A stretch of 64,000 nucleotides of DNA, taken from the NCBI GenBank assembly GCA_021850605.1, contig JAJZLQ010000046.1, positions 1 through 64,000 on the forward strand, read 5' to 3'. The DNA comes from Actinomycetes bacterium. Its GTDB lineage: Bacteria > Actinomycetota > Acidimicrobiia > Acidimicrobiales > Acidimicrobiaceae. The translations under genes were made by a program, and so were the position numbers. Position 1 is the stretch's first letter. Every line of letters starts with the position of its first letter. Of this stretch, positions 1-64,000 are shown piece after piece. The notes below the pieces were generated by a model. That model saw only the letters and a list, made by a program, of their open reading frames with translations. It had not been told where the DNA came from and did no database searches.

Positions 1-87
1 ACTCGGCCACCAGTCGTCACGACTTACGGCCTAGCACACCGGACCGCGGAGGTCGACCCAGGGTGGAGGAACCCGACCGGGGCAGCA

Positions 88-1377
88 ATGCGGTTCGTGC
101 CCGACGAAGGCACCTTTAAAGTCCACCTGGCATCAAGCCGACCTAGGGGTGTGGGAATCGACCTGGTCATAGTCGCGGACGAACGCACGAGCAGCAACGA
201 CTTCATCCGCCTCGCCCAATTGTCATCGGGAGCCGGCCAGCTGCTGGCATCGATCGGCTGCATCGCCTTGGATCAACGCGCGGCCGCACTCTGGTCCGCC
301 GTTCGAGAATCCCCGTTCTTACAAGGCCGTGTCCCCGCCCGCGCGGGGGACGGCGCGACCGATGCCGGAGAGGAGCTGGCGGCTGCGGTCGAAGCCGGCT
401 CAGCCTCATACATCGTCATCTCCGCACTTCACAATGTGGAGCTGACCCACCTGCTGGTCACGGCGGTTACCGCCGCCGAGCATCACGGCGTCTCGTTGTC
501 GGCATTCCCCCTGGGGGACGGGGGCGAACTTAGCCTTATGCTGCCGCGCGACAGGTGGGCACCTCCCCCGGGCGGGGCAAGCGCGCCAAGTGCCCGATCG
601 CTGGTGGAATCGGTTGCAGCACACCTTCTGGCTCTCGGCCCACCGGCGGCGGAGGCCGAAGTAACCAAGATCTGGGTGGTGGATAGGCGGACCGACGAGC
701 GCCCCGGCGCCACACGGCAGCCCGGTCTCGCGCCCGTCCTGACCGTGGTCATCCCGACGCTCGACGCGTCCTCGGAGCGGACCTGCCGCCTGCTGGACTC
801 CCTACGCAGCCACACGACGGTGCCTTTCCAGGTGGTCCTGGTCGACAACGGAAACTCCCCGCAGGGGTTCACCGCTCCGGTCAACACCGCGCTGGGGGCG
901 GCACGCACCCGGTACATCGCCATCGTCAACGATGACGTTCTGGTGCAGGAGGGGTGGTGGCAGCCGCTCCAGGACGCCCTCGATGCCGGAAGTGCCCTGG
1001 TCTTCCCGCACACCCTGGAATACACGCGGCCCGACTTTTCCGCCTGGTGCTTTGCCATGGCGCGCTCGACGCTGGAGGAGCTCTCCCTGCCGTCGGGAGA
1101 GTTCTTCGACCCGGCTTTCACCATCTGGTTTCAGGACACCGACCTCTACCTGCGCCTGAAAGAACGTGGCCAGGCGCCCCGGTATGTTCCGGACAGCCGG
1201 ATCTCTCACATCCCCTCGACAACGGTGGCCAGCGACGATCCGATACTGAAGCCGTGGATACGCGCACAGACCATCGCCGACCGGGATCGTTTTGTCGGCA
1301 AGTGGGGGCCGGGTGTACTGGCCGCCGTCGGCTTCGTCGATGCTCTCGACCCCCACCAGGCGAAGGAGCCGCTGTGA
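88..1377 (+). CDS. Glycosyltransferase family 2 (C-terminal GT-A domain) with an approximately 200-aa unassigned N-terminal region
   Basis: ORF; C-terminal half has GT2 hallmarks 'LTVVIPTLDASSERTCRLLDSL', 'VVLVDNGNS', 'IAIVNDDVLVQEGWW'. Confidence 0.8.
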   Translation: MRFVPDEGTFKVHLASSRPRGVGIDLVIVADERTSSNDFIRLAQLSSGAGQLLASIGCIALDQRAAALWSAVRESPFLQGRVPARAGDGATDAGEELAAAVEAGSASYIVISALHNVELTHLLVTAVTAAEHHGVSLSAFPLGDGGELSLMLPRDRWAPPPGGASAPSARSLVESVAAHLLALGPPAAEAEVTKIWVVDRRTDERPGATRQPGLAPVLTVVIPTLDASSERTCRLLDSLRSHTTVPFQVVLVDNGNSPQGFTAPVNTALGAARTRYIAIVNDDVLVQEGWWQPLQDALDAGSALVFPHTLEYTRPDFSAWCFAMARSTLEELSLPSGEFFDPAFTIWFQDTDLYLRLKERGQAPRYVPDSRISHIPSTTVASDDPILKPWIRAQTIADRDRFVGKWGPGVLAAVGFVDALDPHQAKEPL

Positions 1378-1430
1378 CCGTCCCCGCCATGGCGGCGCCG
1401 CTACGACTTTCCCCGACGGGGGAGTGAAAC

Positions 1431-2075
1431 TTGTTCGCCTTCGGAATCTGCATCGGCAACGAGGAAAAATACCGGAGCTACGCGCGACCTGGCCTCGAAA
1501 GGACCGTGCGTCCTGGCGACCTGGTGATCGAGTTGCGCCACCAGACATCGATACATTCCGCCTACAACAAAGTCCTGAACCACGTCCGCGGTCTGCCGGG
1601 CCTGGAATCCCTGGTGCTTTTGCATGAGGACCTGCAAATCTCCGACCGGCACTTCCGTTACAAGGTGGCCGGGGCGATGCAGGACCCCTCCGTGGGGGTC
1701 GCCGGGGCAATTGGCGCCGTCAACGTCACCTCGCTTGCCTGGTGGGAAGGCGAGATCCGCGGCGCTTTGGCCGAGTCGCGCTTCCGCGTGGAAGGCAACC
1801 TCGCCGAGAGGGAGGTTGAAACCCTGGACGGAGCGCTGCTTTGCCTCTCTCCGTGGGTGGTCAGGAACCACCGCTTCGACGAGGCCTACCAGGGATTCCA
1901 CGGCTACGACGCAGACCTCTGCTTCTCGGTGCGCGCGACGGGCAGAAGAGTCGTGGTCGCAAGCCTCGAACTCTTCCACCACACCAAGGGGGGTTATGGC
2001 GACATGCGCTCCTATTCCTCGAACGACCGCATCTTCCGCCAGAAGTGGATTCGCACCCCACAGCCGTCCGCCTAA
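1431..2075 (+). CDS. Glycosyltransferase-like protein (PF13712-like), TTG start
   Basis: ORF 'FAFGICIGNEEKYRSYARPGLER...LVLLHEDLQISD...GAIGAVN...DGALLCLSPWVVRNHRFDEAYQGFHGYDADLCF'; TTG preceded by GGGGGAG. Confidence 0.75.
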   Translation: MFAFGICIGNEEKYRSYARPGLERTVRPGDLVIELRHQTSIHSAYNKVLNHVRGLPGLESLVLLHEDLQISDRHFRYKVAGAMQDPSVGVAGAIGAVNVTSLAWWEGEIRGALAESRFRVEGNLAEREVETLDGALLCLSPWVVRNHRFDEAYQGFHGYDADLCFSVRATGRRVVVASLELFHHTKGGYGDMRSYSSNDRIFRQKWIRTPQPSA

Positions 2076-2132
2076 GCGCCGCGGATCGGGCGGTCCCGCT
2101 CGCAGCCGCCACCACGAAATGGAGCTGAGAAA

Positions 2133-2843
2133 ATGTCGTCCACCCCAACCCCGTCCAGATTGACTTCGGTGGACGCGTCCTATTACCAGAACGCGCGGCC
2201 CGAAATAGTCGAGCTGGTCCCCTTCTCGGCCAAGCGGGTCCTCGAGCTCGGTTGCGGCGAAGGGCGCACCGGAGCTGCGATAAAGCACCGCCAAGGAGCC
2301 TCCGTCACCGGGGTCGAACTGGAGCCGGCGGTGGCGTGTATCGCCTCCGAGGTGCTCGACGAAGTGCAACAAGCCGATCTCGATGACTTCGACTTCCCGT
2401 GGGGGGACGCGTACTTCGACTGCGTCGTCGCGGCTGACGTCCTCGAACATCTTCGGGATCCCTGGCGAGTGCTCAAGCAGGCGCACCGGCTGCTCTCACG
2501 GTACGGAGTGATCGTCGTGGGCGTCCCAAACGCCGGCTCCGTCGAGATCATCTCCGGCCTGATACAGGGCCGCTTCGACTACCAGGATGCGGGCCTGCTG
2601 GACAGGACACACCTTCGCTTTTTCACTCGCGCCACCTTCACTGAGGCGCTCGTGGACGCCGGATTCGTTCTGGCCAGGGCAAAGTCGATATTCGCGGCGC
2701 CCTCGGTGGAGCAGGGCCTGGTCAGCAGTCCCGCTCGCGGGACGCTGGACATCGGGGGAGCCGCGATTCGCTACGAGAGCGCCGAACAGCTGCGGGACCT
2801 ACTCACCTACCAGTGGGTCTTGGTCGGGATCAAAATGGATTAA
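2133..2843 (+). CDS. Class I SAM-dependent methyltransferase
   Basis: Motif I 'VLELGCGEGRTGAAI'; 'DCVVAADVLEHLRDPWRVL'. Confidence 0.85.
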   Translation: MSSTPTPSRLTSVDASYYQNARPEIVELVPFSAKRVLELGCGEGRTGAAIKHRQGASVTGVELEPAVACIASEVLDEVQQADLDDFDFPWGDAYFDCVVAADVLEHLRDPWRVLKQAHRLLSRYGVIVVGVPNAGSVEIISGLIQGRFDYQDAGLLDRTHLRFFTRATFTEALVDAGFVLARAKSIFAAPSVEQGLVSSPARGTLDIGGAAIRYESAEQLRDLLTYQWVLVGIKMD

Positions 2844-2966
2844 GCGGTGTCGGGCCGGGGATGACGAGGACACGCACGCACCGCACCCGGCAAAGTGAAA
2901 GGTCCCGGCCTGGAATTTCAGCGCCGGTACGGCCCTGAGCCTTCGCGCCGATGCGAGAAACGCCTC

Positions 2967-4181
2967 TTAGGCGGCGCAGGCACCGGTAGAAACGGCAGCA
3001 GTCGAGTTCTGAGCGGCGCTGATCTGCTGGGCGACTGCGGGCATGGCCAGAGCGAAGCCAACGTCGGGATTGGTGGTCGAACGAGAGAAGACCACGCCGA
3101 TCACGTTGCCTTGTAGGTCGACCAGAGGACCTCCCGAGTTGCCCGGGCGGACAATGGCCGCGATCTCGTAGACCAGCCGTGTGGTAACCCCTTGGTTGTA
3201 GATGTCACGGCCCTGCGCCTCGAAGGCGTCCATCACGCCGGCGGAGCTCGACGTGAGGGGGCCGCCGCCGGGATAACCCAGCACCACGCCCATTTCGCCA
3301 CGAGTCTTGACCGCCGTATCCACGGTCAGGGGCTTCTCGTACATCCCGCCCGCCCTCAGGATCGCGATGTCCAGCTCGGGATTGAACAGCACCACGGTGG
3401 CCGGGTGCTGGCCCGAGGCGTCGAAAATGGAGATGTTGTGGGTTCCCGCGACCACGTGGGCGTTGGTGACCACCTCCCCGGGAGCGACAACGAAGCCCGA
3501 CCCCTCCTGGATCTGGCCGCAACCAATGCCCTCGATCTTGACCACACTCGGTGCAACCCTGGAGACCACCGCCGCCACCTGGGCGGCCGAAGGCAGCGGT
3601 ACCGGCCCGGAGATGCTTGGCGGCAGTGTAGCGAAGACCGAGGGGAAGCCCTCGGAGCTGATGAAGCTCTCGATCCGGGAGAAAACCGCGGGGGTGGGGG
3701 GCATCACCTTGGAGAGCGTCTTTACGATCTTCGAGCTCGCCACCTGCGACGAAATGCCGGCAAGGGGCAGGTTGGCCACGACGGAGCCGATCAGCCAAAT
3801 GGCCAGGAGGGTGGCGACCACCGCGACAACGCTTCCCACCCCGGAGTCGACGCCACCCAGCTGATACTTGGTCAGCTTGGCGCCAAGCCGGTTCCCCAGC
3901 TGACGGCCGAACCCTCCGACAAGTGAAGCCGCGCCAAAAACCACGAAGAGCAGGACGACCGTACGCCAAAAGGAGGTGGCGGGAATCAAAGAGGCAATCG
4001 CGGGTGCAATCAACGCCCCGAGGAACATGCCCAGCCAAAAGCCACCGTAGGAGCCGAGCTGAACCGTGGCGCCGAGTTGCGCGCCGCGCACCGCCGCATA
4101 GCCGACACCGACGAGTATCAGCAGGTCCACCCAGTTGAAACCGGCGATGGCGACCGCCGCCAAAAGGTGAAGTCCGGTCAA
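2967..4181 (-). CDS. MarP-like membrane serine protease (CvpA-type TM domain plus trypsin-like domain)
   Basis: N-terminal hydrophobic CvpA-like region; protease triad motifs 'VTNAHVVAG', 'ELDIAIL', 'RPGNSGGPLV'. Confidence 0.85.
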   Translation of the reverse strand: MTGLHLLAAVAIAGFNWVDLLILVGVGYAAVRGAQLGATVQLGSYGGFWLGMFLGALIAPAIASLIPATSFWRTVVLLFVVFGAASLVGGFGRQLGNRLGAKLTKYQLGGVDSGVGSVVAVVATLLAIWLIGSVVANLPLAGISSQVASSKIVKTLSKVMPPTPAVFSRIESFISSEGFPSVFATLPPSISGPVPLPSAAQVAAVVSRVAPSVVKIEGIGCGQIQEGSGFVVAPGEVVTNAHVVAGTHNISIFDASGQHPATVVLFNPELDIAILRAGGMYEKPLTVDTAVKTRGEMGVVLGYPGGGPLTSSSAGVMDAFEAQGRDIYNQGVTTRLVYEIAAIVRPGNSGGPLVDLQGNVIGVVFSRSTTNPDVGFALAMPAVAQQISAAQNSTAAVSTGACAA

Positions 4182-4250
4182 ACCGGCACCCTGGGCTGGG
4201 AAGGTTTCTTCGGCGGCACGTCGATCATTCTAAGGGCGACGCACTCTCGG

Positions 4251-4266
4251 CTTGCGAATTCGCAAG
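4251..4266. repeat. Perfect 16-bp palindrome CTTGCGAATTCGCAAG
   Basis: Read directly; lies between the 3' end of the EAL gene and the start of the MarP-like gene. Confidence 0.9.
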
Positions 4267-4276
4267 ATAATGAGGG

Positions 4277-5977
4277 TCACTCCGCCACGAGCTCCAACTG
4301 GCTCTCGATCTGATCGCGATCCATCGGATGCCCGAGGTGGAATCCCTGGACCTTGTCTATGCCCAATTTCCGCATCAATCTGATCTGGCCGGCCTTCTCC
4401 ACTCCGATGCCGACGACCTCGGCCTTCAGCGAATGCGCGAGCTCGACCAGGCCGGAAAGCACGCCCCATGAGCGGGAGTTCTCCTCCAGCCCGAGGACCA
4501 TGGCCCTACCCAGCTTGACCTGGGAGACGTCGTACCGGGAGAAAACCGCCAGGGCACTGGCCCCTGAGCCGAACTCGTCCACGCTGAGGGCGATGCCCGC
4601 GGCGCCGATGCGGGCCACGGAGTCGTGACAGGTGCAGTCGAGATCGGGATGGATGTCGGAAAGTTCCACGTACACCGAGCCTTGCAGAAGCTCGAGAGCC
4701 TGGACCCTTTCGATGAGGGCGTTGGTCACCTCGGGCTCGTCCAACTCGTCGCCGGTGAGGTTTATATTGAGTGCGAGGCCGGAGTTGGGATAGGTCCTCA
4801 GCCAGCCGGCAAGAGCATCGAGCGCGCTGGAGATTACGAAGGTCCCCACCCTGGGGAGCCTGCCGATCTCTTTGGCTACTTGCATGAACTCGGCCGGGAA
4901 GAGCATTCCGCGGTCGGGATGGCGCATGCGAACCAGAGCCTCCACCCCTCCTATCCGACCGTTGTCGAGCGAGTAGATAGGTTGGAAGAGAAGTGCGAGG
5001 TCTTCGGAGTCGACGGCACGTCGCACCTCGTTCTCGAAAGTCTTGCGCGTACGGGCGTCCCTGGCGGACTCCATGTTCGAATAGAACTCAACCTTGGCCG
5101 GCCCACGCGACTTGGCACGCTCCTTGGCCGCCATTGCATGGGAGATGGCCTCGTGCGCATCGAGCCCCGCGTCGGAGAGAAGTGCCACTCCGATACTGGC
5201 GGTGACAACCACCTCCTCGCCTTCGGGCGCGACAACCGGGCTGTCCAGGACTTCCGCTGCGTCCTGGTCGGCAATTCCCGCGGCCAGGATTCCAAAACGG
5301 TCGATCTCCAGGTGAACCAGAATCTGGTCCGCGCCCAGGGAGTCCTCCAGGCGGTGACCCACCACCTTGAGAACCGCGCCGGCCCCGCCGGAGCCGATCG
5401 CCCGCTCGATGACACTGAAGCGGTCCACATCCACGACGATCAACGCCGCACCGGGAACGTCCCGTCCAAGCCTTGGACGGAGGAGCTCGTACTCGTGAAG
5501 CAGGTAGTCGCGCTGGCGCAACATCGTTACCGGGTCGAATCCAAACTCCTCGGGGGCCACCTCCTCCTGGTAGACCTGGTAATTAGGCTGCTCCGCACTC
5601 GGATCCGCCTGCGCGCCATCCCAGGTGACGTAGTCGTCCATGGGTTCCAGCGCTACCAGGAAGCTGTCAGGGTCTTCGGTTGATGCATGAATCAGGGCAC
5701 GGACCCGTACGTAGGATCCGCCTCCCTCCATCAAGCGCACTTCAACCTGGGTTGCCTCGTTTTCGTCGAAGAAAGTCTGCAACGCCGCCTCGAAGAGCTC
5801 GACGTCCGAGGGATGCACCACCACAGCCAGGTCAAGATTGTCCAGCTCGTTGGGTCCGTAGCCGAGTAGAGCGGCGAAGCCTTGGCTAGTGGCGTTCACG
5901 CGCCTTCCCGCGCGCGCGAGGGAGACCGTCGCCTCCCCGGATCCAACTCCAGCGTCCACTTCGATGTCGGTCTTCAT
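4277..5977 (-). CDS. PAS-GGDEF-EAL domain protein with degenerate GGDEF motif
   Basis: ORF; likely start 'MKTDIEVDAG'. 'EIDRF' occupies the GGDEF position; 'GVEALVRMRHPDRG' (EAL), 'QGFHLGHPM'. Confidence 0.8.
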   Translation of the reverse strand: MKTDIEVDAGVGSGEATVSLARAGRRVNATSQGFAALLGYGPNELDNLDLAVVVHPSDVELFEAALQTFFDENEATQVEVRLMEGGGSYVRVRALIHASTEDPDSFLVALEPMDDYVTWDGAQADPSAEQPNYQVYQEEVAPEEFGFDPVTMLRQRDYLLHEYELLRPRLGRDVPGAALIVVDVDRFSVIERAIGSGGAGAVLKVVGHRLEDSLGADQILVHLEIDRFGILAAGIADQDAAEVLDSPVVAPEGEEVVVTASIGVALLSDAGLDAHEAISHAMAAKERAKSRGPAKVEFYSNMESARDARTRKTFENEVRRAVDSEDLALLFQPIYSLDNGRIGGVEALVRMRHPDRGMLFPAEFMQVAKEIGRLPRVGTFVISSALDALAGWLRTYPNSGLALNINLTGDELDEPEVTNALIERVQALELLQGSVYVELSDIHPDLDCTCHDSVARIGAAGIALSVDEFGSGASALAVFSRYDVSQVKLGRAMVLGLEENSRSWGVLSGLVELAHSLKAEVVGIGVEKAGQIRLMRKLGIDKVQGFHLGHPMDRDQIESQLELVAE

Positions 5978-6171
5978 CAGCAAGCCCCTCCGGCAACCAT
6001 GGCGTCGTCGCACGCCGATGAGCCGCTAAACGTCCACCAAACACGCCGGGTTCCGGCCCGGCAGGGCAGCTAAGCACCTCGGCGCGCTGGCTTAGATACG
6101 GTATCGACAACTTCGCCAGCAAATATGAGAGAAATTTGGGGCCATACCAGCTGTTCGAGCGGCCCGGACGT

Positions 6172-6609
6172 TCAGCCCGGCTCCTCCACGGGGAACGGAC
6201 AAAGCTCGTCGAGCAGGGCGGAGACATCCTCTTCCACCTGATAAAGGAAGGCTCGCTTGGCAACCCGGCCATCGGCCCCGACCGCCACGAAAGCACGCCG
6301 GGCAACGAATCCGTAGCGCTCCCGCCCTGGCCTGGCCACCCCGTAGGCGCGGGCCAGGTAGCCGGATGCATCGCCGAGCACCTCCACCCCGAGGGTCTCC
6401 AGGTCCGGCATGCCGCCGGTGAGGGCCCCCTCGACTACCACCACCAGCGAGTACCCCGATGCCCGCCAACGAGTGACGCTCGCCGCCAGCGCTTTGCGTT
6501 CCAGCCTGTCGGCGGGTGAACCCGGTTCGAGAAGCCAGAAAACGGCCCAGGGCAAAGGCGAAGCCGGCGTCGGGCCACTGGCCCCCACTGCGCGCGTGGG
6601 AGGGTGCAT
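6172..6609 (-). CDS. Peroxiredoxin/AhpC-TSA-fold-like protein without an obvious peroxidatic Cys
   Basis: ORF; 'WAVFWLLEPGSPADRLERKALAASVTRWRASGYSLVVV...LGDASGYLARAYGVARPGRERYGFVARRAFVAVGADGRVAKRAFLYQVEEDVSALL' resembles the AhpC/TSA pattern. Confidence 0.5.
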   Translation of the reverse strand: MHPPTRAVGASGPTPASPLPWAVFWLLEPGSPADRLERKALAASVTRWRASGYSLVVVVEGALTGGMPDLETLGVEVLGDASGYLARAYGVARPGRERYGFVARRAFVAVGADGRVAKRAFLYQVEEDVSALLDELCPFPVEEPG

Positions 6610-6692
6610 GCCTAAGATATATAGCCGCCGCTCGCTTGGGCGCACAAGCCGCCAGGAGATACGTCCTGGCTTCCGAAACGGAGTGTTTCTAG

Positions 6693-7097
6693 ATGCTGGC
6701 ATCCGCCTTGGACGGGATCAGGATCTCCATTCATGTTCTTGCAGCTGCGATCTGGGTGGGTGGCCAGTTCACACTGGCCGGCCTTGTCCCCGCGCTGCGC
6801 GGTGCCGGCGAAGGTGTGGCCAATGTGGCCGCCAAGGCGTTCGCCCGCCTGTCATGGCCCGCCTACGCCGTGCTGGTTCTCACCGGACTGTGGAACGTTG
6901 CCACTTTCCAAACCAGCCAGACCACGATGGCGTGGAAGGTCGTCCTCGGGGTGAAGATCGTGGTGGTCGCCCTTTCCGGCCTTTCCGCCTGGCTGCACAC
7001 CAAGGCCAAGACCCCTGCTCAGAACGCGGTTTGGGGTGCGATCTCCGGGACTTCCGCCGCCGCCGCGATGATCCTCGGAGTCTTTCTGGCCGGCTGA
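6693..7097 (+). CDS. CopD-like small integral membrane protein
   Basis: Four hydrophobic helices; 'ISIHVLAAAIWVGGQFTLAGLVPALR...PAYAVLVLTGLWNV'. Confidence 0.65.
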   Translation: MLASALDGIRISIHVLAAAIWVGGQFTLAGLVPALRGAGEGVANVAAKAFARLSWPAYAVLVLTGLWNVATFQTSQTTMAWKVVLGVKIVVVALSGLSAWLHTKAKTPAQNAVWGAISGTSAAAAMILGVFLAG

Positions 7098-7240
7098 CCA
7101 GATGGCCGGGGCCGGTCGCGGTCCATCTACGTGCGCCGGGTGCCACGGAGCCGCGTGGCGACACGCCGTGACGCCTGCGCCGTCTAATATCTAGGCACCC
7201 ATTGGGCCAACGACGTCCCAGCGGAACCATTGGAACCCGT

Positions 7241-10200
7241 ATGGCATTGGAGACTCGATTGGCTACTGGTGCATCTGCCCATCTTGGCAACACCCTGTAC
7301 CGCCCGGAATTCGAACACGACGCCTGTGGCGTCGCCTTCGTGGTGGACATCAAGGGGCGGCGGTCACATGGAATCGTCGAAAAGGGCCTCACCGCGCTGA
7401 TGAACCTCGAGCACCGCGGAGCCTCGGGCGCCGACCCGGACACCGGTGACGGTGCGGGGATCCTTATCCAGATTCCGGACGCCTTCCTCAGAGAGGTAGC
7501 CGGCTTCGACCTTCCCCGGGCGGGCCGTTACGCCTCCGGGCTGGCCTTCTTCGATCGGCACGGCGACACTACCTCGATAAAGAACGCCATCGCGGCCATT
7601 GCCAAGCAGGAAGCCATCGAGGTCATCGGCTGGCGCAAAGTCCCGGTCGACAACTCGACCTTGGGTGAGGGGTCGAGAGGCGCGGAACCGCACATCGAGC
7701 AACTCTTCATCGCCGCGGAAGGAAGGGCCCTAGAGGGGCTTGCCTTGGAGCGGCTGGCCTTCGTGCTGCGCAAGCGGATCGAACATGAGGTGGGCGGCGT
7801 CTACTTCCCGTCGCTTTCATCGCGCACCATCGTCTACAAGGGAATGCTCACCACGCCCCAGGTCAGCCAGTACTACTTGGACCTCTCCGACGAGCGCCTG
7901 GTCTCGGCACTGGCGCTGGTGCATTCCCGCTTCTCCACCAACACCTTCCCATCCTGGTCGCTGTCGCACCCCTACCGCCTGATCGCCCACAACGGCGAGA
8001 TAAACACCGTAAAGGGCAACCGCAACTGGATGCAGGCGCGTGAAAGCCTGCTCTCCTCGCACCTCTTCAGTGGCGATCTGGAGCGCATCTTCCCCATCTG
8101 CACACCGGGCGCTTCGGATTCCGCAAGCTTCGACGAGGTGCTGGAGCTTCTCCACCTGGGCGGACGGCCACTGCCTCACGCGGTCTTGATGATGATTCCC
8201 GAGGCGTGGGAAAACCACCGGCACATGCAGCCCGAGAAGCGAGCCTTCTACCAGTTCCACGCCTCGCTTATGGAGCCCTGGGACGGTCCGGCCTCGATCG
8301 CCTTCACGGACGGCACCCAGATCGGGGCGGTGCTCGACCGAAACGGGCTGCGCCCCTCCCGCTACTGGGTCACCAGCGACGGGCTGGTGGTGATGGCCTC
8401 CGAGGTGGGAGTGCTCGAAATCGAGCCGGAGCGGGTGGTCGCCCGCGGACGCCTGCAACCAGGCAAGATGTTCCTCGTCGACACGCTCGCGGGCCGGATC
8501 GTCGGTGACGACGAGATAAAGAGCCGCCTTGCCGCGGAGCACCCTTACCAGCAGTGGATCGACCAGAACCTTCTAACCCTCGAAGACCTGCCGCCGCGCC
8601 ACATGCTGGTCCCCCAGCACTCCAGCATCGTTTGGCAGCAGCGGCTCTTCGGCTACACCACCGAGGAGATGCGCATCATCGTCGCCCCCATGGCCAGGAC
8701 CGGCCAGGAACCCATCGGCTCGATGGGTTCGGACACGCCGGTTGCGGTCCTCTCGGAGCGCCCACGCATGCTGTACGACTACTTTGCCCAGCTCTTCGCC
8801 CAGGTGACCAACCCACCCCTGGATGCCATCCGGGAGGAGCTCGTGACCTCCATGGCGGGCACCATCGGGCCGGAGGGCAACCTGCTCGCCCCCGCAGCGA
8901 GCTCGGTGCGCCAGATACAGCTCCCCTACCCGGTAATCGACAACGACGAGCTTGCCAAGCTCATGTACGTTTCCGAACCGGGGGGAACACCGGACTTCTC
9001 CGCTGCGGTAATCGACGGACTCTACCCCGTCGATCAGGGAGGTGCCGGCATGGCTGCCGCCCTGGAGGCAATCCGCGCAGAAGTAAGTGAGCGTATTGCC
9101 CAGGGCGTGAACATCATCATCCTCTCCGACCGACACGCCGACAGGACCATGGCACCCATCCCGGCGCTGCTCTTGACCTCCGCGGTTCACCATCACCTGA
9201 TCCGCACCAAGAAGCGCACACAGGTGGCGTTGGTGGTGGAGACAGGCGAGGCACGCGAGGTTCACCACATGGCGCTCTTGATCGGGTTCGGAGCCGCTGC
9301 AATCAACCCTTACCTGATCTTCGATTCCATCGTGGATATGATCCGCGAAGGCGTACTTGAGGACGTCCCGCCACGCAAAGCGATCCACAACTACGTGAAG
9401 TCGGCGTGCAAGGGGGTGCTCAAGGTTATGTCCAAGATGGGCATATCCACGGTCGCGTCCTACACCGGCGCCCAGGTCTTCGAGGCGATCGGCCTGAAGA
9501 CGAGCTTCGTGGACGAGTACTTCACCGGTACACCGTCCAGGATCGAAGGCGTGGGGATAGAGGAGATCGCCACCGAGGTGGCTGCTCGACATCACCTGGC
9601 CTTCACCGAGCGGCAAGCGGAGCTCGCCCACCGCGAGCTCGAGGTCGGTGGCGAATACCAATGGCGGCGCGAAGGCGAGTACCACCTCTTTAACCCGGAG
9701 ACGGTCTTCAAGCTGCAGCATTCAACACGCAACCAGAGATTCGACGTCTTCTCCGATTACGCAGGACTCATCGACGACCAATCCAAGCGACTGGCCACGA
9801 TACGCGGGTTGATGAAGCTTCGCACAGGCGTGCGCCCCCCGGTGCCGATCGAGGAGGTCGAACCGGTCTCTGAAATCGTGAAGCGCTTCTCGACCGGGGC
9901 GATGAGCTACGGATCCATATCCAAGGAGGCACACGAGACCCTGGCCATAGCCATGAACCGTCTTGGCGCCAAGTCCAACACCGGCGAGGGTGGCGAGGAT
10001 CCCGATCGCTTCGTCCCCGACGAAAACGGCGATTCGCGCAGGTCGGCAATCAAGCAGGTCGCCTCCGGCCGGTTCGGAGTGACCAGCGAATACCTGGTGA
10101 ATGCCACCGACATCCAGATCAAGATGGCCCAGGGCGCCAAGCCGGGCGAGGGTGGGCAGCTACCCGGGGACAAGGTCTATCCCTGGATTGCCAAGACCCG

Positions 10201-11767
10201 CTATTCGACTCCGGGCGTCGGGCTGATCTCGCCCCCTCCCCACCACGACATCTATTCGATCGAGGATCTTGCCCAGCTCATTTTCGACCTGAAGAACGCC
10301 AACCCCGAAGCGAGGGTGCACGTGAAGCTGGTGGCCGAGGTCGGGGTGGGAACGGTCGCCGCAGGAGTGGCAAAGGCCCACGCCGACGTAGTGCTGATCT
10401 CCGGCCACGACGGCGGCACGGGCGCCTCCCCGCTCACCTCCCTCAAGCACGCCGGCATACCCTGGGAGCTCGGACTGGCCGAAACCCAGCAAACCCTCAT
10501 CGGCAACGGGCTGCGCGACCGAATAGTGGTCCAGGTCGATGGCCAGCTCAAGACGGGCCGCGACGTGGTGATCGCCGCGCTGCTTGGGGCAGAGGAATTC
10601 GGCTTCGCCACCGCACCGCTCGTTGTCTCGGGCTGCATCATGATGCGCGTCTGCCACCTCGACACCTGCCCGGTCGGGATCGCCACGCAAAATCCTGAGC
10701 TACGCAAGAACTTCAGTGGCAAACCCGAGTTCGTGGTGACATTCTTCGAGTACATCGCCGAGCAGGTTCGCTCCTATCTCGCCGAGCTCGGCTTCCGCAG
10801 CCTCGACGAGGCCATTGGGCAGGTGGAACTGCTGGACGCCACCGAAGCAATCGAACACTGGAAGGCGGCCGGTCTCGACCTCTCCCCGGTTCTTTCCACA
10901 TCTCATCTGGCAGGAGAGCCGCCGCGCAAGGCTTCGGTGAAGCAGGAGCACGGCCTCGAGCGAGTGCTCGACAACCGCCTGATCGACGCCGCATGGAACG
11001 CTCTTGCAAATGGCAGTGCGGTGCGCGGCGAATTCGCGATCCGCAATTTGAACCGCTCCGTCGGGACGATGCTCGGCTACGAGCTGACCAAGCGCTGGGG
11101 CGGCGCGGGCCTCCCCGAGGCAACGATCGACTTCACCTTCACCGGGTCCGCGGGCCAGAGCTTCGGTGCCTTCGTCCCTAAGGGCATAAAGCTCACGCTG
11201 TTCGGGGATGCAAACGACTATGTCGGCAAGGGTCTCTCCGGCGGCATCCTGGTGGTTCGCCCCGATCCCCGATCAAAGCTGGTGGCGGAGGAAAACATCA
11301 TCGCGGGGAACGTCATCCTTTACGGTGCGACCGGTGGCAAAGCCCTCATACGCGGGGTTGTCGGCGAGCGCTTCTGCGTACGGAATTCAGGCGCGACGGC
11401 GGTGGTCGAAGGAGTAGGCGACCACGGCTGTGAGTACATGACCGGCGGACGAGTGGTCGTGCTTGGCCCGACCGGGAGAAACTTCGGAGCCGGAATGTCA
11501 GGAGGAGAAGCCTTCGTCTGGGATCCTCACCGCAGCTTCGAAGAGCTTGTCAACCCGGAGATGGTCGACCTCGATCCGCTCGAAGAGGAGGACCGCAACT
11601 GGCTCTTCGAGATTATCTCCGAGCATCTCCGCGAAACCGGCTCCTCCCGGGCGGAAACCATCCTGGCCCACTTCGATTACGAGGTGGACAGGTTCGTAAA
11701 GGTCTTCCCGCGTGACTACAAGCGCGTTCTCATGGCCAGCCGGCGAGCATCGGTCCAGGGTGCCTGA
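7241..11767 (+). CDS. gltB: Glutamate synthase large subunit
   Basis: '[16 protein letters not shown]' N-terminal amidotransferase Cys; '[12 protein letters not shown]'; FMN/Fe-S region '[33 protein letters not shown]', '[13 protein letters not shown]'. Confidence 0.97.
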
Positions 11768-11803
11768 CGGCCGGCGAGAGTGACGAGAAGGAGAATCGAT
11801 TCG

Positions 11804-13258
11804 ATGGGCAATCCACGCGGATTCATGCAGTACCATCGCGACGGGCCCAAGCGGCGCCCGGCCGAACTGCGCATCCACGACTGGCGGGAGGTGTACCTCC
11901 CGTTCTCTGACGAGGACCTGACCACCCAGGCCGCCCGCTGCATGGACTGCGGCATACCCTTCTGCCATCAGGGATGCCCGTTGGGAAACCTGATTCCGGA
12001 ATGGAACGACCTGATATACCGCAACGAGTGGAAGGAGGCGATCGGGCGTCTGCACGCCACCAACAACTTTCCCGAGTTCACCGGACGCCTGTGCCCGGCT
12101 CCCTGCGAATCGGCCTGTGTGCTCGGCATCCCGAGCGACCCGGTCTCCATAAAGCTCATCGAGCAGGAGACCGTCGAGCACGCCTTTGCCAAGGGACTCG
12201 TCACTCCGATGCCACCGGGGCCGGCCACCGGGTTTCGGGTCGCCGTGATCGGCTCCGGCCCGGCGGGACTTGCCGCGGCCCAGCAGCTCACCCGGGCCGG
12301 CCATGCCGTGACCGTATACGAGAAGGCGGACCGTGTCGGCGGGCTTATGCGCTACGGCATTCCTGAGTTCAAGATGGAGAAGCGCATCCTCGATCGCCGA
12401 ATAGACCAGATGAGGGCCGAAGGGACCGCCTTCGTCACCGGCGTCGAGGTCGGACACGACCTGGATGCTTCCGAGCTGGCCGAGCGCTACCACGCCTTGG
12501 TTTTTGCCATCGGCTCGGAGCGCCCTCGCGATCTGGCCGTTCCAGGGCGTGAATTGGCCGGCGTATACCAGGCGATGGAGTACCTCCCATGGGCCAACCG
12601 GGTTCAGCAGGGTGACATCGACACGCCGCCGGTAAGCGCACAAGGCAAGCACGTGGTGATCATCGGTGGCGGCGACACGGGGGCGGACTGCCTGGGGACC
12701 GCCCACCGGCAGGGGGCGCTGAGCGTCACGCAGATCGAGATCCTCCCGAGACCGGGTGAGACGCGTCCCCCCTCCCAGCCCTGGCCGACGTATCCCGCCG
12801 TCTTCAGGGTTTCATCCGCGCACGAGGAGGGTGGTCACCGCCTTTTCTCGCTCAACACACAAGGCTTCGTATCCGACGGCAAGGGCCGGGTCTCAGCGCT
12901 CAGCGTGCACGAGGTGACGGCGCGAGATGGCGGCTACGTCAAGGTCGAAGGCAGCGAGACCGAGCTCCGCGCGGATCTGGTCCTGCTCGCCATGGGTTTC
13001 GTCGGGGTGGCTTCACAAGATGCGGTCTCCCAGCTCGGACTGGAACTCACGCCGAGAGGCACGATCCGTTCGGGAGACGACTGGATGAGCTCGCGCAGCG
13101 GTGTCTTTGCCTGTGGTGATGCACGACGCGGGCAGAGCCTCATCGTCTGGGCCATCGCTGAAGGACGCTCGGCGGCGGCGGCGGTCGACCGCTACTTGAT
13201 GGGGACTAGCGACCTGCCCGCACCGATTACCACCAGCGCGGCGCCGATCTCGCTCTAG
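11804..13258 (+). CDS. gltD: Glutamate synthase small subunit
   Basis: 'CMDCGIPFCHQGCPLGNLIPEWNDLIY', 'VAVIGSGPAGLAAAQQL'; directly downstream of gltB. Confidence 0.96.
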   Translation: MGNPRGFMQYHRDGPKRRPAELRIHDWREVYLPFSDEDLTTQAARCMDCGIPFCHQGCPLGNLIPEWNDLIYRNEWKEAIGRLHATNNFPEFTGRLCPAPCESACVLGIPSDPVSIKLIEQETVEHAFAKGLVTPMPPGPATGFRVAVIGSGPAGLAAAQQLTRAGHAVTVYEKADRVGGLMRYGIPEFKMEKRILDRRIDQMRAEGTAFVTGVEVGHDLDASELAERYHALVFAIGSERPRDLAVPGRELAGVYQAMEYLPWANRVQQGDIDTPPVSAQGKHVVIIGGGDTGADCLGTAHRQGALSVTQIEILPRPGETRPPSQPWPTYPAVFRVSSAHEEGGHRLFSLNTQGFVSDGKGRVSALSVHEVTARDGGYVKVEGSETELRADLVLLAMGFVGVASQDAVSQLGLELTPRGTIRSGDDWMSSRSGVFACGDARRGQSLIVWAIAEGRSAAAAVDRYLMGTSDLPAPITTSAAPISL

Positions 13259-14064
13259 CCGGGAATCCGCGCGGCTAGCTTCACCGCCGATGCCGGAACG
13301 GCCTCGAAGGCAGCCGCCAAAGAAGGAAGGGTCAGGGAGGTGGGTCCACTGGTCACGACGGCGGCACCGCCCACAAGGATCTCGCCCGGGGTCATCTGGT
13401 AGTTGTCGAGAATCGCGTCGCGATGGCCCCAGCAACCCTTGGCGTTCGGAGATTTACAATCCAGGTTGATGGTGTTGTTGGAGTTGCCGCCCCAGCCGTC
13501 GTTGTACATCCAGTCGTAGTCCGCCAGTAGCGCGCTCGGGTAGCCTCCGGCCCAAATACTGTCATATGTGGTCCATGGCCCATCCGCCTTGCTGGGGTTG
13601 GGATCGACTCCGGCCCGTGCCGCCACCAAGGCATCCTTGTTGAGGCTCGCCACCATGCCGGAAATTCGCGGCAGCCCCCGCGAGGTGCGTTCCGCATTCG
13701 TAACAACAAGCAGCTGCATCGCCGGGCTGAGCGAACTGAAATCACCGGGAAGCTTCATGGGCGCCACCCCCTCCGCCCGATGCCGCTGGTTGATCTGCCC
13801 CAGGACCGCCTGGTTGCATGACGGAGTATTGATGAGACTGTTGGGATCGAACGACGAGGGATACTCGGAGACCGGGATTCCGGCGTTGGGGTCACCGGAC
13901 ACGCAGGTGTCCCAGGCGGTCTGGGCGAGGGGTGCATTGGCCTTTGGGTTGACCGGGGGTCTGGGTGCTGCGGCAGGAACCTCGTGACGCGTAAGGACGT
14001 ATGCCGCCACCAACAGCGCGACGACTGCGATCCTCACACTGAGCTTGCGCATGCCGCCCCGCAC
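13255..14064 (-). CDS. Secreted CAP/SCP-like domain protein
   Basis: N-terminal signal/TM; 'LVVTNAERTSRGLPRI...NLDCKSPNAKGCWGHRDAIL'. Confidence 0.55.
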   Translation of the reverse strand: MRGGMRKLSVRIAVVALLVAAYVLTRHEVPAAAPRPPVNPKANAPLAQTAWDTCVSGDPNAGIPVSEYPSSFDPNSLINTPSCNQAVLGQINQRHRAEGVAPMKLPGDFSSLSPAMQLLVVTNAERTSRGLPRISGMVASLNKDALVAARAGVDPNPSKADGPWTTYDSIWAGGYPSALLADYDWMYNDGWGGNSNNTINLDCKSPNAKGCWGHRDAILDNYQMTPGEILVGGAAVVTSGPTSLTLPSLAAAFEAVPASAVKLAARIPG

Positions 14065-14146
14065 TCTCCTTCTCGCGCAATCCTACCCAGCCGCTGCTTG
14101 AAGGACCAAGCAGCCCGCGGGGACGCCATTAGGTTTAAGAGGCGCA

Positions 14147-14914
14147 ATGAGATTTAAGTACTTGTCCCTGCTGGCTCCCCTGGCACTGGCCGCTTGCGGC
14201 ACCTCAACAGGCGGTCCGACCGGCTCCTCACTGCCGCCGGCGACCACCAACCTTCCAAACACGAGCACCAGCACCACGCTGCCCGTTACACCCGCCTCGA
14301 CTGCGGTTTCCCAGCTTTGCAGCGCTTATTACCTGGTGCTCGCGGACAACGTCCTTGTCGGACAGATAGTCTCAGGTACTGCCACCGAGGCGAAGGCCGC
14401 GTCGGTCGACTACCTCCAGGCGCTGCACACCCTGAAGACGTCGTCCCTCTCTCCGCCTGCGCTGCGGAGCGGTCCGGTGATCCAGGCTATGGCAAAGCTG
14501 AGCTTTGTCGTAGGCGCGAGCCGAACGCCGGGAGTCCCACCGGCAGCGCTGGTCGCCCTTAGCGCTGCACTTGGCAGCACCTGCCAACCGGTAATCGCCA
14601 ACTCCACGGAAGCTCCGAAAATGGCTTCGGCAGCCGCATCTACCGGATGGAGCTCGAGCTGCAATGGCAACGCTCAGACCCTGATATCAGCAGCGGACCC
14701 TAGCTACGGGGTGATCCAGACCCAATCGACGGCCGGGGTCACCACAAGAACGACTTGCGCTCCTGACGGATACACCGGCGTGCTTGAGCGGGAGACGGCC
14801 TTGGATTGGAGCGCCGTGCAGGCCTACCTCGGAGTGCCTTGCGGGCAGGCGCCGCCTTTCATCCTCTACAGCCTCTTTGGCAAGGGTGCGCTTGGGACCT
14901 GCTATCCCTCCTGA
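14147..14914 (+). CDS. Putative lipoprotein of unknown function
   Basis: Lipobox 'LALAAC' after signal peptide; Ser/Thr-rich linker. Confidence 0.6.
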   Translation: MRFKYLSLLAPLALAACGTSTGGPTGSSLPPATTNLPNTSTSTTLPVTPASTAVSQLCSAYYLVLADNVLVGQIVSGTATEAKAASVDYLQALHTLKTSSLSPPALRSGPVIQAMAKLSFVVGASRTPGVPPAALVALSAALGSTCQPVIANSTEAPKMASAAASTGWSSSCNGNAQTLISAADPSYGVIQTQSTAGVTTRTTCAPDGYTGVLERETALDWSAVQAYLGVPCGQAPPFILYSLFGKGALGTCYPS

Positions 14915-15471
14915 GCGTCGGCCTCCGCAGCACTCTCGCCTCGAAGGGAAGCCGACCTGAGCTGCACGCCGGTCGCGACGATCATTCGCAGGCTGGCGGC
15001 CAAGGCGATCTGGGTCTCGGTATCCATACCCGCTACGAGCCTGCTCTCCTCGCGGTTGTAGAGCGGAGCCACCTTCTCCACCACCCTCGCCCCTTCGTCA
15101 TTGAGTGAGACGATGGCGCGGCGCCGGTCCTGGGGGTGCCCCTGGCGGGTGCACAGGCCACGGCGCTCGAGGGTCTTGACAACGCCGGTCAGCGTCCCCT
15201 TGGTTACACCTGCCTTGCTCGCCAGGCGCTGGGGCTCCATATCTCCCCACACCCAAAGCGTGAACAGAACGATGAAGGCCGTAAACGACAGGCCGTATTC
15301 GCCGAGCACCTCTCGCTCCATGTGGTATCGGAGAATGCTGGCAACGCGGTAGATGTTGGTCATCACGCCGCTCGCATGGACATCGGCTTCGTAGCTGCCG
15401 ATGCGGGCACGAATATCCCGCTCCACGGAGCTGATCTCTACCGGTTCATCACCGATGAAGCCCCATGCCAA
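14902..15471 (-). CDS. MarR-family transcriptional regulator
   Basis: 'RLASKAGVTKGTLTGVVKTLERRGLCTRQGHPQDRRRAIVSLNDEG' wHTH. Confidence 0.85.
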   Translation of the reverse strand: MAWGFIGDEPVEISSVERDIRARIGSYEADVHASGVMTNIYRVASILRYHMEREVLGEYGLSFTAFIVLFTLWVWGDMEPQRLASKAGVTKGTLTGVVKTLERRGLCTRQGHPQDRRRAIVSLNDEGARVVEKVAPLYNREESRLVAGMDTETQIALAASLRMIVATGVQLRSASLRGESAAEADAQEG

Positions 15472-15573
15472 TTATCAAACCACCAAACGCCATGCCCATC
15501 GGGCCCCAACCCGATGCTACTGCAAAGCCACCCGGTCAATCCGGCTTTGGCCGGTTCGCGGCCGTCAGCATTC

Positions 15574-15945
15574 TTACCCGCGCTCCAGGCCCGCTGTCTC
15601 CTCCCAGCGGGTGACTCCCCAGGTGAGGACGAGGAACGTGGCTTGAGATCCGCCCCGGGAGCCATGCCAATGCCGCTCCCCCGGAGGAACCACCACGAGA
15701 GTACCTTCTTCGAGCTCGAGCTCGTCCGTCTCCTCATTGCCCATAAAGGCCGTCTTTGAAAGGACGTAAAGCAACTGGCCACCGGGATGCGAGTGCCAGT
15801 TGGTCACGGTTCCGGCCTCGTAGGTAACCTTCAGAACGTCTGCATCGGCGGGATTCGCGGCAAGGCGAAGCGTCTCCATTTCAACCGGGCCACTGTAGCG
15901 TTCCGGCCTCAGTACGGCCTTCTCTCCTCGCTCAACGATCTTCAT
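15574..15945 (-). CDS. Cupin-domain protein
   Basis: 'TNWHSHPGGQLLYVLSKT', 'VVVPPGERHWHGS'. Confidence 0.8.
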   Translation of the reverse strand: MKIVERGEKAVLRPERYSGPVEMETLRLAANPADADVLKVTYEAGTVTNWHSHPGGQLLYVLSKTAFMGNEETDELELEEGTLVVVPPGERHWHGSRGGSQATFLVLTWGVTRWEETAGLERG

Positions 15946-16069
15946 ATGCTCAACTCACCGCCCTGTCTCGCGATGGGTCGCGACAGACACCCCTAGTTTT
16001 GTACTTGCCCACCGGCGAGAGGCGAGCATAGCCGTGTGAAATCCATCACAGCGGTCTGGCCAAGGCGGT

Positions 16070-16450
16070 TCAGTCCACCCCGTACCGTGCACTGCCAGGG
16101 AAAATACCCCGCACACCACCACGCGGATCGGCGGTGTCTCCCGCATACCTCGGAATGAGGTGAATATGGGCATGCATCACCGTTTGCCCGGCGGAACGCC
16201 CGGCATTCACGCCAAGGTTGTAGGCGTCAGGCGCAAATTCCTTATCCAGAACCTTTTTGCAGCGCGCAACGAAACCGTAAAGCTCTTCCGCTTCTTCCTC
16301 GTCAAAGTCGAAGAAGCTCTCGAGGTGCCGCAGCGGGACCACCAGCAGATGGCCCGGCGAGACAGGGAAGGCGTCGAAGAAGGCGGCGAAATGGCCACCT
16401 CGTAGGAAAAGCGCGTCACCCGCAAGAACTTCGCAAAACACGCACCCCAT
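16070..16450 (-). CDS. HIT-family protein
   Basis: 'GCVFCEVLAGD', histidine triad 'HAHIHLIPR'; start at 'MGCVFCEV'. Confidence 0.9.
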   Translation of the reverse strand: MGCVFCEVLAGDALFLRGGHFAAFFDAFPVSPGHLLVVPLRHLESFFDFDEEEAEELYGFVARCKKVLDKEFAPDAYNLGVNAGRSAGQTVMHAHIHLIPRYAGDTADPRGGVRGIFPGSARYGVD

Positions 16451-17344
16451 CACACGCCCAGTATTGCAGCTGCCGCCGAGGCGGGGCCAACGGATACGAT
16501 GGGCCGCTCTACGGCTTGGCCGTTGGAGCGTCCGCCGCGCGTGGCCCGCGATTCGATGCACTGACAAGCCATGCACTCCTTGCCTTGTTCTTTTCGACCT
16601 GCACACAAGCAAATCGGACCGCTTGAACCCTCATTACCGAGGTCGCCTTATTTGACCTCGCCGCGACGGCGCTTCCAGGGTGTCGGCGGCCAGGAAATAA
16701 TCCCATCTGGCGGCCATCAGCAACGCCCGACGTAGGGCCACCAATTGTCCCGGTGCGCGGCTATGGCTTTTCCCTACGCGCGGCCACGTAATTAGGGCGC
16801 CGTAAGGATAGGTTCCCCGGAACGGGGGCTCTCCTCGAGCTCGAATCGGAGTCGACGGCATCCGCACAAGCCCACGGAGGCCCCTTCCATGTTGTCGCAA
16901 GGAAAGACGATGGAGATAGCCGAACTCTAAGATTCGACCCACTCCTGGCCCACCACCGCCCAGCCGGCCGATGTGGATCCCAAGACCGTCAGGCGCACCC
17001 CCCTGGCGCGCCGGGCGGCGGGTTACCCGCCCGAGACCCGCGAAGCGGTGGCAGTAAGACCGCAGTGCACACCGGAAGCGAAGGATGCCAGGCGGCCCAG
17101 GACCGTTCGGGGCCACCTGCCGAGCGATACCCAATATCGCGCCGTGTTTAGGAACGGCTGCGTAACCTCCATGACGAACGGCGCGTCACATCAATGCGGG
17201 GCCGGGAGTCTCAAACACCGTGGGCGGGGTTCTAGCCGTATCGGCCGGGCGGTGAAAGCCGCGCCAGGGCGCGTCCGGGTTCCGAATGGGCGCAGTCACC
17301 GCGTGATCCTCTAACCACTCGCTGCCCAGAGGCCGCCTTGGGAA

Positions 17345-18703
17345 TCAGTCGGCCATGGTGTCGAGAACCTCGTTCACATCCTGCTCGGTAGTGCGCGGGT
17401 TCACGAAGCAGAACCGCATCATCCGTTCGCCCCGGTAGGTAGTGGGTTGGACGAAGGCGACCTGCTCCTTTAGCAGTTTCTCGCTCCAGGCCACATAATC
17501 CCCGTCGCTCCAGCCACTCCGCCTGAAGACGACAACGGACAGCTCGGGCTCGATGGCGAGTTCCAGGTACGGCCGCTGCCTGACCTGGTCCGTGCAGTAG
17601 CGGGTAATTTTCAGCGTCTCGGCTATGGCATCGCGGTATGCGTCCGTCCCGTAGGTCGCGAGCGAAAACCAGAAGGGCAACCCGCGGACCCGGCGCGAGA
17701 GGTGATACGCGAAGCTGGCCGGGTTCCAATCCCTTTCTTTGTTCACGTCGTCGAGATAAGCCGCTTCCTGGGTCATGGCGCGTTCCGCATCGGTGGGGTC
17801 GCGATAGATGATCGCCGCGCAATCGAAGGGGGCGAACAGCCATTTGTGGGGATCGATCACGAACGAATCGGCCCGCTCGATTCCCTTGTAGAGGTCCCTT
17901 AGCTCCGGCTGGGTAAGGCCGGCGCCGCCATATGCTCCGTCCACGTGCATCCAGAGGTCGTGCTCGGTGCAAAACTCGGCAACCCCGGCAAGGTTGTCCA
18001 CGATCCCGGTGTTGGTCACGCCGGCGGTCGACGCGACACCGAACACGCGAGCCCGGTCAGGCTCACTCAGCTCCGCCCACTTCTGACGCAGGGCCTCGCC
18101 CGTCAGCTTGCCCTTCTCATCACCGTCGACCAGGAACACTTCGATGTCGGTGATCCGAGCAGCCATTGCCACCGACGAGTGCGCGTCGCGTGAGGTGAGC
18201 AGAGCGGGCCTTCCCTGGATGCGTCCCAACCTGCGGTACTTTTCCCGCCCCGTCACCAGCCCCGAGAGGTTTCCGGCGGAGCCACCCGACACGAAGGTTC
18301 CACCAGCCCCTTGGGGCATGCCGGCCAGCGAGGACAGCCAGGCGAGGGCCTCGTTCTCAAGGTATACGGCCCCCGCCGCCTCGATCCAGGTCGACCCGCT
18401 GATGCAGGAGGCCGAGACAACGAGATCGAAGAGCGTCGCCGCCTTGGTGGGAGCCACCGGTACGAAGGCCCAGAAACGGGGATGGTCGGTGCTCATCGTC
18501 GCCAGCGCGTAGCCGTCGGCAAAGCGCTTTAGCGCCTCTTCGCCACCGAGACCCTTCTCGGTTATGTTGGGGCCATACAGGTCGTGAAGCTCCTGTGGGG
18601 TGGCGGGGCCGTCAAGCGGGATGGGATCCATGGCAATCCGCTTGAGCGAGTACTCGATGATGCTGTTAGCAAGCTTCTTCTCTGACTCACCGAATTCGTG
18701 CAT
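17345..18703 (-). CDS. PLP-dependent (aromatic-L-amino-acid/glutamate-type) decarboxylase
   Basis: 'WMHVDGAYGGAGLTQPELRDLYKGIERADSFVIDPHKWLFAPFDCAAIIYRD' with PLP-lysine HKW; likely start 'MHEFGESEKKL'. Confidence 0.9.
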   Translation of the reverse strand: MHEFGESEKKLANSIIEYSLKRIAMDPIPLDGPATPQELHDLYGPNITEKGLGGEEALKRFADGYALATMSTDHPRFWAFVPVAPTKAATLFDLVVSASCISGSTWIEAAGAVYLENEALAWLSSLAGMPQGAGGTFVSGGSAGNLSGLVTGREKYRRLGRIQGRPALLTSRDAHSSVAMAARITDIEVFLVDGDEKGKLTGEALRQKWAELSEPDRARVFGVASTAGVTNTGIVDNLAGVAEFCTEHDLWMHVDGAYGGAGLTQPELRDLYKGIERADSFVIDPHKWLFAPFDCAAIIYRDPTDAERAMTQEAAYLDDVNKERDWNPASFAYHLSRRVRGLPFWFSLATYGTDAYRDAIAETLKITRYCTDQVRQRPYLELAIEPELSVVVFRRSGWSDGDYVAWSEKLLKEQVAFVQPTTYRGERMMRFCFVNPRTTEQDVNEVLDTMAD

Positions 18704-18951
18704 CGTCGCATCATCCCCAAATTGCGAATGCGGCACCAGCCATGAGCGCCGCAGCCCGGGGAAGATGCTAGTACGGGCTTCAAAGTGCGCGCCGCCGCCA
18801 GGAGCGAGCCTCAAGGGGTCGGTGTTGGACGCACCAACAAGATGTCGTCCAGGTCATTTGCGTGAGCTCAAAAGAAATCCGTACGGCACTTTTCCAGCGC
18901 AAGAAAGGGGTGGACTGCGAGCGCTGATGCGCAATGTGATAGAGAGGAAGG

Positions 18952-20355
18952 ATGCAACTCCACGAACACTCGGTGCGCACCTTGGTGAACGAACTCGAGA
19001 CCAAGAGCGTCTCCGCCCGCGAGGTGGTACTCCACTTCCTGGATCGTATCGATCGATACAACCCCGCGCTGGGGGCGGTCGTGGCGACCAATCCCGAGCT
19101 AAGCCTGCGCCTTGCCGCCGAGGTGGACGAACGCCGGGCCCAGGGCCGATATCTGCGACCCCTCGCCGGCATCCCTTTCGTAGTCAAGGATCTCGAGGAC
19201 TGCACCGGCTTCCCCACGACCATGGGCTCGGCATTGCGGGAAGGATCCGCCCCGGCGATGCAGGACTCCCTTCTTGTGGAGAGGCTGCGCCAGCAAGGAG
19301 CGATCCCCATAGGCAAGACGAACACGCCCGAGTTCGGCTGGAAGGGGACCACCGAGAACCTGGTCTTCCCACCGACCCGCAACCCGTGGGACACCGAGCG
19401 CACTTCGGGGGGATCCTCGGGGGGCACCGCCGCCGCTGTGGCGGCCGGCCTCGTCCCCTTCGGCACCGGCTCCGATGGCGGCGGATCCATGCGAATACCC
19501 GCCGCCCTTTGCGGCATCTTTGCGCTCAAGACCTCCACGGGGCGGGTTCCGGTACGCGGGCAGGAGCCTCCGAATTGGTGGGATCTGGTAACGGGTGGCC
19601 CCATGGCGCGCTCGGTCGGCGACACGGCATGGTTATACGACTTCTGCCTGGGGCCGCACATAGACGACCAGCGCTCCTTGCCCAAGCCCCAAAGCGACTG
19701 GGGCCTGGAGGTCATGGAGGAGCGCACCAGGCCGAGGGTGGGAATCACCTACGACTTCGGATATTGGAAGACCGACAGCCGGATCGTCGCCGGCCTCAAT
19801 GCCTGCGTGGCGGCGCTGGAGGCGGAGGGCTTCGAAGTGGTCGAGGTTCCCAAGCTTTTGGAGACAGCCCCCAGCATCACCTGGATGAAGCTAGCCGGGG
19901 CATACCAGGCCCGCACACTTGGTTCCCTGGTTGGCACGCCCGACTTTGAAAAGCTGGACCCCGGCGTCCAGGCAATGGTGCAGAAGTACATAGGAATGAG
20001 CGCGCGTGAGTTCATCACCGCGCTCGACGACGCGTGGCGCATCTCGGCGCGCTTCTTTGCCGGCCTCGAACACGTCGACCTCCTCATCGCCCCGGTCACC
20101 GCCGGCCTCGCGCCGCGAATCGGAGAGCAGGGTCGCATAAACGACGAGGTGACGATCGACTGGATCAGCTATACGACTCTGGCCAACATGACCCGCACCC
20201 CCGCGGCGTCGGTGCGCATCGGCTCCGGGGACAATGGACTGCCGCTGGCCGTCCAGGTGATGGGAAAGAGGTTCTCCGAGATCGAGGTGCTTCGCCTGGC
20301 GCGGTTCATAGAATCCGCCTTCGGCGTCGCGACGCCGCCGGAATTCGACGACTGA
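18952..20355 (+). CDS. Amidase (amidase-signature family)
   Basis: 'GIPFVVKDLEDCTG', 'GGSSGGTAAAVAAGLVPFGTGSDGGGSMRIPAALCG'. Confidence 0.93.
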   Translation: MQLHEHSVRTLVNELETKSVSAREVVLHFLDRIDRYNPALGAVVATNPELSLRLAAEVDERRAQGRYLRPLAGIPFVVKDLEDCTGFPTTMGSALREGSAPAMQDSLLVERLRQQGAIPIGKTNTPEFGWKGTTENLVFPPTRNPWDTERTSGGSSGGTAAAVAAGLVPFGTGSDGGGSMRIPAALCGIFALKTSTGRVPVRGQEPPNWWDLVTGGPMARSVGDTAWLYDFCLGPHIDDQRSLPKPQSDWGLEVMEERTRPRVGITYDFGYWKTDSRIVAGLNACVAALEAEGFEVVEVPKLLETAPSITWMKLAGAYQARTLGSLVGTPDFEKLDPGVQAMVQKYIGMSAREFITALDDAWRISARFFAGLEHVDLLIAPVTAGLAPRIGEQGRINDEVTIDWISYTTLANMTRTPAASVRIGSGDNGLPLAVQVMGKRFSEIEVLRLARFIESAFGVATPPEFDD

Positions 20356-20385
20356 CACACCAATGCTGGTGCGCGCGGACAGAGG

Positions 20386-20428
20386 AGGAGGCGCCTCCTA
20401 TTATTGGTGCTCGTAGGATTCGCCTCCT
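20386..20428. promoter_or_regulatory. Candidate paired MarR operator: AGGAGGCGCCTCCT (20386-20399) and AGGATTCGCCTCCT (20415-20428)
   Basis: Perfect 14-bp palindrome and a 12/14 match 29 bp downstream, immediately upstream of the MarR gene at 20467. Confidence 0.5.
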
Positions 20429-20466
20429 GGCAGCAGGAAAGCGGGTAACGACCCGGGAACGAGAGC

Positions 20467-20937
20467 GTGTCCATGGCTCCGGAAATGCCGGTTGGCGACT
20501 CTAAAGAACAAGCGCTGACAGAGCTGGAAATGACGCTGGCGCGCATGGGCCGCGTGCTACGGCGCATTCGCATCCCCAGCAAGTATCTCAATCGTGACAT
20601 CGATATCAACTCCTTCTGGCAGCTGGCGCCGCTACGGTCGAAGAAGGCGCTGCGGCCGACGGAGATCGCCGCGCAGCTCGGGCTCGACAACTCAACCGTC
20701 TCCAGACAACTGCAAAAGCTCGAGGCCCAAGGGCTGGTCGAGCGCGCGGTGGATCCGAGCGATGCGCGCGCCCAGCTCATCAAGCTGACCGCCGACGGTG
20801 AGCAAATCCTCTCCCTGGTGGCCTCGGCACGCCGCGAGATGATCGCCGGGGTAATCTCGAACTGGAAGGACGAGGATTTGGAAGCGCTGCTCCACTATCT
20901 CAAGAGGCTTACCGAGGGCATGGAGACAGAGCTCTAA
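20467..20937 (+). CDS. MarR-family transcriptional regulator
   Basis: 'LRPTEIAAQLGLDNSTVSRQLQKLEAQGLVERAVDPSDARAQLIKLTADGEQ'. Confidence 0.9.
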   Translation: MSMAPEMPVGDSKEQALTELEMTLARMGRVLRRIRIPSKYLNRDIDINSFWQLAPLRSKKALRPTEIAAQLGLDNSTVSRQLQKLEAQGLVERAVDPSDARAQLIKLTADGEQILSLVASARREMIAGVISNWKDEDLEALLHYLKRLTEGMETEL

Positions 20938-21022
20938 GCAGCGTGGCCCGGGCCGCGATGGCGAAGTTTTGCAGCGGCTCCGGTGCTGAAGCTTGCGCTC
21001 GTGAGGACACGACGCAGGTCAG

Positions 21023-22042
21023 GTGATGTGGATGATGGATTATCCGCAAACAGGGGAGGGCCCGACAAACGGCGGAGCACCGACGATCAGAGATCGCCTG
21101 GCAGTTGTTCGGCCCAAAGCCAGGCGTCTCTCGTTAATTCGGGGCCGGATGCCCAGCGAAGGGCTGACCGCCTTCATACTTTCCGGCGGGGGAAACCGTG
21201 GTGCAGTGCAGGTCGGCATGCTGTCGGCCCTGGTCGAGCGCGACATCTACGCGGACTTCATTCTGGGCACTTCGGTGGGTGCCCTCAACGGTGTGAGCTT
21301 CGCGATCGACCCCTCGCGGGCCACGCTGGCACGGCTAACCACGGTGTGGCTCTCGACTTCGCGCGACGCACTGTTCCCGCCCGCACGCTTCGGAACCACC
21401 TGGCGCTACGCCCAGAAGCGCCCCTACGTTTACCCGAATACCGGGATCGAGAAGTTCATCCGGGACAACGTTCCCATCGCCGACCTTTCAGAAACCGCGT
21501 TGCCCATGGAGATGGTGGCCACAAATGCAGCAACCGGCGAGCCGTTACGCATATCCACCGGCGATCCGGTGAAGGCGTTGCTCGCGACGACTGCCCTGCC
21601 GGGGGCCCTCCCCCAGGTCAAAATGGACGGAAACTATTACATCGACGGTGGCATCAGCGACGACATCCCGCTCATGCGCGCCGCCGCCTTGGGAGCAACT
21701 ACGGTCTACGTGCTCCTATGCGGAGCCATGAACCGGGCCGGGAACAACCGGAGCCGCCCGATCGAAGCCATACTCGAGTCCTTCGCGCTCGCCAAGCTTG
21801 CCCGCCTCAAGGCGGACATCGCAGCACTGGAGGGCAAGGTCAAGGTGGTTGTTCTGGAAAGCCGGGCGGCGCAATCCGTAGCCTGGCTCGACTTCTCGCG
21901 CTCGGAATACCTCATCGAAGCGGGTTTCAGGGAAACGGCCAAGCAGCTGGCCGCCCTTCCCTCCGGTGTCCCGACCAAGCCGAGCCGCATCTGGGCTGTG
22001 CCCACCACGGCTCCAGCACTCCCTCTGGCCAGCCCGAACTAA
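21023..22042 (+). CDS. Patatin-like phospholipase
   Basis: 'LSGGGNRGAVQVGML', nucleophile 'GTSVG', 'DGGISDDIP'. Confidence 0.92.
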   Translation: MMWMMDYPQTGEGPTNGGAPTIRDRLAVVRPKARRLSLIRGRMPSEGLTAFILSGGGNRGAVQVGMLSALVERDIYADFILGTSVGALNGVSFAIDPSRATLARLTTVWLSTSRDALFPPARFGTTWRYAQKRPYVYPNTGIEKFIRDNVPIADLSETALPMEMVATNAATGEPLRISTGDPVKALLATTALPGALPQVKMDGNYYIDGGISDDIPLMRAAALGATTVYVLLCGAMNRAGNNRSRPIEAILESFALAKLARLKADIAALEGKVKVVVLESRAAQSVAWLDFSRSEYLIEAGFRETAKQLAALPSGVPTKPSRIWAVPTTAPALPLASPN

Positions 22043-22047
22043 GCCGC

Positions 22048-22983
22048 TCAGGCGGAATGGCGGTCAAGGATCTCCCGGATCGCTTCCATCGCCTCCGCAT
22101 CCAGGACGTGCGCGCCCGCGGCCACGTTCGCACGTATCTGCTCAGCCGAGGTGGCACCGGCTATCACCGACGAGACGTTCGGATTTCCGAGCAGCCAGGC
22201 AAAGGCGAGGTCGGTAAGGCCGAAACCACGGGCCTTGGCAAAGGACTCCAGCTCTTCGATCAAGTCGAAGTTGGCCGAGGCCACCTCGGCAGGGCGATTG
22301 GCAAGACGAGTCCCTGCGGGCGGTGCCTCTCCACGGCGGAATTTGCCGGTGAGAAGTCCTGCGGCCAGCGGATAGAACGGCAGGATTCCGACGCCGAAGT
22401 GCTCGGCCGCAGGGATCACCTCTGCCTCGACCTCTCGCCGTAGGAGCGAATAGAGGTTCTGACCGGAGATGAATCGCTCACGCCCCTGGGCGCGCGCGAT
22501 CATCTCGGCCTCCGCAAGTTGCCAGCCGGCAAAGTTCGAGGAGCCAATGTAGCGGACCTTGCCCTCCTTGATCAACTCGTCCAAGGCGGCAAGCGTCTCC
22601 TCTATGGGTGTATTCGGGTCGGGCTCGTGCATCTGGTAAAGATCGATGTAGTCCGTCTGCAGGCGTCGCAGCGAACCTTCCACCGCCCTTCGCACATAGC
22701 GCCTGGAGCCCCGAGCAACGTCGCCGGTCTGCATGTCCATACCGAACTTCGTGGCCAGCACGATCTCGTCGCGCCTTCCGCGCAACACCTGGCCCATCAA
22801 GGTCTCCGAGCCACCGAGGTTCCCATAGATGTCGGCCGTGTCGAACAGCGTTATGCCCGCATCCAGAGCGGCGTAAATGACCTCACGGGTCCGATCGAGA
22901 TCCAGCCGACCACCGAAGTTGTTGCACCCCAATCCGATCTCGGATACCGTCAGGCCGCTTCTTCCCAGCTGTCGTGTCTTCAT
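22048..22983 (-). CDS. Aldo/keto reductase
   Basis: 'MKTRQLGRSGLTVSEIGLGCNNFGG', 'LFDTADIYGN', 'YIGSSNFAGW'. Confidence 0.94.
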   Translation of the reverse strand: MKTRQLGRSGLTVSEIGLGCNNFGGRLDLDRTREVIYAALDAGITLFDTADIYGNLGGSETLMGQVLRGRRDEIVLATKFGMDMQTGDVARGSRRYVRRAVEGSLRRLQTDYIDLYQMHEPDPNTPIEETLAALDELIKEGKVRYIGSSNFAGWQLAEAEMIARAQGRERFISGQNLYSLLRREVEAEVIPAAEHFGVGILPFYPLAAGLLTGKFRRGEAPPAGTRLANRPAEVASANFDLIEELESFAKARGFGLTDLAFAWLLGNPNVSSVIAGATSAEQIRANVAAGAHVLDAEAMEAIREILDRHSA

Positions 22984-23039
22984 ACTTCCATTCTTATGGA
23001 AAAAAGCCGGTTGTGAGCACGTCCGGGTCGCCGCAGTGC

Positions 23040-24221
23040 CTACTGGGGCAAGGGGAGCTCCGGATGCTCTCGGTGGAAAGCCAGAGCGACTTCCCTGGAA
23101 AGCTCCAGCAACGGCACGCCGAGTTCGGCCGAGGCCACGGCCAGATCGTCGAACTCTATCTTGGAGGAGTAGGGTCCGACCTTCACCCGATAGGCGCGTC
23201 CGGCGTAACGCACCTCCATTATCGTGCGCGATCCGGCGATGCGGACGAACGTCGAGACTCGAACCCCCAGCGACCCCGTAGCCCGCATCATCTCTTCTGC
23301 CAGCAAATCCCCCACCTCGTCGCGGCAAATTGCCGAGACGACCAGCGCCGGACGTCCTTTCTTGCCCGTCACGGGAGCTACCCAGGCGTCGAGTGCCCCC
23401 CGCCGCAACAAAGTCTCCAAAGCGGCGGCCACCGCCTCCCCACCACGGTCATCAAGATTCGTTTCGAGCAGCACAAATGCGCCCGATTCCGGCATGGTAG
23501 ACGGCCGGACTTCCACAAGAGATGCGTACAGGACGTTTGGCCGATCGTCCAGCTCGAGGGTTCCCGCGCCCATTCCCGTAGCCAGCAGCCTGTAACCAGC
23601 CAGCTCGGTAAGGGGCCTGGCGGAGGCGGCCAGAAGCGCCGCACCGGTTGGGGTGGCCAATTCGTGCCCCGTGACCCTCGACGTCAGATCGAAGCCGACC
23701 AGATGGGCCAAGGTGGCAGGCGCGGGAACCGGAAGCAGGCCGTGCTCGGTCCGCGCTGCGCCGGTGCCGGTCTCGATGCTGGAGACATAGACCCTGTCGG
23801 CACCAAGGTGTTCCAGGCCCATAGCGAAGCCAACGATGTCGGCGATCGTGTCCCATGCCCCTATCTCGTGAAGGTGGACCTGGTCGATGTCCTGGCCGTG
23901 CAGCTGGGCCTCCACTCCGGCGAGCCGTGCAAGCGAATCCAGCGCGAGCGCTTGCGCACGCGCTCCCAAACCGGTGCGCAAAATTATCTCCCTTATCTCG
24001 CGGTAGTGCCGGGGTGGTTGCACCACGGAGGTCACAACCTCGACCGCGAGTGCGGACATCGCGCCGCTGACACGGCGGACCGGCGTCACCACGACCCCTT
24101 CCAACCCGGCGGAGGCAAGGGCGGAGTTCAGGCGTTGGATCGGCAGGCCGAGATCAACCAGGGCCGCCAGCGCCATGTCGCCCGAGATCCCGCTGGGACA
24201 GTGGAGAACGAGCGCCTTCAA
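23040..24221 (-). CDS. larC: LarC-like nickel-pincer cofactor biosynthesis protein (DUF111), TTG start overlapping the larB stop
   Basis: 'PSGISGDMALAALVDLG', 'VHLHEIGAWDTIADIVG', 'ETNLDDRGGEAV'. Confidence 0.9.
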   Translation of the reverse strand: MKALVLHCPSGISGDMALAALVDLGLPIQRLNSALASAGLEGVVVTPVRRVSGAMSALAVEVVTSVVQPPRHYREIREIILRTGLGARAQALALDSLARLAGVEAQLHGQDIDQVHLHEIGAWDTIADIVGFAMGLEHLGADRVYVSSIETGTGAARTEHGLLPVPAPATLAHLVGFDLTSRVTGHELATPTGAALLAASARPLTELAGYRLLATGMGAGTLELDDRPNVLYASLVEVRPSTMPESGAFVLLETNLDDRGGEAVAAALETLLRRGALDAWVAPVTGKKGRPALVVSAICRDEVGDLLAEEMMRATGSLGVRVSTFVRIAGSRTIMEVRYAGRAYRVKVGPYSSKIEFDDLAVASAELGVPLLELSREVALAFHREHPELPLPQ

Positions 24222-24937
24222 GCACCGTCTCCGCTCTTCTCAGCCTTTCCGGCCACGATCCTCACCGCCGCGCAGGCTGCTCCGAAACCATTGTCGATGC
24301 CGACCACCGCCACTCCCGGCGCACAGGAGGCGAGCATGGACATCATCGCGGTGGACCCGGCAGCCGAAGCGCCATAGCCCACTGATGTCGGAACCGCGAT
24401 CACCGGATTCTGTACCAGCCCCCCCAGCACGGATGGAAGTGCCCCCTCCATTCCGGCCGCGACGATCAGAACGTCGAAGGAGCGCAGCTCGCCTATCTTT
24501 CCCAGCAGGCGGTGCAGGCCGGCAACCCCGATGTCCGGCACGTGCTGGTAGGGAATGCCGCAGGCGCGCAGGGTGGCAGCCGCCTCCTCGGCCACCGGGA
24601 TGTCAGTGGTGCCGGCCGTGATGACTCCAACGATTCCGGTACGACTTGGAGCGGAGCGAAGCACCACCGAGGCGAGCGCGTCGGGAAAAGCCACCGGGTC
24701 GGGGTGCACCCAGGACTCGGGATATACCTCCAGAAGAGCGGCGACCTGGGCACGTGCCGCCCTGGTTACAAGCACCGGGCCGGGGTCGGACTCAAGCATC
24801 TCGCCGGCCAGCGTCACCACCTGGGAGGGCGATTTGCCAGGTGCGAAGATTGCCTCGGGAATCCCGATGCGGTTATAGCGCAGGTGATCAAGCTCGGCGA
24901 ATGCGTCCAATTTCTTCCCCATCTCAGGAGCGCCCAA
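24218..24937 (-). CDS. larB: LarB-like nickel-pincer cofactor biosynthesis protein (AIR-carboxylase-like)
   Basis: 'VGVITAGTTDIPVAEEAAATLRACG', 'IVAAGMEGALPSVLGGLVQNPVIAVPTSVGYGAS'. Confidence 0.93.
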   Translation of the reverse strand: MGAPEMGKKLDAFAELDHLRYNRIGIPEAIFAPGKSPSQVVTLAGEMLESDPGPVLVTRAARAQVAALLEVYPESWVHPDPVAFPDALASVVLRSAPSRTGIVGVITAGTTDIPVAEEAAATLRACGIPYQHVPDIGVAGLHRLLGKIGELRSFDVLIVAAGMEGALPSVLGGLVQNPVIAVPTSVGYGASAAGSTAMMSMLASCAPGVAVVGIDNGFGAACAAVRIVAGKAEKSGDGA

Positions 24938-25028
24938 GGAGGGCTCCGAGGAACCAGGCTATTTCCGCGTGGTGCGGACTTGACCGAGCGGCGGGCGCGG
25001 CCCCAACCGCACTATCGTCGAATCCATT

Positions 25029-25973
25029 ATGACCGCCTTCACCTCCAAGCGAGTCGCCTACCTTGGACCAAGGGGAACCTTCACCGAAGAGGCGCTGCTC
25101 TCCCAGCCCGATCTCGCCTCCGGCGAGTTGGTGGAGATGGGGTCCATCGACAATGTTCTCGACGCTGTCGACAATGGGCAAGTCGACCTCGGTTTCGTTC
25201 CAATCGAGAACTCGATTGAGGGTACGGTACCAGCGACAATTGATTCGCTGGTGTTCGATCACGACCTCTACATCGAACGCGAGGTGGTGCACGATATCCA
25301 CCTTCATCTGCTGGGGCTCCAGAACGCGACGGTCGAGGGCATCCGCGAGGTCCACTCCTATCCGCACGCCCTGGGACAGTGCCGCAAGTTTCTAGCCGCC
25401 GAACTTCCTGGAGCCGGCATCCACGCAGCCAGCTCGACCGCCGAGGCAGCCCGCCTGGTTTCCGAGTGCGGTGATCCACATCTGGCGGCTATCGCACCCC
25501 GAGCCTCGAGGGATATTTACGGCCTGGAAACGCTCCGGGCCGATATCGAGGACCACGGTGGAAACCAGACCCGCTTCCTACTTGTGGGCAAAGGGATGGT
25601 GCCGGCTCCCACCGGCAACGATAAGACCTCGGTGGTCTGCTTCCAGGTCAAGGACCAGCCGGGTTCGCTGTTCAGCATCCTGGCCGAGTTCTACGCGCGC
25701 AATATCAACCTCACCAAGCTGGAATCCAGGCCGAGCAAGAGGGAACTCGGCCAGTACTGCTTTGTGATCGAATTCGACGGCCACGTCGCCGACCATGACG
25801 TCGCCGATGCGCTGGTCGGCCTGAAAGGCAAACTCGCCGACCTTAAGTTCCTCGGGTCGTTCCCCAAAGTGCGGGACGCACCCGCACCGAAACGGCCGTC
25901 GGTCCCGGCCCAGGATGCGGCCTGGAGCTGGCTCAGCTCCATTAGAAGTCAGATCGCCGACCCGCGGGAGTAA
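25029..25973 (+). CDS. pheA: Prephenate dehydratase (with ACT domain)
   Basis: 'VAYLGPRGTFTEEALL', 'VPIENSIEGTVPATIDSL', ACT region 'KDQPGSLFSILAEFYARNINLTKLESRPSK'. Confidence 0.96.
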   Translation: MTAFTSKRVAYLGPRGTFTEEALLSQPDLASGELVEMGSIDNVLDAVDNGQVDLGFVPIENSIEGTVPATIDSLVFDHDLYIEREVVHDIHLHLLGLQNATVEGIREVHSYPHALGQCRKFLAAELPGAGIHAASSTAEAARLVSECGDPHLAAIAPRASRDIYGLETLRADIEDHGGNQTRFLLVGKGMVPAPTGNDKTSVVCFQVKDQPGSLFSILAEFYARNINLTKLESRPSKRELGQYCFVIEFDGHVADHDVADALVGLKGKLADLKFLGSFPKVRDAPAPKRPSVPAQDAAWSWLSSIRSQIADPRE

Positions 25974-25984
25974 AGTGTCTCTCC

Positions 25985-26071
25985 GGAGGGATGGCAGAGC
26001 GGACAAATGCGAAGCACTTGAAATGCTTTGAGCCAAAAGCTCCGTGGGTTCGAATCCCACTCCCTCCGCCA
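25985..26071 (+). tRNA. tRNA-Ser (anticodon TGA), CCA encoded
   Basis: Cloverleaf read by eye: GGAGGGA acceptor, anticodon loop CTTGAAA, long variable arm, T-arm GGTTCGAATCC, 3' CCA. Confidence 0.93.
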
Positions 26072-26072
26072 A

Positions 26073-26162
26073 GGGTTAAATACAAAACTGACGAGGTCAC
26101 ACCTACAAAAGTGCATCACCAGAATGCACCATGGGTGTGACCTTCGTGTTTTACCCGGCTTT
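26073..26162. repeat. Palindromic dispersed repeat, copy A (core palindrome 26084-26152)
   Basis: GGGTTAAATACAAAACTGACGAGGTCACACCTACAAAAGTGCATCACCAGAATGCACCATGGGTGTGACCTTCGTGTTTT; near-identical to 29753-29842. Confidence 0.9.
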
Positions 26163-26184
26163 GGCCCGCTGAGGCCGCCTCGAA

Positions 26185-26884
26185 TTAGTTCCAGCCGACG
26201 ACGATTGTGCCTTCGGGGTGATTTCGGCGGAGGCTCCGCCGCCCGAGGCGTTGGGCTGAGGCCCGCTCAGGCGGGTCGGTAGTCCCGGATGTCCTCGAAC
26301 CTACGCGCCTGGCCCTCCGCCGGACGGGTTCGCCTTTTTCAGCCAGGCTCGCCAGCTTTCTAAGGTGGGCCGCGGCGAGCAGCAGGGCCACGAAGACGGC
26401 CTGTGCGGCGATGCCGCGCACCCGGCGACGGGCGGGAGCGGCCAGGGCCTGGCGGCTAGGGTCCTGAGAGGGAAGGGCCTCGAAGTGGGTATCGGCCAAG
26501 GTGGCCACGAACATCTCGGCTCGGGGGTCGTGCTCTAACAGCATGGACAGTCGCAGCGCCTTGGAGTGTTGGCGGATGCGCCCGCCAGATGCGGTAAACG
26601 TCTCTCCCGCCGTTGTTTGCCACTTCACGGGTCACCGTGCTTGGCGAACGCCCCAGTCCATGAGCGATGGCGCTCATGGACATCTGGGTCTTCAGGCCCA
26701 GGGCGATGGCTTCGCGCTCGTCGAGCGTAAGCCTGCCTGGCCGTGGCGCCCAGTAGTCGTCGCGCCCGTCGCGAAGCTGGGTGCCCGAAAGAACGACGTG
26801 CAGGTGCGACGGTCCCGAACAGCTGATCTGTTTGGCGATTTCCCGAAAGGTGCCGCCCTTGGCGCGCAGTCTTGGTCGTCTCAA
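26185..26884 (-). pseudogene. Transposase remnants: IS30-like N-terminal HTH plus an out-of-frame C-terminal transposase-like fragment
   Basis: 'GRLTLDEREAIALGLKTQMSMSAIAHGLGRSPSTVTREVANNGGRDVYR' (IS30 HTH) breaks; another frame carries 'RRRVRGIAAQAVFVALLLAAAHLRKLASL', typical of a transposase C-terminus; no DDE core. Confidence 0.65.
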
Positions 26885-26961
26885 GAAATAACGGAAAAGG
26901 CACCTTGCGGGGGGATCGGCACAAAGATGGTTTACGAACGGAACTGAAAGGACGGACGGAC

Positions 26962-27903
26962 ATGAGTAACGCTCCTCGAACTATCGCGGTCGTCGGCACC
27001 GGCGTCATCGGGGCCAGCTGGGCCGCCTACTATCTAGCCCGCGGCTTCAAGGTGGCTGCCTCCGATCCCGCAGAAGGAGCCGAAGGACGCCTGCGTGCCA
27101 TGATCGACGAGTTCTGGCCTGCGCTCGAAACGATCGGCCTTGCGGACGGCGCGAGCCGCAAGAACCTGACCTTTTCCGCGTCGATTCCCGACGTTGTCCA
27201 CGAGGCCGATTTCGTCCAGGAGAACGGTCCGGAGCGCTTGGAAATCAAGCGTTCGGTACTTGCCGAGATCGAAACGTCCCTGGCTCAAGACACCCTGATC
27301 GCCAGCTCGAGCTCAGGCCTGTTGATCTCCGAGGTTCAAGAAGGCATGAAACATCCCGAGCGCATGGTGCTCGGGCACCCATTTAACCCGCCGCACCTGA
27401 TCCCCCTCGTTGAAGTCCTCGGGGGCCGGCACACCTCTCTGGAGAACGTCGACAAGGCTCTGGCTTTCTACACCGAGATTGGAAAGAAGCCGATCCGGAT
27501 CAATAAGGAAGTGCCGGGCCACGTTGCCAACCGGCTCCAGACCGCGCTTTGGCGGGAAATGTTCCACCTTGTGAGTACCGGTGTGGCGAGTGTAAAGGAC
27601 ATCGATACCGCCATCTCCCAGGGACCGGGCCTGCGCTGGGCGCTGCTCGGCCCTTTCCTCAACCTGCACGCCTCCGGCGGCTCCGGCGGAATCACCCACG
27701 TTCTTGAACACCTGGGCCCAGCCATGCGAGAGTGGTCCCGATCGCTTGGCGAGTACCCCGAGACCGACGACTACATCACCACCATGGCCGAAGGCGTCGA
27801 GGAGGAACTCTCCGGCTTCGACTGGACAGAAACGCTACGGGAGCGCGACGAACTGGTGATCCGGCTCCTGGACGCAAAAAAGGACAGCCCACAGATCCCC
27901 TAG
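26962..27903 (+). CDS. 3-hydroxyacyl-CoA dehydrogenase / L-carnitine dehydrogenase-like protein
   Basis: 'IAVVGTGVIGASWAAYYLARGFKVAASDP', 'ASSSSGLLISEVQ', 'GHPFNPPHLIPLVEVLGG', 'VPGHVANRLQTALWRE'. Confidence 0.92.
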   Translation: MSNAPRTIAVVGTGVIGASWAAYYLARGFKVAASDPAEGAEGRLRAMIDEFWPALETIGLADGASRKNLTFSASIPDVVHEADFVQENGPERLEIKRSVLAEIETSLAQDTLIASSSSGLLISEVQEGMKHPERMVLGHPFNPPHLIPLVEVLGGRHTSLENVDKALAFYTEIGKKPIRINKEVPGHVANRLQTALWREMFHLVSTGVASVKDIDTAISQGPGLRWALLGPFLNLHASGGSGGITHVLEHLGPAMREWSRSLGEYPETDDYITTMAEGVEEELSGFDWTETLRERDELVIRLLDAKKDSPQIP

Positions 27904-28040
27904 CGACGCCGGGTCATGCACCGACGGTCGTCATCAAGGCGAAATGGGTCGCGGATGCGACATCCTTCATCAGTCCTGGGGGCCTTCTCCGAAGGGGAGG
28001 CTGGCCCGCGTGGTAGCGGTCGGCGGTGCAGTTTTGGGGG

Positions 28041-28903
28041 CTATGCGGCGGGTTCGGGAACGTCCGCTCCGATGTGTTTGCGCAGCCTCGACCATGGTGC
28101 CGGCGTAGCGATGAGGCGATCAGCCAGCCGGGAGGCCACCGTCTCGTAGTTGACCCACCAACCCCGGAAGTCAGGCCAAGCCTCTTCGGCCGTGCGTTCC
28201 ATGGGAAGCCGACGTCGGCCGGCATTGCGACCGCACGCTCGAACTCGGCGTAGCGAAGGTCGATCGGCCCCTCGGGACTGGGGCCGGGGTCGACGGTCCA
28301 GCCAACGGTGGTGCGGGTCCGGTCGAGGCAAATGAAGCCCTTACGCGGGCACAGGCGGGCGTTGGACCAGGCGGTGCTCGGTGCGACGGCAAGATGCAGG
28401 GCGGCCCCGTCGAGCATGCAAGTAGCGCCGAGAGCCACGAGTACCACGGCTCCGAAGAACGGAACAACAGCAGCACGGGATAGGACGTGTGGCTCTTGGC
28501 GATCTGGAGCGCCCATTCCTCCCAGGCCGCGTACAACTCGGGCAGGGTGTCGATAATGCCGACAAGCTGGTGGCGAGCGAGCAGTTCCGGCCCCCACGCG
28601 GGCAGACCGGACCTGCTCTCGAGCATGGCGAAACCCTTGCGCTCGTAGAAGTGCAAAGTCAAGGGCCGGGAGATAGGCGATCTGGAGCGCCACCACGACC
28701 ACCCACGTCGAGCCCGCCGCGACGTCTATCGGCACGTCGGCCGGGCGGGCGAGGACGACGAATCCCAGCCGCACCGACCGGTCGACGAGCATCGAAATCC
28801 GCTCGAGTCGCGATGCCCGACGTGGGAGCACCATCGCGAAAAGAACCCCTTGCACGGTCGGGAGGATCACGACGAGGCCGACCGCGAAGAGGATCTGGCT
28901 CAC
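28041..28903 (-). pseudogene. Multiply frameshifted actinobacterial membrane-protein-like gene
   Basis: Protein-like segments occur consecutively in three frames: 'MSQILFAVGLVVILPTVQGVLFAMVLPRRASR...VVVVALQIAYLPAL', 'LHFYERKGFAMLESRSGLPAWGPELLARHQLVGIIDTLPELYAAWEEWALQIAKSHTSYPVLLLFRSSEPWYSWLSALLA', 'GAALHLAVAPSTAWSNARLCPRKGFICL...IDLRYAEFERAVAMPADVGFP', 'ERTAEEAWPDFRGWWVNYETVASRLADRLIATPAPWSRLRKHIG'. Confidence 0.75.
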
Positions 28904-29091
28904 GTCGTATCGCCTCCTTTGGGGTGAGACATCGACCTAGAGTACTGACGGGAGGCCGTCCACCTCCGGAAAGGGAATGGAAGGCCCGGATCGCTCGCCT
29001 TTGAGGTCTGGCGTGGTGAAGAGTTGGAGTACCGAGGCAGCTGTCGCACGCACCTCGCCGGGTACGAATCTTTGAAAAGAGGGAGGCAGGA

Positions 29092-29427
29092 GTGGAGAAA
29101 GAGCGGGCGCGGGAACTGCTCGAGGCTGAGCGCACTCGGCTTCAGGCCTTGCTGGCCGACGCAGCCAAGTCGGGGCGAGCCGACCGGTCAGCCGAGGACG
29201 AGCCCGGAGACTGGGGGGATCGGGCCGAGCCGCTCACGGCCGAAGGCACCAACGATGCCGTCGTGGCCGGGCTCAACGCCCGGCTGGAAGCCCTGAAGCG
29301 CGCCGAAGATCGCCTGGCCGCCGGAACCTACGGCCTATCCGTGCTGAGCGGGCGGCCGATCCCCGACGACCGGCTCGAAGCCGACCCTGCTGCGGAACTG
29401 ACCATCGACGAGGCGAACCGACCGTGA
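29092..29427 (+). CDS. DksA/TraR-like protein lacking zinc-finger cysteines
   Basis: 'ALKRAEDRLAAGTYGLSVLSGRPIPDDRLEADPAAELTIDEA' matches the DksA/TraR C-terminal pattern with CxxC replaced. Confidence 0.75.
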   Translation: MEKERARELLEAERTRLQALLADAAKSGRADRSAEDEPGDWGDRAEPLTAEGTNDAVVAGLNARLEALKRAEDRLAAGTYGLSVLSGRPIPDDRLEADPAAELTIDEANRP

Positions 29428-29752
29428 CGCCCTCGCCTACGTCCTCACAAGGCGGGGCTTCGCCGGTGCCGAGTTGCGTGCCTCTGGGCCCATAAGTTTG
29501 CGGTCTTTGGATCCGCCGACGCCATGAGGGGGGCGGCCGCGAACGCCCGGTCCCGCGATCGTGCTCCGTGGGCTATCCACCAGGCTTACTCGGTCGACGA
29601 CCTCGGCGGATGGCAGGTATACGACGGCGCCACGACCGGCGGGTTCGACCAGGACGATCTCGACGGCCTGCTTGGCGGCATCTTCGGGCGAGGCGGTCGA
29701 ACCGGCCCGGCCCGTCGAGCGGATCAGGTACCAATACCAGTGTTGGCGTGGG

Positions 29753-29842
29753 GGGTTACCTACAAAACTGACGAGGTCACAGCCACAAAAGTGCATCACC
29801 GGAACGCACCATGGGTGTGACCTTCGTGTTTAAATCCGGCTT
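29753..29842. repeat. Palindromic dispersed repeat, copy B
   Basis: GGGTTACCTACAAAACTGACGAGGTCACAGCCACAAAAGTGCATCACCGGAACGCACCATGGGTGTGACCTTCGTGTTTA; same orientation as copy A. Confidence 0.9.
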
Positions 29843-29921
29843 CTGCACCGCTGACGCGGCCGGGGGTTGCGGTCCAGCGGGCGACGCGGGACGCGGGAGG
29901 AGGCGCTTGGGATCCCGCCGA

Positions 29922-30938
29922 TCAGTCCTGGAAACGAACCGCTACACGCCTGCCATTGGTGGGAAGGGGAAGAAGCTCCGCTTCAGCCACCACTGCGTCG
30001 CGCTCACCGGGGGAAAGCGATCTCCACGACTGCACGACAAGACTGGTTCCGGCGCGGCGCCAGGTACCGGTTATCTCTCCTTCGATCAGGAGAGCTCCCG
30101 GCCAAACTCTCGAGGTCCAGAGCTGCGCCCGCCTCATGCAGTCTTCGACGAGAAGTTCCCGGTCACGATCCCAGGCCAGAAAGTACGCATCGCCACTGGG
30201 AACTAGGCGCACCGGCGCCGGTCGAGACTCCTCCTCCGCAGCAGTAGCCACGTCCGGTCCAAGCATCCACGCCAGTCCGATCGGGGTCTCGACCGGCAGG
30301 AGCTGGTTGGAGAGCGCCCGGAAGGCCGCCTGGGCCGCGGCCACGCCGATGCCCGCCCAACGGCCGAACGACTCGGCGGTAGTCGGACCGAAGACCTGGA
30401 GATACCGTCGGGCCAACTCCAGCCTTGCCTCCCGCGGGTCCACGTCTGGCGGCGGAACGGTCCAGACGGCCGGGCATCCGGCCCCTTCCCAGCGTATGAG
30501 TACCGTGCCGGTCGCCGCCGCATAGCGCAGCGCATTGGGATTCACGCCCAGTCCCGCCCCCGCCTGGTCGTAGGGCATCGAGGTGCCGGCGAGGTGGCTC
30601 TCGAGCCGGGCGGCAAGCTCGGTCGCACGGGCAAAGCCCTTGGCATCATCGGGCATGGTTCCCAGGGAGAACACCGCAATGTCGTCCTTGGCCACGGCGT
30701 AGATGTTAAACCGCGGACCCCAAAGCTGCACTAGCCCCGGCTCCTCCCAAACGTCGCGCCTGGTTCCTTCCATGCGTGCGTGGATCGAGAGCATTGCCGC
30801 CCTCGGCATCGAATCCTGCAGCCCGGCGAAGGCAGCCACGCGCAACGAGTCCGCCGACGGCGGGAGGCGCTGGTCGAGCGCCCCGGCACGTCGGCGGTAA
30901 GACAATATCTGCGATCTGGAAAGGACCGGTGGATTCAT
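29922..30938 (-). CDS. Winged-helix DNA-binding protein (AlkZ/YcaQ-like, HTH_42 family)
   Basis: 'LSRSQILSYRRRAGALDQRLP', 'LQDSMPRAAMLSIHARM', 'VQLWGPRFNIYAVAKDDIAVFSLG', 'RRYLQVFGPTTAESFGRWAGI'. Confidence 0.75.
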   Translation of the reverse strand: MNPPVLSRSQILSYRRRAGALDQRLPPSADSLRVAAFAGLQDSMPRAAMLSIHARMEGTRRDVWEEPGLVQLWGPRFNIYAVAKDDIAVFSLGTMPDDAKGFARATELAARLESHLAGTSMPYDQAGAGLGVNPNALRYAAATGTVLIRWEGAGCPAVWTVPPPDVDPREARLELARRYLQVFGPTTAESFGRWAGIGVAAAQAAFRALSNQLLPVETPIGLAWMLGPDVATAAEEESRPAPVRLVPSGDAYFLAWDRDRELLVEDCMRRAQLWTSRVWPGALLIEGEITGTWRRAGTSLVVQSWRSLSPGERDAVVAEAELLPLPTNGRRVAVRFQD

Positions 30939-31000
30939 AGCGCGAATCTCCTTAGTCTCTCCGGGTCACCGAGCACTCCGGCCACGGCAGCCACGTCTGC

Positions 31001-32308
31001 TCAGCCCTGCAGCCAACTCAGCTCGGGACAATCACCCGTGACGTCGTGTATCTTCAGTTCCGGCCCGGAGAGCTCGACCACCGCGATCCATGGCCCCGCG
31101 GAACCGGCAGCGCTCTCGTGCTCCTCACGCAGGTGCCGGATGACGGCACCGAGCTTCTTGGAGGCGCCCTCGATCGACGCGCGCACGCCGCGGGCAACCG
31201 CCCGCTCGGCCATGGCCAAAGCACGCGGGTAGTCGGCGGGGGTGGCGATGCGCAGATGAAGCTGAGGAGCGCCCAGTGCACCGTGCTCGCCCTGCTCGTG
31301 AAGGTAGAGAGAGATGCGCTCGAATCCGAGTGAGAATCCGCAGGCCGGCGCCGGTCGTCCGAAGCGTCCGAGCATCTCGTCGTATCGGCCCCCGCCGCCG
31401 ATCGAGAAACCCAGCTCCGCAACACCGAGTTCGTAGATTGGCCCGGTGTAGTAGCCCATTCCACGGATCACCGTCGGATCGAAGACCAGCTTTGTCCCCG
31501 CCAAGGCCGAGCACCTGGCGAGGGATGCGATGGCCTCCATGTCGGTAACAACCGTTTCGGCAAGGCCGATCTCCTCAAACAGGCCCATCGGAAGGTCTTC
31601 GGAAGCCGAGCTCTCCTCCAGGAAGCGAGCCAGGCGGCCGGTTGACTGCTCGCCGAGTTCCATTTGGGCTATTTCGGCCCGCACGCCTTTTGGCCCAACT
31701 TTGTCCAGCTTGTCCAGGGCAATGAGGACCGCCGCGCCTGCCACGGCAGGCACGCCCGCCCAATCCAGGACCGAATCCAGGAAACGACGGTCATTGAAGC
31801 GCAGAATGGGGTTCCTAACCCCCAACTTGCCCGCCGCCTCCACCGAGACGGTTATCAGCTCCATCTCGGCGAGGACGCCGGGTTCACCGATGATGTCTAT
31901 GTCGCACTGCATGAACTGCCGAAAGCGTCCGCGCTGTGGACGTTCCGCCCTCCATACCGGACCAATCTGGATGGCGCGAAAAACGGGCGGCAGCTTGGGC
32001 TGGTTATGGGCCCAATAACGCGCGAGCGGAACAGTGAGGTCAAAACGCAGGCCGAGGTCCGCGAGCGTGTTCTCGTCCGCGCCGGCAAGGTCCAGCTTCT
32101 CGCCTCTTTTCAGAACCTTGAAGATGAGTTTCTCGTTCTCACCTCCGCCGGATCCTATGAGGCGCTCCAGGTTTTCCAGAGCCGGTGTCTCTATTCGCTG
32201 GAAGCCGCGGAGCGCGTATGTCTCCTGGATCACGCCCAGCATCCAGTCGCGCAACGCGGCCTCGATCGGAAGATAGTCCTTCATGCCGCGGGCAGGCGAC
32301 GTCTCCAT
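31001..32308 (-). CDS. hisS: Histidyl-tRNA synthetase
   Basis: 'RGMKDYLP', 'LRFDLTVPLARY', 'RGRFRQFMQCDIDIIGEP', 'DPTVIRGMGYYTGPIYEL', 'GGGGRYDEMLGRFG'. Confidence 0.9.
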   Translation of the reverse strand: METSPARGMKDYLPIEAALRDWMLGVIQETYALRGFQRIETPALENLERLIGSGGGENEKLIFKVLKRGEKLDLAGADENTLADLGLRFDLTVPLARYWAHNQPKLPPVFRAIQIGPVWRAERPQRGRFRQFMQCDIDIIGEPGVLAEMELITVSVEAAGKLGVRNPILRFNDRRFLDSVLDWAGVPAVAGAAVLIALDKLDKVGPKGVRAEIAQMELGEQSTGRLARFLEESSASEDLPMGLFEEIGLAETVVTDMEAIASLARCSALAGTKLVFDPTVIRGMGYYTGPIYELGVAELGFSIGGGGRYDEMLGRFGRPAPACGFSLGFERISLYLHEQGEHGALGAPQLHLRIATPADYPRALAMAERAVARGVRASIEGASKKLGAVIRHLREEHESAAGSAGPWIAVVELSGPELKIHDVTGDCPELSWLQG

Positions 32309-32397
32309 CCGCTCCAATCCGGCGCTCCTTGTCAAGCCAATCCTGATGCCAGGCTACCGGAGGCCGACGCGGGGCTCACGCCGAACGCGAGGTGGAA

Positions 32398-32916
32398 CTA
32401 ATAGCCCCCGTAGGACGATCCGCCCGACGAAGTCGAAGAAGAAGGCTTGACAGGAGTACCTCCCGGTCCCAGGACGTACCAAAGGCCACCAAAGGCATTG
32501 ATCCCCTCACCGGCCACGGCGCCGGACGAGGTGTCGCCGGCGTAGGTGTAAAGCGGATGGCCATCGTATGTCAGCTGGGTGCCGCTGCCCCGGGGGATCG
32601 AGCCGATCAATGACGACTTGGCTCCCACCCCGGCCACCACGTGGTTGCCGCTCACCGGCGGCCAGAGCCCGGCGCAGCTGCCGTTGCACTTCGAAGCGGT
32701 CGGCGAGTCGGCGGTAAACATGTACAGCGTCTGGCCACTCGAGAGGGCAAGCACCTTTCCGTACTTGCTGGACTCAACGGTCAGTTTGGCTCCCGACCCC
32801 GTGGCAGCGCCACCGGCGGAACTGCTGGTTGAAGCTGACGCTCCATACCCGCAGGCCGCAAGCCCTGCGGCACTGGCGAGAAAGAAGACGGCCGTGCGAA
32901 AGCGTCGCGTGCCCAT
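32398..32916 (-). CDS. Lipoprotein with COG4315-type secreted repeats
   Basis: Lipobox 'AGLAAC'; 'GKVLALSSGQTLYMFTADSPTASKCNGSCAGLWPPV...QLTYDGHPLYTYAGDTSSGAVAGEGINAFGGLWYVL'. Confidence 0.85.
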   Translation of the reverse strand: MGTRRFRTAVFFLASAAGLAACGYGASASTSSSAGGAATGSGAKLTVESSKYGKVLALSSGQTLYMFTADSPTASKCNGSCAGLWPPVSGNHVVAGVGAKSSLIGSIPRGSGTQLTYDGHPLYTYAGDTSSGAVAGEGINAFGGLWYVLGPGGTPVKPSSSTSSGGSSYGGY

Positions 32917-33110
32917 CGCACCCCCTTATGTTGCAAACAAGGCGCTCCCGACTGGCGCCAACCCCCACTCTGCCCCTACGGGTGGGCTATGTGGGGTCGC
33001 TACGCCAAATCCATGATCCCGCGAATTCTTATTAAACATGATCGGATTAGTCGGGTTTAGTCTCCAGGGGCCGTAGAATTTTCTCCGGACAACATTTCGA
33101 GGGGCTGGCC

Positions 33111-33623
33111 ATGGACACCAAGCAGATATTTGAAGACAAGAGCGTCCGGCGCGGGGGGCGCTTCTTCACATTCCCCGACCCGGTGGACGAAGTGGCGGCC
33201 AGAACCGTGGCCGCAGGTGTGGTGCTACAGGTGGTCCTGCTCTTGGCCACACACAATCGCCTGATCTTCGTACCGCTCTGCTACGGCTTCCTTGTCCGGG
33301 TAATGGCCGGACCCAAGATCTCTCCACTCGGGCTTCTGGCTACCAAGGTTGTAGCCCCAAGATTGTCCGCCCACTCCAAGCCGGTGCCGGGCAAGCCCAA
33401 GCGCTTTGCGCAGGGAATCGGAGTGGTCATGTCGTTGGCTGCGGCCACCCTTTCGCTGCTCTTCTCCTCCTTCGTACCCGCGGCGATCGTGCTGGCGTTC
33501 CTCGGAGTAGCCGCCACGCTCGAGTCAGCCCTCGGCTTCTGCCTCGGTTGCAAGATGTTTGGCTGGCTCTTCCGCCTGGGCCTGGTCAGCTATGACGACT
33601 GCCCCACCTGCGTGATTCGATAG
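33111..33623 (+). CDS. DUF4395-family membrane protein
   Basis: 'VDEVAARTVAAGVVLQVVLL...YGFLVRVMAGPKISPLGLLATKVV...GFCLGCKMFGWL'. Confidence 0.8.
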   Translation: MDTKQIFEDKSVRRGGRFFTFPDPVDEVAARTVAAGVVLQVVLLLATHNRLIFVPLCYGFLVRVMAGPKISPLGLLATKVVAPRLSAHSKPVPGKPKRFAQGIGVVMSLAAATLSLLFSSFVPAAIVLAFLGVAATLESALGFCLGCKMFGWLFRLGLVSYDDCPTCVIR

Positions 33624-33671
33624 CCGAAAAGCGGGAGTAGCGAGGTTTTCCCGCCGGCGTAGGATGGGCTC

Positions 33672-35390
33672 ATGTCCAGATCACCCGCGACTGCCAGCGC
33701 TCTGGCCGCCGCCCGCGGCGACGCTCCTTGCGACCTGCTCTTGACGGGCGGAAAGATATTCTCCACCGCCACCCGGGAATGGATCAAGGCCGACCTGGCC
33801 ATCACCGACGGGATTGTCGTGGGGTGGGGTGCTCGCGAGGCCCGCGAGATAATAGACGTCACCGACATGTATCTGGTGCCCGGCTTCATCGATGCCCACA
33901 TGCACCTGGAGTCCACCAAGCTCTGGGTGGACGAGTTCGTGCGCTCCGTGCTCCCTCTCGGGACGACCGCGGTGGTGGCGGATCCCCACGAGATCGCCAA
34001 CGTCTTCGGGGTCCCGGGGGTTCGCGCCCTCGTGGAAGCCGCCTCAGGGCTACCTTTCAGCTTTAACATCGTCGCGTCCTCTTGCGTCCCCGCCTCGCCC
34101 TTCGAATCGCCCGGCGCAGAGCTCGGTCCAAAGGCGGTCCGAACCGTCATTGAGGAGCTCGGCGCCATCGGTGTCGCCGAGGTGATGAACTACCCGGGGG
34201 CGATCGCCGGGGACGCCGGCGTCGCCGCCAAGATCGCCACCGCCGGCTGGCGCCGCGTCGACGGACACGCACCCGGAGTGACGGGCAGGCAGCTGGACGC
34301 CTACCTGGCCGCCGGCATCGAGTCCGACCACGAGTGCACCACTTTCGAGGAGGCGCACGAAAAACGCCGGAAGGGCATGTGGATCTTCATCCGGGAGGGC
34401 TCCGCCAGCCGCAACCTTCTAGACCTGATCAAGACGGTGCTTATCGGTGGGGTCGACCGTGTCGCTCTCTGTACCGACGACCGTGAACCTTCCACGCTGC
34501 TCGGCAAGGGGCACATCAACGACTGCGTCCGAATGGCGGTGGCGGCAGGTGTCAGTGCCGAGGATGCCATTGTCCTCGCCACCTCCAACCCCGCTCAATA
34601 CCACAACCTCTTCGACCTGGGCTCACTGGGGCCCGGCTACCAGGCCGACGTCCAGGTACTCGGCAATCTGGTCGATTTTCGCCCCGCGCTAGTGTTCCGG
34701 CGGGGCGTGCTGGTCGCCCGGGATGGACACCTCGGGCCCGGCACGGTTCCCGACCGCCCCGCTCCGGAATGGATGCACAGCAGCATCCACCTCGAGGGCG
34801 AGATTCGGCCGGCTGAGCTCGAAATCTCCATTGACGCCGCCAGCAACTACCGGGTCATCGAAGTGATTGAAGGCTCGCTTTCGACGCGCGACCTGCGGCT
34901 GAGTGGCCGAGAACTGGCCGGCTGTGCCCGAATCGCCGTGGCCGAACGTCACCGACGCACCGGCAGGATCGGATTGGGCCTGGTGCGAGGCTTCGGCCTG
35001 ACCCGCGGAGCAATCGCCTCCACGGTCGCCCACGACGCCCACAACTTGATGCTGGTTGGGGCGATGGACGCGGGAGGCGCTCGCGATATGGCCGTCGCGG
35101 CGGATGCCTTGGCCAAGGCAGGTGGCGGTCAGGTGGCGGTGCTGGACGGCGAGGTCCTGGCGCTGGTTCCCCTGCCTATTGGCGGCCTAATGTCCACCGC
35201 CGCAGCTCCACGTGTTGCCGAGCAGCTGGAAGACCTGGAGAGAGCCGCGAGGGAGCAGCTGGGAATCACCCATTCCGCCCCTTTTATGACCCTTTCGTTT
35301 CTCGGGCTTTCCGTCATACCCGAGCTGCGCATTACCGACCTCGGCCTGGTGGACGTAGTGCGTTTCGAGGTGACCTCGCTCACCAGCTGA
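33672..35390 (+). CDS. ade: Adenine deaminase
   Basis: 'LVPGFIDAHMHLESTKL', 'TTAVVADPHEIANVFG', 'CTDDREPSTLLGKGHIND', 'VAHDAHNLMLVGA'. Confidence 0.95.
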   Translation: MSRSPATASALAAARGDAPCDLLLTGGKIFSTATREWIKADLAITDGIVVGWGAREAREIIDVTDMYLVPGFIDAHMHLESTKLWVDEFVRSVLPLGTTAVVADPHEIANVFGVPGVRALVEAASGLPFSFNIVASSCVPASPFESPGAELGPKAVRTVIEELGAIGVAEVMNYPGAIAGDAGVAAKIATAGWRRVDGHAPGVTGRQLDAYLAAGIESDHECTTFEEAHEKRRKGMWIFIREGSASRNLLDLIKTVLIGGVDRVALCTDDREPSTLLGKGHINDCVRMAVAAGVSAEDAIVLATSNPAQYHNLFDLGSLGPGYQADVQVLGNLVDFRPALVFRRGVLVARDGHLGPGTVPDRPAPEWMHSSIHLEGEIRPAELEISIDAASNYRVIEVIEGSLSTRDLRLSGRELAGCARIAVAERHRRTGRIGLGLVRGFGLTRGAIASTVAHDAHNLMLVGAMDAGGARDMAVAADALAKAGGGQVAVLDGEVLALVPLPIGGLMSTAAAPRVAEQLEDLERAAREQLGITHSAPFMTLSFLGLSVIPELRITDLGLVDVVRFEVTSLTS

Positions 35391-35444
35391 AGGTCCTCAC
35401 CTCGTCCCGCCAATGCGGCAATGCTAGAGTCGGGTCAGTAAAGT

Positions 35445-36668
35445 TTGGAAGCAAACCGATCTCGGGTCGGTACCGGGACCAAAGGAGTAGCTATGGCGAA
35501 TGCCGTAATTGTCGACGTGGTGCGCACGCCCGGCGGGAAGCGCAATGGGAAACTATCCGGATGGCATCCGGTGGACATGGCCGCCGAGGTGCTGTCCGCG
35601 TTGGTGACCAGGAACGACCTTGATCCTGCCCTGGTTGAAGACGTAATCATGGGATGCGTCATGCAGGTGGGCGCGCAATCGGTGAACGTGGCGCGCAATG
35701 CCGTCCTCGCCGCGGGTTTCCCTGAGTCGGTATGCGGCACCAGCATCGACCGCCAGTGCGGCTCGTCGCAGCAGGCGGCCGCCTTCGCGGCCCAGGCGAT
35801 CATGGCGGGATTCCACGACGTAGTCATCGCCGCGGGCGTGGAGGCCATGACCCAGGTCCCAATGGGCTCAGCCGCCGCCAACGGCCCCGGAGTACCCTTC
35901 GGTCCTCGCGTCGCCGAGCGCTACCGAGAGGTGGGCGGGCTGGTGAATCAGGGCATCTCAGCAGAGATGATCGCAGACCAGTGGAACCTCTCCCGGGAGG
36001 AACTCGACCGATACGGCCTACGCAGCCAGCAGTTGGCCGCTAAGGCGCGGGACGAGGGACGCTTCGAGCGCGAGATCGTTCCCATGGCCGTCAAGGGGCC
36101 GGAGGGTGCCGAGACCGGCGAGATCCTGACCGCCGACGAAGGTATCCGCGAGACCTCCCTGGAAGCGCTGGCCAATCTGCGCCCCGCATTCAAGGAGGGT
36201 GGCAAGGTCACGGCCGGCAACTCCTCCCAGATCACCGACGGCGCCTCTGCAGCGCTCATCATGAGCGAGGAGATGGCAAACCGGCTTGGCCTCACGCCAA
36301 GGGCGAGGTTCGTGAGCTTCTCGCTAGCCGGCGTGGACCCGGTCACCATGCTCACCGGACCCATTCCCGCCACCCGGAAAGTGCTCGAGCGGTCCAAGAT
36401 GTCCATCTCCGACATAGACCTGGTCGAGATCAACGAGGCCTTCGCCTCAGTCGTTCTGGCCTGGGAGAAGGAGCTGCATCCGGACATGGACCGTGTGAAC
36501 GTGAACGGCGGGGCCATCGCACTTGGCCACCCGCTCGGCGCCTCGGGTACGAAGCTTCTTGCGACCCTTCTCTGCGAACTCGAGCGCTCCGGGGGCCGTT
36601 ACGGCCTTCAGACCATGTGCGAGGGCGGCGGCATGGCCAACGCGACCATCATCGAGCGTCTGGGCTAA
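35445..36668 (+). CDS. Acetyl-CoA acetyltransferase (thiolase)
   Basis: 'SVCGTSIDRQCGSSQQAAAFAAQ', 'NVNGGAIALGHPLGASG', 'TMCEGGGMANATI'. Confidence 0.95.
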   Translation: MEANRSRVGTGTKGVAMANAVIVDVVRTPGGKRNGKLSGWHPVDMAAEVLSALVTRNDLDPALVEDVIMGCVMQVGAQSVNVARNAVLAAGFPESVCGTSIDRQCGSSQQAAAFAAQAIMAGFHDVVIAAGVEAMTQVPMGSAAANGPGVPFGPRVAERYREVGGLVNQGISAEMIADQWNLSREELDRYGLRSQQLAAKARDEGRFEREIVPMAVKGPEGAETGEILTADEGIRETSLEALANLRPAFKEGGKVTAGNSSQITDGASAALIMSEEMANRLGLTPRARFVSFSLAGVDPVTMLTGPIPATRKVLERSKMSISDIDLVEINEAFASVVLAWEKELHPDMDRVNVNGGAIALGHPLGASGTKLLATLLCELERSGGRYGLQTMCEGGGMANATIIERLG

Positions 36669-36695
36669 CGAACCAAGCACGAAGCTGGAACTTAC

Positions 36696-36731
36696 CGAAG
36701 GGCGCCCGCTCGGCAGGGGGGGCGCCCTTCG
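36696..36731 (+). terminator. Strong hairpin terminator after thiolase
   Basis: Perfect 12-bp arms CGAAGGGCGCCC / GGGCGCCCTTCG with 12-nt loop, 28 nt after the stop codon; no T-run. Confidence 0.75.
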
Positions 36732-36777
36732 CCATTCATGTCCGACCCACGTGGCCGCCCAGAGGTTACCTCGGGGC

Positions 36778-37923
36778 CTAGGCGAAAAGGGATTCCCCGG
36801 TCAAGGTGGCGGGACGGCAGCTGGAAGGGATGGCAAACTGGGCAATACCGGTCCCGTCGGAAGCGGTCCCGAACACGTAGAAATACACCCCGCCCAGACC
36901 ACCAAGACGCCCCGTCGCCCCAAGGTCCCCGTAAAAGGATGCCCAGGGCTTTCCGGTGAGAGGATCGCCGCAGTAGTTTTGACCAGGTCCACCACCCTGC
37001 TGGGAGATCCATAGGACTCCGGAGAGGACCCACGCCCTAATACCATTGGATCCCTCGACCAGGGTCGAGTGCCGGACCTCCATCGAAGGCAGCTGCACGC
37101 TCTCCACGTATCCCATGTTTCCTGTCGGCTCCGACACCCACATCAGTTGGTCAACAATGTCGCTGACAAAGGGGGTGGCGACACCGTAGAAGGATTGCGT
37201 GCTCTGGGCGATCACACTTCCAGTCCGCCCGCTTCGCAGCTGCACTCCTCCCACGCCGCCGGGGCCGGCCCACCCCACCGCAAGCTCGGTCGCCGCGGGG
37301 TCGTGTCCGAGGGAGGAGGAAACCGCCTGGCCCGCAATCGGGTAGCTGGCCTCCATGCCTCCGTTGGGAAGCGCGAGGCGCGTAAGGGTCTTTCCGCCCG
37401 CGACCCAGAGCGAGCCTGACGCCGTGGCGATGGAGGGCGCAAATCCTGACGGCCCGACGTCAACGGGCTCCGTGCCAAGCAGGGCGAGCGTGTTGGGATT
37501 GCGGCGCTCCAGCAAACCGCCTTGTCGCGTCGTCTCAGCGACCCAGAGCGAACCTCCTGCCTCGAGGGCTTGGTGAAATGCACCGGCCAACTGCACGGTG
37601 GAGTAGAGTCCACCCGTTTGTGGATCGAGCACCGAGAGGAGGTTGGGTTGGGAGTACTTCCATCCCCTGTGGTTCCAGGCAAGGTAGGTGTGGCCCGCGG
37701 TGACGGCCAGGCCCTGGCCGATAATGCCGTTCCAAGTGCGAACCGGCCCGCCGCCGGAAGGGGCCGTGGTCACCGGGAGGCTGGTCGCTGAGTCGGTACC
37801 CGTTGGCGGGCTTGCACCGCCGCTCGCGCAGGCCGCGGCAAACAGGGCAAGCATGGCGACGCCGGCGGCCGTTCGCGCCCAGCGCCCGGCCCGCGACGAG
37901 CCGCCTGTCTGACCGGAGAACAT
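36778..37923 (-). CDS. Putative secreted lipoprotein (beta-propeller-like)
   Basis: Lipobox 'LFAAAC'; repeated 'GSLWVAETT/GSLWVAGGKT/LMWVSEPT/VLWISQQGG' blade-like segments. Confidence 0.65.
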   Translation of the reverse strand: MFSGQTGGSSRAGRWARTAAGVAMLALFAAACASGGASPPTGTDSATSLPVTTAPSGGGPVRTWNGIIGQGLAVTAGHTYLAWNHRGWKYSQPNLLSVLDPQTGGLYSTVQLAGAFHQALEAGGSLWVAETTRQGGLLERRNPNTLALLGTEPVDVGPSGFAPSIATASGSLWVAGGKTLTRLALPNGGMEASYPIAGQAVSSSLGHDPAATELAVGWAGPGGVGGVQLRSGRTGSVIAQSTQSFYGVATPFVSDIVDQLMWVSEPTGNMGYVESVQLPSMEVRHSTLVEGSNGIRAWVLSGVLWISQQGGGPGQNYCGDPLTGKPWASFYGDLGATGRLGGLGGVYFYVFGTASDGTGIAQFAIPSSCRPATLTGESLFA

Positions 37924-38184
37924 CTCCCACAGCCTTGCACAGAACCCTGGGGTCTGGAAAGTGGCCGTCACGGGGCTCTGCCCGCCCCCCGGGGTTGCAC
38001 CCGGGTGTATCCGCTGCAGCCGCGGGCGGCGTACTGCGCAAGTGACTAACTCTGCGCCGCCAATGCCATCGCCGCGGTCGGAAGTGACCTGGGGCCGCGC
38101 GCGTGCCTGGCCAGGCTGAAATGAACTAGACGCCGCTTTGGATCGTCGATGAAGGAGAGCCGAGGCGCTCCATGACCTCGCGCG

Positions 38185-40305
38185 TCAAAGGTGGTTCAGT
38201 AAATACTCCGCGCGCCGGCGCGCAATCTCGCGCAACGTCTCGAATCCTCGCGGCGAGTGGCGGGAGCCGGGAAGCAGCATGAGGTCCACCTGTTTGCTCT
38301 CGCGTGTGGCCGCCTCGAGAAACCGTGCGGTATTCCTGAAGTGCACGTTCTCGTCAGCCAAGCCATGGATTACGAGCAGCTTGCCCGTCAGCGACCCGGC
38401 CGCTCGCGCCAGGTCGGAGCTGTCGTAGGCGTCGGCGCCCTCTGTCGGCATCCCCAGGTAGCGCTCCGTGTAGGCGGTGTCATAATAACGGAAATCCACC
38501 ACCGGCGCCCCGGCTACGCCGACCTTGAAGGTCTCCGGCGCCCCGGTGAGTGCGCGAATGGTCATGAAGCCGCCATAGCTCCAACCGTAGATGCCGATCC
38601 GAGCCGGGTCGACCTGGTGATTCTCGATCATGTATCTCACGGCGAGCAACTGGTCTTCGAGTTCGGCGGAGCCAAAGCGCCGGTTCAGATGCGCTTCGAA
38701 GGGCTTACCTCTGGCCGCGCTGCCACGATTGTCGAGCTTGACGACCACGACGCCTTGCGAGGCGAGGTGCTGAGCCACCAGATCGGCGGTCAAGAGCTCC
38801 CAGGAGTCGTTGACCAGCTGGGCGTGTGGCCCGCCATATACGCTGACCACCCCCGGCCGGAGTGCCGGTCCCGCGCTCGTGGGAAGGTATACGGCTCCGT
38901 GGAGAGTCTCCCCTGTCGCGGCGGTGAGAGTGAAAAGCTTGGGGGGAACAAGGCCGAGGTCCTCCGCAGTCGGAGGTGCCGCGCCGATTCGGCGCACGGC
39001 TCCTCCGGCCAGGCGCAGCTCGCTACTGGCACCGGCGGTGCGGTTCGACCATTGGTCCAGGACGTGGATCCCGGTGGGATCCACGAGTGCGTCATGCATC
39101 CCCGGGGTTTCGGTCACGCGCCGCATCGAGCCCTGATCGAGATCGAGCCTGTACAGGTGGCGTTCGAGCGGGCCGGCTTCGGTCGCCATAAAAAAAGCCG
39201 CGCGGCTTTCCGGCAGGGCGGCAACGATCCTCGTCACCGTCCAGTCCCCCAACTCGTACAGCTTTACTCCCCCGGATGCTGCTATCTCACATAGTTGGGC
39301 AAAACCACTGCGTTCGGTGGTGGTGAGAAGGGACTCCTCGCCCATGGCGATCGCGCCGGCCGGAAGATTCACCCAGGGATCGCACCGCTCCTCATGGATT
39401 AGCGAGAGGGTCTCGTGCTTGAGGTCGTAACGCCACCACCTGAGATGCTGCTGGAGCCGGTCCAAGGTCACGGCCACCAGGTGCAGGTTTCCGAGCCAGA
39501 GCACCTTGGCAAGGTAGAACTCGTTCTCCTCGGGAAGCGGCACCCATGCCAGAGCACCGCCGCCGATCCCGGTTACACACAGCCTGACTTTGGCGTTTGC
39601 TCCGCCTGCAAACGGGTAGCGGTGCCGCTCCAAAGTCCAGTCATCGCCGCCCATATGGACCAACGGGAACTCCGGCACCGCGGACTCGTCCACTTCGGTG
39701 AAGGCCACGTGTGAGCCGTCGGGGGAGATCCAGAAGCCGTCCAGCCGATCCAACTCCTCCTGGGCGACATACTCGGCGACGCCGTAGACGGCCATGGGCG
39801 CCGAGTTGGCAAGCAGCAGCTTGCGACGGTGAGAGCCCAGGTCGATGCTCCAGAGCCCCTCGTCGTTGGCGGCCACCGCCTTGCGCCCCCCGGGCGCGAC
39901 CGCAAAGGCGGAGAAGTGGTCGCCGGAAAAGTCGGCTATCACATGGCTACAGGTGGCATCAAGAACGGAAAAACTCCCACCGCGGTTGAGGACGACCAAC
40001 GTGGATCCGTCGGAGGCCGTTTCCAGATCAAATCCGGAAATTCCTCCCCAGGTCATACGCAGTCGCTCGCGGCGCAGCTCCTCCTCCAGCGTCAGATCAG
40101 GTTGCTCCTCGCCCGCCGCGGCGATCAGCTCCTCCTCGCCGGTGGAGCAGTTGATACGCTTCAGGCTCAACTCCGCGCCCCGCTCCGGCCAGAGAAAGTA
40201 AAGGTATCCGCCATCGGCAGTGAAGCTTGGGGAGACGGCGCGCGTAAACCCGGGTATCGGGCGGGCTGCTATCGCCTCGGGGCTGAGTCTTATCTTCTCG
40301 TACAC
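38185..40305 (-). CDS. S9 family prolyl oligopeptidase / DPP-IV-like peptidase
   Basis: 'VSVYGGPHAQLVNDSW', nucleophile 'IGIYGWSYGGFMTIRAL', 'LLVIHGLADENVHF', 'LPGSRHSPRG'. Confidence 0.93.
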   Translation of the reverse strand: MYEKIRLSPEAIAARPIPGFTRAVSPSFTADGGYLYFLWPERGAELSLKRINCSTGEEELIAAAGEEQPDLTLEEELRRERLRMTWGGISGFDLETASDGSTLVVLNRGGSFSVLDATCSHVIADFSGDHFSAFAVAPGGRKAVAANDEGLWSIDLGSHRRKLLLANSAPMAVYGVAEYVAQEELDRLDGFWISPDGSHVAFTEVDESAVPEFPLVHMGGDDWTLERHRYPFAGGANAKVRLCVTGIGGGALAWVPLPEENEFYLAKVLWLGNLHLVAVTLDRLQQHLRWWRYDLKHETLSLIHEERCDPWVNLPAGAIAMGEESLLTTTERSGFAQLCEIAASGGVKLYELGDWTVTRIVAALPESRAAFFMATEAGPLERHLYRLDLDQGSMRRVTETPGMHDALVDPTGIHVLDQWSNRTAGASSELRLAGGAVRRIGAAPPTAEDLGLVPPKLFTLTAATGETLHGAVYLPTSAGPALRPGVVSVYGGPHAQLVNDSWELLTADLVAQHLASQGVVVVKLDNRGSAARGKPFEAHLNRRFGSAELEDQLLAVRYMIENHQVDPARIGIYGWSYGGFMTIRALTGAPETFKVGVAGAPVVDFRYYDTAYTERYLGMPTEGADAYDSSDLARAAGSLTGKLLVIHGLADENVHFRNTARFLEAATRESKQVDLMLLPGSRHSPRGFETLREIARRRAEYLLNHL

Positions 40306-40420
40306 GTCAACAACCTAATGCCGTAAAGCGGCGCCCCCTTGGGCCGATCAAGCGGGCCCGGTCACCCGGGTCCCATTCACACGGGAAAGCTACGGGCTCG
40401 CAGGTTTTGCCGGGTGGTGA

Positions 40421-40714
40421 TCAGCGGTAGCGAGTGGCGACCAGGAACCCTCCTGCCATGAGAGCCAGGCCGAGCAGGAGATACCAGTTGGACGCCCCAC
40501 CGGGAAGTACCGTCAGATAGTTGAGCAGGATGACGAGGATGCCCAGGCCGAGCAGCGCCAAGAGTACCACCGCCACCCAAGGCCGCGACTTCTTCTTGGA
40601 GATCGGCACCGGCGGGGTGTAGCGCTTGGAGGCCCTCACGTTACGGCCGGCCCCCTTGGACCTGGAGCCGGTTCCAGGATGCAACCTCATGGACGTCTTC
40701 TTCGAGCGCGCCAT
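40421..40714 (-). CDS. crgA: Cell division protein CrgA
   Basis: Small protein with two TMs, 'MARSKK...NVRASKRYTPPVPISKKKSRPWVAVVLLALLGLGILVILLNYLTVLPGGASNWYLLLGLALMAGGFLVATRYR', next to trpG and pknB. Confidence 0.9.
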   Translation of the reverse strand: MARSKKTSMRLHPGTGSRSKGAGRNVRASKRYTPPVPISKKKSRPWVAVVLLALLGLGILVILLNYLTVLPGGASNWYLLLGLALMAGGFLVATRYR

Positions 40715-40795
40715 CGGCCACTCTCTCCTTAGCTGCCGCCGGGGCGCCGGGCCACATAGCGTGTCTGGCGCCAATGATTAGGCTTCTAAAAGACT

Positions 40796-41383
40796 ATGCG
40801 AACCCGCCCCCGGATCCTGGTTATAGACAACTACGACTCCTTCGTCTTCAATCTCGTCCAGTATCTGGGCGAGATGGGAGCCGAGCCCGTGGTCGTGCGC
40901 AATGACAAGCTCGACGCCCGGGAGGCCGAGGATGGCTATGCGGGAGTGGTGATATCCCCCGGCCCGGGAGTGCCGGCCGACGCCGGAGTCTCGGTTGAGG
41001 TTATCTCGCGCATGGCGGGGCGCGCACCCGTCTTCGGCGTATGCCTTGGCCACCAGGCCATGGCCGAGGCCTTCGGCGGAAGCGTGGTCAGGGCTCCGGT
41101 GCCCATGCACGGCAAGACGTCGATGATAACCCACGACGGATCAGGAGTCTTCCAGGGCATCGAAAGCCCTTTCCGGGCCACCCGCTATCACTCGCTTATC
41201 GTCGAGGAGTCCAGTCTCCCCGCGGAGTTCCGCGTGACGGCCAGGAGTGAGGACGGTCTCATCATGGGCATCAGCCATCGCGACTACCCGATCTGGGGCG
41301 TACAGTTCCACCCCGAGTCGATCTACACCACCCATGGCAAGGAGATGGTGGCGAACTTCGTCTCGGCTACGCACAGCGCCTAG
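40796..41383 (+). CDS. Anthranilate/aminodeoxychorismate synthase glutamine amidotransferase component II
   Basis: 'ILVIDNYDSFVFNLVQYLGEMGAE', 'ISPGPGVPADAGVS', 'PVFGVCLGHQAMAEAFGG', 'WGVQFHPESIYTTHG'. Could be trpG or pabA. Confidence 0.95.
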   Translation: MRTRPRILVIDNYDSFVFNLVQYLGEMGAEPVVVRNDKLDAREAEDGYAGVVISPGPGVPADAGVSVEVISRMAGRAPVFGVCLGHQAMAEAFGGSVVRAPVPMHGKTSMITHDGSGVFQGIESPFRATRYHSLIVEESSLPAEFRVTARSEDGLIMGISHRDYPIWGVQFHPESIYTTHGKEMVANFVSATHSA

Positions 41384-41414
41384 GCGCTGCCCACCCTCAC
41401 CATCGCCCTAGGGC
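41374..41414. repeat. Two palindromes spanning convergent stop codons: CAGCGCCTAGGCGCTG (41374-41389) and GCCCTAGGGC (41405-41414)
   Basis: Direct reading; stop codons at 41381-41383 (+) and 41408-41410 (-) lie within the CTAG centres. Confidence 0.9.
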
Positions 41415-43189
41415 AAGGATGTCGGCGTCGTGGTGGTGGTCGAGCTGGTCGTGGTGGTGGTCGAGCTGGTCGTGGTGGTGGTCGACGGGGGCCCTGATGA
41501 GACCACCACGTCCACGCTGGTGTTCGGGGCAACCTGGCTACCCACAGTGGGACTGGTCGAGATGACCGAGCCGTTGGGAACGGTGTCCGAGCTCTGATAG
41601 GTCACGTTTCCGAGCTGCAGCCCAGTGGTGCCAAGGGTGTTGGCCGCCTGGGCAAGGGGCTGGCCGACGACGTTGGGCACCGCCACCGTGGCGGGGCCGT
41701 TGGACACCGTCAAGGTCACGGTCGAGCCCGGCGCCGCCTTGGTCCCCGCGTTCGGAGTCTGCTTTATCACCACGCCGTTGGGCTTGGAGGAATTGACGTA
41801 GGTGGTTGCCACCGAAAAGCCCAAGGGGACCAGCTGGGATTCGGCGTTGCCGACCGTCTGGTTAACCACATTGGGAACAGACACCGGCGCCGGCCCGGAA
41901 CTAACGGTCAGGTTTACGGAGGAACCCTTGTGCACGCTGGTTCCCGCGGCCGGGTTCTGAGAGATGACGGTGTTCTGGGGCACGGTGGAGGAGCGCTTGT
42001 AGGTGACTTTGTAGGTGAGGCCGTCCGAGGTCAGTGACGTGCCCGCTGCCGTCAGGCTGCTTCCGACCACGTTGGGCAGGGAGACGGTGGCCACCGCCGG
42101 CTTCGCGGTACCGAAGAAGTTGCCTTTCACGAGTGCGAAGATGCCGAAAAACGCCGCCAGCACCAACACCGCCGCGATTATGGCGATAATGGTCCCGCGC
42201 TTGTCGCGCTTGCGCTGCTTGTCCTCCGGGACCTGCTCCATAGCGGTAGTGCTATTCCGGAACATGGAGGGGATGGCCTCGGTGGCCTGGCCCTGGACAC
42301 CGAGGCCGGCCATCGCCTCGGTGGCGGGACCACTCACAAGGTCACCCGCGTCACGCGACGCCTCAACCGGGCGCCGTTGAATGAAGCGCAAGAGATCGGC
42401 CCGGAAGTCCTGGGCGGTTGCGTACCGAGTCTCGGGGTCCTTCCGCATGGCCTTGGCCACGATCTCCTCGAGCGGCTTTGGCACATCGGGCCGCAGGGAG
42501 GAAAGGGCGGGCGCCTGTTCCTTGACCTGCTTGAGCGCGACCGAGACAGTGGAGTCACCCGTGAAGGGAGGCTGTCCGGAAAGCATCTCATAGAGAACTA
42601 CGCCCAGTGAGTAGACGTCGCTTCGCCCGTCCAGCTGACGCCCTTCGGCCTGCTCGGGTGATATGTAGGTAGCAGTCCCCATCACCGAGCCGGTCTGGGT
42701 TAGGCCCTCGTTGGCGGTCTGAGCGCGTGCGATTCCGAAGTCGGTGACTTTGACGTGCCCGTCTTCGGCGATCAACACATTGCCGGGCTTGACGTCACGG
42801 TGTACGACACCGTGGCGATGGGCATAGTTCAGGGCGGACGCCACATCGGCGGCGATCGCCGCGGCATAGTCAAAGTCGAGTTGGCCCCGCCGACGGATGA
42901 GCGATCCCAGCGTCTCGCCGTCAATGAGTTCCATGACGATGAAGTAGGTGTTCTCCTCCCGGCCCCAGTCGTAGACCGAGACGATGTTCGGATGGGAAAG
43001 GTTGGCGGCAGCCGTGGCCTCACGACGGAAGCGCTCCACGAAGGTTTCGGAGGTACTCAACTCGGGAAAGAGCACCTTCAGCGCTACCGGTCGGTCAAGG
43101 AGAAGGTCGTGAGCGCGGTATACGTCCGCCATGCCGCCGCGTGCGATCTTCTCAACCATCTCGTAGCGACTACCGTAGGGCTGGGCCAC
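41408..43189 (-). CDS. pknB: Ser/Thr protein kinase PknB with three PASTA domains and Thr-rich C-terminal tail
   Basis: 'YEMVEKIARGGMADVYRAHD', 'VVHRDVKPGNVLI', 'VTDFGIARA', PASTA motifs 'VPNVVG'. Confidence 0.96.
   Translation of the reverse strand: MAQPYGSRYEMVEKIARGGMADVYRAHDLLLDRPVALKVLFPELSTSETFVERFRREATAAANLSHPNIVSVYDWGREENTYFIVMELIDGETLGSLIRRRGQLDFDYAAAIAADVASALNYAHRHGVVHRDVKPGNVLIAEDGHVKVTDFGIARAQTANEGLTQTGSVMGTATYISPEQAEGRQLDGRSDVYSLGVVLYEMLSGQPPFTGDSTVSVALKQVKEQAPALSSLRPDVPKPLEEIVAKAMRKDPETRYATAQDFRADLLRFIQRRPVEASRDAGDLVSGPATEAMAGLGVQGQATEAIPSMFRNSTTAMEQVPEDKQRKRDKRGTIIAIIAAVLVLAAFFGIFALVKGNFFGTAKPAVATVSLPNVVGSSLTAAGTSLTSDGLTYKVTYKRSSTVPQNTVISQNPAAGTSVHKGSSVNLTVSSGPAPVSVPNVVNQTVGNAESQLVPLGFSVATTYVNSSKPNGVVIKQTPNAGTKAAPGSTVTLTVSNGPATVAVPNVVGQPLAQAANTLGTTGLQLGNVTYQSSDTVPNGSVISTSPTVGSQVAPNTSVDVVVSSGPPSTTTTTSSTTTTTSSTTTTTPTSLP
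41424..41489. repeat. Approximately 21-bp tandem repeat encoding Thr/Ser-rich tail of PknB
   Basis: GTGGTGGTGGTCGAGCTGGTC repeated; encodes ...TTTTTSSTTTTTSSTTTTT. Confidence 0.85.
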
Positions 43190-43197
43190 GTTGCTCC

Positions 43198-44679
43198 TTA
43201 ACCTTGGTTTCCAATGCCGAGTGCGGAGGCGAGGATCGCCTTCACAATCGGTCCCGCGTACTGTGCGCCGGTCGAACTAGAGCTGATGCCCGGTTGCGCA
43301 GGAACCACCACTGCGACCGCAATGCTGGGATTCTGAGCGGGAGCGAACGCGACCATCCAGTTGTCGTTGCCTTGAGGGCTGGTCTGATTGACCGAGGTCA
43401 AGTTTAACTGGGCTGTGCCGGTCTTGGCGGCTATGGACACCCCCGGCAGGGCGATGCCCTGGGCGGTTCCGCTCTTCACAACTCCCTCCATCAAGGTTGT
43501 CACCTGAGCCGCCGTGGAAGGGGTGGTTGCCACTCGCCAGACGTGGTCTGTGTAGGTCTTGATCACCTGCGCCTGCTGGTTGGTGATCTCCTTCATCAGG
43601 TGCGGCGCCATCATCACGCCCTTGTTGGCAATCGCGCTTACCACCAGCGCCATCTGCAGGGGAGTTGCCTGCACGTCGTATTGGCCGATGGCGGAATATG
43701 CCACGTCCGGCAGGCGGGTCGAGAGCCTTGCGGCGGAGGGGAAATGCGAAGCGGCAACGCCGTAGAGGTCCAGGGGGGGTACCTGGCCGAATCCGAACGC
43801 CTGCGCCTCAGCGGCCAGCGCGTTTGCGCCCAAGTCCAGTCCGATGGCACCGAATCCCGAGTCGCATGAGACCGCAAGGAGCGTCGGGATGGTTCCCCCA
43901 CAAAGCTCGTGCGCGTAGTTGGCCAGGTAGTTGGTGGTATCAGGCAGCTTTAGCTCGGTCAGATACGGATAGCTCTTGGTAGCGAGCGAAGGATTGTGGT
44001 CATAGACCGCGGAGGAGGTCACCACCTTGAAGGTGGAGCCGGGCGGATAGCTGCGCCTATACGCCCGGGCCAGCATCGGCTGCGCCGGGTTCGCCTGATA
44101 GCTCTTCCAGGCGTTGTTCTCCACCGTCCCCGAATGGGATGCCAGAAGGTTCGGGTTGTAGGAGGGGCTCGAGTACATTGCAAGGATCGCGCCGGTCGAG
44201 GGGTCGATCGCAACCACTGCGCCGCGCAGTGTGCCTAGGGCATTGGCAGCCACCTGCTGCAGCTTGGAGTTGATGGTCAGGATCACGTTATCGGTGGTGA
44301 CGGTGGGGTTGATGAGAGAGGAAAACGACGACGGAGGGGCGGTATGCGCGCTCAGATAACTGTTGTAGTAGGACTCAATTCCGTCCATCCCATAGATGAT
44401 CGAGTCGTATCCGCTCACATCCGCATAGAGCATGCCGTGGGGATAGGTGCGCTGGAAATGATAGATGTCGTTCGAGGGAACCGACTCCGCAACGACCTGG
44501 CCGTCAGCCGTGAGTATCGCACCCCTGCGGGTCGAGAACTGGTTGGTCAGGTTGCGTGAGTTACCCGGGGCATTCGCGAGCTTCGTCGCCTCAAGCAGTT
44601 GTATGTGGTTCAGCTGCACGAAAAGCACGGCAAAGAGGAGTAGGAGAAAAACACCAAGGATACGGATGCGCTGCTTCAT
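43198..44679 (-). CDS. pbpA: Class B penicillin-binding protein (PbpA-like)
   Basis: 'RAYRRSYPPGSTFKVVTSSA' (SxxK), 'SCDSGFG', 'AAKTGTAQL' (KTG). Confidence 0.94.
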   Translation of the reverse strand: MKQRIRILGVFLLLLFAVLFVQLNHIQLLEATKLANAPGNSRNLTNQFSTRRGAILTADGQVVAESVPSNDIYHFQRTYPHGMLYADVSGYDSIIYGMDGIESYYNSYLSAHTAPPSSFSSLINPTVTTDNVILTINSKLQQVAANALGTLRGAVVAIDPSTGAILAMYSSPSYNPNLLASHSGTVENNAWKSYQANPAQPMLARAYRRSYPPGSTFKVVTSSAVYDHNPSLATKSYPYLTELKLPDTTNYLANYAHELCGGTIPTLLAVSCDSGFGAIGLDLGANALAAEAQAFGFGQVPPLDLYGVAASHFPSAARLSTRLPDVAYSAIGQYDVQATPLQMALVVSAIANKGVMMAPHLMKEITNQQAQVIKTYTDHVWRVATTPSTAAQVTTLMEGVVKSGTAQGIALPGVSIAAKTGTAQLNLTSVNQTSPQGNDNWMVAFAPAQNPSIAVAVVVPAQPGISSSSTGAQYAGPIVKAILASALGIGNQG

Positions 44680-45938
44680 TATCCGGCTCCCGACTTCGCA
44701 GTTGTTGTCGTGGTGGACGTGGTGCCCGGATTGGCCTGTCTGAACTGCAGGGACTGTGCCTGAAGGTTGGATATGTACTTGGATGCGGCGGCGAAGCTCG
44801 GTTCAGGAACTCCGCTTCGCAGCTCGCTCGCGTAGGCGGACGGCAGCTCGCTGAGGCGGAGGTTACGCACTGTAACCAGGTGCGGAGCAAACCAAAGCAA
44901 CCCACCCGGCCGGCCCTGGTAGATGGCGATGCGATTGTTGGATACACCGACGAAGTACGAGCCTCGCACGTAGTTGGTGATGCCGTAAACCCCGATGCCG
45001 ATTACCAGCGCCAGAGCCGCAAGGAAGGCCAAGATCCTGAGAACGGTACCGGCCTTGGTGAAGTTCGAGCGCGAGAGTGGCTGGGGGATCTGCATCAAGT
45101 CCGGGCCCCCCGAGGACGCGGACTGCCTGGTAAAGGTGACAGGTGCAGGGGGCACGACCTTGCGAGGCACCGGCAGCTCGGTTCGGGCAATCTGCAGGGG
45201 GGACGGGACGACCTCGGGCTCCGGTGGCCCAAAGTCGATGACGACGGCCGTGGCATTGTCCAGGCCACCCGCCTCGACGGCACGACGGACGAGCTCTTCG
45301 GCCATCGACTTGGCATCCGCGCCACTCATGAGCACCGCGCCTATTTCGGGATCCGCAAGCTCGTTGGTAATCCCATCGGAACAGAGCAGTATCTTGTCCC
45401 CAGGTCGGGGGCGTATCTCCCACATGTCGGGCTCGAGATCACCAGCTACTCCGACCACTCTCGTCAGCATGTGGCGGCTGACGGATATCTCGGCCTCCTG
45501 TTGGGAAAGCTTTCCCGCTCTGAGAAGCTCACCCACCCACGAGTGGTCTTCGGTGATCTGAGTGAGGTCCGAGTCATGCAGGATATAGCCGCGCGAATCG
45601 CCGACGTTTAGGATCAGCACCCTTGGCGCCTCCGGTTCGTCGTAAACCACCGCAGCCACCAAGGTGGTGCCCATCCCGGCGAGCTCATTGTGAGCCTGGC
45701 CCTCGCGGAAGACGTCCTCGTTTGCTCCGGCCACCGCACTCTTGAGCGCGCGGCCGTCTGGGGCACCGCCAGCTCGGGAAACGAATCCCTCGACCGCGAG
45801 TTTCGAGGCAACCTCGCCGCCGTTTGCGCCGCCCATCCCGTCCGCAACCACGAAAAGCCGGCCATCGGCATAGAGATAGTCCTGATTGTTCCGCCGCACG
45901 CGCCCGACATCCGTGGCGTCGCCCCAAGTGACGTTCAT
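44679..45938 (-). CDS. pstP: PP2C-family Ser/Thr phosphatase
   Basis: 'VRRNNQDYLYADGRLFVVADGMGGANGGEVAS', 'LILNVGDSRGYIL', 'LLCSDGITNELAD'. Confidence 0.95.
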   Translation of the reverse strand: MNVTWGDATDVGRVRRNNQDYLYADGRLFVVADGMGGANGGEVASKLAVEGFVSRAGGAPDGRALKSAVAGANEDVFREGQAHNELAGMGTTLVAAVVYDEPEAPRVLILNVGDSRGYILHDSDLTQITEDHSWVGELLRAGKLSQQEAEISVSRHMLTRVVGVAGDLEPDMWEIRPRPGDKILLCSDGITNELADPEIGAVLMSGADAKSMAEELVRRAVEAGGLDNATAVVIDFGPPEPEVVPSPLQIARTELPVPRKVVPPAPVTFTRQSASSGGPDLMQIPQPLSRSNFTKAGTVLRILAFLAALALVIGIGVYGITNYVRGSYFVGVSNNRIAIYQGRPGGLLWFAPHLVTVRNLRLSELPSAYASELRSGVPEPSFAAASKYISNLQAQSLQFRQANPGTTSTTTTTAKSGAG

Positions 45939-46420
45939 CAGGTGATCACCTCGAGGATGGTCCTGCCCACGACAATCTTGTCTCCTTTAGAGATGGCCGT
46001 AGGCCGCGCAATCCTCGAACCGTTGAGAGTGGTGCCGTTCGTAGAGCCAAGGTCCTCGACCATAAACGATGAGCCATTTTGGAAGATCCTGGCGTGAACG
46101 CTGGACGCGAATTCGTCCTCGCTGAGCGGGATGGCACATGCGGCGGATCTGCCGATGGTCCCTTGCGAGCGTATTTCCGCGCTGTGGGAAGCGCCTCCCC
46201 CGGGTGGTGTTACGCGCAAGCGGACCATTGCCCCCGAAGGTGCAGGGCTAGGAGCAGACTGCATAGCCGGAGCCTGCCTAGCGGGGCGCCGGGTATCAGC
46301 GGGTATTTTCTGCGCTGTCGGCTTTGCCTGTACCCAAACGGCTCTGATCACGCGCAAAAAAAACAGCCAGATGAGGGCAATCAGTAGATACTTGAATAGA
46401 TCTAGCAGGCCAAGAGGCAT
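45938..46420 (-). CDS. fhaB: FHA-domain protein FhaB/FipA-like
   Basis: 'GTIGRSAACAIPLSEDEFASSVHARIFQNGSSFMVEDLGSTNGTTLNG', N-terminal TM. Confidence 0.92.
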   Translation of the reverse strand: MPLGLLDLFKYLLIALIWLFFLRVIRAVWVQAKPTAQKIPADTRRPARQAPAMQSAPSPAPSGAMVRLRVTPPGGGASHSAEIRSQGTIGRSAACAIPLSEDEFASSVHARIFQNGSSFMVEDLGSTNGTTLNGSRIARPTAISKGDKIVVGRTILEVIT

Positions 46421-46423
46421 GAG

Positions 46424-47083
46424 TCACTGACGCCCTATTCGGATCTTCACGCCACCAACGTCGATTTCATCTCCCTCGCGGGCGGTGCTGTCGGTGACCG
46501 CCAACCCGTTCACGCGCGTACCGTTGGTAGAGCCAAGGTCACGAATCCTAACGTATCCGTCATCGCCCACGCTCACCTCCGCATGGCGGCGCGAAACCCT
46601 GGGTTCGTCGATGACGATGGTGCTTCCAGGAAGGCGGCCGATGGTTACCGGCGCATCACCGAGCGGGACACGCATTCCGTTGGGCATCTCCAGATAGAGA
46701 TGGCCCATGTACTCCGGATCCTCCTGATACTGCGACTCGATGGCGAAGGTACCCCGCGGGATTTCGGAATCGACGTCGATGCCGACGTCAATGAATCCCA
46801 CGAACTTATAGTGGCGCTCGCGGGCGGTCTCCTGAACCAAGGCCACAAGTTCCGAATGCAAGGCCGCACTAATGTCCGCCAGCGATTCGAAATCGTCGGG
46901 CGAGAGCAGGATCATATAGTGGTTTGGGACGATCGGGCCACGCACGCCGATGCGCTTTTCCAGCTCCATCTGCCGCACGACTTTCTTGCCGATCTCCGAC
47001 GGCTGCAGCCCCTTGCGCGACAGCCGACCGAACGCGCCTTCGATCAGCCGTTCAATCCTGTTCTCTATGTCAGCAAGGTCCAC
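46424..47083 (-). CDS. fhaA: FhaA-like protein (DUF3662 plus FHA)
   Basis: 'IENRIERLIEGAFGRLSRKGLQPSEIGKKVVRQME', 'TIGRLPGSTIVIDEPRVSRRHAEVSVGDDGYVRIRDLGSTNGTRVNG'. Confidence 0.93.
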   Translation of the reverse strand: MDLADIENRIERLIEGAFGRLSRKGLQPSEIGKKVVRQMELEKRIGVRGPIVPNHYMILLSPDDFESLADISAALHSELVALVQETARERHYKFVGFIDVGIDVDSEIPRGTFAIESQYQEDPEYMGHLYLEMPNGMRVPLGDAPVTIGRLPGSTIVIDEPRVSRRHAEVSVGDDGYVRIRDLGSTNGTRVNGLAVTDSTAREGDEIDVGGVKIRIGRQ

Positions 47084-47254
47084 GGATACAGATTAGTTGA
47101 AAATGTCACTTCTGTTCTGGCCGCGTCCCGCGACACTATGTCCTGAGACCAGCCTGAGCAGGACATTGCGGGCTGTCGGGCCCAGCCAAGGTGCCGACGG
47201 ACCATAGGATCGAGGAAGAATTACGCTGCAAGGCGGCGCGGGAGGGCGATCGAC

Positions 47255-47824
47255 ATGAGTTCGGGCGGGGGGCGCTTGGCGGACCTGCAACAAGGCGATC
47301 TCGACCAAACCCAGATGCGGCTTTACGAGCTGATCACGGGCGGACCCAGGGCCGGGGACCAAAGCGCCTCCCCGATCGTGGATGAGAACGGCGCGCTGGC
47401 CGGCCCATTCGGCCCGATGCTCCTCAGCCCCGCAGTCGGGGAACCCCTCCAGGAACTTGGTGCCGCGATACGCTACCGTTCGACGCTGCCACCGCGGGTA
47501 CGGGAAGCCGCGATCCTGCTGGTGGCAGCCTCCGAGGGGAGCGCTTTCGAGTGGTCTGCGCACCATCGACTCGCCACTGCGGCCGGCCTCGCGGAAACAG
47601 ACATCGCCCTGATCCAGGCCGGGAGAGCCCCAGTCGGAATGACCCCGGAGGAAGACGCTTTGTTCGCGGCGGCCCTGCTACTGGTGCAAGGAGGGGCTAT
47701 TGGCAACGCCCCATATGCCCGCCTTGCAGCCTCCGCCGGGGAGAAGGCGCTCTTTGAGTTGTGCACGCTCGTCGGGTACTACCGGACGCTTGCATTGGTA
47801 ATGCGCTTGTTTGCCATCGCTTGA
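47255..47824 (+). CDS. Carboxymuconolactone decarboxylase-family-like protein
   Basis: 'LGAAIRYRSTLPPRVREAAILLVAASEGSAFEWSAHHRLATAAGLAETDI'. Confidence 0.75.
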   Translation: MSSGGGRLADLQQGDLDQTQMRLYELITGGPRAGDQSASPIVDENGALAGPFGPMLLSPAVGEPLQELGAAIRYRSTLPPRVREAAILLVAASEGSAFEWSAHHRLATAAGLAETDIALIQAGRAPVGMTPEEDALFAAALLLVQGGAIGNAPYARLAASAGEKALFELCTLVGYYRTLALVMRLFAIA

Positions 47825-47963
47825 ATAGCGCGATTCGATAATGGGTTCCCGGTGCAGTGCCTCAAATGTATGGGCATCGCAAACAGCAGGCATGCCAACC
47901 ACCGCGCAATCGCATCCCTCAGTCACATGAGCTGAACTTATGCCCAGTCCCAATTGGTCAAAA

Positions 47964-48050
47964 TGGTGGGCGAAGGGGGACTTGAACCCCCACGTCCTTT
48001 CGGACACAGGAACCTGAATCCTGCGCGTCTGCCTATTCCGCCACTCGCCC
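47964..48050 (-). tRNA. tRNA-Leu (anticodon CAG), CCA encoded
   Basis: Reverse strand GGGCGAGTGGCGGAATAGGCAGACGCGCAGGATTCAGGTTCCTG...GTTCAAGTCCCCCCTTCGCCCACCA; anticodon loop TTCAGGT. Confidence 0.93.
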
Positions 48051-48118
48051 GGAGATATAAATGATAGTGCGGCTTCGCCAGGAGCAACCCGGCTAGCCCA
48101 CCCCTGAAAGGGTGACAC

Positions 48119-48210
48119 TGGCGGAGAGGGAGGGATTTGAACCCTCGGACCCAGTTTCCCAGGTCAACTCATTAGCAGTGAGTCCCATTCGACCACTCTG
48201 GCACCTCTCC
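48119..48210 (-). tRNA. tRNA-Ser (anticodon GCT), CCA encoded
   Basis: Reverse strand GGAGAGGTGCCAGAGTGGTCGAATGGGACTCACTGCTAATGAGT...GGTTCAAATCCCTCCCTCTCCGCCA. Confidence 0.93.
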
Positions 48211-48770
48211 AGGGTCCAGCGTGAATGACATTCTATCCCTAAGGCGCCCGGAGCTATCGCACCGGCGTAATGGCCAGTGCACACCACCCGGAATTGCCTC
48301 TGACCGTATCGGAATAAAGGCTCGAAGTGGAAGGTGTCGAGTAGGAGTTTCCCGCCAGGCTCTTGGTATTGCCCTCGGGGTCGAAGATCATGACCTGGGT
48401 AGCCCGGAAACAGAGCTGGGGATCTGGATGGCGTCGGCCACGATGGCCACGAGGCGACTTCCGGCTGATCGCCTCACATACATACGTGTCGTTGAATTTG
48501 CGGATGAGGGGCGGCCCGCCAGGCCAGCGAACAGGTCGATGCCCTCGGGCCGTCTCACGGCTGATCGCGACACGACCGACCTTGCCAGCTTTTCAACCGG
48601 TTCTGCCTAGACGCTGCAGGCTGCCCAAAGCCATTCTCTACTTTGGCAAAGACCGTCTATGCACAGCGAGGAGGTCCTAGTGGCCACTGGCGTCGGCGTA
48701 GGCCGAGCGCGCATGGGCTTCCACGGGGCCCTCGCCCTACGCTCGCCCCCATTGCGAAAGCCTCGACCTC

Positions 48771-49343
48771 CTAGGGGATCAGGTAGAGCCTGCGCGCCTC
48801 CGCCAGGACCCCACGGCACTGGAGGCATGTCATCTGATCCAACAAGCTCGCGATACCGGACTCGTTACAAGGAAATATGGCACCGACCTTGGAGGAATCG
48901 AGGCTCAAACCGGCCCTAAGCTTCGCCACCACCCCAAAGACGCGCTGCGACTCCAATGAACTATTGGTCTCCCATCCTGATGGGTTGACCAGCTCGAGGC
49001 TGCCGAAGGGGTCCGGGACATCGAGACCGAGCTCCCTTGCAACTATCCGATTGGCTTCGCCAACAATGTCCGCCGTATCCACCAGCCGCCCACCGCAGAA
49101 GTCCAGGGTTGCCCGGCCCACACCGGGCCTGAAAACCGGCACCGGCAAAACCAGTTCGTCTCCCGATACGATCATCACTATCAACGAGTCCGCGTTCTCG
49201 ACTCGCCAGTAGTCGATCTCGTGCTCCTCCGCATCCAGCCAGCGTTCGCCGATCAGGTTCGCCCATTGGTTACGTACCTCGACGAGGCGCGATTGGAGTT
49301 TCCAGGTGGGTCTCGTGACTTCCATTCCCGAGAATTTAGCCAT
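48771..49343 (-). CDS. Putative Nudix-fold-like protein
   Basis: ORF from 'MAKFSGMEVTRPTWKLQSRLVEVRNQW'; 'DFCGGRLVDTADIVGEANRIVARELGL...ELVNPSGWETNSSLESQRVFGVVA' resembles an ADP-ribose pyrophosphatase with degenerate Nudix box. Confidence 0.45.
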   Translation of the reverse strand: MAKFSGMEVTRPTWKLQSRLVEVRNQWANLIGERWLDAEEHEIDYWRVENADSLIVMIVSGDELVLPVPVFRPGVGRATLDFCGGRLVDTADIVGEANRIVARELGLDVPDPFGSLELVNPSGWETNSSLESQRVFGVVAKLRAGLSLDSSKVGAIFPCNESGIASLLDQMTCLQCRGVLAEARRLYLIP

Positions 49344-49433
49344 CTCGCCCGATCCGCGAGCAAAGGACGGCCCGCCGTGAGTGCCATTAGCTTGTAGCTC
49401 GGAGCCCGCCGCGCCGGCGGATCCGTCCGCCGG

Positions 49434-50876
49434 GTGTCCGTGACCCCGAGGAAGCCTTTGCCTAGATCCACGCCAAACCACGAGCGGAACCTGGCCCTGC
49501 TGGTGGCAGGCGCGTTTTTCATGGAGTTCCTGGACGGCACCATTCTCACCACTTCGATCCCGGTAATCGCCAGAAGCCTCGGAGTGGGCGCGGCCCGAGC
49601 CGGAATCACGATTACCGCCTACATGCTCGTGCTCGCGGTGCTCATCCCGCTATCGGGATGGATCGCCGAGCGATCCGGGACACGCCGGGTCTTCATCTCG
49701 GCAATTGCCGTATTCACCTTGGGATCCTTGGCCTGCGCACTGAGTGGAAGCCTCCTGGAGTTGACCGCCGCGCGAATTGCACAAGGGGTGGGAGGGGCGA
49801 TGATGGTCCCCGTCGGACGACTGGCGGTGCTGAACTCCACACCCAAGGAGCGTCTGGTCTCTGCGATCGCCTATCTGACCTGGCCGGCACTCACCGCGCC
49901 AGTCATCGCCCCACTGCTCGGTGGTGCGATCACGACTTATGCGTCGTGGCACTGGATCTTCATCATCAACATCCCCCTCGGTATCATTGCCCTCGTGGCA
50001 GCCTGGTTCCTGGTTCCCGCAACCGCGTCTCGCATCGGCAAACCTCTTGACTGGAGAGGCTTTGCACTGGTCGGTCTGGGTTTGGGCCTGCTCGCTTACG
50101 CGGCCTCGGCGGCCTCGGCGGCGCATGTCGACTGGAGAGCGGTTGCAGCCGAATCGCTTGCTGGTACAGCATTCACCGCGGGTGCCATCCTCCACCTAAG
50201 ACGAGCACTGAACCCACTACTGGAGTTCTCTCCGTTCGCGACGGAGTCGTTCCGTGTTGCGCACACCGCGGGAAGCGTTTTCAGGCTGACGGTGAGTGCA
50301 GTCCCCTTTCTCCTTCCACTCATGTTCGAGCTTGCCTTTCACTGGTCACCCATAAGGGCGGGCAGCTTGGTCCTGCTCTTGTATCTGGGCAATGTTGGTA
50401 TAAAGCCACTCACCACCCCCTTGCTCAGATGGTTCGGGTTCCGCCCGGTGATGCTTGCCGCGACTGCAAGTCTGGCTGTTTCGCTGTTGCTCTCGGCGGC
50501 CCTAACCTCACACACCCCCATACTGGCAATTGGCGTGCTGATGGTTTTCTCAGGCGCTGCCCGGTCAGTCGGCTTCACCGCCTACAACACCGTCGCTTTC
50601 GCCGACGTCGACCAGGCCGCCATGAACCGGGCCAACACGCTCGCCTCCACACTGCAGCAGCTCGCCGCCGGATTTGGCATCGCATTGGGCGCGGTCCTGC
50701 TCCAGGCCGCCCTAGGATTTCGATCTCTCGAGATCGGACTTGGTGCTACCTCGGCCGGAATCGACCCCTATCGCTTCAGCTTCCTCGCTCTGGCTGCGCT
50801 TTCCGTCCTCGCGGCACTTGGAGCCGCACGCGCCTCCTCCGATATAGGTTTGGCCGCGCGCCCTCAACGCGCCTAG
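49434..50876 (+). CDS. MFS transporter (DHA2/EmrB-QacA-like)
   Basis: 'FMEFLDGTILTTSIPVIARSLG', 'LVLAVLIPLSGWIAERSGTRRVF', 'IAQGVGGAMMVPVGRL'; multiple TM segments. Confidence 0.93.
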   Translation: MSVTPRKPLPRSTPNHERNLALLVAGAFFMEFLDGTILTTSIPVIARSLGVGAARAGITITAYMLVLAVLIPLSGWIAERSGTRRVFISAIAVFTLGSLACALSGSLLELTAARIAQGVGGAMMVPVGRLAVLNSTPKERLVSAIAYLTWPALTAPVIAPLLGGAITTYASWHWIFIINIPLGIIALVAAWFLVPATASRIGKPLDWRGFALVGLGLGLLAYAASAASAAHVDWRAVAAESLAGTAFTAGAILHLRRALNPLLEFSPFATESFRVAHTAGSVFRLTVSAVPFLLPLMFELAFHWSPIRAGSLVLLLYLGNVGIKPLTTPLLRWFGFRPVMLAATASLAVSLLLSAALTSHTPILAIGVLMVFSGAARSVGFTAYNTVAFADVDQAAMNRANTLASTLQQLAAGFGIALGAVLLQAALGFRSLEIGLGATSAGIDPYRFSFLALAALSVLAALGAARASSDIGLAARPQRA

Positions 50877-50880
50877 GGGG

Positions 50881-50899
50881 AGCCGCGGTTTTCGCGGCT
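50881..50899 (+). terminator. Hairpin after MFS gene
   Basis: AGCCGCG-GTTTT-CGCGGCT, 7-bp stem, 4 nt after the TAG stop. Confidence 0.5.
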
Positions 50900-50911
50900 A
50901 ACGTTCCCGAG

Positions 50912-51397
50912 ATGATCGGCCTTTGGCGGAGAACTGGAATGCTCGCGGCATTGGCCTTGGCCGCTGCCTCAGGCCTTGCGGGATGCACGACCAAGCGCCT
51001 GCCGACGACGCCGTCCACTTCGCCGGAGCCGAGAACCGCGAAGGAACTCCTTGCCGTCGCATCCATCTTCAACCGGGACTTCGCCGCCAACAACGTCGGG
51101 CCGGTCTATGCCCGGTGGGATCGACGCAGCCGAAACACCATAAGTGAAGCCGACTACGTGCTACGTCATCGCGAGTGCCCGTCACACCCGGGAACACCGG
51201 TAACCGAGAGTGCGGCACCTTCGGCTGGTGGTTGGTGGGAGGTACACTATTCCGTCGACGGTGTTCAGCTAACGGATTATTGGATCTACCAGGCTGGGGG
51301 CTGGCGTTTTGACCTGGTTCGCTCCAACCCAGATGCCGTGACTCTGTACAAACTGTCGACGGCGGCGTACATGCGGGCCGGTGGATGCGCAAGGTAG
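50912..51397 (+). CDS. Putative lipoprotein
   Basis: 'MIGLWRRTGMLAALALAAASGLAGC' lipobox; short ORF. Confidence 0.6.
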   Translation: MIGLWRRTGMLAALALAAASGLAGCTTKRLPTTPSTSPEPRTAKELLAVASIFNRDFAANNVGPVYARWDRRSRNTISEADYVLRHRECPSHPGTPVTESAAPSAGGWWEVHYSVDGVQLTDYWIYQAGGWRFDLVRSNPDAVTLYKLSTAAYMRAGGCAR

Positions 51398-51480
51398 GCG
51401 CTACCTGGATCCACCTTCCAGGCGTCTCTTGAACCTAGTGGTCCACCTTGCGCCCGGGGCTGGCGTCGGAAAGCGCCCGT

Positions 51481-52110
51481 TCATGACCGATACCACGTCT
51501 TGAGGCCAAGGAAGGCTCCGAAGGCCACAAATCCGACGCCGGAGAGGCCGTCGATGGCGCGCCGCGCCTTCTCGTCAATACGGCGCCGCATCGCGGATAC
51601 AGCGGCGGAAAGGACCGAAAACCATGCGAGCGATCCCAATCCCACGCCCAGAACCAGCAGGGCCGCACCGTCGGCGCCTTTGGTGAGGGTCGCCGACGAG
51701 GTGGCGGTGAATAGAGCCGCCCAGGAGGCGATGGTCATCGGATTCGATGCCGTGGCCACGACCGCGGTCGCAAAGGCGCGAACTGGGGAAGCAATCTCCC
51801 CATCACTCTCCATGCCGGCTCGAATTCGCATCGCCGACCACAGCGTCCTGACGCCCAGGCCGACCAGCACGGCGGCCCCCAGGAAACCAAGGGCCAGCCG
51901 CAACCGGGGTTCGGCTCGAAGCACGCCGGCTCCTCCGACTACGCCCATCGCCGCGTAGGACATGTCTATCAGTGCGGCGCCTGCGCCAATGGAGACCCCC
52001 ACCACGAAGCGCCCGCGCAGCACACTGCGCATGCAGAGCAGCCAGATCGGCCCGACCTGGGCACCTACCAGAAACCCCGAGCCAACTCCTGCAATGAACG
52101 CAGCGAACAC
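51481..52110 (-). CDS. LysE-family translocator
   Basis: 'GVGSGFLVGAQVGPIWLLCMRSVLRGRFVVGVSIGAGAALIDMSYAAMG', 'ATASNPMTIASWAALF'. Confidence 0.88.
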   Translation of the reverse strand: MFAAFIAGVGSGFLVGAQVGPIWLLCMRSVLRGRFVVGVSIGAGAALIDMSYAAMGVVGGAGVLRAEPRLRLALGFLGAAVLVGLGVRTLWSAMRIRAGMESDGEIASPVRAFATAVVATASNPMTIASWAALFTATSSATLTKGADGAALLVLGVGLGSLAWFSVLSAAVSAMRRRIDEKARRAIDGLSGVGFVAFGAFLGLKTWYRS

Positions 52111-52423
52111 GCCCTAAAAGCTAGGCGCTGACCGGGGCCCTGTTGGTTGTGGCCAGGCCCGGGCATCCGTTCGGTCAGTTCCTCAAAAGGTGAGGGAGTT
52201 GGCTTGTAACAAGCCCCTCAAGCAGGCACCGCAAGTTGAGCGCGTTCGGCTCGAAGTTGGACGACCATCCCCCACACCACGCCAGACGTACTGGGTTGCT
52301 CGGGAAGATTTTATCTCGTTCCACACCCGGAGAAGCTATCGGCTCTCCTGTCGCCGCCTCTCTGGGGCGTGCCCGGTCCTGGCGGTCACGACTTGGACCC
52401 CGCTAAAAGCTGAAGAGCGAGAA

Positions 52424-52455
52424 AACCGCCCATCCAGCTTTGCCGGAGGGCGGTT
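52424..52455 (-). terminator. Rho-independent-like terminator downstream of tRNA-Ala
   Basis: AACCGCCC / GGGCGGTT arms; on the minus strand the stem ends GGGCGGTTTTC. Confidence 0.6.
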
Positions 52456-52509
52456 CAAAGGCTGATCCCGGGGGCATCGCCAAGGTGCAGGGTTCTCATA
52501 CGGATACTT

Positions 52510-52585
52510 TGGTGGAGATGAGGGGACTCGAACCCCTGACCCCCTGCGTGCAAAGCAGGTGCTCTTCCAGCTGAGCTACATCCCC
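52510..52585 (-). tRNA. tRNA-Ala (anticodon TGC), CCA encoded
   Basis: Reverse strand GGGGATGTAGCTCAGCTGGAAGAGCACCTGCTTTGCACGCAGGGGGTCAGGGGTTCGAGTCCCCTCATCTCCACCA. Confidence 0.96.
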
Positions 52586-52598
52586 GGGACGTGCGGAG

Positions 52599-52672
52599 TG
52601 GGGCTAGCTGGAATCGAACCAGCGACCTCAGCATTATCAGTGCTGCGCTCTAACCGGCTGAGCTATAGCCCC
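52599..52672 (-). tRNA. tRNA-Ile (anticodon GAT), CCA not encoded
   Basis: Reverse strand GGGGCTATAGCTCAGCCGGTTAGAGCGCAGCACTGATAATGCTGAGGTCGCTGGTTCGATTCCAGCTAGCCCCA. Confidence 0.96.
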
Positions 52673-52705
52673 GGAGCCACATGAACAACCTAATATGACG
52701 GCCGT

Positions 52706-53197
52706 TCACTTGCTGTCGTCGACAACTCCTATGGATATCCCATTGCCCATCTCGGAGGCAAGGTTATAGATTGCCGCCGCCAAATAGGTAAGGACCGTCA
52801 TTACGACGACCCACGCTATGCCGAGGCCCAACTGAATCACGAGCACCTGGGTCAGCCCAAGCTGGTAGTTGGTTGAGCCCACCAGTTGATCGATCAGGTG
52901 ATTCGCCTTGGAGATGAAGCCCATTGATCCCAGCACGCCCCAGGCCACAATGGTGGCCACAAGACCTGCGGCGACCAGGCCGGTGTAGAAGATCGTGCAG
53001 ACCCGTGCGACCGAAGCCAACGATACGTGCTGGATTCGAAGTTTGTGAACCGGGCGCGCACTTCGCTTCCCAGCCGCCGACTTCTTCCGTTCCTTGGCGG
53101 CCGTACCGCTGGTGTTACGCGCCACCTTTGCCGTCACCATAGCGCCAGGGAAGAACCTTTCAATCGCGGGTAAGCAGGTGCTCACCTGGATACGCAA
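52706..53197 (-). CDS. DUF3566-family transmembrane protein downstream of gyrA (start uncertain; 53140 also possible)
   Basis: 'HVSLASVARVCTIFYTGLVAAGLVATIVAWGVLGSMGFI...LASEMGNGISIGV'; conserved actinobacterial position. Confidence 0.85.
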   Translation of the reverse strand: MRIQVSTCLPAIERFFPGAMVTAKVARNTSGTAAKERKKSAAGKRSARPVHKLRIQHVSLASVARVCTIFYTGLVAAGLVATIVAWGVLGSMGFISKANHLIDQLVGSTNYQLGLTQVLVIQLGLGIAWVVVMTVLTYLAAAIYNLASEMGNGISIGVVDDSK

Positions 53198-53213
53198 ATC
53201 CTAGCACGCGGCC

Positions 53214-55673
53214 TCAGATTTCTTCCTGCACAACCGGCGTGACCGAACTGACCTCGTGTTCGTCGTGAAGGTCGATTATCTTCACGCCGGTTGCATCACG
53301 CCCCTGCACCGCAACCGAGCCAACCGTGGTGCGAATAGTCGTGCCGCCGTCGGCCACAACTATCACCTCATCCTGCTGAGACACCGCAAAGGCGCTGACC
53401 AGAACCCCCTTGGAGTTGGTGAGTCGAATAGCACGTACGCCCATCCCGCCGCGCTGTTGCACCGAGAAACGGTCCACCTTGGTCCGCTTGGCATAGCCGG
53501 CGCTGGTTACCATCAGGACTTCCGAGTGCGTGCCGGTCTCGATCGCGGCGACAACGCGGTCGCCCGTCTTGAGTTTGATGGCGCGTACTCCCGAAGCGGA
53601 GCGACCCATCGGACGCACCTCGGACTCCGTGAAACGAATGCCCATTCCCTTGCGCGTGAGTACCAGAAGGTCGCTCGACGCGGGAACTACAAGCACCTTG
53701 ACCAGCTCATCCCCTTCCCTCAACGCCAAGGCGATCAAGCCGTCACGACGGGACTTGTCGTATTCCTCGAGGAGGGTCTTCTTCACCAGGCCCTGCCGAG
53801 TAAAGAAGACGAGATACGAATCGGGGAAATAAGCCTTGGTATCGATGACCGTCGCAATCTGTTCGTCCGCGTCGAGGGAAAGTACGTTCACCAGGGCCAT
53901 ACCGCGGGCAGTGCGCTCCCGCACCCCGAGTTCGTGAGCCTTGATCCGATAGACACGCCCCTTGTTTGAGAAGAACAGCAGGTAGCTGTGGGAAGTGGTG
54001 TACAGAACCTCCGACACCACGTCCTCCTCCTTGATCTTGGCACCCTGAACACCCTTCCCACCCCTCTGCTGGGTACGGAAGACGTCCAGGCTCATGGCCT
54101 TGATGTAACCGGACTTGGTGAGGATTACCACCCGCGGCTCATCGTCGATGAGGTCCTCGTCACTGAAGTCGCCCGGGTCCGACGTTATCGCCGTCCGGCG
54201 GGGGTTCTTGAACTCGTCTCTCACCGCCGCCAGCTCGTCCTTCACCACCCCGTTCAAAACTTCTGGGTTGGCAAGCATTTCCTCCAGGAAGGCGATGGTC
54301 TCCCTGAGACTGGCCATCTCCTCCTCGAGTTCATGGCGCCCAAGACGGGTGAGGCGCCCGAGCGTCATGTCGAGGATGTGGTTTGCCTGGACCTCGGTGA
54401 ACGAGAAGGGCTCTGCCATCAAGCCAGCACGAGCCGCGGGGCGGTCGTCGGAAGAGCGGATAAGGGAGATGACGGCATCGAGTTGGTCTATGCAGCGCAG
54501 AAGGCCCTCAACGATGTGTGCCCGGGCCCTTGCCTTGGCCAGACGGAACTCGCTTCGGCGCCGAACCACCTCGACCTGATGCCTCACGTAAGCGGTGAGG
54601 GCCTGCGACAGATTGAGCGTACGTGGAACTCCGTCCACGAGCGCGATGATGTTGACGCCGAAACGGCTCTCCATGGGCGTGAGTTTGAACAAGTTGTTCA
54701 ATACCACATTCGGGTTGGCGTCACGCTTCAGCTCGATCACCAGACGATTGACACGTCCTGCGGAGTCGTTCTGCACCTCCCGAATTCCCTCTAGATCATG
54801 GTTGTTGACGAGCTCGGCGACCTTTCGCTCGATCTGCTCCACCGAAGTTTGATAAGGGAGTTCGGTGACCACTATCCGGTGACCACCGCTGCGAGCCTCC
54901 ACGATCTCGGCGTTGGCACGGATGCGTATCGATCCCTTGCCAGTCCTATAGGCGTCCACGATCCCGCCACGTCCAAGAATCTTGGCTCCGGTCGGAAAGT
55001 CCGGGCCCTTCACGAACTCCATTAGCTCGTCCGGCGTCGCTTCGGGATGGTCGATCAAGTGGATAGCCGCATTCACCACCTCCTCGAGGTTGTGGGGCGG
55101 GATGTTGGTCGCCATTCCAACCGCGATGCCCTGCGAGCCGTTCACCAGGAGATTAGGGAAGCGCGAAGGCAGTACGGTCGGCTCCTGCTCGGTTCCGTCG
55201 TAGTTGCCCGTGAAGTCGACCGTGTCCTCGTCGATCCCCGCCATCAGCTGGAGTGAAATCGTGCTTAGGCGGCACTCCGTGTAGCGTGCGGCTGCCGGCC
55301 CTGTCTCGGGATCAGGGGAACCAAAGTTGCCGTGGCCATCGATCAGCAAATGCCTGAGGGAGAAATCCTGGGCCATTCGGACCAGAGCTTCATAGATGGC
55401 TGCGTCGCCGTGCGGGTGAAATTTGCCCATCACGTCTCCAACCACCTTGGAGCACTTGACGTGCGGGCGGTCAGGGCGAAGTCCTTCGGCGAACATGGAG
55501 TAAAGGATGCGCCGGTGCACCGGCTTCAATCCGTCTCTGGCGTCAGGAAGTGCGCGCGAAACGATGACCGACATCGAGTACTCGAGGAAGGATCGCTCCA
55601 TCTCCTCCTGTATCTCGATTGGCTCGACGGAGCCTTGAAATAGGTCTCCCGAGTCTGGGGGTTGGGGGCTCAA
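53214..55673 (-). CDS. gyrA: DNA gyrase subunit A
   Basis: 'SMSVIVSRALPDARDGLKPVHRRILYSM', 'PHGDAAIYEALVRMAQ', 'AARYTECRLS'. Confidence 0.98.
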   Translation of the reverse strand: MSPQPPDSGDLFQGSVEPIEIQEEMERSFLEYSMSVIVSRALPDARDGLKPVHRRILYSMFAEGLRPDRPHVKCSKVVGDVMGKFHPHGDAAIYEALVRMAQDFSLRHLLIDGHGNFGSPDPETGPAAARYTECRLSTISLQLMAGIDEDTVDFTGNYDGTEQEPTVLPSRFPNLLVNGSQGIAVGMATNIPPHNLEEVVNAAIHLIDHPEATPDELMEFVKGPDFPTGAKILGRGGIVDAYRTGKGSIRIRANAEIVEARSGGHRIVVTELPYQTSVEQIERKVAELVNNHDLEGIREVQNDSAGRVNRLVIELKRDANPNVVLNNLFKLTPMESRFGVNIIALVDGVPRTLNLSQALTAYVRHQVEVVRRRSEFRLAKARARAHIVEGLLRCIDQLDAVISLIRSSDDRPAARAGLMAEPFSFTEVQANHILDMTLGRLTRLGRHELEEEMASLRETIAFLEEMLANPEVLNGVVKDELAAVRDEFKNPRRTAITSDPGDFSDEDLIDDEPRVVILTKSGYIKAMSLDVFRTQQRGGKGVQGAKIKEEDVVSEVLYTTSHSYLLFFSNKGRVYRIKAHELGVRERTARGMALVNVLSLDADEQIATVIDTKAYFPDSYLVFFTRQGLVKKTLLEEYDKSRRDGLIALALREGDELVKVLVVPASSDLLVLTRKGMGIRFTESEVRPMGRSASGVRAIKLKTGDRVVAAIETGTHSEVLMVTSAGYAKRTKVDRFSVQQRGGMGVRAIRLTNSKGVLVSAFAVSQQDEVIVVADGGTTIRTTVGSVAVQGRDATGVKIIDLHDEHEVSSVTPVVQEEI

Positions 55674-55688
55674 AACTCTCTCCTGTTA

Positions 55689-57632
<1,944 letters not shown>

Positions 57633-57642
57633 CTACCCACCG

Positions 57643-57990
57643 TCATCTACGCCTGGTGGCGCTTTTCACCTCGGCCCCAATGTCGCTGAAGCCGAAACCC
57701 ATTTTCCTAAGCTCTCCGAGAATCCTCCCGGAGGCCATTGTCACTGCGGCCCGCGCCGCCGGCGTGGCAGCCGCCACCTTAAGGCGCTCGCCATCGATCC
57801 GAAGAGGCCAAGTAACGCTCGCCAAGGACTCCCCGGCAATCGATCCCCAGGCCTGACGTATCCTCTCCAGCTCCAGGCTCCCGTCCTTATCAAGGAACTT
57901 GGCCAGGATCCGAAGCGAATGGTCGATCCCATGCAGCTCGGGTGACTCGAACCCGAGCCGGGAGTACCTCACTGGAGGGCTCCCTCGCAT
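57643..57990 (-). CDS. DUF721 (DciA-like) protein
   Basis: 'IRQAWGSIAGESLASVTWPLRIDGERLKVAAATPAARAAV'; overlaps recF end, between recF and gyrB. Confidence 0.8.
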   Translation of the reverse strand: MRGSPPVRYSRLGFESPELHGIDHSLRILAKFLDKDGSLELERIRQAWGSIAGESLASVTWPLRIDGERLKVAAATPAARAAVTMASGRILGELRKMGFGFSDIGAEVKSATRRR

Positions 57991-59039
57991 ACCTCTAACT
58001 TCAGCTTCACCCGCTCATCCAGACGATCACCGATGCTGGTCGTGACCAACACTTGCGCGGCCCTGGACGTCTCGAGCACCTTGTCGCTACGGCTCCGATC
58101 CAACTCAGAGAAGACGTCGTCCAAGAGAACGATCGGGTCCTCTCCGATTCGATCCCGCACCATCTCGTGCAATCCCATCTTCAAGGAGAAGGCGAGGGTG
58201 CGCTGTTCGCCCTGGGAGGCTTCGTAGCGAGCATCGAGGCCATTCAGGTTGAAGGCTACGTCGTCTCGATGAGGACCTACAGAGGTTGCTCCCCTCCTCA
58301 GATCCTCGCCGCGGCTACGAGTCATGGCCTCTCGCAAATTTTGTCCCCAGGTGGAGCTATAGGACAACGAAATGGTGTCGTTCTTTCCCGATATTCCAGC
58401 ATACAGGTGGGACAGCACCGGCTCTATCCGAGAAAGCAGGCTCCAGCGCATCCTTGCCAACCTTTCTCCCGCTTCGGCAAGTTGCTCGTCGAAGACATCG
58501 AGCATCTCTGTAAGAGAAGAGGAGTTGGTTGCAGAGATCTGGCGTAGAACCGAGTTGCGGTGACGCAGGAGGGTGTCGTAATTTTCCACGGCCTCGGCCG
58601 CGCGCGGACCAAGAACTGTAAGCGCGCTGTCGACGAAGTCGCGCCGCTCAGACGGAGGACCAGCGATTATATCGATGTCGCGCGGCGTGAATATCGTCAA
58701 GGGGGCGAGCCTCGCCACTTCGCCGCGTGCCGCGGCGTTGTGATTCAACTGCAAGGCGTCCGAGGTCCCGCTCCTTACCGCCAACTCCACGAGCACCTGC
58801 CTGCCGGCCACCGCCAGCCCGATTCTCACCACGGCCTGATCGCAACCCTTGCGGACCATGGAATCCTTGCGTGCGTTGCGGAATGAGCGACCCGAGAGCG
58901 CGTAGCTGATCGCCTCGATGATGCTTGACTTACCCTGCCCGTTAGATCCGGTGATCGCGGTAACGCCAAGCTGAGCCGGCTCGAGGCGCATCGAGGCGAT
59001 GTTCCGGAAGTCTGTAATATGCACGAACTCCGCGTACAA
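57969..59039 (-). CDS. recF: DNA replication and repair protein RecF
   Basis: 'HITDFRNIASMRLEP', 'ITGSNGQGKSSIIEAISYALSGRSFR', 'ASQGEQRTLAFSLKMG', 'PIVLLDDVFSELDRSR'. Confidence 0.96.
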   Translation of the reverse strand: MYAEFVHITDFRNIASMRLEPAQLGVTAITGSNGQGKSSIIEAISYALSGRSFRNARKDSMVRKGCDQAVVRIGLAVAGRQVLVELAVRSGTSDALQLNHNAAARGEVARLAPLTIFTPRDIDIIAGPPSERRDFVDSALTVLGPRAAEAVENYDTLLRHRNSVLRQISATNSSSLTEMLDVFDEQLAEAGERLARMRWSLLSRIEPVLSHLYAGISGKNDTISLSYSSTWGQNLREAMTRSRGEDLRRGATSVGPHRDDVAFNLNGLDARYEASQGEQRTLAFSLKMGLHEMVRDRIGEDPIVLLDDVFSELDRSRSDKVLETSRAAQVLVTTSIGDRLDERVKLKLEVCEGALQ

Positions 59040-59092
59040 CGCTTACCGCCTCACCAGCGGCTCGAAATATCCCGACGGCGCCTGTCTCCGCA

Positions 59093-60193
59093 CTACTGGC
59101 GAATTGGCATGAGCAAGTAGGTGAGATCCGAGTTGTCTGCGTTGGAAATCTTCACCGCCTTGTTGGAGGCGGTCATCTCCATTGCCACATAGTCACTTGT
59201 CACTGCGTCAGCGCCCTCATTTAACAGCTCTGGATCGAACGCCAACCCTATGTCCTCACCAACGTAGGTGACGTCAAGTTCTTCACGGGCGGTGCCAACC
59301 TGCGGTATGTGAACGCTCATGACCATGGAGGTCTCGGTAATTTCCATCTTCAGGTTGGTGAGGTCGCGATTCTCCCGTGCCATGCGGCGCAAGCGTCTCA
59401 ACGCCTCCATCATCTCCCGCTTCGGAGCGACCATGCGGTTCGGATAGCTGGGCTGCAGGATCTGGCGATAGTCGCGATACTTCTCCTCGATGAGCCTGGT
59501 CACCAAAAGGGTGTCGCCGACCTCGAAAGAAGCTTCTTTCGACGAGATGGTCACCTTGAGCTCGTCCTGGGCGGACTTGGAGCCCAGCATTCTTTCCAAC
59601 TCGGAAAGAGAGCGTGCGGGAACGATTACCTCGCTATCGCCGCCCAGGAGGTTGAGGCCGGCAATATCGCGGATCGCCATGCGAACTCCGTCCGTGGCAA
59701 CCAGGCGTAGGCCGGAGTCAGTGGCGGCGAATAGAACTCCGGTGTAGACGAAGTCGCGTGCGTCGCTCTTGGCCGAGGCACGAATCACCTGAGAGAGCGC
59801 GTCGCGCAGGTCAGATGGCTTCACCGTCACCGGCTCGGACTCGGACTGCGCTGTGTACGGGGGGTTGTAGTCGTTGATCAGGTTTACCGACATCTCAGCT
59901 CTTTGCGAGCGCATCGCCATGTTGATGTCATCGCCCTCGATCTCCACGACCCCTTCACCAAGTGAGCGGATGAGGTCTGAAGTGAGCGGAGACGGCACCA
60001 CACAGTGCCCGTCCTCTATGCCAAACACCTCCACCCGCACTTCGATGAGAATGTCGGTCTCGTGTCCTGAAACGACCAGAGAGTCGCCGGTCAGGTCCAG
60101 GTGAACCCCGGAACCGAAGGATTTACTCTCCAACGCCCTGCCGGCAGTAGCGATGCTCTCGGCGAGGAGGTCCCTTTCACAGCTGAACCGCAA
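59093..60193 (-). CDS. dnaN: DNA polymerase III beta sliding clamp
   Basis: 'MRFSCERDLLAESIATAGRAL...', C-terminal 'SDLTYLLMPIRQ'; between recF and dnaA. Confidence 0.97.
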   Translation of the reverse strand: MRFSCERDLLAESIATAGRALESKSFGSGVHLDLTGDSLVVSGHETDILIEVRVEVFGIEDGHCVVPSPLTSDLIRSLGEGVVEIEGDDINMAMRSQRAEMSVNLINDYNPPYTAQSESEPVTVKPSDLRDALSQVIRASAKSDARDFVYTGVLFAATDSGLRLVATDGVRMAIRDIAGLNLLGGDSEVIVPARSLSELERMLGSKSAQDELKVTISSKEASFEVGDTLLVTRLIEEKYRDYRQILQPSYPNRMVAPKREMMEALRRLRRMARENRDLTNLKMEITETSMVMSVHIPQVGTAREELDVTYVGEDIGLAFDPELLNEGADAVTSDYVAMEMTASNKAVKISNADNSDLTYLLMPIRQ

Positions 60194-60425
60194 CTAACAA
60201 CTCCTTATTCATTGTTTATATGTGGTTGTAGTAATAGTCCTGTGGAATGTGTACAACCCCATCTTTCCCCAGGTGAAAGCGGATTAGTTGACACTCGGTA
60301 TTCCACACAGCGCAACACCTCTGTGGATTCCACATCGGCAGCGCCCGCGAGTTTGCCCGTTGTTGGCCTAGTTTTCAACACTTGTTCACAGGAGCTGGCA
60401 TAGTTATCCACATAGTTATTCACAG
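60194..60425. promoter_or_regulatory. Candidate oriC / DnaA-box cluster between dnaA and dnaN
   Basis: TTATCCACA (60404-60412), TTATTCACA (60416-60424), TTGTTCACA (60382-60390), weaker TATTCCACA (60299-60307), reverse TGTGGATTC (60322-60330); AT-rich stretch around 60203-60236. Confidence 0.75.
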
Positions 60426-61817
60426 CTGTTGACTTCTTATCTTCGTGAGCAGCGCAGTTACGCGATTGTAGGTCTCGCGATCTTCACTCATCTGCCCTTC
60501 GACCTTGTTGACAGCGTGCATCACCGTCGTGTGGTCCCGATTGCCGAACTCCTTGCCGATTGCGGGGAAGCTGAGGTCGGTCAGCTCGCGGAAGACGTAC
60601 ATCGCCACCTGCCTGGCCTCAACCAGAGGACGCTTTCGGGAAGCTCCTCTGATCTCGAGCGACGTGAGGCCGTAGTAAGCCGACACGGTATCGATTATTT
60701 CCTCGGGAGTTATCGCCTTTACATCGGTGTCCACCATGTCCGCCAGTAATTCCTTGGCGAGCTGGGTGGTGATCGAGAGTCCGTTGAGGGATGCGTAGGC
60801 GCTTACGCGGATTAGTGCCCCCTCGAGCTCCCTGATGTTGTCCTTGATCGCTTGGGCGATGAACTGGAGGACATCGTCAGGTACCGGGGTAACCATCATG
60901 TCGCTCTTCTTGCGAAGGATGGCGAGGCGCGTCTCGACTTCCGGCGGCTGGACATCGGTTATCAGTCCGGACATGAAGCGGCTCCTAAGCCGCTCCTCCA
61001 GGGTCGCGATGGCCTTGGGTGGGCGGTCGGAGGTGAGGACCATCTGCTTCCTGGCCGCATGGAGGTGATTGAAGGTGTGGAAGAACTCTTCCTGAAGCGA
61101 CTCCCGTGCCTCGAGGAACTGAACGTCGTCGATGAGGAGGATGTCGCATTCCCGGTACCTGCGTTTGAAGGAGGCGGTGTTGTTCTTGCGAATGGCATCG
61201 ACGAATTCGTTGAGAAATGTTTCCGTCGATACGTATCTGACCTTGAGCTCCGGATAGTTCTCCAGCGCGTAATTCCCGATCGCGTGTAGGAGGTGCGTCT
61301 TTCCGAGGCCGGCTTTGCCGTGAATGAAGAGGGGGTTGTAGGAGCGGGCCGGGGTCTCCGCCACACTCAGGGCTGCAGCATGCGCGAAACGGTTGGAGGA
61401 GCCTATGACAAAGGCGTCGAAGCTGTAGTTCGGGTTGATCATACCCCTCTCCTCGGCAGACGTCCTGGCTTGCCGTTGGCGTTCCGGCCGGGGCTCAGGT
61501 GTGAAGAGCTCGTGCTCGTCTGGATCAAAGGTGTCCTGTGCTTCGCCATCTGATCGGTTTGCCGTTGATGCGGCGGAGATACCTAGGACAACCTTGGTGT
61601 CCTCGAAGCCGAGCTCTTTGAGCACCTCGTTGATCTGGCCCAGGTGCCTTTGCTCTATTCGATTCTTGGCGATGCTCGAGGGGACGTCGAGAAAGAGCCT
61701 GTTATCGGCAAGCCGAGATGGGACTACGGTTTCAAAGAGGGCGAGCCAGGAGGACTCGGTGATCCGGTCCATGATCTTGGGGCGGCACATCCTCCAGAGG
61801 TCCTCGGCCTCAGTCAT
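60420..61817 (-). CDS. dnaA: Chromosomal replication initiator DnaA (start likely at 'MTEAEDLW'; ORF open to 62027)
   Basis: 'NPLFIHGKAGLGKTHLLHAIGN', 'DILLIDDVQFLEARESLQEEFFHTFN', 'REFGNRDHTTVMHA'-type signature ('GKEFGNRDHTTVMHAVNKVE'). Confidence 0.98.
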   Translation of the reverse strand: MTEAEDLWRMCRPKIMDRITESSWLALFETVVPSRLADNRLFLDVPSSIAKNRIEQRHLGQINEVLKELGFEDTKVVLGISAASTANRSDGEAQDTFDPDEHELFTPEPRPERQRQARTSAEERGMINPNYSFDAFVIGSSNRFAHAAALSVAETPARSYNPLFIHGKAGLGKTHLLHAIGNYALENYPELKVRYVSTETFLNEFVDAIRKNNTASFKRRYRECDILLIDDVQFLEARESLQEEFFHTFNHLHAARKQMVLTSDRPPKAIATLEERLRSRFMSGLITDVQPPEVETRLAILRKKSDMMVTPVPDDVLQFIAQAIKDNIRELEGALIRVSAYASLNGLSITTQLAKELLADMVDTDVKAITPEEIIDTVSAYYGLTSLEIRGASRKRPLVEARQVAMYVFRELTDLSFPAIGKEFGNRDHTTVMHAVNKVEGQMSEDRETYNRVTALLTKIRSQQL

Positions 61818-62057
61818 AGTAAGAAAATCCCAGCTAATAGGCTCATTATGCAGGTTGGTGCCCTCACCTCGCCATCCTTTACGGAGCGTTGGGCGAAACA
61901 TCCAGAGTCTAGGTATCGATCTCTGGCGAGGTTCCGGGGAAAGCGATCTTAGCAAGCTCTCAGCTCGCCTGGGTGAGATGAACGAGGTTCCAAGACTATG
62001 ATGGAACCTTGTCCAAAAAGCGCACAAGCGCTTTTAGCCAAGATTTCGGAGTTCGCG

Positions 62058-62192
62058 TTGAAGAGAACGTTTCAACCAAACAACCGGAGGCGTGCCAAGA
62101 AGCATGGCTTCCGCAAGAGGATGTCCACTCGGGCAGGCCGTGCAGTGTTGAAGGCACGGCGGCTGCAGGGTAGGCAGCGTCTGAGCGCTTGA
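62058..62192 (+). CDS. rpmH: Ribosomal protein L34 (TTG start)
   Basis: '[43 protein letters not shown]'; TTG with upstream CGGAG. Confidence 0.95.
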
Positions 62193-62214
62193 CCGGAGCC
62201 GGGCTGGCCGGGGT

Positions 62215-62586
62215 GTGAAGTCGATCTCCAGATCGGCGGAGTTCGCGGAAGTCAGGGCGCGGGGATTCAAATATCGCGCCGGCGCTCTTTCCCTAGTTTT
62301 CCTGCCGGGAGACGAACCCGAGGTGAGGCTAGGGATGTCTGTCCCACGCAAGGTCGGCAAGGCCGTCGTGAGGAACAAGCTTCGTCGCAGGGTCAGAGCG
62401 ATATTCCGTGAGCAGGAGTCTTCTATGGCGGCGGGCAGCTATGTAGTGCTCGCGTACCCGCAATCGGCCGCCCTGGATTACCATCAACTATCGGAGATCG
62501 TAACCTCGCTGACGGTCCGAGCTTCGCGAGCCGTTTCAAGTGCAAGCAAGACCATGTCAGAAGCGGTCGAGGAGCATCGGGTTTGA
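62215..62586 (+). CDS. rnpA: Ribonuclease P protein component
   Basis: 'SRSAEFAEVRARGFKYRAGALSLVFLP...RLGMSVPRKVGKAVVRNKLRRRVRAIFRE'. Confidence 0.95.
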   Translation: MKSISRSAEFAEVRARGFKYRAGALSLVFLPGDEPEVRLGMSVPRKVGKAVVRNKLRRRVRAIFREQESSMAAGSYVVLAYPQSAALDYHQLSEIVTSLTVRASRAVSSASKTMSEAVEEHRV

Positions 62587-62816
62587 AAAAAGTAGTGCTG
62601 GGAGCCATACGTGCCTACCAGAAGCTGAGGGCGGGGAGGATAGCTCCATGCCGCTATTACCCGTCGTGCTCCAACTACGCCTATGAAGCCGTCGAGCTCC
62701 ACGGGTCCGCCAGGGGCATGTGGCTGGCCACCAAGCGCGTGGCGCGGTGCAATCCATTCGGTGGCCAGGGGTTCGACCCCGTTCCAGAACCTAAAGGTAC
62801 AAAGGTAGCCAAATGA
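62583..62816 (+). CDS. yidD: Membrane protein insertion efficiency factor YidD (TTG start overlapping rnpA stop)
   Basis: 'IRAYQKLRAGRIAPCRYYPSCSNYAYEAVELHGSARGMWLATKRVARCNPFGGQGFDPVP'. Confidence 0.96.
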   Translation: MKKVVLGAIRAYQKLRAGRIAPCRYYPSCSNYAYEAVELHGSARGMWLATKRVARCNPFGGQGFDPVPEPKGTKVAK

Positions 62817-63817
62817 CTTACCTGGGCGATCTGTTCAAGCCCATCTTTGAGCTGTTGGCAGGACTCATAGCCATCTACTACGGGCTTGTCCACAGCTATG
62901 CGGGCGCAATCGCCCTGCTGACGGTAACAGTTATGGCTGTGGTGTGGCCGCTGACCCAGATGAGTACGCGCTCAATGCTGGAGATGCAGCGCCTTCAGCC
63001 CGAACTCAAGTCTCTGCAGGTCAAGTACAAGAATGACCGCGTCAAGCAGAACGAGGAGATGCAGCGCCTTTTCAAGGAGAACAAGGTATCCCCTGCTTCA
63101 GGTTGCCTGCCGATGCTGCTGCAGTTCCCCCTTCTCTTCGTTATGTACGACGTTATCCGGGGTCTTACCAACGTCCAGAAGAATGGCACTCCGGCCCCGA
63201 AGTACATTTCCCATACGACGCTTCTCTACAAGAACCTCGTTGCCGGCGGTGGCAAGATGCACTCGCTGGGCATCAATCTCGGGACCGCGGCCACGCACGT
63301 TCACAGCGGGTTCCTGACCGCACTCCCCTATTACGGCGTGGTCATCATCGCTGTGGTTCTCGTATTCATCTCGACATGGCAGATCTACTCCAAGAATCCG
63401 ACTGCTGCTGCAGCAAATAACCAGGCAGCCATGATTATGAAGTACTCACCGCTGTTGTTCGGGGTCATCTATATCGGTATCCCGGCCGGTGTTAACGTGT
63501 ATTTCGTGGTGTCCTCGCTTTTCCGTATCGGTCAGCAGGAGTTGATGTGGCGGCACGATCCGGTGCTTCGCAAGCACTCACTGGAGGCTCGTCAGAAGAT
63601 GGTCGAGACAAAGGCGCTCGAAGACTCGGGACAGATCCCCAAGCAGCCGAAGCAGAGTATATGGCAGCAGCTCAAGGGGGCTTCTCAGCAGGTGCGCGAA
63701 GCAGGAGGAGAGGCGGACGGCAAGGCAGCGCCCCAGAAGCCGCGCGGCGGTGCGGCTGGGCAGCAGAAGCCCCGGACGACCCCGCAGAACCGCAACGCCA
63801 AGCGCAAACGTAAGTAG
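62813..63817 (+). CDS. yidC: Membrane protein insertase YidC
   Basis: 'YYGLVHSYAGAIALLTVTVMAVVWPLTQMSTRSMLEMQRLQPELKSLQVKYKNDRVKQNEEMQRLFKENKVSPASGCLPMLLQFPLLFVMYDVI'. Confidence 0.96.
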   Translation: MTYLGDLFKPIFELLAGLIAIYYGLVHSYAGAIALLTVTVMAVVWPLTQMSTRSMLEMQRLQPELKSLQVKYKNDRVKQNEEMQRLFKENKVSPASGCLPMLLQFPLLFVMYDVIRGLTNVQKNGTPAPKYISHTTLLYKNLVAGGGKMHSLGINLGTAATHVHSGFLTALPYYGVVIIAVVLVFISTWQIYSKNPTAAAANNQAAMIMKYSPLLFGVIYIGIPAGVNVYFVVSSLFRIGQQELMWRHDPVLRKHSLEARQKMVETKALEDSGQIPKQPKQSIWQQLKGASQQVREAGGEADGKAAPQKPRGGAAGQQKPRTTPQNRNAKRKRK

Positions 63818-63818
63818 A

Positions 63819-63838
63819 CAGGCGCAATAAGGCGCCTG
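63819..63838 (+). terminator. Hairpin between yidC and jag
   Basis: CAGGCGC-AATAAG-GCGCCTG; no T-run, so attenuator or processing hairpin is equally possible. Confidence 0.4.
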
Positions 63839-63863
63839 CCGAACAAGGATTGATAGTCAACAA

Positions 63864-64000
63864 ATGGAATGGGTAGAGACCACAGGCAAGGACATAAGGG
63901 AGGCCGTTACGGCGGCTCTCGACCTGTTGGGTGTGGATGAGTCGGATATCGAGTACGAGGTGGTCGAGGAACCCAAGCAGGGTTTGTTTGGGCGGCTGAA
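63864..64000 (+). CDS. jag: Jag / SpoIIIJ-associated RNA-binding protein, N-terminus (truncated by window end)
   Basis: Own translation: MEWVETTGKDIREAVTAALDLLGVDESDIEYEVVEEPKQGLFGRLK... = Jag_N domain, directly after yidC. Confidence 0.9.
   Translation, partial: MEWVETTGKDIREAVTAALDLLGVDESDIEYEVVEEPKQGLFGRL

Follow-up and report, generated by a model that had tools for sequence, protein, structure and literature searches.

In all likelihood, a DDE-type transposon specific for the 3′ edge of tRNA genes inserted twice in succession beside tRNA-Ser, and copies A and B of the repeat are the ends of these insertions that face the tRNA. The element would insert in one orientation, its right end falling 4 nt beyond the discriminator base and the tRNA staying intact, and each insertion would duplicate 5–6 bp from the discriminator onward, as observed in intact relatives. 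A first insertion 3′ of tRNA-Ser would have left copy B, and a second, between tRNA-Ser and copy B, would have brought in copy A together with some or all of the islet that separates the copies, with decay since. We infer that the islet arrived with this second insertion. The DDE protein would perform the chemistry, and a catalytically degenerate recombinase-like protein may recognize the tRNA gene and position the insertion, as TnsF does in Tn6022. It is also rather probable that these remnants represent an undescribed, actinobacteria-wide class in which a catalytically dead tyrosine recombinase directs the DDE transposase to 4 nt past the discriminator of many tRNAs; its palindromic ends have changing, still-pairing stems, and its members are annotated only as hypothetical proteins. 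The family is apparently undescribed: no match was found in the open-licence literature for papers on DUF6788 or on tRNA-targeting bacterial DDE transposons outside Tn7.

Repeats and islet at tRNA-Ser

The two near-identical repeats of the same orientation that the original prediction placed at 26073 and 29753 were recovered in the window (the whole stretch of 64,000 nucleotides that was analyzed) as 79-bp copies on the same strand, identical at 73 of 79 nt (92%). Their similarity extends to about 109 nt at 87% identity. The tRNA-Ser(TGA) gene ends at 26071 and copy A starts at 26073, one base beyond the CCA, as had been noted. Copy A folds far more stably than its shuffles (z = -4.85), and the fold of copy B is weaker (z = -2.6). 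The features of the region are as follows; G003 and G004 are related genomes, and G010 is a genome with a full-length transposase.

25985-26071, + strand: tRNA-Ser(TGA), the insertion target (ARAGORN); in G003 this gene stands without the element
26068-26072, + strand: GCCAA, comprising the discriminator base, CCA and one base; this is the stretch duplicated in intact insertions elsewhere
26073-26151, + strand: copy A, the tRNA-facing (right) end of the putative younger transposon
26073-26094, + strand: terminal repeat GGGTTAAATACAAAACTGACGA, a decayed version of the conserved terminal hairpin stem-CGACAAAA-stem
26093-26145, no strand: subterminal inverted repeat GAGGTCACACC...GGGTGTGACCTTC (from the sequence, with the fold z of -4.85; conserved in relatives)
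26305-26466, - strand: remnant of a transposase C-terminus, convergent with the tRNA (83% identity to residues 408-461 of the full G010 protein)
26456-26884, - strand: HTH_38 fragment, IS30-like N-terminus (Pfam PF13936, E = 3.7e-15)
26962-27903, + strand: intact accessory gene resembling 3-hydroxyacyl-CoA/carnitine dehydrogenases (PF02737, E = 1.8e-43)
27914-28903, - strand: broken reading frame or frames (ORF call), membrane-protein-like according to the original prediction
29092-29427, + strand: gene for a DksA/TraR-like small protein (TIGR02890, E = 3.8e-9, under its cut-off)
29753-29831, + strand: copy B, the right end of the putative older insertion, moved off the tRNA and equivalent to the single copy of G004
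29922-30938, - strand: AlkZ-like DNA glycosylase gene, the far boundary of the junction (PF06224, E = 6.4e-24)

The predicted islet contents were recovered as transposase remnants, a dehydrogenase-like gene and a DksA-like gene; the supposed frameshifted membrane protein matched no family in Pfam and NCBIfam profile searches. A transposase profile matched the window at 26347-26466, and the adjoining HTH_38 fragment is probably a later insertion or junk. The dehydrogenase-like gene, which is absent from relatives, scored 298.9 bits against the NCBIfam L-carnitine dehydrogenase profile, under the cut-off of 414. The islet interior (26470-29750) had no substantial match among 36 other genomes and is a decayed insertion of uncertain make-up. 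A search of the islet for a left terminal repeat found none, and no GCCAA duplicate is preserved ahead of copy B in the window; the second-insertion step is therefore read from relatives. Two further observations concern the neighborhood of pheA. An ARAGORN call of tRNA-Glu at 25122-25217 falls within the pheA frame and is probably a false positive, and two ORFs upstream of pheA (23040-24937, - strand) resemble by eye larC- and larB-type nickel-pincer cofactor genes.

Intact elements and their proteins

The repeat occurs 8 times in the genome to which the window belongs (2.56 Mb in 154 contigs). Seven of the eight copies start directly 3′ of a tRNA, each of a different one (Ser-TGA, Leu-TAA, Gly, Leu-CAA, Lys, Ser-CGA and Met) and always in the direction of the tRNA; the exception is copy B. 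About 34 other tRNA genes, of about 41, have no repeat. Four further genomes of the same genus contain copies, nearly all directly 3′ of tRNAs, and nucleotide search of 48 genomes of other genera found none. Several copies lie at contig ends, and several are backed by a transposase ORF or remnant. A DUF6788 gene is also present elsewhere in this genome (G000:C18:42350-42640, L184).

Better-kept copies are IS-like elements of about 3 kb that carry, between terminal inverted repeats, genes for a DUF6788 protein, a degenerate tyrosine-recombinase-like protein and a transposase of the DDE type. In G010, the repeat at tRNA-Glu is followed by a full convergent ORF of 472 aa, an ORF of 244 aa and a DUF6788 ORF. 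The element of G024 (L102, on a contig shared with L119) spans 2695 to about 5842 and consists, in order, of the terminal repeat GGGCTAGCGACAAAACTAGTCC, DUF6788, a 258-aa protein, a 546-aa transposase, the non-coding right end and the terminal repeat GGGCTAGCGACAAAACTAGCCC; its right end is followed by GCAAGT and then tRNA-Glu, and GCAAGT is also found outside its left end. A TnpB-like (IS605-type) gene lies at 787-2016 of L102, just outside this element. Complete Acidimicrobiales elements have three ORFs only. The right end includes about 200 bp of structured non-coding DNA, and left ends with the same terminal motif were observed in more than 10 Acidimicrobiales loci (at least 10 in one count), about 1250–1420 bp before the transposase.

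Target and ends are read directly from the sequence at these loci; transposition itself is predicted. Exact target duplications of 5–6 bp were found at L119 (GCAAGT), L124 (ACCAA), L126 (GCCAA), L131 (TCCAC) and L107 (ACTCC); the duplication is imperfect or lost at L120, L125, L130 and L133 and in the window. Clean duplications were therefore present in about 5 of the 9 elements with both ends readable. With the acceptor stem as reference, the distance from the discriminator to the element end is 4 nt in 18 of the 23 cases; it is 3 nt in three others and 5 nt in the remaining two. This spacing leaves the tRNA whole and makes the duplicated stretch begin at the discriminator base; it holds regardless of base identity and of whether CCA is encoded. 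Three relatives have no element at the tRNA of L119; an exact empty site was not found among the relatives compared, because the flanks had diverged.

The end that abuts the tRNA is a hairpin with a conserved tip (CGACRAA-like), and the terminal stems vary in sequence yet still pair. Swapping half-sites between elements weakened the mean fold from -10.7 to -6.5 kcal/mol (standard deviation 0.4), a difference inflated by relatedness since the sequences are not independent. Because the loops differ in length, stem pairing had shown up only weakly in an earlier scan that assumed a loop of 8 nt.

The 472-aa protein of G010 fell under all Pfam and NCBIfam cut-offs and showed a faint DDE transposase resemblance. 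Residues D183, D297 and E475, together with R471 and K482, were invariant in 31 of 31 transposase sequences. The AlphaFold2 model of the transposase was confident (pLDDT 88.7) and had the P element transposase as its best match among solved structures, a weak one (E = 2e-3). The middle protein matched XerC-like, XerA and XerD profiles, and its AlphaFold2 model (pLDDT 91.6) matched Cre and XerA in Foldseek; it has a tyrosine-recombinase fold. Its active site is decayed: the first Arg was present in 13 of 25 sequences, the catalytic Tyr in 16 of 25 and the His of HxxR in 2 of 25. By analogy with TnsF, this protein may select the target.

History of the site and alternative explanations

The stepwise history of the site is visible across relatives. 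G003 has the identical gene order at pheA–tRNA-Ser–AlkZ without the repeat, G004 (a closer relative than G003) has one copy of about 113 bp there, and the window has pheA–tRNA-Ser, copy A, a 3.6-kb islet, copy B and AlkZ. In both G003 and G004 the AlkZ-like gene directly follows the tRNA region, and the repeat was absent at tRNA-Ser in G003, G005, G002, G007, G008 and G001. The single-repeat junction that the original prediction anticipated in a relative was thus found in G004. A parallel arrangement was observed in another genus: in G012 (L107), a tRNA-Leu is followed by two direct right-end copies about 3.9 kb apart, and ACTCC is exactly duplicated between them. This tandem is an intact version of the A/B layout, with a new element inserted between the tRNA and the old one.

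The original prediction regarded the islet as a decayed mobile unit or as the product of recombination between two dispersed palindromic elements. The former holds insofar as mobile-element debris lies beside the tRNA; the copies are not the attachment sites of a single islet, since the repeat sits beyond the tRNA and G003 has none there. Recombination between two dispersed transposon ends, in place of a second insertion, is unlikely. Copies A and B are more than 90% identical and could recombine, and the islet has no identifiable left end, but G004 already holds one copy at the tRNA-Ser site, so recombination would also have had to import unrelated DNA, and L107 displays the second-insertion route directly, with its exact target duplication. 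An integrative island mobilized by a catalytically active tyrosine recombinase, with the repeat as its attachment core and A and B as attL and attR of one islet, is quite improbable. Tyrosine integrases typically integrate 3′ of tRNAs, the elements do encode a recombinase-like protein, and A and B are direct repeats around accessory DNA; however, the repeat is outside the tRNA and missing from the same site in G003, intact elements carry inverted terminal repeats, and many members have lost catalytic residues of the recombinase-like protein whereas the DDE triad is invariant. A candidate duplication of an attachment site in the window, a 26-nt stretch ahead of copy B in register with the 3′ end of tRNA-Ser (13 of 26 positions matching), was dropped as evidence because about 0.9% of window positions match equally well.

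A host-owned tRNA 3′ trailer or terminator hairpin, homogenized by gene conversion with no mobile element involved, would account for a strong hairpin that is always at a tRNA 3′ end in transcript orientation and whose terminal stems still pair as the sequence changes. This explanation is scarcely credible, since the repeat is found at only 7 of about 41 tRNAs, tRNA-Ser of G003 lacks it, several copies are backed by a transposase ORF or remnant, and target duplications and matching left ends contradict it.

Related systems and distribution

Tyrosine integrases are the usual explanation for insertion beside tRNAs, and Tn7-like elements for DDE transposition with a selected target. Integrase-borne tRNA islands share with the proposed transposon the tRNA 3′ end as landing site and the recombinase fold, but here the repeat has no tRNA-identity core, the insertions have a 5–6 bp duplication and inverted ends, and the active site is degenerate, with the complete R-H-R-Y set of such islands lacking. 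The insertions of Tn7 and of Tn7-like transposons associated with CRISPR lie a set distance past a conserved gene that is left unbroken, and some of the CRISPR-associated ones home to tRNA genes. The fixed distance beyond an unbroken conserved gene is common to both; the transposase differs, and no TnsABC/TniQ set (TnsB/TnsC/TniQ-type) was found among the three ORFs of complete Acidimicrobiales copies, a TniA-TniB fusion occurring upstream in 8 Streptomyces loci only. IS1182/IS4-type elements have a DDE triad with a Y-R-E-K region and faint C-terminal similarity (NCBIfam E from 1e-5 to 0.04). The transposases scored 12.9–24.6 bits against the NCBIfam IS1182 profile (at most 25 of the cut-off of 270), and the present elements differ in two extra genes and strict tRNA targeting.

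The nearest mechanism is that of TnsF, an inactivated tyrosine recombinase shown experimentally to be the target selector that sends the Tn7-like Tn6022 to comM (Faure et al. 2023, PMC10293859). Both systems combine DDE transposition with a protein that has an inactivated tyrosine-recombinase domain, and both have one fixed chromosomal target. That target is comM in Tn6022 and tRNA 3′ ends here; the Acidimicrobiales elements encode three proteins only, without a TnsC-type ATPase or TniQ, and their transposase is IS1182-like at best. In target choice, the nearest analog is Dada, a eukaryotic family of DNA transposons with tRNA or snRNA genes as their specific insertion sites (PMC3706591). Dada is eukaryotic, whereas the present insertions lie beside the tRNA and have so far been seen in Actinobacteria only. 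The family looks like an independent solution, IS-sized, with a recombinase-derived partner and one exact position 3′ of many tRNAs. It is overlooked by Pfam and NCBIfam, would represent a new route by which mobile DNA finds a safe landing site, and may account for tRNA-flanking repeats and contig breaks in Acidimicrobiales MAGs. It would also be a simple system in which to ask how an inactivated recombinase is reused for targeting, and could serve as a compact insertion tool for a benign site.

With the G010 transposase as query, relatives were found in 25 of 60 genomes, other genera included, many with a tRNA facing the 3′ end of the ORF. A scan of a collection with one genome per species (84,980 species) gave 60 loci, all in Actinobacteria. 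A convergent tRNA lay within 450 bp at 44 of the 55 testable named loci and a same-strand tRNA at none; the 44 are not independent, since the many Streptomyces loci at tRNA-Leu(CAG), which share long synteny, probably represent largely one inherited insertion, as suggested by alignments that continue through the flanks. Left ends were sought in Streptomyces members and not found. When the Streptomyces Leu-CAG loci were left aside, the targets still included Glu, Tyr, Gly, Ala, Arg, Ser, Val, Pro and Leu. Among the rest of the 55, the tRNA of L123 was partly masked, four loci abutted tRNA 3′ halves, L177 had a convergent tRNA at 783 bp, and no tRNA was found at the element end of five. At L122, L125, L131 and L149, and in L044 at 1466-1547, the transposon end adjoins a tRNA 3′ half alone; such loci look like tRNAs split by an integrase-type island that arrived later. 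When 397 more genomes of the phylum were sampled, 20 had matches, with a facing tRNA at about 15 of 22 loci; this sample adds Met and Tyr cases, and one of its loci repeats an earlier one. No relative of the transposase was found in viral contigs. Its relatives on sequenced plasmids carry hypothetical-protein annotations.

In 8 Streptomyces loci (L156, L152, L163, L147, L153, L168, L150 and L158, at about 700-5900), the degenerate recombinase and DDE genes follow the TniA-TniB fusion and a small ORF in one apparent operon, and element and flanks look vertically inherited at tRNA-Leu(CAG). A distant DDE relative was observed on a linear Streptomyces plasmid (L219, NZ_CP109164.1, 5904-8686), with a hypothetical-protein gene directly upstream.
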